Positions 1 through 64,000 of a stretch of 64,000 nucleotides of DNA are shown here, in pieces; the stretch's first letter is position 1; each line of letters starts with the position of its first letter. Where the stretch lies: assembly GCA_947650285.1 (NCBI GenBank), contig CANTFL010001489.1, positions 62,001 through 126,000 on the forward strand. Reading direction: 5' to 3'. The DNA comes from Hyaloperonospora brassicae. Its lineage: Eukaryota; Oomycota; Peronosporomycetes; Peronosporales; Peronosporaceae. Both the position numbers and the translations under genes were made by a program. The notes under the pieces were generated by a model, which was given only the letters and a program-made list of their open reading frames with translations, had not been told where the DNA came from and made no database searches.

Positions 1-3000
1 TAGGAAGTATTTGGTCAGTGGTTTCGTCAAGTGGTATTCCTAGAGATCCACGAGTTCCGCACGCATGTTCCGAGGAAAGGATATACTTTGGCTCCCGTTG
101 AAGACAGTTGTGCAGAAAGATTAAGTGCAAGTAGAAATAGAAAGTAGTTGGTATGTGGGTTCGTCGAGTAGCACCCCAGATCTGCTACTGGAAGCGGCCT
201 CCGGACTCCGTTGTCAGGGAGACGAGCAGATGACAGGTGGTTTATTCCCTTGATCTAGCAAGTAAAAGCCCAGGAGAGACAAGAATCCTGAAGATTTTGG
301 TCATAAGTCCACTCTCGACCAAGTCGATAGAGTGGGTATCTACTTTCCCACTGAGTAAAGCATATTCACTCGGATATCCCAAGTCTGTTTCGATCTAGAC
401 CAACGTCTACATCTCCGCCAAGTCTATTGAAGAGTGCAAACCGCGAGCCGAAGGTTACCCAAGGAGAGTAAAAGTCAATATACGGCACCAGGATACCCCG
501 TCCATAAGTCGGCATTCCGTCACAGTGAGTGATTTGTAGTCTATACAAATTTTTTGAGAGCCCAGTAAACTACAAAACCATACGACAACATCTTCAGCCA
601 ATGTGACTACGTAGCATGTAGTGCTATTGCGTTGCTAAGGTTCATCAGCCCAGTCGCTATCGCAATGTTATTCAATACAATGCTCAGTTTGTGATCTTGC
701 ATGAAGTCGTAATTATGTCGAGTGTACGTGGTGCCATCGCGAAATGTACCTGATAGATGCCGTTAAGATTTTTTAATGACATTTTAGGGTTAGTGTTTGG
801 ATAGGCGACGGATCGACATAGCCGGCCTGCTACAAACGCTGACACAGACCTGAAACTGATAGTTAGATACATGAGGATTCGATAGATTTACAATAAGGTA
901 GATTGGTATCTGTTTTTTTGTCGGTTTTTGTTTGTTGTTTTGTTGTCCACCAGTCGCATACTGACTTCCATAGGGTTTCCCGAATCATGTGCCTTATCGT
1001 AATCGACCTTGCGTAAAACTTTATTTACATTTTTTGTTGACATGTCGTGATCCATGAATCTGTCTGTTATACTTCAGTACCAAGATACAGGGACAGTGAT
1101 GCTTGATTTTGATTATATAATCGTCACTCTAGTCATTGAAGAGTTCATGCTTGGCATACGATGTGTTCGTTGCGATCATTATGTCATTAAGGTAGAACAT
1201 AAAATGTATGATCGTGTCTTTTTGGTAGCAATATTATCGACGTGGCTCGATTCGCAAACGCTGGTAGCCATGGTCGATGAAACACCGGTTAAGCTCTCTT
1301 TTTACTAATGTTCTGATCGACAAATTTTATACAAAGCCATATGGACGATGTATACATTTCCATTCAACTTTCACCGATATCCACATGTTGACAGTAAGTC
1401 TTGTTTGCTACTGAGGAAGGCATTAAGGTACGCCGTGTTTACATCCCCGCGATAGATCAAGTCCAGGGTTGAATTCGAGAGCAATTAGTAGCCGAGACGA
1501 AGCCATCCCTGCCACAGGACCAAAAGTTTCTTTACTATGATTTTTATAGTCGCTAATTATTCCCCAGGCCACAATTGTGCTTTAAGTCTGATCACATAGA
1601 CTTGTCAATCAGTCTTAACAGCATATAACCACATGTATGTATCAAGAACATCCTTCGAAACAGTCGTACCGTTAATATCTGCGATCACACCTTTCATTTT
1701 ACAGCGCAGCTCTTTACTCCAACTCTGCTGCTAGAAGGTTTCTTCATTCATTATGATGTCAGCATTCTATGACAATTCGATCGAGCTTGTATCGCTTTCA
1801 CGAATAATTTTGCCGGTTCTATTTAAAGTCGCGACAAATCAGGGCCACTTTAATTGCGTAATTATCGATGTATCCTGGCTGTTATCGATTTATCCTGGCT
1901 GCTCTCCCTCAAGCATTGCGCGAAGTCCATTTCGTGTCATCTTGGCATCTTTTTGTGTGCGTCTAGCTTGATACTTTGAATTATGACGGTGTATCACAGC
2001 AACAGATGCGTTCCCCTGTTATTTTACTATGCTATCGATGTAGCATTACTTTATCGCAAAGCGTAGACACTTCTCAATCATCAGGCATACGATCATACCC
2101 TTGAAAGGTAGCTACTGTATATTCAATGCATTAGCGGTATCCTTCATCTTCTGCGCAGGCTACACAATCTTCGTCGAGATTTGGGATCCAATTTACATTC
2201 AATACATCTCATTTGCGTTATGATCGGCCACGTTCGACACACATGTATCATTCATGGACTGCTCGTTATTTTCGAATACATCGATCGTTCTGGGCCTACC
2301 ATTTTCGTCAGGATCATATCACATATTCTACAATAAATGAACATGCTCACATTCCATAGCAGAAGTGGACTATGCGACACCCTCGGTGCCTCCATTCGCG
2401 CTATTGTAGCTTAGCGCTTTCATTTTACTATCTCCATTAGCCATCCTTCTATTTTCATCGTCTCGATCAAATTAAAGCGAAGTAAGGCATTCCTCTCTCA
2501 CTTCCACAACATTCTATTCGCGGAATAAAGACGGAATTCTCGAACACGTAGACCCGAGACATATGGCGGGGTGATCATCCGGAATTACACCTTGAACCTA
2601 TTCACATCTTCTACGTAGCCAAGAACAGTAACAAATTTGATACTGACATCATTTTTCTTGTGTCCTGGTGATACTGAAGTATGCGCGTAGGCAAGAGCCT
2701 AGAATGACATAATTTGGCCAATGTCGGATTCAGCTCCAAATAACATCTCGTACGGATTCCCCTGCCAGATTTTGTTGTAAAATCGGTTTTTAAATTACAC
2801 TGCATTACGCACAGCTTCATACCACACTTCGAGATAGGTCGAAACGGGACATTGTCAATTTCTTTATGCATTCTATCGAATGATGTGGTCTCTAGTGCAG
2901 GTCTCTCTGCGAGCTTATGGGTACAACTTTAACGTGCAAAATTATGTGAAATTAACATCAAGCTCTATTGCACGATTACAATTCTCCGCCTGTGTCGATG

Positions 3001-6000
3001 GGCATTTTTTACACTGTAAGAACGGTTTCTGATGTGTCAACTGGCTTGCCATTCTGCATATATAACTCATATTTGCACATGCCATTTCTAATCTTTTTGA
3101 TCTTGCTTGTGAGTAACGTTATGCTTTTAAGCCTAGATGGACCATCTATAACCGCCAGCACTGCCAAATTTTTAGTCGCATATCGGTATTGTAAATCCGC
3201 ATATATTACTTGATTCGGCTCGTTTGTCACGCAATAAAGCTTCTTCACATGAGTTTATCGCTATAGCTAATCTATGTGACACGCATAGCACGTGCATTGC
3301 TGTCGTTTTGTAATTATCATGCCTCGTACCATTCCTTAATCCACTATGGATTCTAGATACTATGAACAGGTATGGAACAGTCTCTCATGCCCCAATTTTC
3401 TGATCTTACTCCTTCGTTCATCGTGTAGTTGCACAGCACTTTACTCTGTGGAAAATAATCATGTCGCAGGGATGAAAAAGGCACTTGGAGCCTCCAAGTA
3501 GCGGTTTAGCCACAGCCTCCACCCGGTCTTCCAATAAGACAAAAAATTGCGAAGTGTGATCAAATTTAAACGTGAAAACTGGCGAAATGCGAGGCCCGGA
3601 GAGAATACACCATAATCTACTTGCGGATATACAATACGCTATCAACATTGCCAACGAAATCCCTCGCACTTCGGGATCTAATCCAATGGTCTCCATACCA
3701 GCAATATGTGATCCAATTTTTTGGCGCTACGCCATGTATGCTCTGCACAATTTATCCCACTTTAGAACGGCAAAAGTGCGCTCTCTTTCCGGTAGCGTGT
3801 AGATCTCATGCAGTGTCACAATACCACGTTTATGCTCTATTCCACAGCATTTTTGTACTCGACGTCGGTCACATCTTCTGCCTTTTCAGTTATATATTTT
3901 ATTACCACAACCATGATGCCCATGCGGCGTTTTTATACGTCGCTCGGTGCTTCAGACCTCGTATCGTAGCCACACCCTCATTCTCTGGGCTCACTTGGAT
4001 AGATGCAACTCTACCACGAGCTACGTGTTCTTTCTGCCATATTGTGAAGTTTACAAGCAGAATTTACATCTGGCCTGACATACCAGATCTATAAGGATTA
4101 TGTAATTTCTGGGGACAGCTATTTTTCGAATGCTTGTTTCTTCTGCTCACGTAATACGTAAACGGATTTTGCTTGATTCACGAGCACTATTCTGGGCTAT
4201 CCAACTCTTCCCACACCAAATTTGTAAATTAATTGCAAAACCCACCTTTACTTTTTTACAACGCTTGCTTCGATAACTTTTTGGCCGGTGGATGCGGAAA
4301 GAATCATCTCACGAACTAGAGCTGCTATATATTTACTCGGATCTGTACCACAATAGATGGAGAGCTTTGAGCGCTCAAACTCGATCTGATTTGTCAAGCG
4401 TTATAGCAGCATGTCAACCATAGAATTATATTATGCAGTGTGCGTCAGATTCTGAATTCCTTTTGTGGCTAAACATGTTGTACATATGGAGGCTTATATC
4501 TCCTTCAGGTGTTAGATCAGTTTTTTTATCTCATTTTCCCCAGACGAATCGTATATGCCCTGATTGATTCGCTCTGCTTTCCTTCGTGCATTTTGCAAAG
4601 TCCTTTTCACATATCCGATTCGGTCTCCTTGTCACGTATTTGCTGAAGAACTTCCGGATGCACCGTCTTATCAATTATTCGCGTGATCTTAATCTGTTTT
4701 GTAAAGATTATTCGCGCTTTTCTGTGCTAGCAGTAGCACGAATTGTCTTCGTCGGGTGACCAACTGCAATATCTTGTAAGGTCGCCCTTCTTATACAAAG
4801 TTATCATCGCCCGTTTATATGTCTGCCATCATTTCCTTCCCAATATTTCGGCACCCCTTCACACGTATACTTCATCAGTTTTGGGCTCATGAACATGTTA
4901 GAGTGTATATCCGACCTGATACACTTGTGCACGTGAAGGTGAAATGATGATTAAGTAGTTGGGGTGGTATCGACTGGTTATCTCTCCTTTCCTAAAGGTG
5001 GTCACCTTGTCCACATTATGAACTTACCAGTGATAGCTGTAACAACGTCCTGTTCTCATAAAACAAGCTGCTATTGTCCGCGTCTCAGTTCCTTCAAGGT
5101 CCAACAGGTATCTGACATGTATTTTAATTCCAGCAGATAACACTTGAATATTAATTATATGTATCATTCACCGCTTTTTACCCGTAACGTGATGAAGACC
5201 AATGCCGTGTAATGGGGCGACTGCGGTGTATTCGCTTGTAAACGATTTGGCCTATGTATGCAGAAGTCACTGACATATACGTTTTGGACTAATTTATAAG
5301 CAATCATCGGTACATATAGTACGACATTGGCATTTGTAAATGTCAGTTTCATAAAATGGGCTTACCCATATTCACGCTGCTTGCCTTGCAGGACGAGTTT
5401 CCGCACACTCAATCACGTTCTTGACCGCGCATATCGGCCAAAATAACCTTGCAACTAATTAAATAGTCATCTATTTGGGACATGCGTTGATGCTGGTCCA
5501 TATATGTACCTTTCTTTTTATTAGGTATAATAAAAGTAACGGACACGCAAGAATTATTCAGCAGATATTCTAGTAGGTTATTGTATCTAGAAATGGATTT
5601 TAGTGTAAGCTAATTTGTAATGAATAGATCATTAGTGATGAAAAAGCATTCGTAAACCAAAGGGTATTCTGATCTATTTATAAAGCTATAAAAATAATCA
5701 ATGGTATATATACACTTCAAAGTGCATAATAAGAACGATCAAAATAAGTTATATTTACTCACTGGAAATTTTATTTATAGTTTTATCATAACCATAATTC
5801 TATCCATTTGATTTTGTATTGTATTTTGTTCGGCTTTAATTAAATTGCTCTGCCTAAATTTTACCTCGCGAACTTCCTCTCATTCTTTCGCAAATGACAT
5901 CTTCAGAGCTCGACTGGATAATTCAGTTGTCAAATAGCCGCCAGTCACATCGTCTGGATTAATCGAGCGAGCACTTCTATGTATTACTATATATATACAT

Positions 6001-6039
6001 CGTAGCCTTATGTATAGGGAAAAGCAATTTCTCTGCCAT
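1..6039. other. AT-rich gene-poor region, no gene recognised
   Basis: Only short, unrelated open frames occur on both strands and none shows a recognisable domain, signal peptide or consistent splice pattern. The base composition is more AT-rich than the gene islands. A small direct duplication (TTATCGATxTATCCTGGCT, two units) lies near 1860-1903. The stretch most likely consists of decayed transposon DNA, but I cannot name a family. Confidence 0.5.
1860..1903. repeat. Two-unit tandem duplication, about 21 bp
   Basis: The unit TTATCGATxTATCCTGGCTG is present twice in a row with one difference. It is a small local duplication inside otherwise unassigned AT-rich DNA. Confidence 0.6.
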
Positions 6040-7830
6040 CCTACGGTGCCATCAATTGTCTGACAGACGGGAAACCATAAAAACATAGGTTTTTGCCTAT
6101 AAAAAAACTGTGCTACGGTTAGGCTTTCCATTAGCCTAATTTAACATATATCAGAAAAAGGTAAAGAAAACACCACGTTCTATTAAACTTCAATAGAAAC
6201 GTTTTCAAGACAAGTAGGACTCTCCGCTTTTTACACGGACTGCAGTCCCGATTTGCTGATAACTTGCTCAAAGCACTGACCTTACACACGCTCAGCAATT
6301 GCCACACGTGCATGCCGTAACGTCGAATGTGTCACGGCGCATTCATCTATATTGCTCATGCACTTCTCTTTCTCGGTCGTCTCTCTTGCCGTATCCAAAG
6401 ATCGTCCACCAAACACCTGAGTATACAATGGAAGCATACGGGGGAAGGGCCATTGCAGTGAGTGGAACCATACCCGAAGCAATACGAAAAAAAGAGAGAG
6501 ATAAACTGGGCTTAATAGATGTGGCTGATGATTGAGTGACTAACAGACTAAACCATATTTTGTTCTGTATATTGCCATTGCTGGTATTTTCCTATTTATC
6601 GTTGTTGCTGATGTTGTGCAGACCTACGCTAGTGTTGCATTCTGGGAGTTTGGCAACTATTTAGCTGGTGCCAAGTTTTTACTACCAGTAGTGTCCAGGT
6701 ACGTGGATGTGCGTAAGAAACAATGATGTATGAGAATTGACTGCTGGTGAAACAATGTTGTGGCAATGGTTGCAGGGTGCATGGAACGATCTTGTTCACC
6801 ATGATAGATTTAATGTTTATAAAGGCGGATCTGATGCCGTCGCTTGACTCGAATGTCGAAGCTTTTCATGATCAAGCAGAGCGAAGACCACACGGACAAG
6901 TTTCTAAAACGTCTTGATGCGACTTGCGGTGTACGCTATCAACCCGGCATTGCTTGCGTCTTGTCTTGACGCAATGCATCAGATAATTTCGATGCTGTGT
7001 GGAATAAATACCATCGATATTTGAGCTAAATGTGATGTGTTGTCAAGGAGACTTCAGTGTACGACACCGGTATACTCAAGTTCACGCTAGCCCCAGCCGT
7101 CTTATCTCCCATCGGCGTTTATTGTCGTGTTTCAACATGGTTTAATTGCTGCTTTACCTCTTGAGAAAGAACTAGCAGGTTGGTAATATGTGCTGCTGCT
7201 GATAAGTTTTGTGCAACACGGCTAACTAGCGTCGCGTGTGTATGTTGAATTTGATATAGCATGAGCGATCACACTATTGAATAATATGGCGTGGGTTGGT
7301 CTGCTTTCTGCTCGCACTAGAAATCTTTTGCACAAAGTCATTGTTGGTTTATTTTTTGTTGACTCCGATAGAGGATGCCGAGGAGACATGACCTTGCCGA
7401 CGTAATGCTTAGGAGAGCGTCAACAGTCCAGATTAGCAGCTAATGAACGTGTAAAGAATGTAAATATAGATACAGAGATATCAATAGCAGCACTAAACAT
7501 ATATAGCAAGTCGGCTATACCAAGGTTGGGTGTTCAGTCTCCGTCGCTGTAGATTTTACCGTCACGCCCTTGGCTCCCTCCCACCTGCGCCGTTGCAGGA
7601 GCCGTCGTCTCGCAACAGAAGACTGCAGTCTGTTGTCTAAAAGCGAAGTGTCCTATTTGTCTTAGAAACGTTTCTATTAAAGCTTATTAGGAACTGGTAC
7701 CTTCTTTACCTTTTTAGATATATAAAAGAAGACTAAAAAAATAGCGTGACCGTAACATAGTTTTTTTAGGCGAACACCTATGTTTTTTTACGATTTCCCC
7801 TGACAGACCTCTGACATACTGGATGAGTGA
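6040..7830. repeat. Large inverted repeat, arms about 200 bp
   Basis: The reverse complement of about 6040-6245 aligns with about 7615-7825. Shared blocks occur in the same order: GACTGCAGTC, GTCCTA.TTGTCTT, AAACGTTTCTATT, TTCTTTACCTTTTT, CAGTTTTTTTA/TAGTTTTTTTA and CACCTATGTTTTT-like. The arms are diverged (roughly 75% identical by eye). The spacer is about 1.37 kb. This layout fits the terminal inverted repeats of an old DNA transposon, or two inverted copies of a dispersed repeat. I could not define target duplications. Confidence 0.6.
6550..6910 (+). pseudogene. Possible exon remnants of a membrane protein, unidentified
   Basis: A stretch reads as a hydrophobic, gene-like peptide (…AIAGIFLFIVVADVVQTYAS…) up to a GT at about 6699. 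A plausible intron follows with a CAG acceptor near 6776, after which reading continues (VHGTILFTMIDLMF…) to a stop near 6910. No start codon or further exon could be joined, and I do not recognise the family. It lies inside the inverted repeat at 6.04-7.83 kb, so it could be a captured or trapped gene fragment. The coding assignment is an inference from composition and hydrophobicity only. Confidence 0.25.
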
Positions 7831-8147
7831 ACGTGAGTAATGCCCATTCCCTCCAATTACCTTTTGCCACTGCGAACAGCGCCGAACGACCACGAGCTGA
7901 TGACGCAATGCCGAGTGTTCATACTTCCCTGGACCTAGCGATCAGAGCAAGAAGCCGGCACCCATCACTAGATGAGGGACCATGGACCACTTTGCTCGTC
8001 TAAGCCTTGAAGTTGCGATCAAAATCAGAGACCCCGAAGCTCTTCCAATGCTTCGGTCGAATTCCACCAATTCACTCGCAGTCCATATATCCATTTCGTC
8101 TGTGGATCACACGATAGCGACTCACGTGTCCACTTCTCGTCTTCTTC

Positions 8148-9251
8148 ATGTTCTCAGTCGACGTCATTCGTCTCCTCGTTGCTGCCATTGCAGTCATTTT
8201 TCTCGAGCCAATCGCGGCAGATGACACGGCAAGTCGCACCAACTTACCTGTCTTCTTCTTCCACGGGGCCACGGGCAACTCGACCAATGGCGCGAACATT
8301 GGGGCCAATTTGACTGCCGAAGGTCGCGCGTACACCGCCCTCACCTTTTGCTCGAACGCGTGTTCGATCCACACGGCTATTCCAGATCAGGTGCAATTAG
8401 CTATCAAGCAAATTCGCGCCATCATCGCAAAGGACGTGGCTACCTACGCTCATGGGTACCATTTCTTGGCCCACTCGCAAGGCGGCTCGATTGCGCGTGG
8501 TGTGATTGAGGACATGGACGACCACAACGTGCACTCGTTCATCAGTCTTGCAGGGGACGGCAATGGCAACTTCTTTGGTCCGCAGGCATCAGATGCCGTT
8601 CCTCTTCAGGTGTTACTGCAGGCTCTTGGCCCTCTCGCGATCGACAAGGCGGACTTTGACTTTGCCAAGTACGCGACCAACTCGACGTTGTTAGACGGCA
8701 CGTTTCAGCGGGACCTGATTGAGCTGGTGACGACAAATGGAGCATTGCAGACCAGGAGCTCTATTGCAAACATCATCAGTCCTCCTCTGGACGAAAGTGC
8801 CCTCGTGAACTGGCTCAGCATTAACCCGTTCATTCCAAAAGTAAACAACCTACAACAGTGCGGCACCGATGCTGTCTGTGCGGCTGACCAGACCCGTCGC
8901 AAGGCAAACTTCGTCAGGCTCAAGGCTGCTCACTTCTTCGCCTCGCCTCAGGATGATATTCAAGCACCCTGGCAAAGCTGTTTGCTTGGCAAGTACTCGA
9001 CCGTTGCGACGTTGGACGAAGTGGAGACGAAGTTTGCAGACTTAACGATCGTCTCGATGAAAGACACGGTCGAGTACAAGGACGATCTGTATGGTCTACA
9101 GACCCTTGACAACGCTGGTCGTCTGTACCTCCACGAGGTAGCTGACGTGCCGCACAACTGCTGGCTGTTCGACTACGTCTCGCTGGCCTCGGGCATTGCG
9201 TGCCGACACGCGCCTGTGTATGGCGCTGAAGTTCATCCTCAACTAGTGTGA
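8148..9251 (+). CDS. Secreted PPT2-like palmitoyl-protein thioesterase
   Basis: This single-exon 367-residue protein belongs to the palmitoyl-protein thioesterase alpha/beta-hydrolase family, which removes fatty acyl groups from cysteine thioesters in lysosomes or outside the cell. Residues 1-24 form a signal peptide (hydrophobic core LLVAAIAVIF, then AAD). The first strand and oxyanion region read LPVFFFHGATG (33-43). The nucleophile is Ser110 in AHSQGGSIARG. The acid is Asp269 or Asp270 in SPQDDIQAPWQS, a block typical of PPT2. The histidine is His336 in ADVPHNCWLFDY. Asn-X-Ser/Thr sites (NST, NLT) fit export. The start was chosen because it gives a clean signal peptide and no upstream in-frame alternative does. 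Length matches the family (about 300-350). The enzymatic class is well supported; the physiological substrate is unknown. Confidence 0.88.
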   Translation: MFSVDVIRLLVAAIAVIFLEPIAADDTASRTNLPVFFFHGATGNSTNGANIGANLTAEGRAYTALTFCSNACSIHTAIPDQVQLAIKQIRAIIAKDVATYAHGYHFLAHSQGGSIARGVIEDMDDHNVHSFISLAGDGNGNFFGPQASDAVPLQVLLQALGPLAIDKADFDFAKYATNSTLLDGTFQRDLIELVTTNGALQTRSSIANIISPPLDESALVNWLSINPFIPKVNNLQQCGTDAVCAADQTRRKANFVRLKAAHFFASPQDDIQAPWQSCLLGKYSTVATLDEVETKFADLTIVSMKDTVEYKDDLYGLQTLDNAGRLYLHEVADVPHNCWLFDYVSLASGIACRHAPVYGAEVHPQLV

Positions 9252-11092
9252 GATTGGATCTGACGATGGTGAAGGCCTGAAAGTACGTCTATGCACGATG
9301 AGGGAGGAGGCATGTGAAGGGCGTTGCATAAAAAGTCGAGTATCTTTGCGAATGGGGTCCTGGTGCTGGTTGTCATGACGGCGGAGATCGATCGAGCGAC
9401 TCGATTCATTTTTGCCGTGCGGCGGGGGAGTGGCGCATCAGTATTGCTAGTGGCTTTGATGTCGAATGTGGGATTACTTTGGAGGTATCTAAGTGTAGTC
9501 GCGGCCAAGAAAAGCATTTCGACTGGCTGCTTCCGGATCCGAAGTCTGTCGAATCGACCACGAGACAGATGCGTGTCAAGTGACGTCATCAACAATATTA
9601 GCACTGGACAGAAGTGGGAGTGGGCCGTAGAAAAGCTGATTTTCGTTTTGAAGCTCAACGTCGAAGAAGTACTTTTGACAATTCCATACCGGTGTGTGTG
9701 CTGCTACCTGAACTGCCTCAGTCTCCACGTCGCTGGCTCAGTCTGCTGAGCCGACACGCCGGGCGTCACGGGGGACGGACGCCCTGCAGAAGGCGTGTGA
9801 AATCGGGTCTTCGGTTCGGGAAGCAAACAGGGCGCTGAAGTCGCGGAAAACGCCGTACTACTCTGATCGCCCCCGATTGCTGCTGGCGCACCTGGACGGG
9901 TCCGGCTCGTTAAAGGTCTACTTTGCTTGGCCGTTACTGCCCGAAAGCGCAACTTGGGAAGGGCCGTAAAGCATCTGATAGACTCTTGATGCAAAGCATA
10001 TCGGCCAGGGCAATAGGTGGCGGCGAAAGTGGTGACAAAACGACACAAGACGAAGCAAAAACGATCGACAATGTGCCATACTTACTCGATCATGCCAATC
10101 GTCTGCGGACAGACTGGACCTTATGTCGCAACAAGTGGTGGGGGTCTACCGTACACGATGCATCCGTTCTATGCATCGCGGACGGAAAGGGATTGCCAGA
10201 CGAGCCAGAGTGTTGAAAGTCGTTATCATCCCAGGTCAAGCGCTGATGGTCTATCTACACTGAAGTCAGCGAGACGAATAAGTATACCTCTGTACCTGTT
10301 GACCTCGACATTCTGCATCTTACCCACCTCTGAAGATCAGCTCCGCCATTATTGGAGTCGATTTCGATCTCGTCTAGCAACCACTGCAAAGTGTTTGTAC
10401 TTTTTCTCTCGTCCAGCAAACTTGTTGTTCCCCTTCACGTGTCCAGCGCGTCGGGACACTGACTGTCGCGTTCCCATCACTCGCTACGTATACAAATCCC
10501 ACGACCTGACATACTGGCTCGCAGAATTCTATCACGACTGTGACGCCCCGTTCAGCATCGTTGGCCTTGTCCTGCAGCAACGGCCACGCATTCGTGTTCA
10601 AATGTATTATAGCTCCGGATGCTGACCACAGTGCAAAAAAAACACGCGCTGTTCGCGTATCGAAATGAGCCCTCGTTGTGGGTACATTACGTGGCTGGAA
10701 AATGGGCACTCGGCACCATGACGTGCTATTTTAGTGAAGAGAAGACGAGAATGATGAGTGCACTTCTGCATGATACCAGAATAGCACCGTGTGTGCGAGT
10801 TTGGCGACAAGTGGCTCTACGAGATCTGGAACACCGAGTCCATGCGTACCCATCAGAACATGCGGAAGGATGCCCGAGCCATGTTATACTTCCAGTGAAG
10901 CTGTACGCGAGTCTGCAGCCTTAGTGACGCCAATCAAGCTAACAATTTTAGGCACAGCTAGGCCGACCACGGCACCACGAAGTGATGATAAACAACGACC
11001 ACCTCTCGCATCAGAATTCCGAACAAAGCCATCAGTTTGTCTCTCTCGTTGCTATTACGGTGACCACGTGTCCGTAGCCTCACCAACATGTC
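9252..11092. other. Intergenic, possibly holding a decayed gene
   Basis: No intact gene is recognised. Several overlapping open frames of 100-200 codons exist on both strands, without known domains. Between about 10040 and 10924 the plus strand reads gene-like in shifting frames. The last piece (10619-10924) contains YRNEPSLWVHYVAGKWALGTM, reminiscent of Trp-rich repeats that read 'WxxYxxGKWxxG'. I interpret this as a possible frameshifted pseudogene, weakly supported. Confidence 0.3.
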
Positions 11093-14000
11093 CTAACCTT
11101 CATAAAGTAATCCGCCGCACTTATTCTTGATCAAGTCAGGAGAAGTCGCGATACTTTCAATGAATGTCAGCGATATAGCGCTTTCACGAAAGCCATGCAG
11201 CAGATCCCGACATTTATCCTGGTCCAGCGTATTGTACACACCGTAATGTTCGTCAGCAACTACGTCAGCGACCTCGATCGACTTTTCCAGCAGGGGCCGT
11301 GCAAGCTCCACCTTGGCATTCTGTGGGTAACGGACCAAACGCATGATTGTCTTGGCTGACTCGAGCTGTATAAAGTGCAAATTGAACACGAGGGGCGGCA
11401 GACAACGCTTTCGGATGGCAGCATCTTCTGTGGCATCACTAGAGCAGCCTACAAGCCATCCGTTTTCAAAGCGCAGCACCTCCAGCGTTGCAGCTGTCGA
11501 CCGCGAAACGTGGAATATCAATTCCGCCAAGTAGTCCTCCTCTTCACTATAGAGTGATAGCGTCTCCACAGCAGGTCTGCTCACGCAACTTCTCCACAGA
11601 TCAAACTGCGCAGAAGCCTGGATATATGCGCGCCAACAAAGAAATTCGCGCATGGCCTGTTCAATCTCGTCACCCGTGCGCAGCGATTGGGCGGCACGGG
11701 CCCCATCTATAACGCCAATAGAGTCCTCTGGTAGACTCTCCTCAACAAGCTCCTTCAGGGCAGCAAACTTTCCCTCGAAAAGAAACTGCCGTGTGAGCAA
11801 ATTTGTACGGACCAACGCCTCCGCTCGGTGCTCGGGGAAGAAGCACAAAAACTCAATCGCCCGAATACGCCTCCTGTCAACGTCTGTTGTAGCAACGTCA
11901 AAAGACACTAGTTGACCCTGCTTGCCTTGCTGTTTTTGAGCTACCGATCGATATTCCTCACACAGACGCTCAACAACAGCTTGTAGCACAGTTGACAGGA
12001 TGTCCATACCGGCGTGCTCTGCAACTTGCTTGATGCACAGCTCGCGCTCTAGTCGATCGTCAACAGTAGACAGCATCTGCACATACACCTCGATCAAACC
12101 TGCAGTCGGAAGTCGAGACGCATAGACTGGCACAAACTGCAGCTGGCGATGTTGTACCAGATACCGAATATACAGCTTCAAAATCATATGACCCGTTCGC
12201 TCGTCAAAATGTTCACCAGTGTAGCCGGCGAGCATAATGAAGTGGACGGCAAAGCGCAAAAATATCGAAGAAAACTCGTCGGATCGTACCGTCGTAGTCA
12301 ACTGCAAGTCCCAGTTGTACGAATCGTCCCCCGGGTGCAAGAGCAGCGAGCCCAAAACACTTGACACGATGTACTGAAACTTGCCTGTTACCAACTTGGC
12401 CTGGATTTGGCGGTGGGGTTGGTTGGCCTGCGTGCGGACAACCTCGCTTTGGCTGCCTCGCAGCTCATCAAACAGTGCATCTAGATCCGGTTCATAGCGT
12501 TTCAAATACTTCGTCTTGTCCAGCAAATTAGTGAAGTGACGTAAATGGCGGCCATCGTTGCCAACAACCAACCGTGACGACTGAGCTTTCACCTGCAGAA
12601 GCTTGAACAATATCTCGTCAACCTGGCGCTCCGTAATGCCCTGTAGATATGCCCAACAGTGGTCTTCCCAGCTCTCGCACAGCGGGCTTCCCGTAATAAC
12701 CTGAATGTTACCACTCAGCGCCGCATATGTAAGCTCCTCGTACTTTTTCGCAAGCAGACTTTTGCTTTGAGTTAGTTTCCCGTTAGCAGCTTGTTCGGAC
12801 AAGCGCCAGCACATTGATTTCCAAAGTGCACGCATCGGATTGCCCCGTCGCTCGAGAGGCAGATCATCACGCTCGTTCGGTTCGCTAACACCAACCAAAT
12901 TGCCTCCCGAGAGGCTCGCCGCTCTCCAGGACTGACCCAAACGGATGCACAAGTCAGTAGCGTCGACCATCCGCCCCGCACGAACATACAACCAAACAGC
13001 TTTCAGCAACTCAGCTTCGTCCTCCATGTCATCGGGCAGAACATGATTATCCCCGTCGCGCAGCACTGCATCGGGATCTAGCTGGACCTTTCCTCCAGCA
13101 AAACCTTGTTTTCTCATCACTGTCAACGTACGCGATCCAGCAGTTCCTCGCTTTTCACTAATGGTGATCGTCTTCTCCAGCGCCATGCTCTCCAACCAGG
13201 CTTTGACTGCCATTTGAACCATGAACGTTTCACTCTGTTTTTCCAACAAACACATGGCGTCGTCCTCCAGCATCTCAAACCGTAGATCTTCTTTCTCTGC
13301 TCCCAGCACCATCAACACGTTCTCTTCATCCACCTTCTGCTTACGTGTGCTGCACACCTGCCGCAGCTCGAACAATAAGCGCCACGTGTTGCGCTCGTCA
13401 CGCAACTCCGTCATGTCCTTCTGCAGCCTCTCGCGCGTTACGGTCGATGCAGTTTTCCGACTGTCCGCAAGTGCAGCTTCCAGCTTTTCCAGTCGATTCT
13501 GCAGCACAGTAATGTAGCCACGCAGCAGCTTCGCACAATACAGATCTGAGTTCTGCACCTGCGCCACATTGTCGTAAAAGTCCGCTGCCATCACGGCAAA
13601 CGACGCTTCTTCCGGTCGCACACGAGCCGACAACAAGCTCACGCCTTGCGTCGACGGCACATTGTCAATCGCCAGCGAGCGATCAAACGTCGCCAACTCG
13701 GTCATCACGAGGTCGGTAGCGTCCGACATAGCCATAGACAAAGACTGCGGCTGCTCCTGTCGATAGACCGACGCGATCGACGAGATCGACAGCTTCGGGT
13801 CCGATCGTCGAGTCGTGCCATGGCTAGAATTGCCATAGCTGCTATAGCTATTCAGCGCGCTTTGTCTGTCCTTGTCCTTGTCGACGGCTGCAGCTCGAAC
13901 GATCGAAATGGCCCCTTCCCAGCGCACGCCGCAGTCCACAACGAGCCACGCGTCCTCCACGAGCTGCCCACCAAACATGACACGCGCGTCACGTGCACTA

Positions 14001-14404
14001 AGGCCCAAGTCCGTTGCTGAGCCTCTGCGCGCACAGAGCGCGTGTTTCAGGTCCCCGATCGTCGTATAGCGAGCGTCCACATCCACGTACTCGGTCGAGG
14101 CGTCGGGGAAGACGCCCTTGACGTGCAGCAGGTCGGACGACAGCGCGGACGGACGGACCACCGGGTACGCGAGCGACAACGCGTCGGCGGGAGGGCCGGA
14201 GGTCGTCGTGGGGGGCCGTGTGGAGGACGGCTCGAACGACGCAGGCGCGGGGAGGGCCGTCAACGTGTCGGGCACGTGGCGCGCGCTGTGCATTGGCGCG
14301 TCGCCGAGAGACGCGAGCAGACTCAGCGACGCGTCTGCGCTGTCCAAGAGGCGCTGGACCGCAGCGCTGCGCTGCGCGCTGTCGGGTGACGAACGCCTGG
14401 CCAT
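11093..14404 (-). CDS. Nucleoporin Nup107 homologue with N-terminal ubiquitin-like segment
   Basis: This single-exon protein of 1103 residues is a scaffold subunit of the Y-complex (Nup107-160) of the nuclear pore. The Nup84/Nup107 domain spans roughly residues 340-1090. Hallmarks include LWVYVRAGRMVDATDLCIRLG followed by SWRAASLSGG (about 466-500) and RGNPMRALWKSMCW, which match the conserved 'RAG...A..LC...GQ.WRAA.L.G' core. The remainder is all-alpha, as expected. Residues 1-90 are low-complexity. Residues about 91-172 look like a ubiquitin-type fold (beta strand LLHVKGVF, helix TIGDLKHALCARRG, then ARVMFGGQLVED), which ordinary Nup107 proteins lack. Start: the frame stays open upstream through a GATA microsatellite that translates to repetitive peptide, so the ATG at 14404 (MARRSSPDS) is preferred. 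The gene is divergent from the arginyl-tRNA synthetase gene. Confidence 0.88.
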   Translation of the reverse strand: MARRSSPDSAQRSAAVQRLLDSADASLSLLASLGDAPMHSARHVPDTLTALPAPASFEPSSTRPPTTTSGPPADALSLAYPVVRPSALSSDLLHVKGVFPDASTEYVDVDARYTTIGDLKHALCARRGSATDLGLSARDARVMFGGQLVEDAWLVVDCGVRWEGAISIVRAAAVDKDKDRQSALNSYSSYGNSSHGTTRRSDPKLSISSIASVYRQEQPQSLSMAMSDATDLVMTELATFDRSLAIDNVPSTQGVSLLSARVRPEEASFAVMAADFYDNVAQVQNSDLYCAKLLRGYITVLQNRLEKLEAALADSRKTASTVTRERLQKDMTELRDERNTWRLLFELRQVCSTRKQKVDEENVLMVLGAEKEDLRFEMLEDDAMCLLEKQSETFMVQMAVKAWLESMALEKTITISEKRGTAGSRTLTVMRKQGFAGGKVQLDPDAVLRDGDNHVLPDDMEDEAELLKAVWLYVRAGRMVDATDLCIRLGQSWRAASLSGGNLVGVSEPNERDDLPLERRGNPMRALWKSMCWRLSEQAANGKLTQSKSLLAKKYEELTYAALSGNIQVITGSPLCESWEDHCWAYLQGITERQVDEILFKLLQVKAQSSRLVVGNDGRHLRHFTNLLDKTKYLKRYEPDLDALFDELRGSQSEVVRTQANQPHRQIQAKLVTGKFQYIVSSVLGSLLLHPGDDSYNWDLQLTTTVRSDEFSSIFLRFAVHFIMLAGYTGEHFDERTGHMILKLYIRYLVQHRQLQFVPVYASRLPTAGLIEVYVQMLSTVDDRLERELCIKQVAEHAGMDILSTVLQAVVERLCEEYRSVAQKQQGKQGQLVSFDVATTDVDRRRIRAIEFLCFFPEHRAEALVRTNLLTRQFLFEGKFAALKELVEESLPEDSIGVIDGARAAQSLRTGDEIEQAMREFLCWRAYIQASAQFDLWRSCVSRPAVETLSLYSEEEDYLAELIFHVSRSTAATLEVLRFENGWLVGCSSDATEDAAIRKRCLPPLVFNLHFIQLESAKTIMRLVRYPQNAKVELARPLLEKSIEVADVVADEHYGVYNTLDQDKCRDLLHGFRESAISLTFIESIATSPDLIKNKCGGLLYEG

Positions 14405-14516
14405 TAGATCGATAGAGATGTAGATGGACAGATAGATCAACGGACCGATAGATAGATTGATAGATTGATTGATAGAAAAAGTGGGTATTTTTTGCACAAA
14501 TAGATGAATGGATGTA

Positions 14517-14547
<31 letters not shown>
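14517..14547. repeat. (ATAG)n microsatellite
   Basis: There are about 7.5 perfect units, with diverged GATAGATT-type units continuing through 14405-14470 toward the NUP107 start. Confidence 0.9.
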
Positions 14548-14548
<1 letters not shown>

Positions 14549-14635
14549 AGCGTTTTATTTCTCATTTACAGTGCTCGATTACTGCTTCCTGTAAGATCGA
14601 TCAAGGGGGACATGCGATAAAGGATAAATAGATAA

Positions 14636-14655
14636 GTCGTTCGTTCGTTCGTTCG
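14636..14655. repeat. (GTTC)n microsatellite
   Basis: There are five tetranucleotide units in the bidirectional upstream region. Confidence 0.85.
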
Positions 14656-14980
14656 ATAGGTAGATAGATTGAATAGGTAGGGAGTTCGTTCAATAGATAA
14701 AATAGATGTACAGTCTGTTCGATACTTAGATTGATCGAGACAGACACACGCCGAGGTTTCGAATCTAGATAGACTGAAACAGAAGGACTGGTGGTCGAAG
14801 GTCACATACAAACCGCTCTCCTCCCTCGACCCATTCACCTGTCCAGCCAGTTGCACGACACATCTTTGCGCCCCTCTTTAACTTCTGTCGTCGTCGAAGA
14901 CCGTTAACTTCTGTCGTAGCCATCCGATCCCTCCGCCCGCCACTCCCTCAGCCGCCGCGCCACCGCCCGCTGTGCCCGTC

Positions 14981-17446
14981 ATGCAGCTCCTGATCGGCGA
15001 CACGCCCCGCGACGACGAGCTCAAGTGCTTCGTGACCCTGTCGCTCACCCAGACCGTCTTCTCCGTCGCCCCTGCCGACCAGCGCTCGTACGCCACGTGC
15101 GGCGTGCAGCTCGCGGTCGAACCACAGAACGAGCGCATCTTTTCCGCCAATGCCGTGTGTCGCTACGTGGCCGCCGCAGCGCAGCAGCTCCAGAGCGACG
15201 ACCTGATCGTGGACGAGTGGATCGAGTGGGAGGCGAACCGACTGGCGCCGTGGCTGCAGACAGTCGCGTCGCGCGGCCGTTTGCACACGAGCGAACAAGT
15301 GGCGCAGGAGTTGACGGCGCTGCTCGCGGCAAAGGACGAAGAAGGTCGAAAGAGTGGGCGCCAGGAGGACCGGCGCTGTCTCTTTGGCTCGGACCTGTCC
15401 CTGGCCGACGTAATCGTGGGCGTCACGCTGCGCGCTGCTTTTGAGCTCGTGACCGAGCAGCAAAACGAACCACCACTGCTCGAGACGTATCGACGATACG
15501 TGACGCAGCTCTTTGCCCGTGAGGACGTTGCGTTGGGCGTCGCGAGTATGGAGCGAGCGCTGCAGAAGGGCAGTGGCGGCGCTGCTGGTGCGGCTGCTGC
15601 CGGTGCGGCTTTGGTTGTTGACGGCGAGACCGCTGTCGTGCGGTCGACGTTCGAACTTGACGAAGAGCTTGAGAAGGGTCTGACGTTCCACAACATTTTG
15701 GCTATCGTCGAGTCGATCTTTGATGCAGCTGTCAAGACTGCGTACCCTGGTCTGGCTGTCCCGCCTGTAGAGGTCACGCGCACGAACGTCAAGAACGCCA
15801 AGTTTGGCGATTACCAGTGCAACTCGGCCATGGCTATCTTTACCGCGCTGAAGGGAACGCCGCATGCTGCCCAATCGCCGCGGGCTGTCGCCAGCGCTAT
15901 TATTGCCGCGATGCCGGAGACGCGCGTACTGGACCGTCTCAGCGTTGCGGGCGCGGGGTTCATCAACGCTTTCTTGACGCGCGATTTCGTGGTCAAGCGA
16001 TTGCAAAACGTGCTGGTGAACGGTGTGCAGCCGGCTCCACAAAAGCAGCAGACCGTTGTCATTGACTTTTCGTCGCCGAACATTGCAAAAGACATGCACG
16101 TGGGGCACCTGCGCTCCACGATTATCGGAGACACAATGTGTCGCATCCTCGAGTTCCAGGGTCATAATGTGAAGCGCATCAACCACGTGGGTGACTGGGG
16201 CACTCAGTTTGGCATGTTGATTTGCCACCTCACGGAGACGTACCCGAACTGGGAGACAGAGATGCCGAACGTCACGGACCTCACAAAGCTGTACAAGGCC
16301 GCGAAGGAGCGCTTCGATGCCGATGCAGACTTCCATGAGCGCTCGAAGGCACAGGTGGTGCTACTGCAGTCCGGTGACGAAAAGTCTCGCAAGGTCTGGA
16401 CGACCTTGTGTGACATCAGTCGCCGTGAGTTCCAGAAAGTGTACGACCGTCTCGGCGTGTCGCTCACGGAAATGGGCGAGTCGTTCTACAACCCGATCAT
16501 TCCGGGTGTTCTGGACCAACTGCGTGCCAAGGGTCTCATGGAGGAGAGCGACGGCGCCGAGGTGGTGTTCACCAAGATCTACAAGCAGCCATTCTTGCTC
16601 GTGAAGAGCGATGGCTCGTACTTGTACGCGACGACCGACATTGCTGCGCTGTGGTACCGTCTTCACGAGATGCAAGCGGACCGCATTATTTACTACACGG
16701 ACTACACGCAGAAAGACCATTTCAATCTGCTGCTCGAAGTCGGCCGCATGTCGGGTATCTACGATCCCACGAAGCAGCGCGCAGATCACGTTGGCTTCGG
16801 TACGGTGAACGACGAGTCGGGCAAGCGCTTCAAGACTCGCTCGGGTGAGGTCGTGCGCCTCGTGGAGCTGCTGGATGAGGCAAAGATCCGCATGAAGGCG
16901 CAGCTGATAGAGCGCATCGAGGCGGGACAGACGGCGCTGCCTATGGACCAAGTGGACATTGCGGCCGAAAAGCTCGGGTACGGTGCCGTCAAGTACTTTG
17001 ATCTACGTCAGAGCCCCACGTCCAACTACATTTTCAGCTTTGACCGCATGCTGTCGACGAACGGCGACACGGCTGTGTACCTCATGTTCGCCTTTGCACG
17101 TCTGTCCTCGATCATTCGAAAGTCGGGCGTCGACATGGCGGCACTCGTCGCGCAGCAGCTGAAGGATGGCAACGTGCTGAAGCCCGAGCACCCGACGGAG
17201 CAAGCGCTGGTCACCGAACTGCTGCAGCTGCACGACGTGATTGCGTTCATCAACAAGGACCTGAACTCCAATCGCTTGTGCAGTTACCTGTACACGATCT
17301 CGGAGAAGGTGCAGACGTTTGTCACGGCGTGCCGTGTGCTCAACAGCGAAGAGCAGAGCAGCCGTTTGCTGCTGTGCGACGCCACGGTCAAGACCATGAA
17401 GACGTGTTTTGCGCTGCTCGGCATTGACCCGCTGGACCAGATCTAA
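14981..17446 (+). CDS. Arginyl-tRNA synthetase (class I, eukaryotic type)
   Basis: This 821-residue single-exon enzyme charges tRNA-Arg with arginine. The class I HIGH motif is HVGH (373-376) within NIAKDMHVGHLRSTIIGD. INHVGDWGTQFGMLI follows at 400-414. The KMSKS-equivalent is FKTRSG (617-622), the usual degenerate form in ArgRS. The anticodon-binding DALR domain occupies the C-terminal part and ends LCDATVKTMKTCFALLGI, close to the animal enzyme. Residues about 50-195 resemble a GST C-terminal-like domain (FSANAVCRYVAAAAQQ, LFGSDLSLADVIVGVTLR), as used by several eukaryotic synthetases to dock in multi-enzyme complexes. An Ala/Gly linker (about 197-212) follows. The Add-1 region (VKNAKFGDYQCNSAMAIF) is present. 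The ATG at 14981 was chosen because upstream in-frame codons lack another ATG. It has no clear mitochondrial presequence, though the protein could still be dual-targeted. Confidence 0.96.
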   Translation: MQLLIGDTPRDDELKCFVTLSLTQTVFSVAPADQRSYATCGVQLAVEPQNERIFSANAVCRYVAAAAQQLQSDDLIVDEWIEWEANRLAPWLQTVASRGRLHTSEQVAQELTALLAAKDEEGRKSGRQEDRRCLFGSDLSLADVIVGVTLRAAFELVTEQQNEPPLLETYRRYVTQLFAREDVALGVASMERALQKGSGGAAGAAAAGAALVVDGETAVVRSTFELDEELEKGLTFHNILAIVESIFDAAVKTAYPGLAVPPVEVTRTNVKNAKFGDYQCNSAMAIFTALKGTPHAAQSPRAVASAIIAAMPETRVLDRLSVAGAGFINAFLTRDFVVKRLQNVLVNGVQPAPQKQQTVVIDFSSPNIAKDMHVGHLRSTIIGDTMCRILEFQGHNVKRINHVGDWGTQFGMLICHLTETYPNWETEMPNVTDLTKLYKAAKERFDADADFHERSKAQVVLLQSGDEKSRKVWTTLCDISRREFQKVYDRLGVSLTEMGESFYNPIIPGVLDQLRAKGLMEESDGAEVVFTKIYKQPFLLVKSDGSYLYATTDIAALWYRLHEMQADRIIYYTDYTQKDHFNLLLEVGRMSGIYDPTKQRADHVGFGTVNDESGKRFKTRSGEVVRLVELLDEAKIRMKAQLIERIEAGQTALPMDQVDIAAEKLGYGAVKYFDLRQSPTSNYIFSFDRMLSTNGDTAVYLMFAFARLSSIIRKSGVDMAALVAQQLKDGNVLKPEHPTEQALVTELLQLHDVIAFINKDLNSNRLCSYLYTISEKVQTFVTACRVLNSEEQSSRLLLCDATVKTMKTCFALLGIDPLDQI

Positions 17447-17774
17447 GATGTTGTGGTTGCTGCGATTATTCAACAGAGGAGCTGCTGGCTCTGAGCAAGT
17501 GATGGCTTCAAGCAAGTGGTGGCGTGGCTCAGCTGGTCTGGTGGGTTCCACGTCCAACAGAGAGAGAGAGGTGCAGGAAGCTTACTCAATATTTGATTAG
17601 AAATCTGTCTTGCACAGGACTTGTGCAGTGGTGATCGTGTGAAGGTGCTGTCTAGTAGTATACGCAGAGAGAGAGAGAGAGAGAGAGAGGGCAGTAGTGT
17701 CGTGACGGCATTCGGTGTGCACATGTCGCCAACTATGTCCACTTGCAACGCAATTCAGTCGGTCGGTCCGTCGC
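17447..17774. other. Convergent 3' intergenic region with (GA)n tract
   Basis: This separates the ends of the ArgRS and RWP-RK genes. The only notable feature is the GA repeat at 17666-17689. No further gene is seen. Confidence 0.6.
17666..17689. repeat. (GA)n microsatellite
   Basis: There are about 12 dinucleotide units in the 3' intergenic gap between the ArgRS and RWP-RK genes. Confidence 0.9.
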
Positions 17775-18416
17775 CTATGCGCTCGTGCTGTAGTGGAGCC
17801 CCGTGTGGGTTTCCAGCACAGTGCAGTCGGACAGGATAAAGCGCAGCGAGTAGGCCGACAGGTGCTGCTCGCTCAAAGACCCCTCGTTTAGTCCTTCGTC
17901 CTCGTCGTCGTCGTCGTCAAAGCCACTGCTAACGTCGTCTTTGTCATCTTCGGAAGCTGCAGCGAGTACGGCTGCATCCAGTGGGGTCTCGCTCGTGTAC
18001 CGCGGCGGCGGCAGCGTCGGCACGTCGGCGGGTGTGAGTTGCAGCTCGGACGGCACCTGCCCCCCGACCAGTTCCAAGTACTCGTGCGTGAGCTGCTTGA
18101 TCTTGAGCTGGATACGCGCCTTCTGCGCCGCGTCCGACACGTGCGCCATGTACTTGCACAGGTGCTGGATCTTGATGAGCTTGGACGAGACCTGGCGGTA
18201 GGGCCATCGCTGGATGTGCTTCCGGCGGCACACGCGCTTGACGACGGCCTCGCAGCTCCCGAGTCGCCGCGCCGCTTCCCGCAACGGCAGGTGGTAGTAC
18301 TTTTGCAGCTCGGCGAGCTCAAAGTCGGCGCAGGTAGTACTGCCGCTGCTGCTGGTGGTGGTGGTGGTCATTCGTGCGGTGCAACTCGGCCAGCGGATAT
18401 ACCGATCCACTGCCAC
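17775..18416 (-). CDS. RWP-RK domain putative transcription factor
   Basis: This protein of 213 residues (or 198 from the ATG at 18371) has a single RWP-RK motif, a DNA-binding helix-turn-helix-like domain known from plants, algae and stramenopiles. The domain spans about residues 32-85: FELAELQKYYHLPLREAARR, then LGSCEAVVKRVCRRKHIQRW and PYRQ. The signature RWPYRQ stands where the family has RWPxRK, so the final Lys is Gln. A second half is disordered, with the acidic run DDDDDEDE near residue 170, a possible activation segment. Whether the first 15 residues are translated is uncertain; the second ATG (MTTTTTSSSG) is equally plausible. The target genes are unknown. Confidence 0.85.
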   Translation of the reverse strand: MAVDRYIRWPSCTARMTTTTTSSSGSTTCADFELAELQKYYHLPLREAARRLGSCEAVVKRVCRRKHIQRWPYRQVSSKLIKIQHLCKYMAHVSDAAQKARIQLKIKQLTHEYLELVGGQVPSELQLTPADVPTLPPPRYTSETPLDAAVLAAASEDDKDDVSSGFDDDDDEDEGLNEGSLSEQHLSAYSLRFILSDCTVLETHTGLHYSTSA

Positions 18417-20184
18417 GACACGATCGGCAACGACAGCGCGTGCACGTGGTGGAGCACAATGTGAACTGAAGACATGTGCTCTTCGGCAGCCGAAAGGCGA
18501 CTGGAAATGCCGACGATGGTGATGACGGTGCTGCGGCGGCGGCGGCGGCTGCTGCTGTACTTGCTGCCGCTCGGGGAGCAGGTCGGTCCGTGCGTGGAGC
18601 GTTTGTCGAGCCGAGCGGCACAGAAAGGCCGTTCAGGGGCGCGCGTGGCGCGACGACGTGAACTTGAAGCACGGGCTCTACGGAGCTTTGCGTGCCGATC
18701 GGTCGTGAGCCGCCGAGCGGTGCGGGACGACGACGACGACGTTGCCGACGATCGTAGCAGCGAAAGTTTCGCCTGCCCCGTGTGAGCGCGTGCACACATA
18801 CACACACACGCACGCACGCGTCCGTTGTCGGTCTATCCACAGAGGGGTCGCGGGTGGACGGACGGACAGCCGTGCAGGAGGTGGCTCGAAAGGGGTACAC
18901 ACACACACACACAGCGGCAACCGCAGAGGGGTCAGACGTCTCGCGGGCGACGGCGCGTCCATCGGACAAAAAGGACACGCGGTGGGCTGATTCCCATTCC
19001 CGAGGCGCGTGTCGCCTCGTAGCCCACTGCCACTGCCGCTTTGGATTGTTGAGACAACGTGCGCACGCGCTGTGCCACGTCGTCGTCCGGCCGTCAAACC
19101 CGTCGCGAAGCCACACGACCGTCGGCAGATCGATCGACCGACCAAACGTGCGGTTTGCTCGCGCCAATGATCTGCTGATTGACGACCGCCGACTGTGTCG
19201 GGCGTCTAAAGGCAGCCAACGTCTTCGGACGTAGTATTCCTCTGCTTGACCTGCAGTTATCGGTCAGCTCTGGTTGGCAGGGCGCCATTCATCACAATGG
19301 ATCGGACGCTCTAGACCGGTTCATCTCATTAGCCGCTCGAGCTCCGATGAAGCGTTCGCTAGTGGTGGGACGCGGGTGCCACATTCGATCCGTCGGTCGC
19401 TCATTGTGCCCATCGCATTGCAGCAGCCGTCACGAAACTCGTGGACAGGAACGGGCAAAGGCTACACGGGCCATGCACCCGTTGCGAGCGAGCGACTACC
19501 AAGAGAAGGGAAGACGTAGTGCCTGTTGAACGACCGTTCGCGCTACGCGTATGAGCCGAAACAGCACATCAGTTGGTGTCTGTTGAAGAGCAGCAGCAGC
19601 GCTGCGGTAGACAGCGGCCGGCTGGAAAGACGGCCACGTTGTTGTTGCTACTGTTGTTGTTGCTACTGTTGTTGTTGCTACTGCTGGTGGACGTGTCGAG
19701 CTTCGGCAAAGTGGTGCCCTGCGCTTCTGTCGAAGGATCGACGGTATCTACAGCTTTGGTCTGGTCGCAAGAGCGTGGCCGTAAACGAACGTGCGCGTCT
19801 CTGTGACGCAGAACGGCCGAGACCGGATCCACATGATGTAGCCGCCGCACGAGTCGACTGCGTCAACAACGACGTGGCAACGGATGCGTGACGCCTGTTG
19901 CTGCACACTGTGCCCAGCTGCACATCGGTTGGGTCTGTCGCTGGAATAAAAAGGTCCGGCAGGTAGCACCGAGCCAAGCCGGGAGGTCGCTGTTCCTGAT
20001 GATGGTTGACCAAAATTTAGCGAGCAGGTCTGCAAACTCAGTCGTTTGAAGGAACAACTATTTCGCTTCTTGGAATGAGTTGGAAAACTCATGTTGTCAG
20101 CCGATCACTGGCGCTGGAAAACGATGTGTGCATTGAACATGTGTGTCTGTGTGTGTGTGTTTGGTTTGTTGATGAACACGTTGT
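18417..20184. other. Upstream/intergenic region rich in microsatellites
   Basis: Long open frames on the minus strand here (for example 18319-19167) are Arg/Ser/Pro-rich products of low-complexity DNA and have no homology I can recognise. CA tracts lie at 18791-18816 and 18895-18914, a TTG-type triplet tract at 19639-19682, and a TG tract at 20141-20163. The part nearest 18.4-19.2 kb presumably includes the RWP-RK promoter. Confidence 0.5.
19639..19682. repeat. (GTTGTTGTTGCTACT)n triplet minisatellite
   Basis: There are three units of a 15-bp motif, each a TTG-rich triplet array, near-perfect. Confidence 0.8.
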
Positions 20185-20821
20185 ACTTGTTGGGGGAAGG
20201 CGTAATCCATAGTGCTTTCAATTTTCATGGCATTTTTGAGACGTGGCAAAGAGTAACAGGTTGTGGGCCCCGCAAGTGAAGGTCGTTGCCGCGGAGGAGC
20301 AACGCGCGCAGCCTGGAGCGAAAGCTGGCTGCGAAAGGGTCAGTAGCTTAGGGAGGAGATAAAGAGGTTGTCAAGGAAACACCGAAGAAGACGCAGAGCA
20401 AACTGCTGGACCTCCTTGCATGTCTCATGGAGCGCATGAAGGGAATCAAAAGCGATACGAAGAGAGGAAGCGTTTGAAGGGTCAGGATGCACGTGTATTT
20501 TGCTCGATATTGGGAGAGTGAAGTCCGATGAGCGGCGAAGCAATAGATGAACCACCGCCTCGTCGACTTCCCCAGCGGTGTCGTATTCTACCTAGTTTAG
20601 TGTGAGCAGTCTGGATACGTCTATGCGACAGCCGGTATTGAGATGGCGCAAGCGTCCTAACCAGCGCTACCACAGCAGTGCGTGCTACCACCACGTTTGC
20701 ACCAGTACTTCAGTACGATCACGTACCAGAAACGCGACAGAGAAAGCTTGGAATCCGTCCTTTCGATGGTAATGATCTTCACGAAGGGCTTCAACGTAAT
20801 TCTCTATCGTGGCACAAGCGT
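20185..20821. repeat. 637-bp dispersed repeat, left copy
   Basis: This is nearly identical and equal in length to 32852-33488, in the same orientation. In the right copy the repeat is continuous with the 5' part of a minus-strand LINE, so this is probably a LINE 5'/ORF1 fragment. On the minus strand both copies keep the same short frames (for example …AMKIESTMDYAFPQQ…). The left copy ends 4 bp before the gypsy 5' LTR. Confidence 0.8.
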
Positions 20822-20825
20822 TCTA

Positions 20826-21218
20826 TGTAACAGGGCAGCCCGTTACATGGAATTGTCACTTTAAAGAGATAATGACAATAAAGAATATTAAGTGAATATT
20901 CTTTGAACAATATCACCGAAGTGGTGATATTGAAGGGTCGACCAAAGAGTCCGTTCATTGGTTGATATCTTGATGATATCAACCCACCAATCGCCGCTAG
21001 ACGCGCGCAATGAGTGGTGACGAGACGTCACCATACACTCAGTTATATTAGCATAATTAAGTTAAGTCAAACAGAGAGACAGTGCTTAAAAGACTTAATT
21101 ATATTAATATAACAGTTCTGCTTTTACCTTATCTACGCTTCCTCGTTTGCCTCGTGTACATCTGTCGGGCGCTCCGAAACCCTTGCGTTAAGTTCACGCA
21201 AGGGTGTGCCCCGTTACA
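20826..21218 (+). repeat. 5' LTR of the gypsy element
   Basis: This is 393 bp and begins with a near-perfect palindrome (TGTAAC…GTTACA). It contains AATAAA at about 20878, AATATCACC…GGTGATATT, GTTGATATC…GATATCAAC, the family core motif CGCTAGACGCGCGCAATG, and ends CCCTTGCG…CGCAAGGG plus GTTACA. No convincing primer-binding site was recognised just downstream. Confidence 0.9.
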
Positions 21219-21262
21219 CCTAGTAGCACTTTGTAGTCCTTCCAAGGACCACAACATCCAAC

Positions 21263-22216
21263 ATGAACATGTTGGATGATGAAGAGACCTTTCACGCCAC
21301 TCGTGAAGGATTTACCCATTTGAGTGACATCGAATGGGGTGCGGTAGAACGAATGAGTTCTACCGTAGGCGAGTTCGCCATTAGCCCCATGTTGGAGTCT
21401 CTAGACAGAGACCAACAACGTTCCGCTATAGCCAAGCTCATTCAAAATGAAATTGTCGTCGAAAGGTAGAAAGTAGCCTTGCTTCACCAGCAAGGCTCTC
21501 AACAGGCCGAGCAGTTGAGAGAACTCGGTGCTCAACAGACAGGGCTGTCAGGTCGTGCCAAAACTTGGTCCCTGAGGATTGAGAGTAGCGACCCACATGT
21601 GTTTAGGTCACTAGATGACTTCAAGTCCCGGCTCAGACAAACGTATGAGCCGCCACGGGCTGAGTTCAGGGCTCGTTCAGAGCTCTTGAAACTCAAGCAG
21701 GGTAAGCGTGATGTGTACGCTTACGCACAACATATAGGACTCCTCGCGAGTAGTATAACTGCCAACCCAGTCCATGAACACACGTTGATTACGGTGTTCA
21801 TGCAAGGGATCGCAGAAGGGCCCGTCAGGAGCCACCTGTTCCGCCTTGAGCTGAATACGCTGGAAGATGCGATATCAGCAGCGGAACAGGAAGACTTTCG
21901 CATGAGACAGTCTCATGCTAGCTCAAACTCTTATTGTCCACCAAGACGACAAGAGATCGGAGGTTCAGAACCAATGGACCTCTGCTATGTTGAGAGCGAG
22001 AGACTTCGCTCTTCAAACAACAAGCGATTGCAGAGGTGCAATCGCTGTCAGAAGTTAGGGCAATACGCATACGAGTGTAGTGCTCCACGCCCAGTACCAA
22101 ACAGTACTGAGCGAAATGGACGACCATTCGCCAAGAAGGGAAATGGGCGTGGGTCCAGCGCTGTTGCGAAGCCGCAACAGCGAAATGGGCCATCAAAAAA
22201 TGGTCGGGGTCAGTAG
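21263..22216 (+). pseudogene. gypsy gag (capsid/nucleocapsid), broken
   Basis: One frame starts at 21263 (MNMLDDEETF) and is interrupted by an in-frame TAG at 21470-21472. The rest continues in the same frame to 22216. The C-terminal part has a retrotransposon gag core (SLDDFKSRLRQTYEPP, YAQHIGLLASSI). A zinc knuckle CNRCQKLGQYAYEC follows, in which the His ligand of CX2CX4HX4C is replaced by Gln. The tail is basic and Gly/Asn-rich. The product would package element RNA; here it is broken. Confidence 0.85.
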
Positions 22217-22218
22217 GG

Positions 22219-25200
22219 GTGGAGCGCCCTACTGATCCAGCAACCTCAAGAGAATTTGCAAATCTCTTGACGAAAGTTGCTCCAGATACACAATCATTGT
22301 GTGTCTCTGCACTTGGTGATGACGTTTCGCTCATCACCTTGAAGTTGGAAGCGACAAATGATTTGTCGCTTCGTGCCCTAGTAGACTGTGGATCATGCCT
22401 AGCGGGCAGCATCTTATAAGTAAGAAACCTGTTGCCTCCAAAGGGCAACATGGAAATCCTAGGTCGACTGGAGTGTCGACCGTAGAGGATCGGTCCCTGA
22501 CTGTGGTTGCACAGCCACAGTCAGAAGACATCGAGGAAATAAGTCCCCACGTACTTGAGGAAGGAATTCCTCAAGAGTCACTTATTGAAGGTTTAGGCCT
22601 TCAGCAACCTGTGGAAAGAAGTTCCCAGGAAGTAACCGAGACGTTGAACGTCTTGGTCAATGACGGATCAAGCGTAGGCGCTTATACGCATGATATGATT
22701 GTGCCTCCGAAGTTAACTTCGGAGATAACTCAGTTGCCAACGCTAAAACCGAAACGGTTCTTGCGTGATCTGCGTAGTGGCAAAGTCAAGCAGATCTGCA
22801 TACTCGTCACAGAGGATGAGTATGTGGCCGACATTCGGTCGGCGACAGTATTTGCTGAGAACGAACGGGTTCTCAGCAGCTCATCGATGGACGAAAGTGT
22901 CCTCGGTGAGAAGACTCGGATTGAGCGATACACGTCTCAATCCTGGGAGTCACTTCAGGCAAATCCTTTGTATAAGGATTTGTTCGAATTCAGGGATGTG
23001 TTCCCTTAATCCGTACCTTGCGAGTTGCCTAAGGACAAAGGCACTCGACACGAGATCGAGCTCAGACCGGGCTCGAATTACTGTGTCATGAAGCAGTGGC
23101 CACTGCCTCGTGAACAAGTACTAGCGATCGACAAGTTCTTTGCCGATCGCTTAGCAGCGGGCCATGTGAGGGAATCAACATCCCCTCACAGCTCTCCGAC
23201 CTTCTGTGTGCGAAAGGCCACAGGAGGGTGGCGGGTAGTGCACGCATTCAACAAATTGAATGCTGCAACGGTACCGGCTCAGACGTCGATACCGAGGAAG
23301 GACGTCATCATAGATGGTATGCCAAAGAGTACCATCTTTTCGTCCATGGATCTGATGGATGGATTCTATCAGGTCCTCATGCGTGAACGGGACATCCCGT
23401 ACACGGCAGTGAGCACCCCCAGCGGTATGTTGTGGGAGTGGCTTGTTATGCCACAGGGGCTGAGCAATGTCCCTGCAACATTCAACAGATGTGTCACAAA
23501 TCTGTTGAGACCGGTGCGAGACTTCACACCGAGTTACTTCGACGATGTGTTCGTCCATAGCCGGGCTATGGACGGAAAGACGGACGTTGAAGTTCACAGA
23601 ACTCACGTTCGTCAGGTTCTTCAACTTATGCGCAAGTATAAGTTGTACGCCAAAATTAAGAAGTGTATATTCGCGGCTATCGATATACCACTTCTTGGGT
23701 GCATCGTGGGTAAACACGGCGTACGCCCTGATCCCGAAAAGATCAAGGCGATCACCGACTGGCCAGTGCCAGTCGATGTCAAGGGACTAAGGAAGTTCCT
23801 TGGCCTAGCGGCGTACTTGCACAAGTACTCGCGCAACTACGTCGAGATGACTGTTCATCGTTCTTGATTGATCAAGAAAAATGTCAAGTGGTCATGGAAC
23901 GCTGATTGCCAGCGTTCCTTTGAGATTATTAAGCAAAGCCTGATGCAATCGCCGATCTTGGCGATTGCAGATCAGGACAGACCATTTCATGTGGTCTGTG
24001 AAGCCAGCAATTTTGCAATCGGCTGTGCGTTAATGCAGTTCGATGCAGATGGCGCAGAGCGCGTCATCTGTTATCAGTCGCGTCAGCTGCAAGCAGCTGA
24101 TCGTAATTACCCAGTGCATGACAAGGAACTCCTTTCCATGAAGTACGCACTGGCTAAGATTCGCGTCTATCGCTTGGGAGATAGACCGTTTGTTGTCTAT
24201 ACGGACCATGCGTCATTACGCACGGCCGTAAACAGCCCACACCTTTCGCAAAGGATGGCGAGGTGGCTGTCTTTCTTCGCGGAGTATGACTTCTCCGTGG
24301 AGTATAAACCAGGACGACTAAACGTCGTCGCTGATGCGCTCTCGCGCCGGCCCGATTTCGAGCCGGACGCACAACCAAACAGTGAGGATAAGCCCACTGT
24401 TGCGACACTGTCAGTCAGTGTCCCGTCGTCAAGTTTACTTGACGACGTACGAAAGGCATACGCGGAAGATAAGGATCTTCTGCGATCGATGGATCATCTG
24501 GTGAATCCATCTAGTAAATCCATGAGGGATTTACCAGCTTTGTACCGATCCTCATCGGATCGGTATAGTACACGCAACGGATTGCTGTACTATACAGCTG
24601 TTGCCGACGACACGCCTCGTGTCGTCGTACCCGCTCATCATGATTTGCGTTTACGCATCATGTATGAGTGTCAAGATGCCCCAACAGGCGGCCATCGTGG
24701 TAGAGAAAAGACTTACCTCACGGTAAGTCGTGACTTTTACTGGCCACGCCAGTATCAGTTTGTGCGCAAGTACATACGTGCTTGTGAGGTTTGCCAACGG
24801 GTGAAGCCTAGTCCTTCATTCCGTGCGCCATTGCAGCCTCTGCCTGTTCCGACAGAGTGCTGGCAGTCCATTTCAATGGACTTCGTCTTCGTTTTTCCCG
24901 AAGACGCTCGCGAGAATAATGGTATTCTTGTGTTTGTTGACCGGTTCAGCAAAATGGTCCATCTTGCTGCTGTACCCGAGTCGATCAAGGCTCAGGGTTG
25001 TGCCCGTGTCTTTCTCGACACGGTCTTTAGACTCCACGGGTTACCCCGTGAACTCGTATCCGACCGTGAACCTCGGTTCACGGCGGCATTTTGGCAAACC
25101 GTGTTCCGTTCTCTCGGAACACGATTGAAGATGTCCACTTCCGACCATCCCGAAACAGATGGTCAGACGGAACGTGCGAACCGTGTCCTCGAAGAGAGTC

Positions 25201-25427
25201 TTCGAGGATATGTCCACTCGTTTCCGAGTTGGAGCGGATGTCTACCCATGGTGGAATTCGCCATCGATAATTCGGTGCATGCTTCCACACAGCACACACC
25301 GTTTTACGTGAATGGCCTACGCCATCCACGTGTGCCCACCCTTCTAGAGTGTGACTCTTGGATAAGGGGGAGGGACTCGCTCGAGCAAAAACCGTTTTGG
25401 CTCTTGCTCATCACGTGTCGACGCTAA
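22219..25427 (+). pseudogene. gypsy pol (protease remnant, RT, RNase H, integrase core)
   Basis: The protease is only a remnant (RALVDCGS near 22370-22400, where D-S/T-G is expected). From 22395 a single frame runs through reverse transcriptase with the active site YFDD at 23535-23546. It continues through RNase H (CEASNFAIGCALMQF and YTDHASLRTAV; the usual first Asp is Glu) and integrase. Integrase has a zinc-binding region (GHRGREKTYL, CEVCQRVKP) and catalytic D-D-E blocks (SMDFVF, SDREPRF, ETDGQTERANRVLEE). In-frame stops TAA (23007-23009) and TGA (23865-23867) and a frame loss near 25365 disable it. An acidic spacer lies in another frame at about 25420-25630. Confidence 0.92.
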
Positions 25428-25716
25428 CGTCGTCACGTGTGATGCCGATGTCGATCAAGTCGACATCGATGAAGAAGATCACCTCAATAATAGCGATGAC
25501 GCTATTTTTGACTCGGATGATGATGACGATGCTGGTATATTCAGCATCGTCAACAATTGTTCCAGCGAGGAAGAAGACAACCTCGCTGAAGAAGAGAACA
25601 ATCTCTTAGCAGTGCGCACGAAGCGCACTGAAAGACAAAACAAATAGTCAGCAGAGAACTTCCTACTGACTCGAGAAGCGGTAGTCTGTTTCGTTCAGGA
25701 CTCCATCGCAAATGCG

Positions 25717-26751
25717 GTGGACCGTCAGAAACGGGACGCAGACAAGAATGGAAGAGAAAATGCTCTTTCATTTAAGGTTAATGACCTAGTACTACTGTCT
25801 ACGGTAAACCTACCTGGACACGCAGTCACTAGTGTCGGCAGTAGTAGACTACTGCCGAAGTACATTTGGCCATTTCGAGTGTTGCATCGCAAGGGCAATG
25901 CATACACGATCGAATTGCCACGTAAGATGCGCACGCATCCTACGTTTTACGTGGGGAGGCTTAAGCCGTACTGATAGTACGAGCCTTCTTCTTCCGACGA
26001 AGATAGCCCCCACGTTCAAGAACATCCATCAAGTTCTTGCGCTCGCGCTCCAGACGATCCGTCTGGTCGCGCAGATATGATACCTCGGAACTCAACCGAG
26101 ATATCTCCCCGCGAGCTGTCGCCAGCTCGCCAAATAGGGAGCGGACATCCCGCTCGACCTGAAGCTGCGCCGTGGCATAATCGGCGCGGTCTCTCGCTCG
26201 ATCATCCTCGTGATCCTTGCGGTTATTCCTCACGGTATCAGTCAAAGCGTAGCGCCGGTCGCGCTCGTGCTTCAGGTCATCGCGCAATTCATCGATTGCG
26301 CAATCCATCTCGTAAGGGTCGAGATGGTGAACCGAATCATCTGGAGGAGGTCTTTCCTCCTCCACCACATCCTTTGGTGGATGCTCACGTAGATCAACGC
26401 TTTCTAGTGGAGCGTATTTTGAATCACCGTGACGATTCAGGATCTAGGAAGAGCTACCTCGTCCAGTGGCGGGGGTATCCACCCTCTTGGAACAGCTGGG
26501 AGCCCCGTTCTCAGCTGTTGATGGATGTTGAAGGTCTCGTCCGCCAGTATGACGAGACCCATCCGATGAGTCCTCGGGATCATCGGGAAACACGCGCTTT
26601 TGGCGCTTGTAGACGGATTGCGGGTTTGCAATCTCGTCACGCATTTCCTCCGAGATGTGTGCCCTTCCCCAGGGCGAACTTAGGAGAAACACTTCCCTAT
26701 GTGCACGCTGCGAGTTGTCAACACAACTCGCACAAGGGTCTCCCCATGTGA
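25717..26751 (+). pseudogene. gypsy integrase C-terminal part and chromodomain
   Basis: At 25717-25974 the integrase C-terminal GPY/F-type module reads LLPKYIWPFRVLHRKGNAYT and RTHPTFYVGRLKPY, then stops (TGA TAG). The same frame reopens. At about 26401-26562 it encodes a chromodomain (FLVERILNHRDD, YLVQWRGYPPSWNSWEPRSQL), which directs chromovirus integration to particular chromatin. The stops separate the chromodomain from the integrase. The region in between is Arg/Pro-rich on this strand and is covered by coding sequence on the other strand. Confidence 0.85.
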
Positions 26752-27565
26752 GACAAGGAATGTCTGCATCACTCGAAAAACAGTGCAACCGGTACCATGC
26801 ACCGGTCGGTGTTCGCTTTTCGAACCTGAGGCGTGTATCCTCAAGTTTCTTGAGCCACCCTTCTCGTCCAAAATTCTTTACGTTTTGGACGAACGCGTTC
26901 CACGCAGCCAAAAGCGAGGCTTTGTCACGCTTTTGGTTGCCGTTGTACCATCGATGTCTAAGAAAGACATCGAGATAAAAATCTTCTTCAGCGCGAAAGC
27001 TCTTCGCGCTGGAACTCAAGCCGTGAAGCTCAGTCGCATCTAAGGGTATTCGATGGTGTTGGCTTGTCTCGTGATACAAGATATTGATGAGCCGTTCGGG
27101 CAAACGCCACGACTTTAGATCATCACGCTTCACAGTGGTACCTTTGTTGGTACCACGGCTCCCAGATTGACGACGGCTCACGCCATCGACATCACGCTCG
27201 TGCGAAGACGCACGAGCCGGCGGTGGTAAGGAATAATATTTCTCACCACCCTGATCATCATCATCACTGCCGAACAGACTGTGATGCAAATCACGAGTCC
27301 GTTCGTTCGGCAGTGGCCTTGGCGAATACTGAGGCGTCTCCGGTGAGCGAAACGCCTCTGCAGCATTGCCCGAGTCAGACACGTCTGACTCGCCAGAATA
27401 GATGACCTCAACGTCGGGGTCATCATGCGCACGCGGTGTGGTGCCGCGTGCACCTGCAGCACCTGTTGCTGCAGGTGAAGAAGGAGCAGATGTCGACGAA
27501 TCGTCTGCCGCAGAGGCTGGCACAGCACCGGGATGTGCGGGTCTTGAGTCACCTCGCATAGACAT
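25961..27565 (-). pseudogene. Antisense gene inside the gypsy element, one stop codon
   Basis: Opposite to pol, a frame begins ATG at 27565 and stays open for 373 codons to a TAG at 26444-26446. It continues in the same frame to 25961, giving about 534 codons with one internal stop. The N-terminal third is disordered and Ser/Pro/Asp-rich. A middle globular part has HRWYNGNQKRDKASLLAAWN and a Cys cluster CLTWGDPCASC. The C-terminal 135 residues (downstream of the stop) are a charged coiled coil (LRDQTDRLERERKNLMDVLE). It overlaps the chromodomain on the other strand. I do not recognise the family. Antisense ORFs at this place are known in some plant gypsy elements (Grande, RIRE2, Ogre), so a transposon accessory protein is likely. 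Confidence 0.65.
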
Positions 27566-27694
27566 GTTAACTATGCGAGGTCAAGCGGAAAGTGAATGGA
27601 ACGGACCCAACAAGTGCTCCCTGTCCCAATGGTGACCGACGGGTGGCCACCACATTTTCAATAGTCACACGGTGACTATCAGTTAAGGGGGTGA

Positions 27695-28086
27695 TGAAAC
27701 GGGGCAGCCCGTTACATAAAATCGTCACTCTAAGGAAACTGACAATAAAGAATATGAAGTTGAATATTATTTGAGCAATATCACCGAAGTGGTGATATTG
27801 AAGGGTCGACCAAAGAGTCCGTTCATTGGTTGATATCTTGATGATATCAACCCACCAATCGCCGCTAGACGCGCGCAATGAGTGGTGACGAGACGTAACC
27901 ATACACTCAGTTATATTAGCATAATTAAGTTAAGTCAAACAGAGAGACAGTAGTTAAAAGACTTAATTATATTAATATAACAGTTTTACTTTTTCCTTAT
28001 CCTACTCTTCCTCGTTCGCCTCGTGTACGTCTGTCGGGGCACCCAATCCCTTGCGTTAAGTTCACGCAAGGGTGTGCCCCGTTACA
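27695..28086 (+). repeat. 3' LTR of the gypsy element
   Basis: This 392-bp LTR is about 90-95% identical to the 5' LTR, with the same palindromes and AATAAA. It is preceded by the purine tract AAGGGGG at 27685-27691. It is followed directly by LINE sequence rather than by the 637-bp repeat that precedes the 5' LTR. Confidence 0.9.
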
Positions 28087-31000
28087 CCCACCCCACCCGC
28101 TTGCTTCGGTGTGACTAGTAGTGCCGGATTGATTTTGTGCCGACAGACCTCGGACTCAGACGCGTGGTGCCATAGAAAGCGTTTATAAAGCTGATCCCGA
28201 TCTTTGTGTGCCCAGCGAGGCATGTCAAAGACAGCCGACGTGAATAGGACCGGTGGGAGAACGATGGCGTTGAGGATAATTACCCGATGCTGCACACTGG
28301 TAACCACCGTGGTATCCGTGAGAAGCCGTCGGGGGACCCGACGAAGGCGCATCGCCTAATTCGGCTGGACCATCTCCCCGGTTCCGACCTCATACCCGAA
28401 GTATCGGACGGTATCATGAGCAGGCACCACAGATATTCCCTGGTAATTCTGAAGACGAATAGACGTGTTCAAAAAGATGAGTTTGCTTTTTGCTGGTTGG
28501 ACGTGGAGTCCGGATAGCTCCCCAAAGCGCTGTACGAGTCTGAGCGCAGGCTCTAGTTGATCGGCCGTCTCAAGGAAAATAGTCGAGTCATCGACAAAAG
28601 CCAAAAAGATGTGCGTCTCACCTACCGCTCCAGGCACGGAAAGCCCGCTGAGCCCCGCGTGCTGATGGATGGCCAATCCGAGCAATTCCACCACGATCAA
28701 AAATAGTAACGGAGCCAGAAGGCAACTTTGACGAATGCCGGATTCGATAGGAATAGGCTCGGATTGATATCCATTATTCGAGAACCGTGCTGTAGTTCCT
28801 GTGTGCATACGCTTGATGAGCTGGACAAATGGTTCTACAAAGTTGAACAGTCGAAGAGCTTCGTATAAAAACTCTCTGTCCACTGTGTCGTAAACTTTGC
28901 AAAATTCCAACAGCAAAATTACCCGGCTGGAGCAGGCAGAGAGATCAGCCTCTTCCCTGGAGGTCGAGAGGTGGGAAAGCATCATTGTGACCAATTTTAG
29001 CATGTGCCTGCCTCGAACAAATCCTTGTTGCGAGTCCCCAATGAAGAGCGGCAGAAGCCTCTGTAGGCGCGTCGCTAACATCTTCGCGAAAATTTTGTAG
29101 CTGGTCTAGAGCAACGAGATGGGGCGGTAATCTAGCGCATCCGCTGAATGCCCCTTCTTGCGCAATGGTATCACTAGAGCTTCCAGAAAGGACGGTGGCA
29201 TGTGTTCTCCGTAAAGAAACTCGTTGCTCACCACCACTAGAGCTGGTACTAATAAAGCCGACGTGTATTTGTAAAAGTCGTTATTCAGACCATCAGGCCC
29301 AGCAGATTTATAGCGACTGAGGGCCGATATAGCTTGTAGGACGTCCCCTTCAGAGAAATCCGCCATTAAGGCGTGATTGGCGGAATAGGATAGACGACGC
29401 TCAGCAGGTATCGTGGCAAAAGCGTGAATACTCCTCCGAAGGTCTGGTACTGACACCGTTCGATGAACGCACCCGAGAATAGGTAACCACTCCGAGGCAA
29501 ATTTCGCAGCCACGCTCATATTGTGGTCAAAAGCGGAGCCGTATAAGTTGTCAATGCGAGTTACGGTTTGATGACGTTCCCATTCGGCGACGCGCTTAAA
29601 AGACCACCTCAGGCGGGCGGCAGCGCGCTCAAGGCCCTTCCCAATCCGTAACAGATGCTCTTGACGCAGTTTGTCTACGTTATCTGCTATCCATTGAGGT
29701 CGAGTAAGAAATTGACGCCGGTTGCGCTGCAACAATTTAAATTTAAAACGATACCGCCGTTGCTGCGCGCGTTTGCGAACCCGTCGGATGCACTCGATAC
29801 ATGTAATTGCAGTCGCGTCCCAGTGTAGAACAGATGCTGTCCGCCCTACGTCCAACTTGGCCATCTCATCTAAGAGTTCAGAGACAACCCGGTCGGGCTG
29901 ACCGGCCTGAACAGGGTAGGAGATGGTCCGGCGTCTAGTGTGGTGCAGCGGACGCCTTTGAACTCTAAGCTGAAGCTCCACTTCTTGATGGTCAGAAGCA
30001 CACGGCGGCGGACGGACTGCAACCCAGCAAACCTTTGAAGCCCAACTTTGATGCACGTAGAAGCGATCAATCCGACTGGCTGACTCCCCCGCCCAGTATG
30101 TAAAGTGATTAACATGACTGTCCGCATCCTCATTGTCTGCGTGGGTGCGAAGCACCCTGGCGTCAGCCCAAGAATGTTGGTCTAGCAACGCTTCCAGCGC
30201 CGGACTCTCCGGTCGACTGAAACGAGGAAGCCCCAGGCGATCAAGCAGAGGACTTTGCACACAATTAAAATCGCCTACAACCAACGAACTCGCACTGGGT
30301 AAATTCCATCGGGACAGATCAGCAAAGAACTGTTCGCGGGCAGGCCTAAGCGAAGGGGTATATACGTTTAGGAGAATCAGGTCATCAATAGAAATGGAGA
30401 TAGACCTCGTATTCCAGAGTTCCGGGTTCCACGCCGTTGCCTTTTGTGCTGACTCAGGTGTAAGTAAAATCGCCACTCCTCCAGCCCGTGCGAAGCCTGT
30501 ACTCCAGTACGATAGAGGCGGGTGATCAGTAGCTCGATGTTTTCCCCACAATGTATCCCACTGTAAGTTCAACGCTCGAGCTTCTTCGGAATCCGAGACG
30601 TGGGTCTCTTGAATGCACCACGCCACAGGGCGGTCACGAATCTGCCGACTGCGCCAAGCAGACATCCAGCTGGAGCGCACCCTTTGATTAAATCCACGCA
30701 CGCTCTGAGTAACAAATTTGGTGCTAATCGTTCCCGACGAACGACTAGACACTTCATCGACCCGGAGACGAGACCACTCCGAAAGTAAAGCATTCCTCCC
30801 AAACGCGTCCGATCCCTGTAGATCAGCTCCGCGTAAATGCCCAGCTAGGTCCAACTGAAAGCTGCCCTTAGTACAAAAGCAACTGCTGAGCTCCAGCCGG
30901 GGTGATAGCGTCAGCAAAAAAACGGACAACAGCGCCCCAATTCGCTTCTTGAGCATCGGTGGGATACACGGCCGATTTATAGTGCGGGTTTTTCCGGATC

Positions 31001-31458
31001 AGCTGCAAGTGACGCCGTAGCAACCCCGAAGGCGAATCACAGTCTCTGTGGCTGTCAGTTAAAGCTGTGATCTTCTCGTCGAATAAAAGAGCACAAACGA
31101 GATGCTGACTGAACCGATCCTTATTGCGCGGGTCACACAGTTTTAAAATGTCGGCGGCAGCGTGGTTGAGCTCCCGTAGTCGGGACCAGTCGTACCCCGA
31201 GTCTAGTAAAGTGGGTAAGTGGGGTAGCGTAGATCGATATGTAATGCTTCCAATCCATTGATCAAGCCAATTATGAATTGGATGATCTATGACCCGGCCG
31301 CGATATGATTGAAGCCCTACGAAGGGGGCAATCCTGACGCCATTCAGTGGTCCAATGGACCAGGACTTGGACATCAAGACTGTCCAGGAGATCACCCGTA
31401 AAGTCGAAACGGCGCACATATTGAAGTAAAAGTAGGGGATCGTGTGCTGCCGTGGCAA
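28087..31458 (-). pseudogene. LINE ORF2: endonuclease plus reverse transcriptase, broken
   Basis: The frame 31458-30868 (DILKLCDPRNKDRFSQHLVC, RRHLQLIRKNPHYKSAVY) overlaps a 616-codon frame 30956-29106. The latter contains an exonuclease/endonuclease/phosphatase domain (CIQETHVSDSEEA, LVVGDFNCVQSPLLDRLG, SASRIDRFYVH, ASDHQEVELQL) and the start of RT (YKSAGPDGLNNDFYK, LDYRPISLL). A single TAG near 29106 interrupts it. RT continues to 28356 (SQQGFVRGRHMLKL, LLLEFCKVYDTVDREFL, catalytic FVDDSTIF), and after another stop to 28087. Catalytic RT Asp in DFxKAYD is changed (EFCKVYD), so it is inactive even without the stops. Confidence 0.88.
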
Positions 31459-31818
31459 TCCAACTTAACGTTGAGCCGTGAGCCTGAGGAAAAGGGGTAG
31501 CTGCGGATGGCGGCCATGCTGCACTTAGAGCGTGTCAGATCGAAGACCAGTCGTCCCTGTCGATACGACTGTCGGAGAGCGGAGCTTGGATCGATTCGTC
31601 GACTTCCTCCATGTCGGTTGCGTTCAGAATATCGGCGATGTGCTTCTGACGGACGAGAGGCGCCTCCGACGTTAGATTCTCCGAACTTGAGTCAAGTACA
31701 CGCTTGCGCGACTGAACAGTCGAGATTTGGTTAGTGCTCGCTAGAACAGACCCGGTAACAACAAGTTTTTGGGATCCGGCGACGGGAGATATATCAGCAG
31801 GAAGGTCCTCTCGAACAA

Positions 31819-32916
31819 CTATTGCTCGCTCGGTGCTCCAAGCAGCCTCCCCTGAACGTGGGGAAAGCTCTGTGCCAGGTGAGGTGCTAAACGAAGTGCC
31901 CCGGCTCGAGGCCTGTGCCCGAAAGATTCCGACAAAGGGGCCGAGGCGGCTGAAACTCCAGCCAATTCAGGAAGTGCCAGTCCAGGCATTGAGCGGAGCA
32001 TTGCTGAGTAGTGCCGACCAGAAAACCGTAAAACCAGCGGAGGACTGACCGTGTGTACTGCTTTGGCCGCTTGTAACTCGGCAATGCTTTCGGATAAGGT
32101 CAGCTGATATTCCCGGACTGTCTCGACGGTCCGGTTATTCTGAGTGACGACGGCCGCGCTAAACTTCCGGCAGCCGTGAACGTGCCCACCCGTCTCTCCA
32201 ACATGAAAAACAAAAACAGCCCGTTGCAGTAACATGGTCGCCATACTCAAGATATCGCTTCCGCCCAAGTCCGGCACGCCAATGATTGAAGTCCGATCCG
32301 AGGGTGTATGAGAAAAATCAAACAAATACCACCGGAATTGGTTGGATGATTCCTTTCGTGTCATATGCAACAAGCCCCGCTCGACATTGTGGAGAGTATT
32401 GACTCTCACTTCATGACAATAGTTGTCTTCTAAATGGCGAAGGCCTGCCAACGCTACCCCTCGTTTGATAGAAGCCGTCATGCGCTCCAGGTCCGTACTG
32501 CCCCCCCCGTCAGGTCCGCGTCGGCAAAAGCCTGCGCCACTACCATAGCCATACAGTTACCGGTAGCCGGGGTGACTGCTTCTCGTAACCCCAAGATACG
32601 CCCTAGGCTGCATATATCGGTCGGGTCTATCAATGGCCGTGGTTCCAGAGATAGCGGACATTTCGCTCCCGCTCCGAGGGTGCTGTCCAGACTCGAGCAT
32701 TCGGCGCGTTCTTGACCCTACAATGTCATCAACACGGGCGTAGACTTCAAGGCCGCTGTACCTCTGGCCAAGGCCTGCTTCCGCCGAGACGCTTACGCTG
32801 GGTCCAGTAAGCCTGTACTGGGTGCTGGGGCAGCACCGCGGCGGCGGCGGAACTTGCTGGGGGAAGGCGTAATCCATAGTGCTTTCAATTTTCATGGCAT
32901 TTTTGAGACGTGGCAA
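31819..32916 (-). pseudogene. LINE ORF1-like region, unidentified protein
   Basis: Open frames at 32481-31819 (220 codons) and 32916-32557 (119 codons), in shifted registers upstream of ORF2, fit a decayed ORF1. I recognise no zinc knuckle or RRM. The assignment rests on position and on continuity with the LINE and the 637-bp repeat. Confidence 0.45.
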
Positions 32917-33488
32917 AGAGTAACAGGTTGTGGGCCCCGCAAGTGAAGGTTGTTGCCGCGGAGGAGCAACGCGCGCAGCCTGGAGCGAAAGCTGGCTGCG
33001 AAAGGGTCAGTATCTTAGGGAGGAGATAAAGAGATTGTCAAGTAAACACCGAAGAAGACGCAGAGCAAACTGCTAGACCTCCTTGCATGTCTCATGGAGC
33101 GCATGAAGCGAATCAAAAGCGATACGAAGAGAGGAAGCGTTTGAAGGGTCAGGATGCACGTGTATTTTGCTCGATATTGGGGGAGAGAAGTCCGATGAGC
33201 GGCGAAGCAATAGACGAACCACCGCCTCGTCGACTTCCCCAGCGGTGTCGTATTCTACCTAGTTTAGTGTGAGCAGTCTGGATACGTCTATGCGGCAGCC
33301 GGTATTGAGATGGCGCAAGCGTCCTAACCAGCGCTACCACAGCAGTGCGTGCTACCACCACGTTTGCACCAGTACTTCAGTACGATCACGTATCGGAAAC
33401 GCGACAGAGAAAGCTTGGAATCCGTCCATTCGATTGAAATGATCTTTACGAAGGGCTTTAACGTAACTCTCTATCGTGGCATAAGCGT
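32852..33488. repeat. 637-bp dispersed repeat, right copy
   Basis: This matches 20185-20821 base for base with only scattered substitutions and the same length. Here it is joined on its left to ORF1-like sequence and on its right to further LINE-like sequence. Minus-strand frames continue to about 33741 (for example CRKQLHALERTDLRCKSALR). Confidence 0.85.
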
Positions 33489-33822
33489 AGTATGTGGCGA
33501 AAGACGCTCCAGGAACGGGAAAGTGGTGTTATAGTGCGAGAATTTCAAGGTGGTCATATAAAACACCACTAGGCCGGGAACGGCGGAGAGATTTTGCAGC
33601 CGCCAGGTCGCAACATGGTGAGAGGAAGAGCCGAAGTTTGAGCATATGACGAAGCGCACTTTTGCAACGCAGATCAGTCCTTTCTAAAGCATGAAGCTGT
33701 TTGCGGCACCTGTGAATCGGAAGATAAGCTGGACTGAACACTGTGTGTACTTACTAGCATTTGGTCAAGCGAAGGGATGCGGCGGCAATATAGTCCAAGA
33801 TAACATCGTGCATTATGGCGAC

Positions 33823-34255
33823 TGTAAAGGGGCGCGCCTTGTGTCAATTAAACACAAGGTTGTGTGCACCCGACGTCACGTACACGTGGCGTGAGGAAGC
33901 GCAGCAAAGTAGGCAGAACTCGAAAACTCTATCTAAGGAAAAAGTAGATCTGTTAATACAGTTATGTTTCTTAATAAACCATCTATTGTCTTGAGCTAAC
34001 TATTCTAACCTACAATCTCCTATGTGGGTTTCTTGCCCACCACCCATTGCGCGCGTCCAGCAGCGATTGGTGGTTAATCTAATTGATGTACTGTGATCAT
34101 CAACCATCAGGTGGAGCAAACCGTCAAAGAATGATTACCCTCGGGGGTAATATTCCTTCAACCTTACTCCTTACGGGTGATGTCAATTAAACATAAAAAA
34201 TTGATATATCTATACAAAGATATCAATTTTTATGAAACGGGCTGGCCCCGTTTCA
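33823..34255 (-). mobile_element. Solo LTR A (gypsy family), TSD GCGAC
   Basis: This 433-bp LTR is on the minus strand, beginning TGAAACGGGG..GCCCGTTTCA and ending CCCCTTTACA. The direct repeat GCGAC flanks it exactly (33818-33822 and 34256-34260). It shares the core CATTGCGCGCGTCCAGCAGC with the full gypsy element but is otherwise clearly diverged. No internal region remains, so it results from LTR-LTR recombination. It interrupts LINE-like sequence. Confidence 0.92.
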
Positions 34256-34324
34256 GCGACCCAGAATGAGGGTATCAATGCTGGCGAGGATAAACTCGAT
34301 GTGCAAGGACTATTTGTGGCAAGC

Positions 34325-34767
34325 TGTAACTGGGCACTGGAAACTGCGCACTGCTGTCGGTGCGACGTAAGCTCTCACTGGCTGCATTGAGAACTAGTGC
34401 CCTCGTTAGCTCGCGTACACTGTACGCGCTCAGAGAAAGACTAGGTACTAAGCGTCTTGGTTTAGTAAGGAGAAAAGTAAAACTGTATAAACCTATTTGA
34501 GTCCCATAGGTCTCTTCCTTCTTTCTCTTGCCTTAACTATACTAATATCACACCATGCACGATAACGTCAACTCATCATCCATTGCGCGCGTCTAGCAGA
34601 GATTGTTGGATTGATATAATGGTTGTATCAACCAATGAGTAGACCCTTGGGTAACCGCAAAAAATTACTGAGCTCAATGATATTGTGATGAGAATATTTA
34701 AACTTAGTATTCGCCATCATCGCATTGTCATAAACGATATTAGTATGTAACAAGGTCGCTCGTTACA
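34325..34767 (-). mobile_element. Solo LTR B (gypsy family), TSD CAAGC
   Basis: This 443-bp LTR is on the minus strand, beginning TGTAACGAGC…GTTACA and ending AGTTACA. The direct repeat CAAGC flanks it exactly (34320-34324 and 34768-34772). It has the same core, CATTGCGCGCGTCTAGC. It sits only 64 bp from solo LTR A and is a different subfamily. Confidence 0.92.
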
Positions 34768-35079
34768 CAAGCTGATGAGCTCGCGAACTTTGTTCAGTCG
34801 ACAGAGATTTGGCTGCTCCAAACACACTTCGGGTGTGACTTAATTGTCGACGTCACGAGGAATGTAAGGTGCCTGATAGAATTTGCAATTGATCGCGATG
34901 AATGATTGATCTCTTGAAGCGAAAATTATGACCTTCGACTGTGTTACAAAGGTCGTAAAAACTGAAATGGAGTGGGCCTGTTTCACGTTCTTAGCACAAA
35001 TTTTGTCGATGTAATATTATCTTTATTGATAACATATTTAATTTCAATTTCAACGAGTAAATATTGCGGGTATATATAT

Positions 35080-35140
35080 AGGGAATTGCTAATTTCACAC
35101 CCCTTTTCCTTGATTCACACCCTTCCTTCAAAATTTATAT
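35080..35140 (+). repeat. Left terminal inverted repeat of the Pack-MULE
   Basis: This is 61 bp, starting AGGGAATTGCTAATTTCACA. Its reverse complement matches 36169-36231 with about five mismatches and two 1-bp gaps. Confidence 0.9.
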
Positions 35141-35392
35141 GTACAAGGTACGCAATCGCCGTTGGACAAAGACGAGTACTTTCTCTGCCACTTGGCTACG
35201 GGCGACATCTTGCGCGCTGCTGTAGCTGCTGACACCGACATAGGCAAAAAGGTCAAAGCCGCGATGGAGTCGGGCGCATTTGTGACCGACGAGATTGTCG
35301 TCGGTATCAGTAAGGACGCCATCAAGAGTTCAGAATGCCGTCGTGGCTTTATTCTTGACGACACACCACGAACAGGCGTGCAGGCCAAAAAG
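35141..35392 (+). pseudogene. Captured adenylate kinase fragment
   Basis: This begins directly after the left inverted repeat, in the middle of the P-loop (only GTQSP of GxPGxGKGTQSP remains). It runs through the NMP-binding region (YFLCHLATGDILRAAVAA, AFVTDEIVVGISKDAIKSSE) to CRRGFILDDTPRT, where the conserved G-F of LDGFPRT is replaced by D-T. About 84 codons are open. It lacks the nucleotide-binding start and the LID and core C-terminal parts, so it cannot be an active kinase. A GT donor at 35393 follows in phase 0. Confidence 0.9.
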
Positions 35393-35473
35393 GTGAGAAC
35401 AAGAGGAGATACAGAAGAGTGTCCAGGTTGCAAAGCAGAGGCTGACCATAGTTCCCTCATTTTGTATGCGTAG

Positions 35474-35846
35474 TCCTCGCAACCAAATTCGTACCTGTTA
35501 GCCTTCAATGACGTCTCTTGCGCTGGCTGGGCGTACGTGCTGTACCTAATAGTGAAAACGGTCCTCAAGGCGCGTGAAGGTGCCGATCTGGACTGGATCC
35601 AAGTGGCACAAATCACGTTGGACGTTGTGTCACTGCCGCTCAAAGTGGTTCAAACGATGGCCGTAAAGAAGATCGTGCACGATGCCGTGGGCTTTGTGAG
35701 ATCCCCAGTGGGCTCTACACTCATGCAAGTGATCTCTCGGCTATGGATCGTCTGGGATCTGTCCCGCCTCGCGCTATCTGTTCGGCTTTCCCGCTTATGG
35801 TGGGGCCTCGTGGAGTTTCCGCGCTATCTTTTCATGCAATCACTCT
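35474..35846 (+). pseudogene. Captured 3-hydroxyacyl-CoA dehydratase (HACD/PHS1) fragment
   Basis: This segment encodes a piece of the membrane enzyme that removes water in the very-long-chain fatty acid elongation cycle. Blocks: SYLLAFNDVSCAGWAYVLYL (first membrane helix), LPLKVVQTMAVKKIVHDAVG, and FVRSPVGSTLMQVISRLWIV, the family signature. A small frameshift lies near 35780-35800 (FPLMVG in one frame, LVEFPRYLF in another). The N-terminus and the later helices with the catalytic Tyr/Glu are truncated. An AG acceptor at 35472-35473 precedes it in phase 0. Confidence 0.88.
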
Positions 35847-35847
35847 G

Positions 35848-35988
35848 TCGATCACATTTAAGGTAGACACGCTTTTTTGCAATCGAACTTTTAATCGTAA
35901 CAGCATAGCCTTGGCCACGTGTGAACGCCTGCACAGTATCCATAAGTTGCTCCCAACTGGCATACTCAACCTCGGGAGGAGGACGCAT
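35848..35988 (-). pseudogene. Mutator/FAR1-type transposase N-terminal remnant
   Basis: On the minus strand the frame starting MRPPPEVEY runs through YASWEQLMDTVQAFTRGQGY and AVTIKSSIAKKRVYLKCDR. This resembles the N-terminal FAR1-like DNA-binding region of MULE transposases (…SWeeL…vq.fa…GYav…VyLkCDRgG). It ends at the junction with the HACD fragment, and no catalytic domain remains. It links the element to the Mutator superfamily. Confidence 0.65.
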
Positions 35989-36168
35989 GTTATTGCGTGG
36001 TGCCCTATTAGTAAACGCTGGAGGAGCTAGACCACAGGCGTGAGTAGTATCTTATTATTTTCTTACGTATTACATGCCAATTAATGGCCTAGATTATTGA
36101 GTAATACCTTTGTCAAAAATTAAATCTTAAAATGAATAGGGAAGTCTTAAAATGAATAGGGGTTTTAT

Positions 36169-36231
36169 ATATAAGATTTTGAAGGAAAGGTGTGAATTTA
36201 AGGAAAAGGGGTGTGAATTTAGCAAATCCCC
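36169..36231 (-). repeat. Right terminal inverted repeat of the Pack-MULE
   Basis: This is 63 bp and reads GGGGATTTGCTAAATTCACA inward on the minus strand. Just inside it, a 17-bp unit (TCTTAAAATGAATAGGG) occurs twice at 36125-36161, a subterminal direct repeat. Confidence 0.9.
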
Positions 36232-36239
36232 ATATATAT

Positions 36240-36560
36240 TGTTGCGGCAATATGCGGCCCGCTTTATCATTGGTTGATTAGGCCATGATATCAATTAAAC
36301 AAATTATTAACGCTACTGGACGCGCGTGATTGATGATGAGTGAGATGATACTTTTGGTAATGTAGTTTATTTTTTAGAGTCAAAGTAGAAATAAATCTAT
36401 ACCTGAACACTAAACTACATAAATTATGCAATTATATTTTTTCTTACTTGAGCATTTCTTACTTAGGTAGCATATTTTATAACCTCTGCACGTACGGTGT
36501 ACATGTTGTTTGAAGGCACACACCCTTGTGCAGTTTAGAAACAACGGCTTTACCAGTTAT
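36240..36560 (+). mobile_element. Decayed gypsy-family LTR
   Basis: The sequence keeps the order of the gypsy LTR: a start palindrome-like GCGG..GCGGCCCGC, CATTGGTTGAT…GATATCAA, the core ACTGGACGCGCGTGAT, and ACACCCTTGTG near the end. It is strongly diverged, and its ends and target duplication are not definable. The Pack-MULE inserted at its left edge. Confidence 0.55.
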
Positions 36561-37190
36561 CTGGTAAAAAAATTGTGCCTAATGGCTTGCGAGCCTCGCT
36601 CCAAGGTATCTCGCAAAGGGTCAATTTGTACGACGAATAATTATCTATTGGAGTCTTGTCACTAATACTGTAAGTAGGCGGCCGAAGGTCTCGTCTTAAA
36701 ATTGAGGAATAAGGCGCACGTGCTGACTACAAGATTGAAGCGCAAGAACGAAGTCGCGAAGATGGATAAGTTGTACAAGTGCTACAAAAGAAAAGTAGGT
36801 GTTGGTGATGGAGGAATATATTAATCATTTGCAGAAGAAATGCTTTTCTGATCAAGCACACTGGATATTGTGCGTGGAATGGAAGGTTCGTATTCAATAA
36901 GTTGACGAGGAAGCGTAAGGCTAGTATGCAATACCAAGACAATAGCTCTCAAGATCAACATTACTAGGGTAGCGAAGGAGTAGCTCGATTACGTGTCGTC
37001 AAAGGCCGGCTAAGAAATCTCGTGGAAGACGTCTTAGTGTCAGGGGTAGTCGTAGAGCAAAATACTGAAGATTATCGACAGAGAGGCCGACAACTTGGCC
37101 GTCGAAGGGTATTCTTAGAAGTAGATTTGGCATATCGAACCCTTCGTTCCCATCAGACGCCCTAGGTGCCAGGTTTGGTAGCTATTGTGG
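36561..37190. other. Unassigned transposon-derived sequence
   Basis: No open frame or domain is recognised. Its position between LTR-like pieces suggests retroelement internal DNA. Confidence 0.3.
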
Positions 37191-37548
37191 GTGAGTTTTG
37201 TAGTTACACAAAAATTTATAAATTTTATAGCCGGTTAGCGCAGGATGAAGCGTGTTAATACCTCTAGATAGATGCATTATTGACGAAGCCCCGGCGGGTA
37301 GCCGAAAGGCTTCGGTGCTCTTTTTAATATAAAATTCATTCACCATGCCTTCTCTATGTTTTACGATTTATAGGCCCAAGGATTGCTAGCGCTATGTCCG
37401 ACTCACTCAAAGAAATCATCTACAAAAATTAACGACGACGATTATGCGTCATGGGCGCGCTACATACGTGGTGAGATCCAAATGCAGTCATCATCGAATA
37501 TTGTATACCACGAGTCGACGCCAATGTTCATTGATGCCCGAGTCTAGA
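37191..37548 (+). pseudogene. Ty1/copia-like remnant: possible LTR end and gag start
   Basis: A hairpin-containing block (GAAGCCCCGGCGGGTAGCCG…GGCTTCGGTGC) near 37288-37320 looks LTR-like. From about 37405 a frame gives KINDDDYASWARYIRGEIQM, matching the start of copia gag polyproteins (…N…Y..W…R). It ends in a stop near 37548, where the foldback repeat begins. Confidence 0.5.
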
Positions 37549-37551
37549 CAA

Positions 37552-37716
37552 ATACGTACGTAAGAAGAACATTTTTTATGTACTTCTGCTTTTGCACATC
37601 GACGCTAAATGCCACCATGCTAACCCACGCTTTTTCGCACTCGCCTATAAAATGATAAGATTCAGCGTCGATGTGCAAAAGCAGCTGTCTAAAAACAGCG
37701 TTTTCGTACGTACGTT
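37552..37716. repeat. Foldback inverted repeat, 21-bp perfect core arms
   Basis: CTGCTTTTGCACATCGACGC plus one base at 37586-37606 is perfectly inverted at 37664-37684. Less perfect pairing extends outward through ACGTACGT-type ends to about 37552 and 37716. The loop is 57 bp. It could be a small foldback/MITE element; no target duplication was identified. Confidence 0.75.
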
Positions 37717-38559
37717 TCCATACACATACAGGACGTCTTAAGTATGCGTGCTGAAAGATAAGGGCGATGCGAGAGCTTCGTAAAGTGTGAAAGTTGTACT
37801 TATATGGTGGTTGTGTTGAGTAAATTATTAAGCATTTAATTATTGATTGGGTACTTAGCCGGCATCTAGGTAATGACACGTAGTTTCGTAAAATCCGAAG
37901 AATACTAAGTGCTTCGATGCGGATGCAGTCCACCTGCGTGTAAACAGCGAGTTATAGCTACTAATCTGCGACGGCTAAAGAGAAAAGTCTCTTAGTGCCA
38001 GTTCTGGATGCGCACTGCGCGGCGAACTTGAGCAGAAGCGTTTGTAATTCGTCACCAAATTGGACCCACAAGCTTAACGATAAAAGTGTGCTAATGTAAG
38101 CTATTGAAAATAAGGCGTGATCAGGCCATGATGTGCAGAAAGGGTCTATATCTATATATTTACAAATATTCTTCGCTCATGCACTTAACAATGATAATAA
38201 ATCACCAAGGACTAAAATTCTAAATATAGCTCATGGACGAGTAGCGAGTCAGCTTTTTGTCGTGTGCTCAAGAAAATTAGACGAATAATCGATGTTGAAG
38301 AAAGAACCTGGAAGAAACCTGTTTTTTTTTGCAATTCAAACTATTCTCCTCCTACAGCGATGCTAATATAAAATCAAGCATCTGGTTAGTTTATACATGC
38401 ATAATAATACATTCGTTTATCAAAGAACGAATTAGAGAGAAAAAATAGACTATCTACTTATTCTTATCGCTTACAAGGTTTCCGAAAGACACTGAGCATT
38501 TCTAAAGTCACAGGTGCTGAATCGGGTCACCAAGAGAGGGTGTTCAGTTCCATCGTCCG

Positions 38560-39545
38560 ATGTGCCACGGTATATTAGAACAATTTAGTCACTGGTTAAT
38601 AAAAGAAGATATCACCTTGATCTCTGCAATGCCGCTGTGCCTTAATCGCTACAGCTCGCAGTTGTTGTACAAGTATGTACCGCACTTCGGAGGCAACTTG
38701 TTTCAGCGTCATGCTGTCCTGTGTGTGTACACTTTACTTCCTCAGATTCCAGAGCGTGGTGACGCAGAACGAGCAAGCAATCCACCAGATCCGTTTCCAT
38801 GTCTTTCCGACGGTGTTAGCGGTATCGGGAATCCGGCGCTTGAAGTCAATGCGTGCCCTACTAAGGAGTTTGAAGGCCTGTTTAAATACACTCATGCTTG
38901 TGTTGATGAAGTTGATGTCTTGTTGCTAGTGATCGTGACCACTCAATACGATATACGTCCAGCTCAGTTCCGCTCTCGTGCAGTCCTGAATCATATATAT
39001 AAGGTGTTCCTGTTGCTAGCGGCAGTCAAGATGTCTCTTGCACGTTGCATCTAGCTCCCTCCCCGGATAATACAGATTTAATTGATGAGGCACTATCCGG
39101 TAGCAGACCCAGATTTCATACTTCTTGAGCGCATTGAGATGATCCCATAGCTGCGCCGGCGACTGAGACAACGGGAAGGAATCTCCTTCATGAGGGTTAG
39201 CTATGTTGTGGAGTCTGGCGATAGCATCTGAGAGAGCTGGGGCCTAATGTCGTTTTGCCCTATTAAACGGATGGCATTTGAACGCTTCGAAAGCGTAAAA
39301 ATTGATAAATTTCGGAGGAAGGCGCCACGGAATTCCATGTAGTGGCGAATGCGATACCAGCACAAGTGCTCTGTTCCGTGTTTTCTGTTGACTGGCGGAT
39401 AATTTCTGCACGTCTTCTGATGGTAAGCCGTCGATCTGCCCGATGACCCAATGAATTCCATTAAGCGCCTGATGGAGGGTAAAGAAGGCATGACTTTGTT
39501 CCTGGGGGTCAAGAAACTTGCCGCTGACAAGACCACGACTACTAG
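38560..39545 (-). pseudogene. Decayed LINE 3' end (zinc-binding/C-terminal part), probable
   Basis: Several minus-strand segments in shifting frames read as protein: SEDVQKLSASQQKTRNRALV, DAIARLHNIANPHEGDSFPL, LWDHLNALKKYEIWVCYRIV, EHLIYMIQDCTRAELSWTYI and TWKRIWWIACSFCVTTLWNL. The pattern 'EHL…C..A...W' followed by a Trp-rich helix is typical of the C-terminus of non-LTR ORF2 proteins. Stops and frameshifts are frequent. Confidence 0.4.
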
Positions 39546-42500
39546 GTTTATAAGTAAATATGTTCAGGGCATCAGGCTCGTCCTGTAGCGTAGGGCACGG
39601 TGGTACCCAGACTGTTCATTTGACTTGGAGAGCTGGGAAATTATTAGAATTGCCGTCATCCAGCGCACCAATTTGGTTATCATGCGACATTTACTTTGTC
39701 CCGTGCATGGAAGGCTGGTCTTGTAACCCATCGTCGACACACGCGTGACGTGTAGTTACTCTGGACGGCGTGCCCGTGGTAGCGGGTAGGTCTTCGTTGT
39801 AAGTGATCGCCCCCAATCATCGACCTAAGGATTATGATCCCATCGACAATTTGACCAATAGTCTTGTGCGTTTGAGTGTACATGTGCGTTGGCGTCGGAA
39901 TGTCGTCATAATACTGGCTGGATAAGTAATTTACGCTCATTACGAGTTGCTATGAGGTTGGCTTCTACGCGCTGGTATGATCAGTATCGGTGCTGCTAGA
40001 TAGTCATCCATTTGACCTCCGAAGGTACGATCCAACCAGTGACCTCTGCTTGAATGTCTAATTGAGGTTCATTTTTGAGATGGTGGAGCCAAGAGTTGAT
40101 TAAGACCGGCGATATTCTTCAATTCGCAGAATCCTCAATATCTTTTAATGTCCAAGTGGCTCACGCGTAATAATAGCGTTCCCGCATAATAGAGCAAGAT
40201 ATTGGACCTTTTTACACAAGAATTTATGTTGCGTAGCACTAAGGTCAGTTACTAAAGTCAGTCATAAATTGAATTGCTGATTGGATGCATCTCACAGTTA
40301 TACATTATGTAAGTAGCAGGATTCTTTTGTGGATCTATTCGGGGTTCTGTAGGATAATACTGCTTATGTATTAAATAGTTTTCCGCGAAGCCCGCTAAGG
40401 CTAGCTTAAAACATTGTCACCACTAGAGATACCTACGAAATAACACTAAGTATTTGAGGGACATAATAGTATTTGGGTCAGTGTACGTTGTGTATGAGAA
40501 TCCGTCAATGATTTTTTGGCAAAAGTGGCAAACGAATGGATATTCGTCGAATAAAGTGACGAGACAAATGGGTCAAATTTTCAATCCTAAAACATCATAT
40601 TGATGGTGTAATACAACACGTCATGATCGTTGACTAAGGTGAAAAGAAAGAGTCCATGTCGTGAGCATCTCATATAGGTCGATATCATTGTCAAGAAGTA
40701 TGACAAGGTAATACAAAGATACGCTCAGAATTAGGTCAAAATTTTATGCGCAAAAATTAGCGCACTGAGGTAGATCTACAAAAACAACAAACGATCCATG
40801 AAACGAGAAAATAAAAATGAGATGGTCGCGATGAAACAATAAGTGGGAGATCTTGTGGCTTATAGAGTGTGAATGGTGTTCACATCGTACAAAAAGGCAC
40901 GTACTGTATACTGAAATGGCATTTTTAAACTAAAACTGATGATGAAGGGCTTTGAAGCAATTAAGGGAGAAATTGATTTCGTATGGAACGAGCAAATGTA
41001 CAGAGTGGACGTTGTACACATCTTTTTATGATGTTATAAATGCAATCACATTGAAGGTAGTTCTTCTGTTTGAAATGTTATGGTAAGTTGCTTGAGAGGT
41101 CGGGTATATCGAGTATCGAATGCAAGGTCCGACTAGGGCAAGTGATAATAGAAAATTTCTCGATGTTTCGCCGAATGTGGTTTCTTGAACGCTTCCATTA
41201 CAAAGCTCCTAGTAGAATAACAAGTCAAAACTAGATTTGCGACTTATGCGTTATCTATAAGGGCGGAATCAAGCAGGACCATTGTAAGGTTAACCCCTTA
41301 GAAGCGAAAATGCAAGACGCGGGCTTACGCGATATTTTATCGATATGTGCCTTCTCTTTGTCCGCCACAATGGTGATGTGACTGATTAGATTTCGATGCG
41401 AATGACCAATTGGTCACTGATTCATCTCTACAAATAGATAAATATTTGTAAGGCGATATACACGATTTCCATCGAGGACTTCGGACAGGCATAGAATACT
41501 CTTGAAGCAAAATGACCCTGGATCTCACCGTATAAAGGCAAATACTCTTACGAAGGTTCTTTTGTCCCAAAGGTAATCTAGCTACAAACGCTGTTCAATT
41601 TGCAGTGGCATATGACGATCTTCGCAAATGTCAAGATTGTAGCGAACGAGGAAATGTCTAGTAGGACTTGGTGAAGCTCAAGTTTATGCTGACCACTCGT
41701 TAAATAATATGAAGCCATATCAGTAAATGCTCAATAAAAAGTATCGTGGGTACATATTAGCATGTAGTACCTGCTAAGATATGTAAATTATGAATGGTGA
41801 TACCTTAGATTCACGGCATCCGTCAGACGTTGCAAAAGCTGACAGTTGTTCAAGTTTGTCGCGTTAATATTCATGTGAAATTATCAGGTCGAGGCTATCG
41901 TATAAATTTTTCAAGACATGCGTCCTTCAATTTGATGCGCAACGTATGATTTTATATTGTGAACTGCTATGAAGTAGCTGATCATTCCGGCATCGCATGT
42001 TTTTTCTATTTCGTCTCGACCATTTTATGTGCATAAAGGAAAGTACCGATAATTGAATGCGCCAATTTCCGTGTAAAGTGATCTGCGCGGTATATATATA
42101 GTTTAGCTGGTGACTTCCAAGTCAACATATTCCTTCTTTACTTGCTCTAGAAATGGATTATGATTATGGATGCTGATGCTCTTTGGCTGCAGTACAATGT
42201 GCTTTTCTTCAGCGAGATTCTGCGTTTCTGTATGCACTAGACCGTGGACCAGTGTTACGTATGTGGATTTGGTAAGCGACAGAGTAACATGCTACTGTCA
42301 GCAAACTAAAGAGTAGAGCTTAAGTCGTTATTTCATCAATTTTACAAATCTAGTGACGACTTGCGTAGGTCCTGTCAAGCGTTGACCGCGTTATCAATAA
42401 GATCGCTATGTCTTTTTTACGACTACTTATACGCTATTACTGGATCCAAATGTCCGCCATAGGCTTTATAATTTCGAAGATAATTGCGAGATTATAAAGG

Positions 42501-45500
42501 CTAATTGAAATAAGACTAGCAATAACCGACAACGCGGAGTTGGGGGCATCTATTAAGCACGACGTGACTTTACAGCCAACATTGTAACTATCTATATAGA
42601 TTGTAAGTAATAGAGTGAAGCGAGACATGGATTTTAGACAAAACCATTGTTGACGTGAAGATGGCGAATCACTGTGCACAAAGTTGGCAATAAGTACAAT
42701 GACACTACAAATTTTGCATAAAGCATGTATGGTTCGACCGCGATTTCTTTAGCAAATCGTGAAATAATAGCTTACATGTTGATGCTTGTACGACAGTATC
42801 ATACTAAAGATATACGACTAAACCTAGGGTACTCGTTAACACGATTTTGGCAACAATATAATAGCCACTCATTTTGATCGATACAGATGTCGTTTGGATA
42901 CCTAATATTCGTAAACCAAGTGTTAAAACATTACCTTTTCAATTATAGTCAATGGTTGTATAATCGGCCGTACTTATCTTCGCAGTTGGCGAAAACTACA
43001 AATTGACAAAATTAGGCCTTAATATGATACGATGACCCAACCATTGATTGCAGAGTGTGTAAGGAGTAACGAGCAATGTGTCACTAGCATGAATGTGAAA
43101 ACATGTAAAATAAGTAACTTTTGAAGGATATTGGATAAAATGGATGAACTAACGTAACTACATATATATTTTTACTTCTCAACCTACTGACCTCATTGAG
43201 TCAGATACGTATCATCCACACTCTTAGATGTATTAGGGTAAGCGTAAATCTTCATGCTGCCACCAATTTCAAAATGTGATCGACTGAAATATAGATGAGT
43301 TTATCCTAGCAGGCGGAACATTCATGATTTCCAGGAGAATGGGTACTCATATGGAGGCAGCCACTTTTTTAACATTATGACCACACCGCTTATCTCTGGT
43401 GTTCATTACCGGACAAAACGGTACCATAAAAGTGCGTATACCATCGTCCAATGTGTTAATTATTGTATTGAAACCATCAGGATTTTATTGTTGAAAAAAT
43501 ATTACGGAACTTGGCTATGCAAGATTATAACGTAACTTGGTGGAGCACAATTCATTCTCGAAGACTCATACGACATTCGGGTGTAACTGAACAATAGTTA
43601 TAATCTGACAAACTGCTATATCATATTGGGCCAGTGATGGATAATAAGGATGATCATGTGATTTACGGTCGGTTATGATACATAAAACACCGCGATCTGC
43701 AAAATGAAGAACGCATTCAAATCTAAATACTGGTCGTGCTAGGGTCACTTAGTGTAAAACTGACTACACCAAAGATGATGAGATAAATGCACGTCAAATG
43801 TTTTGGAAACAATGACATTTTGAAGAAGATGGCAATCGAAGATTCATGTAGAATCCCGATTACGATAAACGCGATCTCAATCAATCTGACATCGTCAGCT
43901 TGTGCGTCAATCAACGCAGATGCGAACAACAAAAGGTAGTTGGATAATACAATATTTGCTGTACACAATAAGATGGTTTTCATCTATCCGCTCTTTGTCC
44001 GGTAGATTATCGACCGTGACCAGATACAGGTGCGGATGGTCTTGGACACCATATTACGACGGAAGAATTGCGCTGATACTCAACACGTGAATACCATCCT
44101 ACTATACAGATAGACCTTTTAAGGCTTCTATATTGATTCGATTGACTTATATTGTATCTGAATTCTATAGGACACACGTCGATCTCTCTCAAGGAAGATA
44201 TCTATAGATCTTATAAATCCAAGAGAATCGATCGAACATTCAGGGTCGGCTTTGCAGGTGGCGTGCCATTACATTTAAAGCCAACCCTACATCACATCGC
44301 TCTCTGTAATATCGGTATTTAATATCTTTCAGGTACCACCATGCTCTGCCCTAATGAGTGTAATATCTTGGAGTCGACACCCCATCAATTTTGTTACTGT
44401 ACATTTCAGCTTAATATTGGGATCCTTAAGTACGCCATTATGTATCACTGTTTATCTCGCCTCTTAAATGGGTTGCTGTTTCTCTTTATTGTGCAATTGA
44501 CGATGACTGCGATGTAGGCTAATGGACACAGACTTCTCGTGTTTTCCATATCGTCTGGGTGATCATCCTTCGCTGTCTTTGGATGCTTCGTAACATTATT
44601 TGATATACTGATGATGTGGCGAACCTTATTGGTGTTAAAGCTTAGGTCCACGCTGTTGTAAATATTATGTACTATGAAGTGTTCCTAAGACTTGGTAACC
44701 CGCAGCTATCGCATTCCAATTTTACACAACACCAATTACAAACTTTATCATCGGCTCTACACCAACGACAACTTAGGCACTTGAGTCTACCTAGTGTCGA
44801 TGCTTTGCCTGACTGGCCCAGCATCGTGGCTTTTGTAGGACCCCCCTCGTTATTTTTCGAATCATACCAATGTCCTTATCGTTGGGATCATATCACGGAC
44901 TCAGCTGATATATATTATAATACCGTCGACTTACCAATGGGGATATCTAGTATGGTCTGCAATAGAAATGGCTGTTACGGCTTACGCCTTCACCTGTTCC
45001 CTTGCGAACACTATGCTCTGCTACATTTTCACCCTTTTATATGTTGCCTTCGGGCTTCTGCATATAGATCTTTTGTCTTAGCATTTTCGTCTTTGGCCTT
45101 TTCATCGTGGATTTTGACCTCCTTCGTCTCAGATGTGACATTCTTTGGCATAATTGATCTGCTATCCGCGCCTGTTTGCGGTCACTTTGTATACCTATTC
45201 GAGTCAATTGATGCAAAATCAATTTGGAGGTATCAGGATAATAATCATCGTTCTTTACCCCTAATGCACCCGACTAAAACCGTTACAGTACTACTACCGA
45301 CCACCTTTCTCGAAAGGTGTTCAGTGCGAGCTTTCATTTTGACTTGGGTCACGGACACACTTTTTTCGTACCAGGTTCAAGTAACGACTACCACACGACC
45401 GACCGGACGTGTCTACTGCAAGCAGGTTTAGTGGTCATAATTTTGATGCGTGTTGGTATTGACCCGCGCCATTGTTCTTAAGCCGTGGCGATTGACCACT

Positions 45501-46732
45501 AAACCAAAAAGATACGGTTTGTTATAATACCAAGTAGTATATCGTATATTGTCTAATTATTAGAGTTTGTATCCCTATCCTTCGTTCTGCCTTCACTCGT
45601 GTTTTCATTACTCGCTTGCGAGTATACGTGATTGCGATTCACTCACTTACGTAATACGGGTTCTTTACTCGATAACTTTGATCACTCACTCGTTTACTAT
45701 GGCCACTCACTCTTTTACCTTCGGGGTTACTATTAAATTTCCACACTATTTGACTTACCATGTCTTCTTCGATCGGCGTACGGTATTGAGGCTGATTGTT
45801 AGCTTGTTTGATAACAGTGCAGTGAAACTTATATTCGATCGCTAACGCACTCATTACTTCTGACTTTTGTAACTGGTACACAACAGGGTACACGTGCCCA
45901 TTCACTACGGTTGTTCCACTCGAGTGTGCAACCTGTACAGTATGTGTGCATTTATGTCCTCCACTGTAGATAAAAATAGTGCGTTTATCTCTGCAGCGTC
46001 TAGACCGCAGTTTATATGTCAATACCGACATCACTGCGACCATCAACAGCCTCTTCTTTGTGATGACTACAATGTCCATCAGTGTTGCGTGTTGATAGCG
46101 TGCACCTCATCTAACATATCTTCAAGCATTTACCTGCAGTAGCGCCAACGTAATTACATCAGCTCTTTACAACCTTGTTGATCAACGTTTCTTGTCTGTC
46201 CGACATCTCATGCAGCCTCGGGTCGTACCTTAGGCCTAACATGACCAAAGGTGCTTCTGGTAGCGATGACAATCTCGTACTGCCATACTATGTAAGCTAA
46301 AACCATTCCAAGCAGGACGGTTCAGGTAGGACAAGAAGCATGTTACACCGTGTGTGCGGTATACAGTTTAGAGATGACGTATGAGGGAGGGAACTAGATC
46401 ATGGTAGTGTGTGTGGCTCGCAAAAGCAAAAGCTACACAAGTGTAGTATGCGCACCTACACAGGGTGCAGTGTATACGTAGACGCGTTCTTGCTTTGTTT
46501 CGTTACTTGCCAAGTGCACACGAAGTTGACGACAGACGCTTTTGTCTCTCTGACGACAGAATGTGCGACAAGCAACACACAGAGTGAGAGGCAAAAGAGG
46601 AGGATCGGCGGGCGGTCCCTACCTTACGCAAACAAAGGTTCGAAGGCGATGCATGTTAACAGAATAGAGCGCGCCCATCTACACAGCAACAGACGCGGGT
46701 CTCTCTTGCATCCAGCGGGCTCCTCGCTCGCT
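39546..46732. other. AT-rich decayed region, no gene recognised
   Basis: There is no consistent coding, domain or RNA gene on either strand. The longest frame (44667-45431, plus) has a composition without family features. The stretch probably consists of very old transposons. The region 46.3-46.7 kb is the 3' side of NOP53. Confidence 0.45.
45425..45505. repeat. 81-bp structure with 13-bp inverted ends
   Basis: GGTTTAGTGGTCA at 45425-45437 is perfectly inverted as TGACCACTAAACC at 45493-45505. It may be a tiny MITE or a hairpin. Confidence 0.6.
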
Positions 46733-48175
46733 CTACTTCTTCTCAATGATCCTGACCTTTGCTTTGTGAGTCTTACTAGGCCGGCCAATGACGATCTTAT
46801 TGCGCTTGTGCAGACTGTCAAAGCGATCCAGCAGGGGATGGCCCTTAGGCTTCAGAGTCCGAAAGGTGCCCGTGAGCTCCTCAGAGAATGAGACCGGCTT
46901 CGTGCGGTCGAGTTTGCTGCATGTCATGGATCGACAACGAGAACAAAGCCGTCAATCACAAAGCCCTTCGAGCATCACCTGTGACTCATCACATACACAC
47001 ACACAAGTACTACTTACATATACTTTCCGCCCACACGCACTAGCGGCTCGCCTTGCAGCTTTTGCTCTCGCTGGAGCTTCTTCAACTCCTGCTTTTTCGA
47101 CGCTTCCTTCTCGCTCTTGACAATATCTTGCAAAATATGGCGAGAGCTACAACAACACCGACAAATGGACACACGTTCAGCACCCTCGTTGTCACAATCA
47201 CCTCGCCACAGACGCTCCACGTACGCATTGATCTGCTTCACGATCGCTTTCTCGCTACGTCGCACTTGGTGACCCCGCTCCATCAGCTTGTGCCGTGTCT
47301 GCTTATTGCGCTGCGCACGTGTCACCTTCTTGGGCACTTTGCGCGCCTTTTCCGAAAAACGACAAAACAACGGCCAAAACGCAAGTCAGATTCCTCGCCA
47401 TTCCACACGAGCGCATGGCCGTCTCATTACGCACCTTCTTCATCGGGTCGTCTTCGTCATCCGAGTCGCTGGCAGCTTCCGAGTCCGACGACTCCTCTTT
47501 GATGTGTTGCAACGTCTCCTTTGACATGCCCTTCGACACGGGCTCACGCAGCAGCGCCGTCTTTTCGCGCCGTTCCAGCTCTTCTGCCACTGCTTCCGCC
47601 ATCACATCCTGATGCGTGTCAAAATCTGGATGGTACGACTGGCCAGCGGCCGCGACTTCGACCGTCGGCACCTTGTACTTGGTCGAAGCCACGGGCTTGC
47701 GTTGCTTGAGCTTCTTCACGATAATCGGCGCTACGTACTCGTCCAGCTGCTGCACCTGTTCATCTTCCTTGATCCTGCCGTCTTGACACCAAATCTCCGT
47801 CGCTGGCTCTTGCTTTCTCTTCCTCTTTTTCTTGTCCGTCAGTTGCTGCTGCTGCTGCATCGACTCTGTTGGCTGCTGCATCTGCTGCTGGTGTTGCTGT
47901 AGCTTCTTGACAGCCAGGACCTCTCCTTTGTTGAGCTTAGCAACATCAAACTTGCGCGAACTCGCTAGCAACGGGTCTTTCTGCAGCTTCAGCAGCTTCT
48001 GCTTCTTGGCCAGACGAGTGGGTACGTCGCCGCCCTTGCTGTCGAGCTGGAAGAGCTGCGTCGACCCGACGTGCTGGAGCTTCTTGTCTTCGGCGTCCTG
48101 TCGGATGCTCTCTTCCACTTGCGCGCCCACGGCCGCAACGCGCTGCTGTCGACGGCGCTTCGTGCTGTTGCCCAT
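46733..48175 (-). CDS. NOP53 (GLTSCR2) ribosome biogenesis factor
   Basis: Four exons: 48175-47435, 47346-47225, 47146-47024, 46916-46733. All introns are GT–AG, and the joined length is 1170 nt (389 codons plus stop), so the frame is preserved throughout. Nop53 is a nucleolar 60S assembly factor that recruits the Mtr4-exosome for 7S/ITS2 processing. Evidence: an N-terminal basic start (MGNSTKRRRQQRV), KDPLLASSRKFDVAK, VKKLKQRKPV, the lysine-rich MKK–ARKVPKKVTRAQRNKQTRHK region across intron 1, and the conserved C-terminus FSEELTGTFRTLKPKGHPLLDRFDS–LHKRN. A Gln-rich tract lies near residues 95-112. No AIM-like L-F-X-Φ-D motif is certain, but FDVAK-type sequence is present. The gene is divergent from the ApoL-like gene. 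Confidence 0.9.
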
Positions 48176-48497
48176 GCTGCGACGGGTGTGAACGAGCTGC
48201 TCGCTTGCTCGCTTGGCAGCCAGTCAGTCGTCAGGACTCGTCGAGTCGGTCCGTAGTAGTGTGTACCACATCGTGGAAGAGCGGGGTACGTGGGTCTGCC
48301 CGTGCCACACCACCGACACACAAACGTTCGTCGCTCGTTAGACGAAAAACTTGCAGTTGCGGCAGCCGTTTTGCGTTCGCTCTCTCGCATTCGCTGTCAT
48401 TTGGGGGTTACTGTTCTCGTACTAACTATATAGATACGTAGAAACACAACGCCCAGCAGTATATCGCGCGCGCGAGCGCGGCATACCGGTATATGCC
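48176..48497. promoter_or_regulatory. Shared upstream region of NOP53 and the ApoL-like gene
   Basis: This 322-bp gap lies between head-to-head start codons. A CG-alternating run (GCGCGCGCGAGCGCGG) lies at about 48466-48481, just before the plus-strand ATG. No defined promoter element is assigned. Confidence 0.45.
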
Positions 48498-49977
48498 ATG
48501 GTCTCGAGCCCGACGTACGCGCGTGCCAAGACGCTGGACGAGAGCCGCGACGATCTAGCGCTCGTGCGCCATGGCAGCGGCAAGTTCTCGACGCCCGTGC
48601 AGACCGCTCGGCGCAGCTTCACGACGGAGGACCTGCCGTCGGTCAAGTCGTTCGTGTCCATGTCGGACGCGATGGCCGAGACGAAGCAACGGTCGGGGTC
48701 GGATATCTTTGAGAGCAGTCGATTGGCTATAATGAAAGGGATCCAAGGGGTCGGGCTCGACCGGGTCGTGGACAAGATGCAGAAGGCGTTTACACCCGAC
48801 GACTCGGAGCGGGTGCTGCGTGCCGAGTGGCTCGTGGTCGAGACGGAGGAGCATCAGCTGCAGCAGCTCCAGGAGGTCGTGCACAAGCTCCAGAAGGCCT
48901 TCAAGTTCAGCAATGGACTGCGGACGCTCGTGAAATTGGCCAATCGCACGCTCGTCAAGTGCGACGAGCTCGTGGACCGCAGTCAAGTGCACTTGGAGCA
49001 GTGCAACCTCATGTTTGCGCAGTTTGCCAACGAGATTGCGACGCTCACGGACTATCTGAGCAAGTTAAGAGAAGCGGTGATCCCGTCGCTGCAGACAAAG
49101 GATATCAGTGAGGAGAAGAAGCACGCGAGACGAGCTGAGTGGGCGCTTGCCCGCATGACACAGAGCGCGCAGTCCATGGTGGCCGAGATGCAGGAGAGTC
49201 TGGACGAGCTGGACGAGCTCACGACGTCGTGCACTGAGCTCATGGTGCAAAGCATTACGCTGCTGCACATGAGAGGACGGTCAGCTGACTTCAGTGGCAC
49301 GGGCGTTGCTGCCGGTGCGGCCAGTGTAGTGGCAGGAGCTGTCGTGAGCGTCGCTGGAGTGGTTGCTGCTCCAGCGACGAGTGGACTGAGTGTGCCGATA
49401 TCTCTTGCCGGCAAGAGTTTGTTCCTGTCAGGACTTGCGGCATTGACACCGTCTGGTATCATGCTCAACCGTACGTACTGAGAGGGCAAATGTGGTGCGT
49501 CGAGTATGTGCAGACGCTGACATGGATATGTCTGCTCATTCGTAGGTCAAAGTCAACAACTTAGTGGACTCTCGTCACTCGTGGTGAACCTCAAGTCGTG
49601 TCTCGAAATCATGAATCTGAAGCGAGAAGAAATGTCTGTGGCTTTTGCAGCGGTCGAAGGTATTCACCTCGACATTAAGCAAGCGACGGCGTTCTGCCAA
49701 GACGCCGTCGAGCTCGAGATCTCCATTTACGTAAGTCGTGGCTCGCATTGCATCTGTGTCTGCAACCGATGCGTCAAAAGGCACCAATCGTTTGTGTGTT
49801 CCATGTCGTCTGTACCCGCAGGAGAGCTCTTGGATCTTTATCGAGGACATAAGCGTCAAACTGTCGACGCTCAGCCAGTCGGTGGAGCTATTCCAGGCGT
49901 CGCCCAGCGTCTGGCACTTTTGCAAGTCGGAAGACGCCATGTACCAGTACCTGCTTGCCGAAGAGGAAGAAGACTGA
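48498..49977 (+). CDS. ApoL-like coiled-coil protein with glycine-rich hydrophobic segment
   Basis: Three exons: 48498-49470, 49546-49730, 49822-49977 (GT–AG, phases 1 and 0; 437 residues). Residues about 105-250 are predicted coiled-coil helices (ETEEHQLQQLQEVVHKLQKA, ALARMTQSAQSMVAEMQESL). Residues about 266-322 form a Gly/Ala-rich hydrophobic stretch (GTGVAAGAASVVAGAVVSVA, then LSVPISLAGKSLFLSGLAAL). Such a stretch is characteristic of the apolipoprotein L/SMC-like membrane-inserting family. A second helical part follows, and the acidic end is EEEED. There is no signal peptide, so a cytosolic protein that inserts in membranes is inferred. The ApoL similarity is by pattern, not by alignment; the protein may be a lineage-specific family. 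Confidence 0.8.
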
Positions 49978-50273
49978 GCTAATTCGCTGCAACGTTGCTT
50001 CACCCGCGGGGAATGGCGAATAGTGTTCGTCACATCTCTCGTTGCCTCAACCCAAGTACAGTCGAGGCTTGTGTATGTATGTGCTTTCTAGTCCATCCTT
50101 GTACTTGTATAATGTACTGTGTACACTGAGAAGAGACACGCTGTATTTGCATTCGGTTTTGTTCTTCGCTTGCGCTGACCGAAACCGGTATCAACGTCGG
50201 TACAAATTACCGGTTGTCCTGACACGCGAGTCGGTAGTCCCTCTCCAGTCAGTCCACTGCCAGGAAGTAGCTC

Positions 50274-52486
50274 ATGGACCTGTACGCCGACTTGCCGCTG
50301 GCCAAAGGCGTCAAAGCGCCTTCTGCGCTCGACGCTGACGGCAAACCCAAGACGTCGTTGTCGTCGACTACTTCCGGTACGTTTTCTGCATCGGTTGTGC
50401 GGCAAACGCCGGTCAACTAGTCAATCGATCGTGTGCCGTCTTTTTATCATTGCGTAATTTACACGATGTACTATGATTATTATAATTTTCATACCTTTTG
50501 ATCGTGTTTTTTATGATTGCGTGTGTTGTTATTGTCATCCTCTCTTACAATTTACAATCTTGTGTTTTGCACTACTGTATTTCTCTATGTCTCTTTTTAC
50601 TGCCTCGTCTGGCTGTGCAGTATGGGCCAGTGCGCCGTTGATGGTCCCCCAAGCAGCCAAGAACAAGAGCGGCAATCGATCAGCAGCTGCGGGAATAGCC
50701 AGTGTAGGCCCTTTTCTTGCATTTGTAGCCACTTGGGTATCAAGATCCAGCAGCTAGAGGACTCATGACGCTTTTTCTCCTCGTGCGCGGGTAGAGCTCG
50801 TTGATGGTGCCCAGTGCCTTGACGGCGAGTAGAGGCAAAAGTCCGGTGGTACCGGCTGCTTCGCTTGGTTTTAAGCCTGCATCAGTGGCTAGAAAAGCAC
50901 CGGCAGGTGTTCCAGTGGTCTATAAGCAGGAGCATGACGAGACGGTGAGGACTACTGCAAGCGCAGGGTTGGGGTACGTCGCAGCGACGGAAGTGAAGGT
51001 GACGTCGATCGATCGTCGACAAGACACGACGCGGACGCAAGACGGGGATGTGGCGAGTATCGATATGGCTGGCAGCCACTTTTTCCAGCAGACGTATCGA
51101 GACGAGTACCAACCAGCACGACCAAACAGCTACGAGATGTACTGCAAGGAACGACAAGAGAAGAAGAAGCTTGAACAGGTGAAGCGCGAGCTGAGTCGTC
51201 GACAGCGAGAACAGGAGCGAGAGGTACGGTACAGAGAGGCTGCTAGCATGCACTCGATGTACACTGATGACCGACGCGATTGGTGGTGACTTTTGTGTTT
51301 GCTGCAGGGCAAGTTGGAGCGAGAGAAGCTCGCAGAGGATCTTGCGGCAGGGCGAGCACCTGCCATGAAGCTGCTCGCACCTGCTGGACGAGGACGAGGC
51401 ATGACGATGCCAGCGTGGATGCGCAAGAAAATGTTCGCCATTGAGTGTGCTATGTGAAAGAATCCAGTGCGTTGTACTGACTGCTGTGATACTGCAGTGA
51501 AGATCATGCGGCGTCGCAGCCAGAGAGCGAGCGTGACGTAGACCGAGAACAGTCTTTTGAGATTACAGAGGCTAAGAAGGGCTTTACCGAAGGGCAGTTC
51601 GACGATGCTGCGGAGTCTCGAGACAGTCCGGGCTTTCCTACCAAGGGCTCTAGCTTCTCCTCATCTTCTGGATCAGCGTCATTGTCTGTATCGGGTGGGC
51701 GCATGGGAGTGACCACAGCCGAGCCAAGTGATCGAGCGCGCGAGAGCAGTCTGCGCGGTGGCAGTCGTGACAAAAGGGATCGTCGTTCTTTGGAACGGGG
51801 TCAGCCACATGCGCCGGTGATGGACGAATTTGGAAGAGAGGTTCGGCACGATGCTAAGCGAAAGAGAGCGGACCGGCCGGTCGACAAACACCGTGAGCAC
51901 AGCACGAGCTCAAGAAGCTGCAGTGGTCGAGAGAAAGTGCGACACCGAGAAAGCGAAAGCCATTTACCGCGTGAGAAGCGCCATCGAACAAGTGAATGGA
52001 GCAGCAGGTCCCCGCAGAAAACTGTATTGACAAGCCAAGTGGTGTTGTTGAAGGTAAGGAAGAGGGAACGGCGATTGTTGGTACAGCTAGACGAGAGCTT
52101 TTCTTGATCATTGTTTTGCTGCCAGAATATGGTAGGACCAGGCGAGGTGGACGACGAGCTGGAAGACGAAGTAAAGGGTGAATGCTCGGAGAAGTATGGC
52201 CCCGTGAAAAAGTGTGTGGTGTACGAAATGGCTGGGAAGGTTGTGCCCGAAGAAGCTGTCCGGATTTTCGTTCAGTTTACGAATTCAGAAGACGCCACGA
52301 AAGGTGAGGTGATGCCAAAAAGATATTTGCGCACTGCGAGAGCTACCAGCCCTAGAGTATGTCTGAGTGACGAACCCATTTACAGCGTTGACAGGCTTAC
52401 ATGGTCGATTCTTCGGAGGCCGCCAAGTCAAAGCAGCGTACTACGACGAGAGCAAGTTCGACCGAATGGATCTCACAAGCCAGTAG
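50274..52486 (+). CDS. Splicing factor SPF45 (RBM17) homologue
   Basis: Seven exons: 50274-50376, 50621-50703, 50795-51223, 51308-51432, 51498-52053, 52126-52303, 52395-52486. All are GT–AG with matching phases, and the total is 1566 nt (521 residues). SPF45 is a U2-associated regulator that binds U2AF-ligand motifs of SF3b1 and SF1. It starts MDLYADLPLAKG, as in the family. A charged helical middle follows (DEYQPARPNSYEMYCKERQE, then KKKLEQVKRELSRRQREQER). Next is a Ser/Arg-rich region (about 250-425) and a C-terminal UHM (about 426-521). The UHM has VVLLKNMVGPGEVDDELEDE, KYGPVKKCVVYEM, and GRFFGGRQVKAAYYDESKF with the R-x-F tryptophan-pocket motif. I see no G-patch motif, which normally sits before the UHM. 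Introns are 57-244 nt. Confidence 0.93.
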
Positions 52487-55400
52487 AGAGAGTGAGGCGT
52501 CTAGCACGCCCCGGTCCTGTGTGAATGGAATCTGGAAACGTGTAGGGTATGTGCTCACCAAAGAAAGCGATACCTGCGACTTGGTCCGTGAAGAAAGCAG
52601 CATGGCTTGTCGTCGAGGGGATGGAAGCAATGTCGAGATGGATGCAGCTGTTTGCAGGATCTAGCGCAGCGGTGCGATCACGCGCCCTTTTCTAACGGCA
52701 AGTCGTTGAGACAGCGAGAACAAGACGAGAATGGACACATACGCGCATACCACCGCGACCGAAAGTAAGTGCATAATATCACTTCAATCACGTTGTCGAA
52801 CTCCCTGTTGACAGTAGTGGCGATGATTTGTGACGCCTGTTTTTCCACGATGAAGCTCGACCAAGCAGCTGAAGCTCGACCAAGCAGCTGAAGCTCTCAG
52901 GTTCCTAAAGCTCGTGTCGTTCCGGACTTGTACCTCCATCGGTTGCGGCATGCACGCTTTCGCGCAGCTTGCTCGTAGCACCTCCATGTGCTTTCACCGT
53001 TTGTAAATGCTGATACATCACTCGAAGGACCTCCATGCACAGTCTTTTGTTCTTGTCGAGATGATGCTAAATGCGTTGATTGTCGAGCCAATGTGAAACG
53101 AGCTAGAAGCGCTTATGCCTCAGGTTCGTGGATGCTTGTGCTCATCGTTTACCGCTAGCAGCATCGCTTGCTGTTGCTCACATCTCGTCGACTGATAGCG
53201 TGGAATGGAGTGAAGCAGCTGATGCAAACTCTTTGCTTCTCATCGTTCATAGAGACTGATTGGCACCAGCGATTGAATGCCATCATCAGTTTCGCCCTTG
53301 ATGAAGCTCTTCGTCGTCCTGCTGAGGGCAAACTCATTCTGTCTGTCGCTGGACGTCGCTCGATAGACCACACACGTGATCTACTGACATCGCTAGGGTG
53401 GTACATGTTGTCGCTCATTGCCTGATGAAGGGCAAACGTACAGTCAGCATGAGGCGTACAATCGCATCGTGTACAACAAAACCGCTGCAGCTCTCACCAG
53501 TAGTTATCTTTCAGTCTCTTTACTCTTTGAAGAGCGTCATTCCCGCCAGGGTTTGCTGCTGCTACTCCCTTGGAATAACCCGTGCAAACTACTGGTTGCA
53601 GTAGAGCAACACATTGGTATAAACGCGCAGTGAAGTGCGGCGTCGACCAACAATGTCCTGTGAGCTGTACCGAAAACGATGCTACCTCGATGGGGTCTCG
53701 TGCGGCCACTGTATCGTCACATCATGCCACGCTACAGCTTCCGATCGGCGCTTCTTAGTGTTTGACCAGTCAAACGGACAGCCAAAGTATGAGCGCGACG
53801 ACGCAAAAAGGAACACGATGCACAGAGTGCAGAACGAGAGTACACCACGGACTGTCAAGGCGTGTAGAACAACGACGGAAAAAGTGTCTCGTGTTGTGAT
53901 AACGTCCGAGGTGCTATTCTCGCATCGTCATATACGCACGGGCGCTGTACTGACGAGCGAAGCAAAGATCGCTCGGACTTTAGTGTACACTGATGATGAA
54001 CAGCACTCGATCAAACGTCTACAGTCACTGACACTGTTTGCACTTTGTGCTGCACAAAACACTCGTCCAGAGCAGTATATCTTTTCACCCCTATCGAGTT
54101 CGAGCGAGCGATCGAGAAGATCAGCCACCGGCGTAGTACAACCGCTTTCGGCAAGCAGACGACACTCGGGTTGTCGAGCGCTTGGACAGTAATCCCCGTA
54201 CGTGATGTCGGGAACTCGTCAATCATTCTCGATCGAAACGAAGCTTCTGACAGCGCCGTCGCAACTCAACGTCTGACACAGCGCGTCCATAGCGCGCGTG
54301 GATTGCCCCGAATCTTCTCTCCATCGGGTCTGGTAGACCAGCGTGACACAGTGCCAAACCGCCTCTTGCACCTATAGCCGGTCAACAATCTATCGGTCGT
54401 CCTCACACAATGTCTCGTTCGACAAACTCTTCTGGAGCGTTCCAACGCAGAGGGATCTGCTGCGTTGTCGACGTCCCGTGGATCAATTCAGGGGGGAGCC
54501 GGTTCTTGCGTCAGCGCCTCTTTGATCCCTTCAGTCGCACTTTGCACTCCCATCGTAGTGCGAGAATCTTGTCGCGTGCTGGAAAAGCGAATCTTGAATC
54601 CATCTGCTGAGCAGTATTTCGATCCACCGACTAAGAGGCGCTCGCCAGACGCAATCACTGACTCATCGTGCAACGGCTACCACACGTTGGCAGTCAGCAC
54701 AGTTTGTAGCCAAACAAGAGGCAGCACTATGGGACCATCTGACCAGCCATACCATTGCATACTTTTGCTTTCAATCGTTGCAATTGACGCTCTTTCGTTC
54801 GAAACGTCCGAGTTCGTGTACAAATGTTCTTCGCCCGAAACTTTGTTGAGCGAGAGGATCCTCCATCTGAGCTTCACGACGCATGATGACGACTCTGTCG
54901 TTTGCCAATGGCATTGTATCGCCCCACCACTGTGTTGGTACTTGCAATTTGATACAGGAATCAATTGCGTACCCGAGGGAGCGTCTAAGTTCGCTCGATA
55001 CGACAACTGCCATTTAGGCCGTGCGTCAGCTTTAATACATGATAGACCGCACGTGAGCGCAATGACACACGTACCGGGTGCAATCTGGACGTGGTAGTGT
55101 TCCCACGCGCCCTTGACACATGGCAGCAGCAACAGTCACTTGTGATACTTCGACTGTCAATCTTTTAGCCACAGTAGAGAGCGCACACAGCAATACCCCT
55201 GTACAAGCTTACGGCTATCATGCACACGGCGGCCTTCAGTATGCGGATCGGTGCATGACGACACACGCACTGGTCGTGTAGAAGGAACCGAAACCAGTCG
55301 CGTAAAGCCCTTGCACAGGTACATCCAAACTTGCACGTCGACGATCGGGCGTGACCTCCACTTTCCGCTGCATCAGAATGCAACTTCTCTTCACCGTCCG

Positions 55401-56054
55401 CTCGAGTGCTGCAGTCGGAGCAACTGTACTGCACGTCATTGTCGCTACAGTCCATTTCCCAATGTCTATCGCTTTTCACGCACGTGCACTTGGCGCCAAT
55501 ACCCCACACGTCACACCATAACGACACAGGCGCTCGTGTGATCGCTGGCGTCGCAACTCAGGAAACCGTTCCAGCGGTACGAAAGCCGCCTGACCACAGA
55601 AGAGCTCAACAGTCGGCAGTTGCCGAGATCGGAGACCGTCCGCTCCGAGGGGACCGACCCATCAGCACCTCGCAATAGTGTGGGACGACGTGACTGCTGC
55701 CGCGTCCTTTCGAGGCGTTTCAACGTGATCAACAAGTTGTTCGTTTTTTTAAATCAGGAGCTGCGCGTATGAAGCGGAATCCGAAAGAGCTAATGCCAAT
55801 GGCCTCCTCGACGTTGTCACCCGATTGGAATTAGCTCACACAGCTCGCGATCGATGCAGATCCGTTGACAGTCGAGTCAACAAAGTGTCCCATTTCCATG
55901 TACATTCGCCCAAACATTCGTGCATGCGAAATGATCGGCTATCACTCGAGCAGTTCTCCAACAAATGCCCACTGTGCCACCGCAACAACAAATGAGCTCT
56001 CGAACTGCTCACCACGTGCAAGTGGACCCGACCAGGAGGTGGCAATCACGTGCG
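52487..56054. other. 3.5-kb region without a recognised gene
   Basis: Several frames of 60-210 codons overlap on both strands (for example 53635-54192, 54465-55097), but none has a known domain or a convincing splice structure. A 19-bp tandem duplication lies at 52852-52889. Normal GC content suggests either a gene I cannot recognise or pseudogenised unique DNA. Confidence 0.4.
52852..52889. repeat. Tandem duplication, 2 x 19 bp
   Basis: GAAGCTCGACCAAGCAGCT occurs twice head to tail, followed by a partial third unit (GAAGCTCT). Confidence 0.9.
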
Positions 56055-58501
56055 CTACTTTTCGGGGTAATTCGCCACAAGCGCAACGGAGATAATAGCA
56101 AACGATGCGTACAGCGTCAGCAGTGTGTAGCACAGTCGCGGGCGGTACCGAAAGCCGTCGCAGGATACCACCACAATGTTCAGCAAGAGACTCAAGAGGA
56201 GATATCCAAAGCCCAGACACGCAAGTGGTGATGGCGTCGCAATGGAGAGAGGACCGCGCGAAACGATGGCGATGGTCAGTGACAGCCCGATACCGACCAG
56301 GAGATTGAACATGGGTCCGGCAAAGCAGCCGGCAAACGCCATCGTAGGAAACCCATCGCGTGCAATCGCCATGTTTGACACGAGGTCGCCGATAGAGTTT
56401 CCCCACGCCAGAACCTGACAAGTACCAACACACACAAACCAGTCAGTCACGCTGCCATACTTCGAGCCAGAGAATGATTCATTCGTTCACACGCAAAGAC
56501 GTACCGACACGCCCAAGACTGAGCTCGAGATGCCAAAGAGATCGCCCAGCGTCTCCAAGACAGCCAGCACTTCATTCGCAATGTTCATGATCCAAATGAC
56601 AGACATGACAAACGCCACACAAATAAAAGGTGCCAGCAACTTGCCTTCCGGGGGCGAGAGTGGTGACGTGGTGTACTCGACAAGGCCGCTGAGGACCCCA
56701 CCAACGACAACGGCCGACACGAAAAACACCGGGTCGTCAATGCAGAACGAGAACACGGACACTCCAAACAGCAGCACCGCAAAAGGCGGACAAATGACGA
56801 CCAAGTGCTTGTCCCACGTGTCTTCGTCCACGAGCGGAATCGTCAGTCGACGCACAAACACAGTAAACACTGCAAACGGGTTCCATATGACCCGCTCGAG
56901 GGCCCAGTAGATGCATCCTACCGCTCGACAAGCCATCTTCCAGCACTGCTTTGCTTTGACCTTAGCGAGATTGGTACACGAGGTAGCCATGAAAGCCTCC
57001 AGAGCAAGCTGCTCCATTTCAGCCGCTTCCAAGTCCAGCTCCTTCTGTTTCATGTCCTCGTCGTTCATGCCGGCAGTCTCGTTCATATCGGCATCCAGCT
57101 CTTCTGCTTCAACAGAAGAATCGAATTCGTCAGTGTTACTCAATGAACGATACCCGCGCGTCCATCGGCGTGCTGCTGCTCCATAATATGCACTCGACTC
57201 GAGTGACTCCCATGCTGTTTTACGTCGGCGTCGCTGACGCCTCATTCGACGCAGCGACTCTTGCATGGACGCCACGCACATGGTCGAAGGACGCTTCAGA
57301 TGCACGTCCGTGACTTCCAGCAGCGACTGACCCTCGTTTGGTGCAAGCGCATCCGTAATGTGAGGCGTCGACCGCGGCGTGACCACAGAGCTCTTGCGGT
57401 ACATCAAGCGGTCAAGAAACCGCGGGGACGGCTCCGACTGATCGGAATCCGAGAATATCCGTGAGCGCACAAAGGTGTCGTAGATGGGCGTCGTCTGACT
57501 CTTCATGAACGGGCGACGCTTTTGCTGCTCCATCGACGCGGGCTCTTCAACATGAACCGGGAGGAGGGCCAATGGAGTGCTCTCTGCGCTCTTGACACTC
57601 ACAATCGACGGCGACCAACACTCGACATCGTCCCCGTCGTTGTGCAGTGCAGCGTACATTGACGCTTCCGTGTGGACTTTGGCCGGGAAGAAGTAGGCCG
57701 CCAAGTGCTTGTCTGCAAACACCACGACGACGTAGACAAAGTAGAGCGCGAGGAAGCCCAAGGCCTCGAGCAGCTCGACTTGGCCGTCAAAGAACACGAG
57801 TCCCAAGTACAGCACTGCGACAAAGTAGAACACCACGTCGCGTAAGAACGTGCGGGGGATCAACTGCTCCTGACCGTCCGACACGAGTCCCACACAGGCC
57901 GTGATCACTACAACATATACCCAAAACACCACATCAACACACACATGAGTCCCCCCCTCATCATAACAACAACAACAACCGCTACGCAACAGCCATAGCT
58001 CCCCACGAGCCCACGCAATGTCCTGCCATCATCTCCCGCACCTGTAGTCACCAAGAGCCCCCCGCCCAGCACAGCTGTAATGCCAATCGACGGCGTCGGC
58101 GTCGCGAACGCAGCAATGTTGGAAAACACGTCGGGTGAGCCATTGCCAAAGCTCAGGAACGTCACGCCGGCCACGTGCGGTGGGATGTGGTACTTCTCGA
58201 CGATCGCTTGCAGCACAGGACAGAAAAACTCGTCGGCCGTCGAGCTCAAGAGGTACAGCAGCAGCACGAGGCAGAGCACGAGCACCGCTTTCGCGAGCGC
58301 AGGTGAGCTCTGCAGCAGCGGCGTGCAGTGCACCAAATGGTTGTAGTCGATAAACGTCGTACTGCTACTCGTGGAGGACGAAGCGCCAGTGCAGTCAAAC
58401 GTCGTGGACGACTGAGTGCTGATGCGGACAGGAGCCGCGACAGCCGCTGCGAGTGCCACTGCACCCGCTGCGAGGAGGAGCGCGCGTGACAAGTGGGGCA
58501 T
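56055..58501 (-). CDS. Cation/Ca2+ exchanger of the CaCA superfamily (CCX/NCLX type)
   Basis: Three exons: 58501-58042, 57907-56505, 56414-56055 (GT–AG; 740 residues). It is a multi-pass antiporter exchanging Ca2+ (or other cations) against Na+/H+/K+. Residues 1-24 are a signal peptide or first membrane segment. The first alpha repeat has VTFLSFGNGSPDVFSNIAAF (about 113-132, GNGSPD at 119-124). The second has VLAWGNSIGDLVSNMAIARD and FAGCFAGPMFNLLVG (from 622, GNSIGD at 626-631). These GNG(A/S)PD and GN(S)xGD motifs are those of SLC8B1/plant CCX. Between them is a long cytosolic loop (about 225-500) with a basic patch RRMRRQRRRRK and an acidic coiled-coil segment. The cell membrane in which it acts cannot be told. 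It is divergent from the lipase gene. Confidence 0.92.
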
Positions 58502-59485
58502 AGAGGGCGCGAATACGGTAATGACCGTTGGCCCGAGAGCTCCTCGAACGCGATGATCCGACTATCGGGTTACGAGACGGGGGCGGACGTCATCAGACGG
58601 GACAGAGACGGAGCAGTTGGGACACTGCTGCCAACGTGAACCGCCGGCGTCGGGGCTATACGCAGCGTCAGAAAGGCCTGTCCTGGCGCGACACATGTCG
58701 CACGGTGCCACTCTACGACTCACCGATCCCACTGTACCTGTTTGCGAGTCGTTTCGATATTCGCTGCCGTTATGTGTGTTCGTCGTTGCGACTGTGTGTC
58801 TGTGTGTACGTGTGCGCGTGCACTGTCGTCGAGAAAAAAACTATTCCTAGCGTCAGGTCGAAAAAGCACTTGCGTTTGTGTGCGGTGTGGGTTGTTGCTA
58901 CTTACTGCCAGTCGTAGATGCTCGCAGGGATGATGTAGTCGGAGAACGGCGGCTCTGTTTTGGGGTCACAGCCTGTCTCGTGGTGATATGTTGCTGCGCA
59001 GAGGGAATGCGCCAGATATCAGACTTGCATCCATCTGGTACGCTAGCTGGAGGACACCTGGCGCATACATCCATCCCGCTCTGCAGCAGCGGCTATGCAC
59101 CACCCGAGAAAATGAAACCGCTTTGTCTAGAAAGCAAAGACGAGCGCATTTCTGTGGCGCTGCGTGTGGGCCACACACACAAAGTATGACACGCGCGCGT
59201 CACCTTTGGCCTCGGAGTGCCACTTTGCGCTTCGCGAAGCGTCGCTTGGGCGACAGAAAAGTGCGCCACCCCCACCATACGACAACCACTCGTAGTGGCT
59301 GTTACGACACGACGACAGCAACAACACACAACAGCAATAACAACAACAACAACAGCGACAAGTTCGGTACGACACAAGTGAATCCACGAGCGACAGGACA
59401 AGACCATCACTCTCTCCTTCGTTCTCTCCCTCACGATCGCTTAGTCGATCGCGTGCATTCCCACTCTTCTTTACGACCACCGCAA
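58502..59485. promoter_or_regulatory. Shared upstream region of the exchanger and lipase genes
   Basis: This 984-bp gap lies between divergent genes. The lipase frame is open upstream to about 58988 but without features. The gap contains a CAA/ACA-type repeat at 59308-59362. No specific promoter motif is assigned. Confidence 0.4.
59308..59362. repeat. (CAA)n-type triplet repeat
   Basis: This is an imperfect AAC/CAA array in the 5' region of the lipase gene. Confidence 0.8.
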
Positions 59486-60772
59486 ATGGCTACATCGAGT
59501 CCCCCTGACCCTAGCGCCGCAAGCCCAGGAGCTACGTTCGATCGCTCCTTTTCCTTTGCCTGCGGCGGGTGGCTCAAGATGTACCTCTTTGGCGTCGCCA
59601 AAGCGCTGCAGGAGTTTGAGCTCGAGAAGACCGCGCGACTCATTGGCTGCTCGGCCGGCGCGTTGACCGCCACGGGCCTCGCGCTCCACTGCGACTTTGA
59701 CGCCATCTGCGCGCACGTGCTGCAGAGCGTCGTGCCGCGGGCCCACGCGTCGGTCGCGGGCTACTTCCGCGTGCGCTCGTACCTACGCGAGACGCTGCAG
59801 CGCCACGGCCAGTTGCAGGACTTTGCGCAGCTGAACGCGTCGCAGCAGGTCACGGTCGTCTACACGTCGCTGTCGTCGCTGACGTCGCGGCGCACGACCA
59901 CGTTCGAGTCGGCGGAGCACCTGCAGGAGACGCTGTTGGCCTCGTGCTGTGCGCCGCTCATCGCGGGTCTGCCGTTCAAGCTCAATGGCGAGTGGGCGCT
60001 GGACGGCGGCCTCCTCGACTTCCAGCCCGTGCTGGACGACCAGACGGTCACGATCAGTCCGTTCTACTGCGTGGGGGCGGACATTAAGCCGTCCGTGTAC
60101 GTGCCCATGTGGTGGGCGTTGTTTCCCCCGGGCGAGCGCGACATCAAGTGGCTCTTTGACTTGGGATACGAAGACGGACTGAGCTGGATCGTCAAACAGG
60201 GCCTCACGGGAACCCGCGCGGACGTTGTGCGGCCAGCCAAGAGGACAGGGGGACCAGGTGGATGGAACACGACAGTGGGTCGCGTCGTGGGCTACCGCGG
60301 CTGCGAGAGCCACGTGCTCGACGCTCTCTTCATTGGACTCTTTGTTTGTTTGTGGCGGCCGATGGCGTTCCTCTGCCTGTACCTGGAGCTGTATCTACAA
60401 GCGATCGTTTCTGGCAGCAAAGCCGTAGTCTTTGGAGCGGCGGCGAAGCTCTTGATCTCGAACATCTTGATGGCGGCCATGGCTGCAGCGTTGGCAACGC
60501 GCGGCCTGCAAGATACGATGCAGTTTTTGCTCGGTATGGTCGCCGCTGGGTTCTTTCTGGGCGGCATGGTGTTGCTTGTCGGCGGGTTGCAACAAGCAAG
60601 TGCAATGGCGTCGGCGGACTGGCAGCGCTGCCGCTCGTACATGCGCAGCATCACGAGTCTGTCGCTGTTTCTGCACAGCCTGCCAGTCTTTGGCACCAAA
60701 GTGCTGATCAAGCGCCACGACTTTTTGCTGGAACACTCGCTCGTGTACCGCGTTGCAATGCACTTTGTGTAG
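59486..60772 (+). CDS. Patatin-like (PNPLA) lipase with C-terminal membrane segments
   Basis: This is a 428-residue serine lipase/phospholipase. The oxyanion loop is FACGGWLKMYLFGVAKALQE (24-43). The nucleophile elbow is GCSAG (54-58, Ser56). The catalytic aspartate is in LDGG (Asp173). This Ser–Asp dyad and the spacing fit the ATGL/PNPLA2-5 branch, which hydrolyses triacylglycerol or phospholipid at lipid droplets. From about residue 270 there are several hydrophobic stretches (LFIGLFVCLWRPMAFLCLYL, ISNILMAAMAAALA, LLGMVAAGFFLGGMVLLVGG) likely to anchor it in a membrane. This is an addition relative to soluble patatins. Start: ATG at 59486 precedes the domain closely; upstream in-frame sequence to 58988 looks like untranslated DNA. 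Confidence 0.9.
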   Translation: MATSSPPDPSAASPGATFDRSFSFACGGWLKMYLFGVAKALQEFELEKTARLIGCSAGALTATGLALHCDFDAICAHVLQSVVPRAHASVAGYFRVRSYLRETLQRHGQLQDFAQLNASQQVTVVYTSLSSLTSRRTTTFESAEHLQETLLASCCAPLIAGLPFKLNGEWALDGGLLDFQPVLDDQTVTISPFYCVGADIKPSVYVPMWWALFPPGERDIKWLFDLGYEDGLSWIVKQGLTGTRADVVRPAKRTGGPGGWNTTVGRVVGYRGCESHVLDALFIGLFVCLWRPMAFLCLYLELYLQAIVSGSKAVVFGAAAKLLISNILMAAMAAALATRGLQDTMQFLLGMVAAGFFLGGMVLLVGGLQQASAMASADWQRCRSYMRSITSLSLFLHSLPVFGTKVLIKRHDFLLEHSLVYRVAMHFV

Positions 60773-62793
60773 AGATGTGGATCACGTGTGCGTGTGTGTG
60801 TGAGTGTGCGTCGGATGGAAAGTGCCATCACGGCAGTATCTGAATGGTGCGCGCACACACAATACGGTGGATGTCGACAGACCGACCGACTGACTCACTG
60901 ACGGACGGATGGATGGAGGATACAACAAGCACGAAGGCTCATCGCTGGGACGTTGTCGTCGTGCATAACACCAGACGACGACGGAACGTCCTGCGCACTG
61001 CGCGACGAGTAGTCTATATTTAGCTGAATACGTATCCTGTTTGTTCCTCTACCACGCGTTTCGTTCACGTTTTGCACTGTGCGTTCGTGGACAGCTACGA
61101 GGATCGTCCGTTTCGATGGGCTGTCTCGCAGAGCCGGCAGCGACGATGATGACGATGATGATGACCGCCACGACGTTGCGTCCAAAGCATTCGGTTCGCC
61201 AACCGCTGGTCCTAATCACGCGTCCCCGTCAACGGCAACACTGCTCTGACGTCATTGGTCCGAAACTCGTGACCCGAATGTCGACGAAGAGCTCCTCAAC
61301 GTTTTACCCTGCGACGTGTGACTCGATGGCTGCCAGATGTGTAGCCTTTCTGCAGATCACATTGTTTCCTACCACGTCATCTCTCTTGTTCACATTGCAT
61401 TCTGTGGTCGTCTACTGATTGCACGGAGGAAGTCATTGCGCAAGAACGTGCTATGGACGCGCTCGATCGTGGCGTCTCCCCTCAAGTCGTATCTGCTTGG
61501 CCTCGTCAAGGCCTGGCCCAGGTATGACAGAGCGTAGCTGAGCGTAGCTGAGCCAGAGAAAGGAGAGGAAGACCAGTCGCATGGCTACCGTGTCGACGCA
61601 TTAGTACCCATGCAGCCAGAGCTGCGATAGCATCGCGAGACACCATTTGCGAGCCAAAGCGGAAGGAAAGTGTCTTCGAGGCACGTGAGGTACCGGTCGA
61701 TAACTTTGCTGCGCAGGCTTTTTTGTTCAGCTGCACTGGAAGCAGCAGGAGGTACAACCAGACGGGATGCAGACACCTCGGCACATCCCAGCGGCTCGCA
61801 CTGATCCTTTCGACGCGACTGGTCCTGCCTTTCTGTCATCTGTTGACGCGTGTAGCATCTGACTGACAGCCAGACAGCGTCGTCCAGCGCCGAATCCGCA
61901 GCTTGTAACTCGGGTTTCATCTGCAAGTGATGGACAGCAATATCTTTGCCTTCGACAACATCGCACGACCACAGATCGATGTTTGTTGCACTGGCACACA
62001 CAGTGTTCGGTGCGAGACGAGTGGAAGTCGACAACGGGTCGTGTGGTCAAGCAACAAGTTGCTGCAAACGGCACGTAAGAGTTCCAGTATAAGTGATGTC
62101 ACACCTGTTTCGCTATGATTCTTCCCGAGTGGTACCTCGTTGCTAATGACAGTCTCCGAGACGTTGTCGTGACTGCCTCGTATGGCGGCAAAGATGCCCA
62201 CTTACGTGCCACTTGTATACGTGCAATAGCACAGGATCGCAAGTCTGACGTTGCATACCTGCGCGCCTGTGGCGGTCTCTTGATCTTTTCGACAACAATC
62301 GTCGCAAACACTTTACACAGACGCACATGTGCGTCGTACTACATGCAGTTGGCCCGTGACTTTCAGTCTTGCACAAACCCACGCAGCACGTCATCTGCTC
62401 AGACGCCTACTTCGGACCCAACGCAGCTTTCCAGCTCCCTCTGTGCATGTGTTGGCTCTCTCAGCCTCTTGCTATCGCCAACTAAAGCTTGCGAGGTACG
62501 TGGACCATTCCACCTGACACAGTAGAGCTCCAAGCAACGGCGTCCGTTTTCACTGGACACTGCTGCTGCTGCTGCTACAGCTCCTGTGCACTGGTCAAAC
62601 ACACACAACACACAGTCGGCACGCAACGCCCGCTCATGCATCAAACAAATAATTTATAGATTAATCTGCGGCTTGAAACGCAGCAGGCAGCTGAGCCCGA
62701 CGCTTTCGCCTACTCTCGTCGTTGATCACCCGCCATCGCAGTACCAAGTGGCTACCCACGACTTCGTAATTTCGCGTGCGTAAGTAGCCCGTG
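60773..62793. other. Intergenic, no gene recognised
   Basis: This contains a TG tract at about 60785-60805, a GAT/GAC triplet run at about 61143-61165, and several short unrelated frames on both strands (for example 62034-61585 minus, 62115-62525 plus) with no domain I can name. It might hold an unrecognised gene. Confidence 0.4.
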
Positions 62794-63461
62794 TCACCTC
62801 ACGGGCTCTTGGCGCCATAGTATCGGAGTGTTCAGGTGCTTTGCGCCTACTGCGTCGTCATACGTCAAGTCGCTGCTGGACCGAGGGCTCATGTTCATCT
62901 TGCGCAGTATCAGGTCCGTCACCCGCAGCAGCCTGAGCTCCAGACGGTACATGATCATGAGCATCCGTAGGGCTTTGGCTTCGTCGTCAAAGGCCGAGAT
63001 CACGGTCGTGTCCCTCCAATTGCGCCGATGCCACGTGTTGAGCGCTCGCATCCACTTGTACTGAACCTCCGGTGTCGACGCGCCCAGAATGATCCGCGTG
63101 CGTCGAAAGTGCTTAATCGAGCGGTCCGTGTCGTGCACCGAGCGCACGGGGCTCAGCTCGACGCAGAAGCGGTTGGGCGTGAGGCTGTGGTCCACGGGTT
63201 GCACCACTACGCGATGTCTCGTGAGGAAGAACTGACCCATCCAGCGTCCCTCCTTCTTGTCATAGAACTGCAGCAAACCGCCTTTGAGCTCAAAGTACAG
63301 CGGGTCCTACGAAAGCAAAGGCGCACGAAAGACGAGTCAATGGTCAGTGTTCGAGCCCAAGGGCACAACGACAAAAGAGCGAGGGCGAGCTGCCTGCCGT
63401 ACGTACGTACCGCCTGTCGCCCCGCGTCGTGTAGCAGCAGATACCCTTCGTAGTCCGCCAT
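62794..63461 (-). CDS. Small PH-domain protein
   Basis: Two exons: 63461-63411 and 63306-62794 (GT–AG, phase 0; 187 residues). A pleckstrin-homology domain fills residues 1-105. The first strand is YEGYLLLHDAG, then PLYFELKGGLLQFYDKKEGR, FCVELSPVRSV, and the terminal helix PEVQYKWMRALNTWHRRNW with the invariant Trp. PH domains bind phosphoinositides or proteins. The basic residues in the beta1-beta2 loop needed for tight lipid binding are not obvious, so lipid affinity is uncertain. The C-terminal 80 residues are helical (KALRMLMIMYRLELRLLRVT). There is no other catalytic domain. Confidence 0.85.
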
Positions 63462-64000
63462 GGCAACTCGAACGCTCGTGATCGCTCTTGTCGGTCAGAA
63501 TGTAAAGTGTGACGCTCAGGAGAGCGATCGAAAAGCAAGCGGCACGTTACGTGCTGCAGCTCGGGCCACTCGCCTGTCCCAAGTCGGTCCGAGTCTGGTC
63601 AGTGATGGAGACGCGGCCGATTTCTGGTCGTCTACCGGAGGGCAATCGGGCGCGACGTTGGCGGTCTAAACTTGACAGCAGTCGCCACGTTATAGACACG
63701 ATCGGCTTTGCTCTGTCGTTTTTGACCGCAGAGGCAGAGGCCGTCACGAGAGCGTGTGGAGACGGGCGAGCGCTTTCGATGTCAAGGCCGCCCGAGCCAA
63801 CGGAGAGAGAGAGAGAGATGGGGTCTAGAGACTGGACGGGATCAGGTCCCGCCGATCTTGCCGGACGCGACCAGAGGAGACGCATCCGTCCAGCAGAAAG
63901 TACAGTCCACGCGACCCGTTTTCACTTCATGTGTGACACGCCGCAGCAGCAGCATGTATACGTGGTATACATGCACGCACAGGCGCCTGTCTGCCGAGCG
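63462..64000. promoter_or_regulatory. Upstream region of the PH-domain gene
   Basis: No gene is recognised to the end of the window. A short (GA)n run lies near 63812-63827 and a small palindrome, GTATACGTGGTATAC, near 63955-63970. The left part should contain the PH-gene promoter. Confidence 0.35.

Follow-up and report, generated by a model that had tools for sequence, protein, structure and literature searches.

The element in the window and its relatives

The window analysed here, a 64-kb stretch of the Hyaloperonospora brassicae genome (contig CANTFL010001489.1), contains an element of 7,261 bp in which gag, reverse transcriptase (RT), RNase H, integrase and chromodomain sequences lie between two LTRs, with the coding sequence in pieces (Table 1). 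This copy is decayed by stops, and a target duplication, looked for in its flanks, was not present. The family to which it belongs (F1) is large: a 1-kb query piece yielded 40 scored matches from 1,766 first-look candidates. In a young F1 copy, on contig C40, the two LTRs match without a difference over 392 bp, and the target duplication CATAA was read by eye from the flanking sequence. Its sense ORFs of at least 150 aa measure 396, 1,339 and 411 aa, and its antisense ORFs of that size 539 and 174 aa.

Table 1. Features of the element, in window coordinates
Feature	Position	Strand	Basis
5' LTR	20826..21218	+	direct repeats; ends TGTAAC...GTTACA read
5' LTR hairpins	20880-20904, 20908-20932, 20960-20984, 21015-21033, 21179-21205		hairpin scan
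gag fragment ORF, 245 aa	21479..22216	+	PF03732, E 1.4e-12
Longest stem of this copy, 12 bp, loop 1	22348..22372	.	hairpin scan
Reverse transcriptase ORF piece	23025..23867	+	PF00078, E 3.2e-24
RNase H and integrase ORF piece	23868..25427	+	PF17917, PF17919, PF17921, PF00665
11-bp stem, loop 2 (24424 arms of the original prediction, register corrected)	24424..24447	.	
Five consecutive hairpins over the integrase core	25035..25208	.	hairpin scan
Chromodomain ORF	26077..26751 (domain ~26404-26556)	+	PF00385, E 1.7e-13
Antisense ORF, 373 aa, overlapping the chromodomain end	26444..27565	-	ORF call; no Pfam match at E 0.01
3' LTR	27695..28086	+	direct repeats; ends read

Integrase-domain searches yielded, among the best-scoring matches listed, two further hairpin-rich families, F2 and F3. 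RT and RNase H precede the integrase in the window pieces and in the F2 and F3 polyproteins, the chromodomain (PF00385) follows the integrase in F1, F2 and F3, and F2 and F3 additionally carry protease and Tf2-1-like SH3 domains. F1 is an LTR retrotransposon of the Ty3/Gypsy type with a chromodomain, chromovirus-like by domain content and order. It shares with chromoviruses the LTRs, gag, the RT-RNase H-integrase order and the chromodomain. However, it differs from them by the perfect hairpins densely spaced over its whole length and by the long antisense ORF at its 3' end, neither of which is, to our knowledge, a chromovirus hallmark.

In oomycetes, Chronos is described as a Ty3/Gypsy element with a chromodomain adjoining the integrase and a second, plant-type RNase H (PMC5348765). 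The elements studied here resemble it in Ty3/Gypsy type and in the chromodomain by the integrase, but no second RNase H was among the Pfam hits (E <= 0.01) of the window element, F2 and F3. The main text of that paper uses none of the terms hairpin, antisense and inverted repeat (PMC5348765).

Hairpin density and its controls

For the main counts, a hairpin was defined as a perfect stem of at least 8 bp with a loop of at most 10 nt. The window element contained 68 hairpins (9.4/kb), the remaining 56.7 kb of the window 21 (0.37/kb) and the young copy 107 in 7,983 bp (13.4/kb). Across a whole retrotransposon, hairpins were 25 to 35 times as dense as in the background. The counts per kb climbed at one LTR edge of the window copy and dropped at the other, and in the young copy LTR, gag, pol and antisense ORF were similarly dense (11-18/kb). 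The original prediction had placed closely spaced short hairpins all along the element, and these counts bear it out. Its wording that the element consists almost entirely of hairpins was an overstatement, since they span only 37% of the young copy; stems of at least 7 bp cover 22% of the window copy. Among the 15 stems it had named, 14 were found as given. Nine of its ten arm pairs are perfect, while the one at 24424 had been written 2 nt out of register and is in fact an 11-bp stem. The five hairpins in a row are present; counting from the ends, their stems measure 6, 9, 9, 7 and 10 bp.

With loops of up to 12 nt, the window element had 25 stems of 8 bp, 20 of 9 bp and 17 of 10 bp, compared with means of 0.92, 0.20 and 0.04 in 50 dinucleotide shuffles with the same loops. 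The excess over these shuffles was 1.1 at 4 bp, 6.8 at 7 bp, 27 at 8 bp and 100 at 9 bp. Mirror repeats of the same geometry, used as a control, were not enriched in the window element. Codon shuffles, the comparison on which the original prediction had staked its claim, gave the same picture: stems of at least 8 bp in the pol ORF numbered 53 in the young F1 copy against a mean of 1.0 in 200 shuffles (maximum 5), 35 against 1.4 in F2 and 18 against 1.3 in F3. In a fourth family, F4, the pol ORF had 1 against 0.7, and three partial pol ORFs had 0-1 against 0.4-0.5.

The neighbouring LINE and the host genes had been said to be free of the excess, and this agrees with the hairpin counts in the other ORFs of the window (LINE endonuclease 0, Nup84 1, PPT 0, patatin 1). 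Of the DNA adjoining the young copy, 6.4 kb contained no hairpin and 5.6 kb contained 3. Furthermore, 20 loci from RVT_2/rve searches (L042-L061), which are of Copia type or lack a Gypsy RT/integrase hit, had 32 hairpins in 69 kb, 25 of them in L043-L046 and mostly within a TGACGTCA array.

Other copies of the family share the trait: the 34 distinct F1 loci (L002-L038 minus three doubles) carried 5.4-12.7 hairpins/kb, with a median of 11.3. Among the matches listed, five F2 loci had 5.4-6.4/kb and five distinct F3 loci 1.7-4.0/kb; L063 and L070 are one F3 locus, and the density of L063 was taken from its first 6.3 kb (3.5/kb) because an F1 fragment at its 3' end raises the count. F4 was at background, with 4 hairpins in 17.6 kb at six loci (L073-L076, L078 and L079). 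L073 and L078 adjoin each other, and L079, which the tree does not include, was placed in F4 solely because its RT and integrase show identity to F1 and because it lacks hairpins. Over 997 pol columns, F2, F3 and F4 were 56%, 55% and 56% identical to F1, F2 and F3 were 75% identical to each other, and F4 was 54% identical to F2 and 53% to F3. The hairpin trait is family-specific: F1, F2 and F3 have it, whereas F4, whose pol is just as close to that of F1, does not. F4 and the hairpin families form an unrooted three-way tree, which fits loss in F4 and repeated gain alike. A scan of viral_contigs found no relative.

Dinucleotide shuffles, codon shuffles and mirror repeats rule out chance, base composition or codon bias as the source of the hairpins, to which we assign a negligible probability; the other ORFs, the flanks, the Copia loci and F4 are likewise at background or near it. 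A host-wide effect is ruled out by the hairpin-poor flanks, the Copia loci and F4.

Shape, coding sequence and turnover of the hairpins

The stem lengths of F1 were humped and not geometric (26 of 7 bp, 32 of 8, 31 of 9, 28 of 10, 11 of 11, 4 of 12 and 1 of 14). Loops of 3-6 nt were the most frequent, and loops of 10 nt numbered 11, but those of 11 nt only 3. No common motif was seen when the loop sequences were inspected by eye. For stems of at least 7 bp, length was negatively correlated with GC (null 0.03), with rho -0.23 for F1 (p=0.011) and -0.37 for F3 (p=0.055), but the value in F2 was 0.00, and +0.25 for stems of at least 6 bp. The variance of hairpin energy in F1 was not reduced. The idea of a stability threshold thus draws on part of the data, given the missing trend in F2 and the unreduced variance in F1.

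Hairpins in the register joining codon positions 1 and 2 were depleted in F1 pol (7 of 53; 24/7/22, p=0.0075), indicating that synonymous sites were used. The original prediction that synonymous positions are tuned for pairing is therefore supported in F1 pol, though in F2 (13/11/11) and F3 (3/8/7) this register was not depleted. The amino-acid cost of the F1 stems was not significant (23/121 vs 46/340, p=0.18).

Hairpins with a common centre in aligned pol numbered 3 for F1-F2 (1.2 expected), 3 for F1-F3 (0.9) and 5 for F2-F3 (0.5), and the overlap compared with shifted alignments gave p=0.07, 0.59 and 0.006, respectively. So few positions common to F1 and F2 or F3 indicate that hairpins turn over. 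Fixed site-specific roles are rejected on the same ground, though F2 and F3 do have their five hairpins in common.

The F1 alignment had 39 rows, representing 36 distinct copies (L020, L028 and L030 are doubles; L015 and L040 were dropped for coverage), and 36 hairpins were present in at least 15 of the 36. When three diverged copies were excluded, variants found in at least three copies occupied 26 of 664 stem sites, compared with 133 of 2007 sites outside (p=0.010) and 23 of 195 loop sites (p=0.0001). Within F1, stems are conserved and loops vary freely, and compensatory double changes occur in diverged copies. Double changes within a pair numbered 11 in L010 and L021 together, compared with 1.5 expected for independent arms, and 10 of them restored Watson-Crick pairing; four of the six restored pairs of L010 fall in one hairpin. 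In L066 there were 8 against 4.8 expected, 7 of them restoring, and in F2 and F3 12 against 10.3 and 11 against 6.4, with 8 and 5 restoring. The low divergence of shared hairpins is by itself no proof, since pairing is what defines them. Differences in the stems occurred on both arms.

Candidate explanations

Some RNA viruses have genome-scale ordered RNA structure, and the original prediction had considered selection for a compact RNA genome. The sense RNA of these elements might likewise be selected for overall foldedness, for hiding from small RNAs, for packing or for stability. By our own criterion, selection on the sense RNA predicts that G.U is tolerated and A.C is not. Stems with one internal mismatch had G.T:A.C ratios of 7:6 in the window copy and, with at least 7 pairs, 18:19 in F1, 5:5 in F2 and 4:2 in F3 (backgrounds 1-2 each); in the sense region of F1 alone the ratio was 16:17. 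This equality within elements argues against plain RNA folding. Stem polymorphisms of F1 gave 35:33 for those confined to a single copy, 10:5 for those shared by two and 3:11, against G.T, for those in at least three. Across diverged relatives, however, G.T mildly exceeded A.C, by 61:43 (p=0.095; eight rows, including two that are reciprocal to others), and the trade-off between stem length and GC in F1 and F3 also speaks for foldedness. So does the folding energy of F1, at -49.1 kcal/mol per 120 nt for the sense strand and -32.1 for shuffled sequence, the likeness to RNA viruses lying in an energy that throughout the element is far lower than in shuffled sequence; yet its antisense strand folds equally well (-48.4), its stems are short, perfect and local, G.U is not preferred within elements and the strands are alike. 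The corresponding values were -39.3 vs -34.2 in F2, -34.4 vs -32.2 in F3 and -35.9 vs -31.5 in F4; the antisense strand folded slightly better in F2 (p=0.008) and the sense strand slightly better in F4 (p=0.045). The compact-genome proposal was weakened by the symmetry of mismatches and strands, and we consider selection on sense RNA unlikely. Both strands might instead be transcribed, with each RNA folding on itself and the two thereby being kept from pairing as dsRNA, which would feed silencing. Since both strands must then fold, G.T and A.C would be equally bad, in keeping with the strand symmetry within elements, and F1, F2 and F3 carry long antisense ORFs (539, 465 and 505 aa). However, F4 has one of 437 aa and no hairpin excess, and the gag-pol hairpins are as dense as those of the antisense region, so that this explanation appears quite improbable.

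Strand symmetry and perfect stems would also be produced if the reverse transcriptase of F1-F3 switched template in near-palindromes and copied one arm from the other. Template switching of this kind has been described in yeast DNA (PMC8604942). Exact loop inversions of 5 nt (L026), 3 nt (L066) and 2 nt (L024) fit such a process. Of these, the 5-nt inversion is the solid case, as the plain-reversal and plain-complement controls gave one hit each at three or more sites. Three exact inversions in 36 distinct copies indicate that hairpins switch template now and then. However, each inversion occurs in a single copy and may postdate insertion, and only two of 91 substitution clusters from the 39 F1 rows (89 with doubled copies counted once) matched a nearby reverse complement, both being loop inversions. 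Differences confined to one arm were found in 7 of 50 lineage-specific hairpins (those with two or more differences, in four comparisons), with 9.5 expected and low power at high divergence, and a 5'/3' arm polarity was absent. The lack of one-arm copied tracts argues against bulk template switching, and bulk copying of tracts is rejected because the cluster search and the one-arm test, the latter of low power at deeper divergence, were both negative. The fold-back copying during reverse transcription envisaged earlier is accordingly not supported in the form of tract copying, and a mutational drive as the main cause seems to us rather improbable. With quasipalindrome correction (PMC8604942) the elements share arms kept alike and an occasional exact inversion of the spacer, but they differ in that no multi-base arm-copy event was observed and that a whole family is involved and not scattered sites.

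We tentatively favour the view that the hairpins result from a pressure that treats both strands alike and acts on single-stranded intermediates of replication, probably cDNA. In F1-F3, evolution through the replication cycle would keep creating, perfecting and replacing local hairpins with stems of about 8-10 bp and loops mostly of 3-10 nt. The pressure would act on a single-stranded form, equally on both strands, most likely the cDNA of reverse transcription. Mismatches would be removed singly from imperfect stems, on whichever arm they lie, through selection among copies or through mismatch repair in the folded strand. The tie to the replication cycle is suggested by the decayed window copy, which is poorer in hairpins than young copies, and by the adjoining DNA, which has nearly none. 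Against pressure on cDNA stand F4, which goes through the same cycle and lacks the trait, the 61:43 preference for G.T, as RNA folding predicts, the stem-length/GC values of F2, the energy variance of F1, and the double changes in F2 and F3, little above independence.

It is conceivable, and we put this still more cautiously, that this LTR retrotransposon lineage has its whole sequence under a self-perfecting hairpin regime on the single-stranded DNA copy, with about 100 hairpins per element, arms changing in concert, births and losses at new places, and synonymous accommodation. If true, a mobile element would here be subject to a level of constraint, or to a mutational drive, that is new. 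Under a drive, replication machinery would shape coding sequence by a new route; under selection, there would be a constraint that models usually leave out and that would bias codon and dN/dS analyses of these elements. In a literature search of titles and abstract openings, with most subscription papers and bioRxiv outside its scope, we found no description of such a hairpin density. Hairpin-rich F1-F3 and hairpin-free F4, in one genome and at similar pol divergence, constitute a natural controlled experiment on the role of folding for a retroelement or on the effect of replication on palindromes.

The antisense gene as such is rejected as the cause of the hairpins, since F4 carries one without hairpin excess. 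The antisense protein of F1 showed no significant relationship to that of F2 (E 0.064), and the F2 protein is significantly related to that of F3, with 43% over 181 aa.

Antisense ORFs and a stem in the Gypsy families

A long antisense ORF (437-539 aa) was located at the 3' end in all four Gypsy families, that is, F1 (the family of the window element), its hairpin-rich relatives F2 and F3, and F4, a close relative at background hairpin density. The ORFs of F1, F2 and F3, the three families scanned, gave no Pfam match above cut-off.

Antisense ORFs of the four Gypsy families by fetched locus
Family	Position	Strand
F1	L040:2265-3881	-
F2	L062:4537-5931	-
F3	L063:4701-6215	-
F4	copy in L078/L073	

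At three of the four F4 loci printed (L073, L074 and L076), this hairpin-poor family retained one hairpin (GGTGAAGTGTT...AACACTTCACC; stem 11 bp, loop 10 nt), which was absent from L075.

A mosaic copy and possible nested insertions

The F1 copy L066 was of mosaic make-up: its pol was 92-93% alike to F1, whereas the fetched stretches on both sides reached 76-83%. F1-like fragments lay inside or beside the F3 stretch (L063:6608-7001, 91%) and the F2 stretch (L062:6640-6980, 83%), suggesting nested insertions.

Palindromes and mirror repeats elsewhere

At the Copia-type locus L043, TGACGTCA palindromes formed a short array (538-657), and similar arrays were observed in Copia-type L044, L045 and L046; in each, several hairpins overlapped within ~75-120 bp and the rest of the element was hairpin-poor. 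Hairpin counts were slightly raised at 33-38 kb of the window, a stretch including a 9-bp hairpin (34233-34255; TGAAACGGG...CCCGTTTCA) similar to the palindrome that opens the F1 LTR, and this is perhaps another LTR. Mirror repeats were clustered outside the Gypsy element at 14000-20000, with 24 of the matches in the mirror-repeat scan of the window falling in the 14-20 kb bins.
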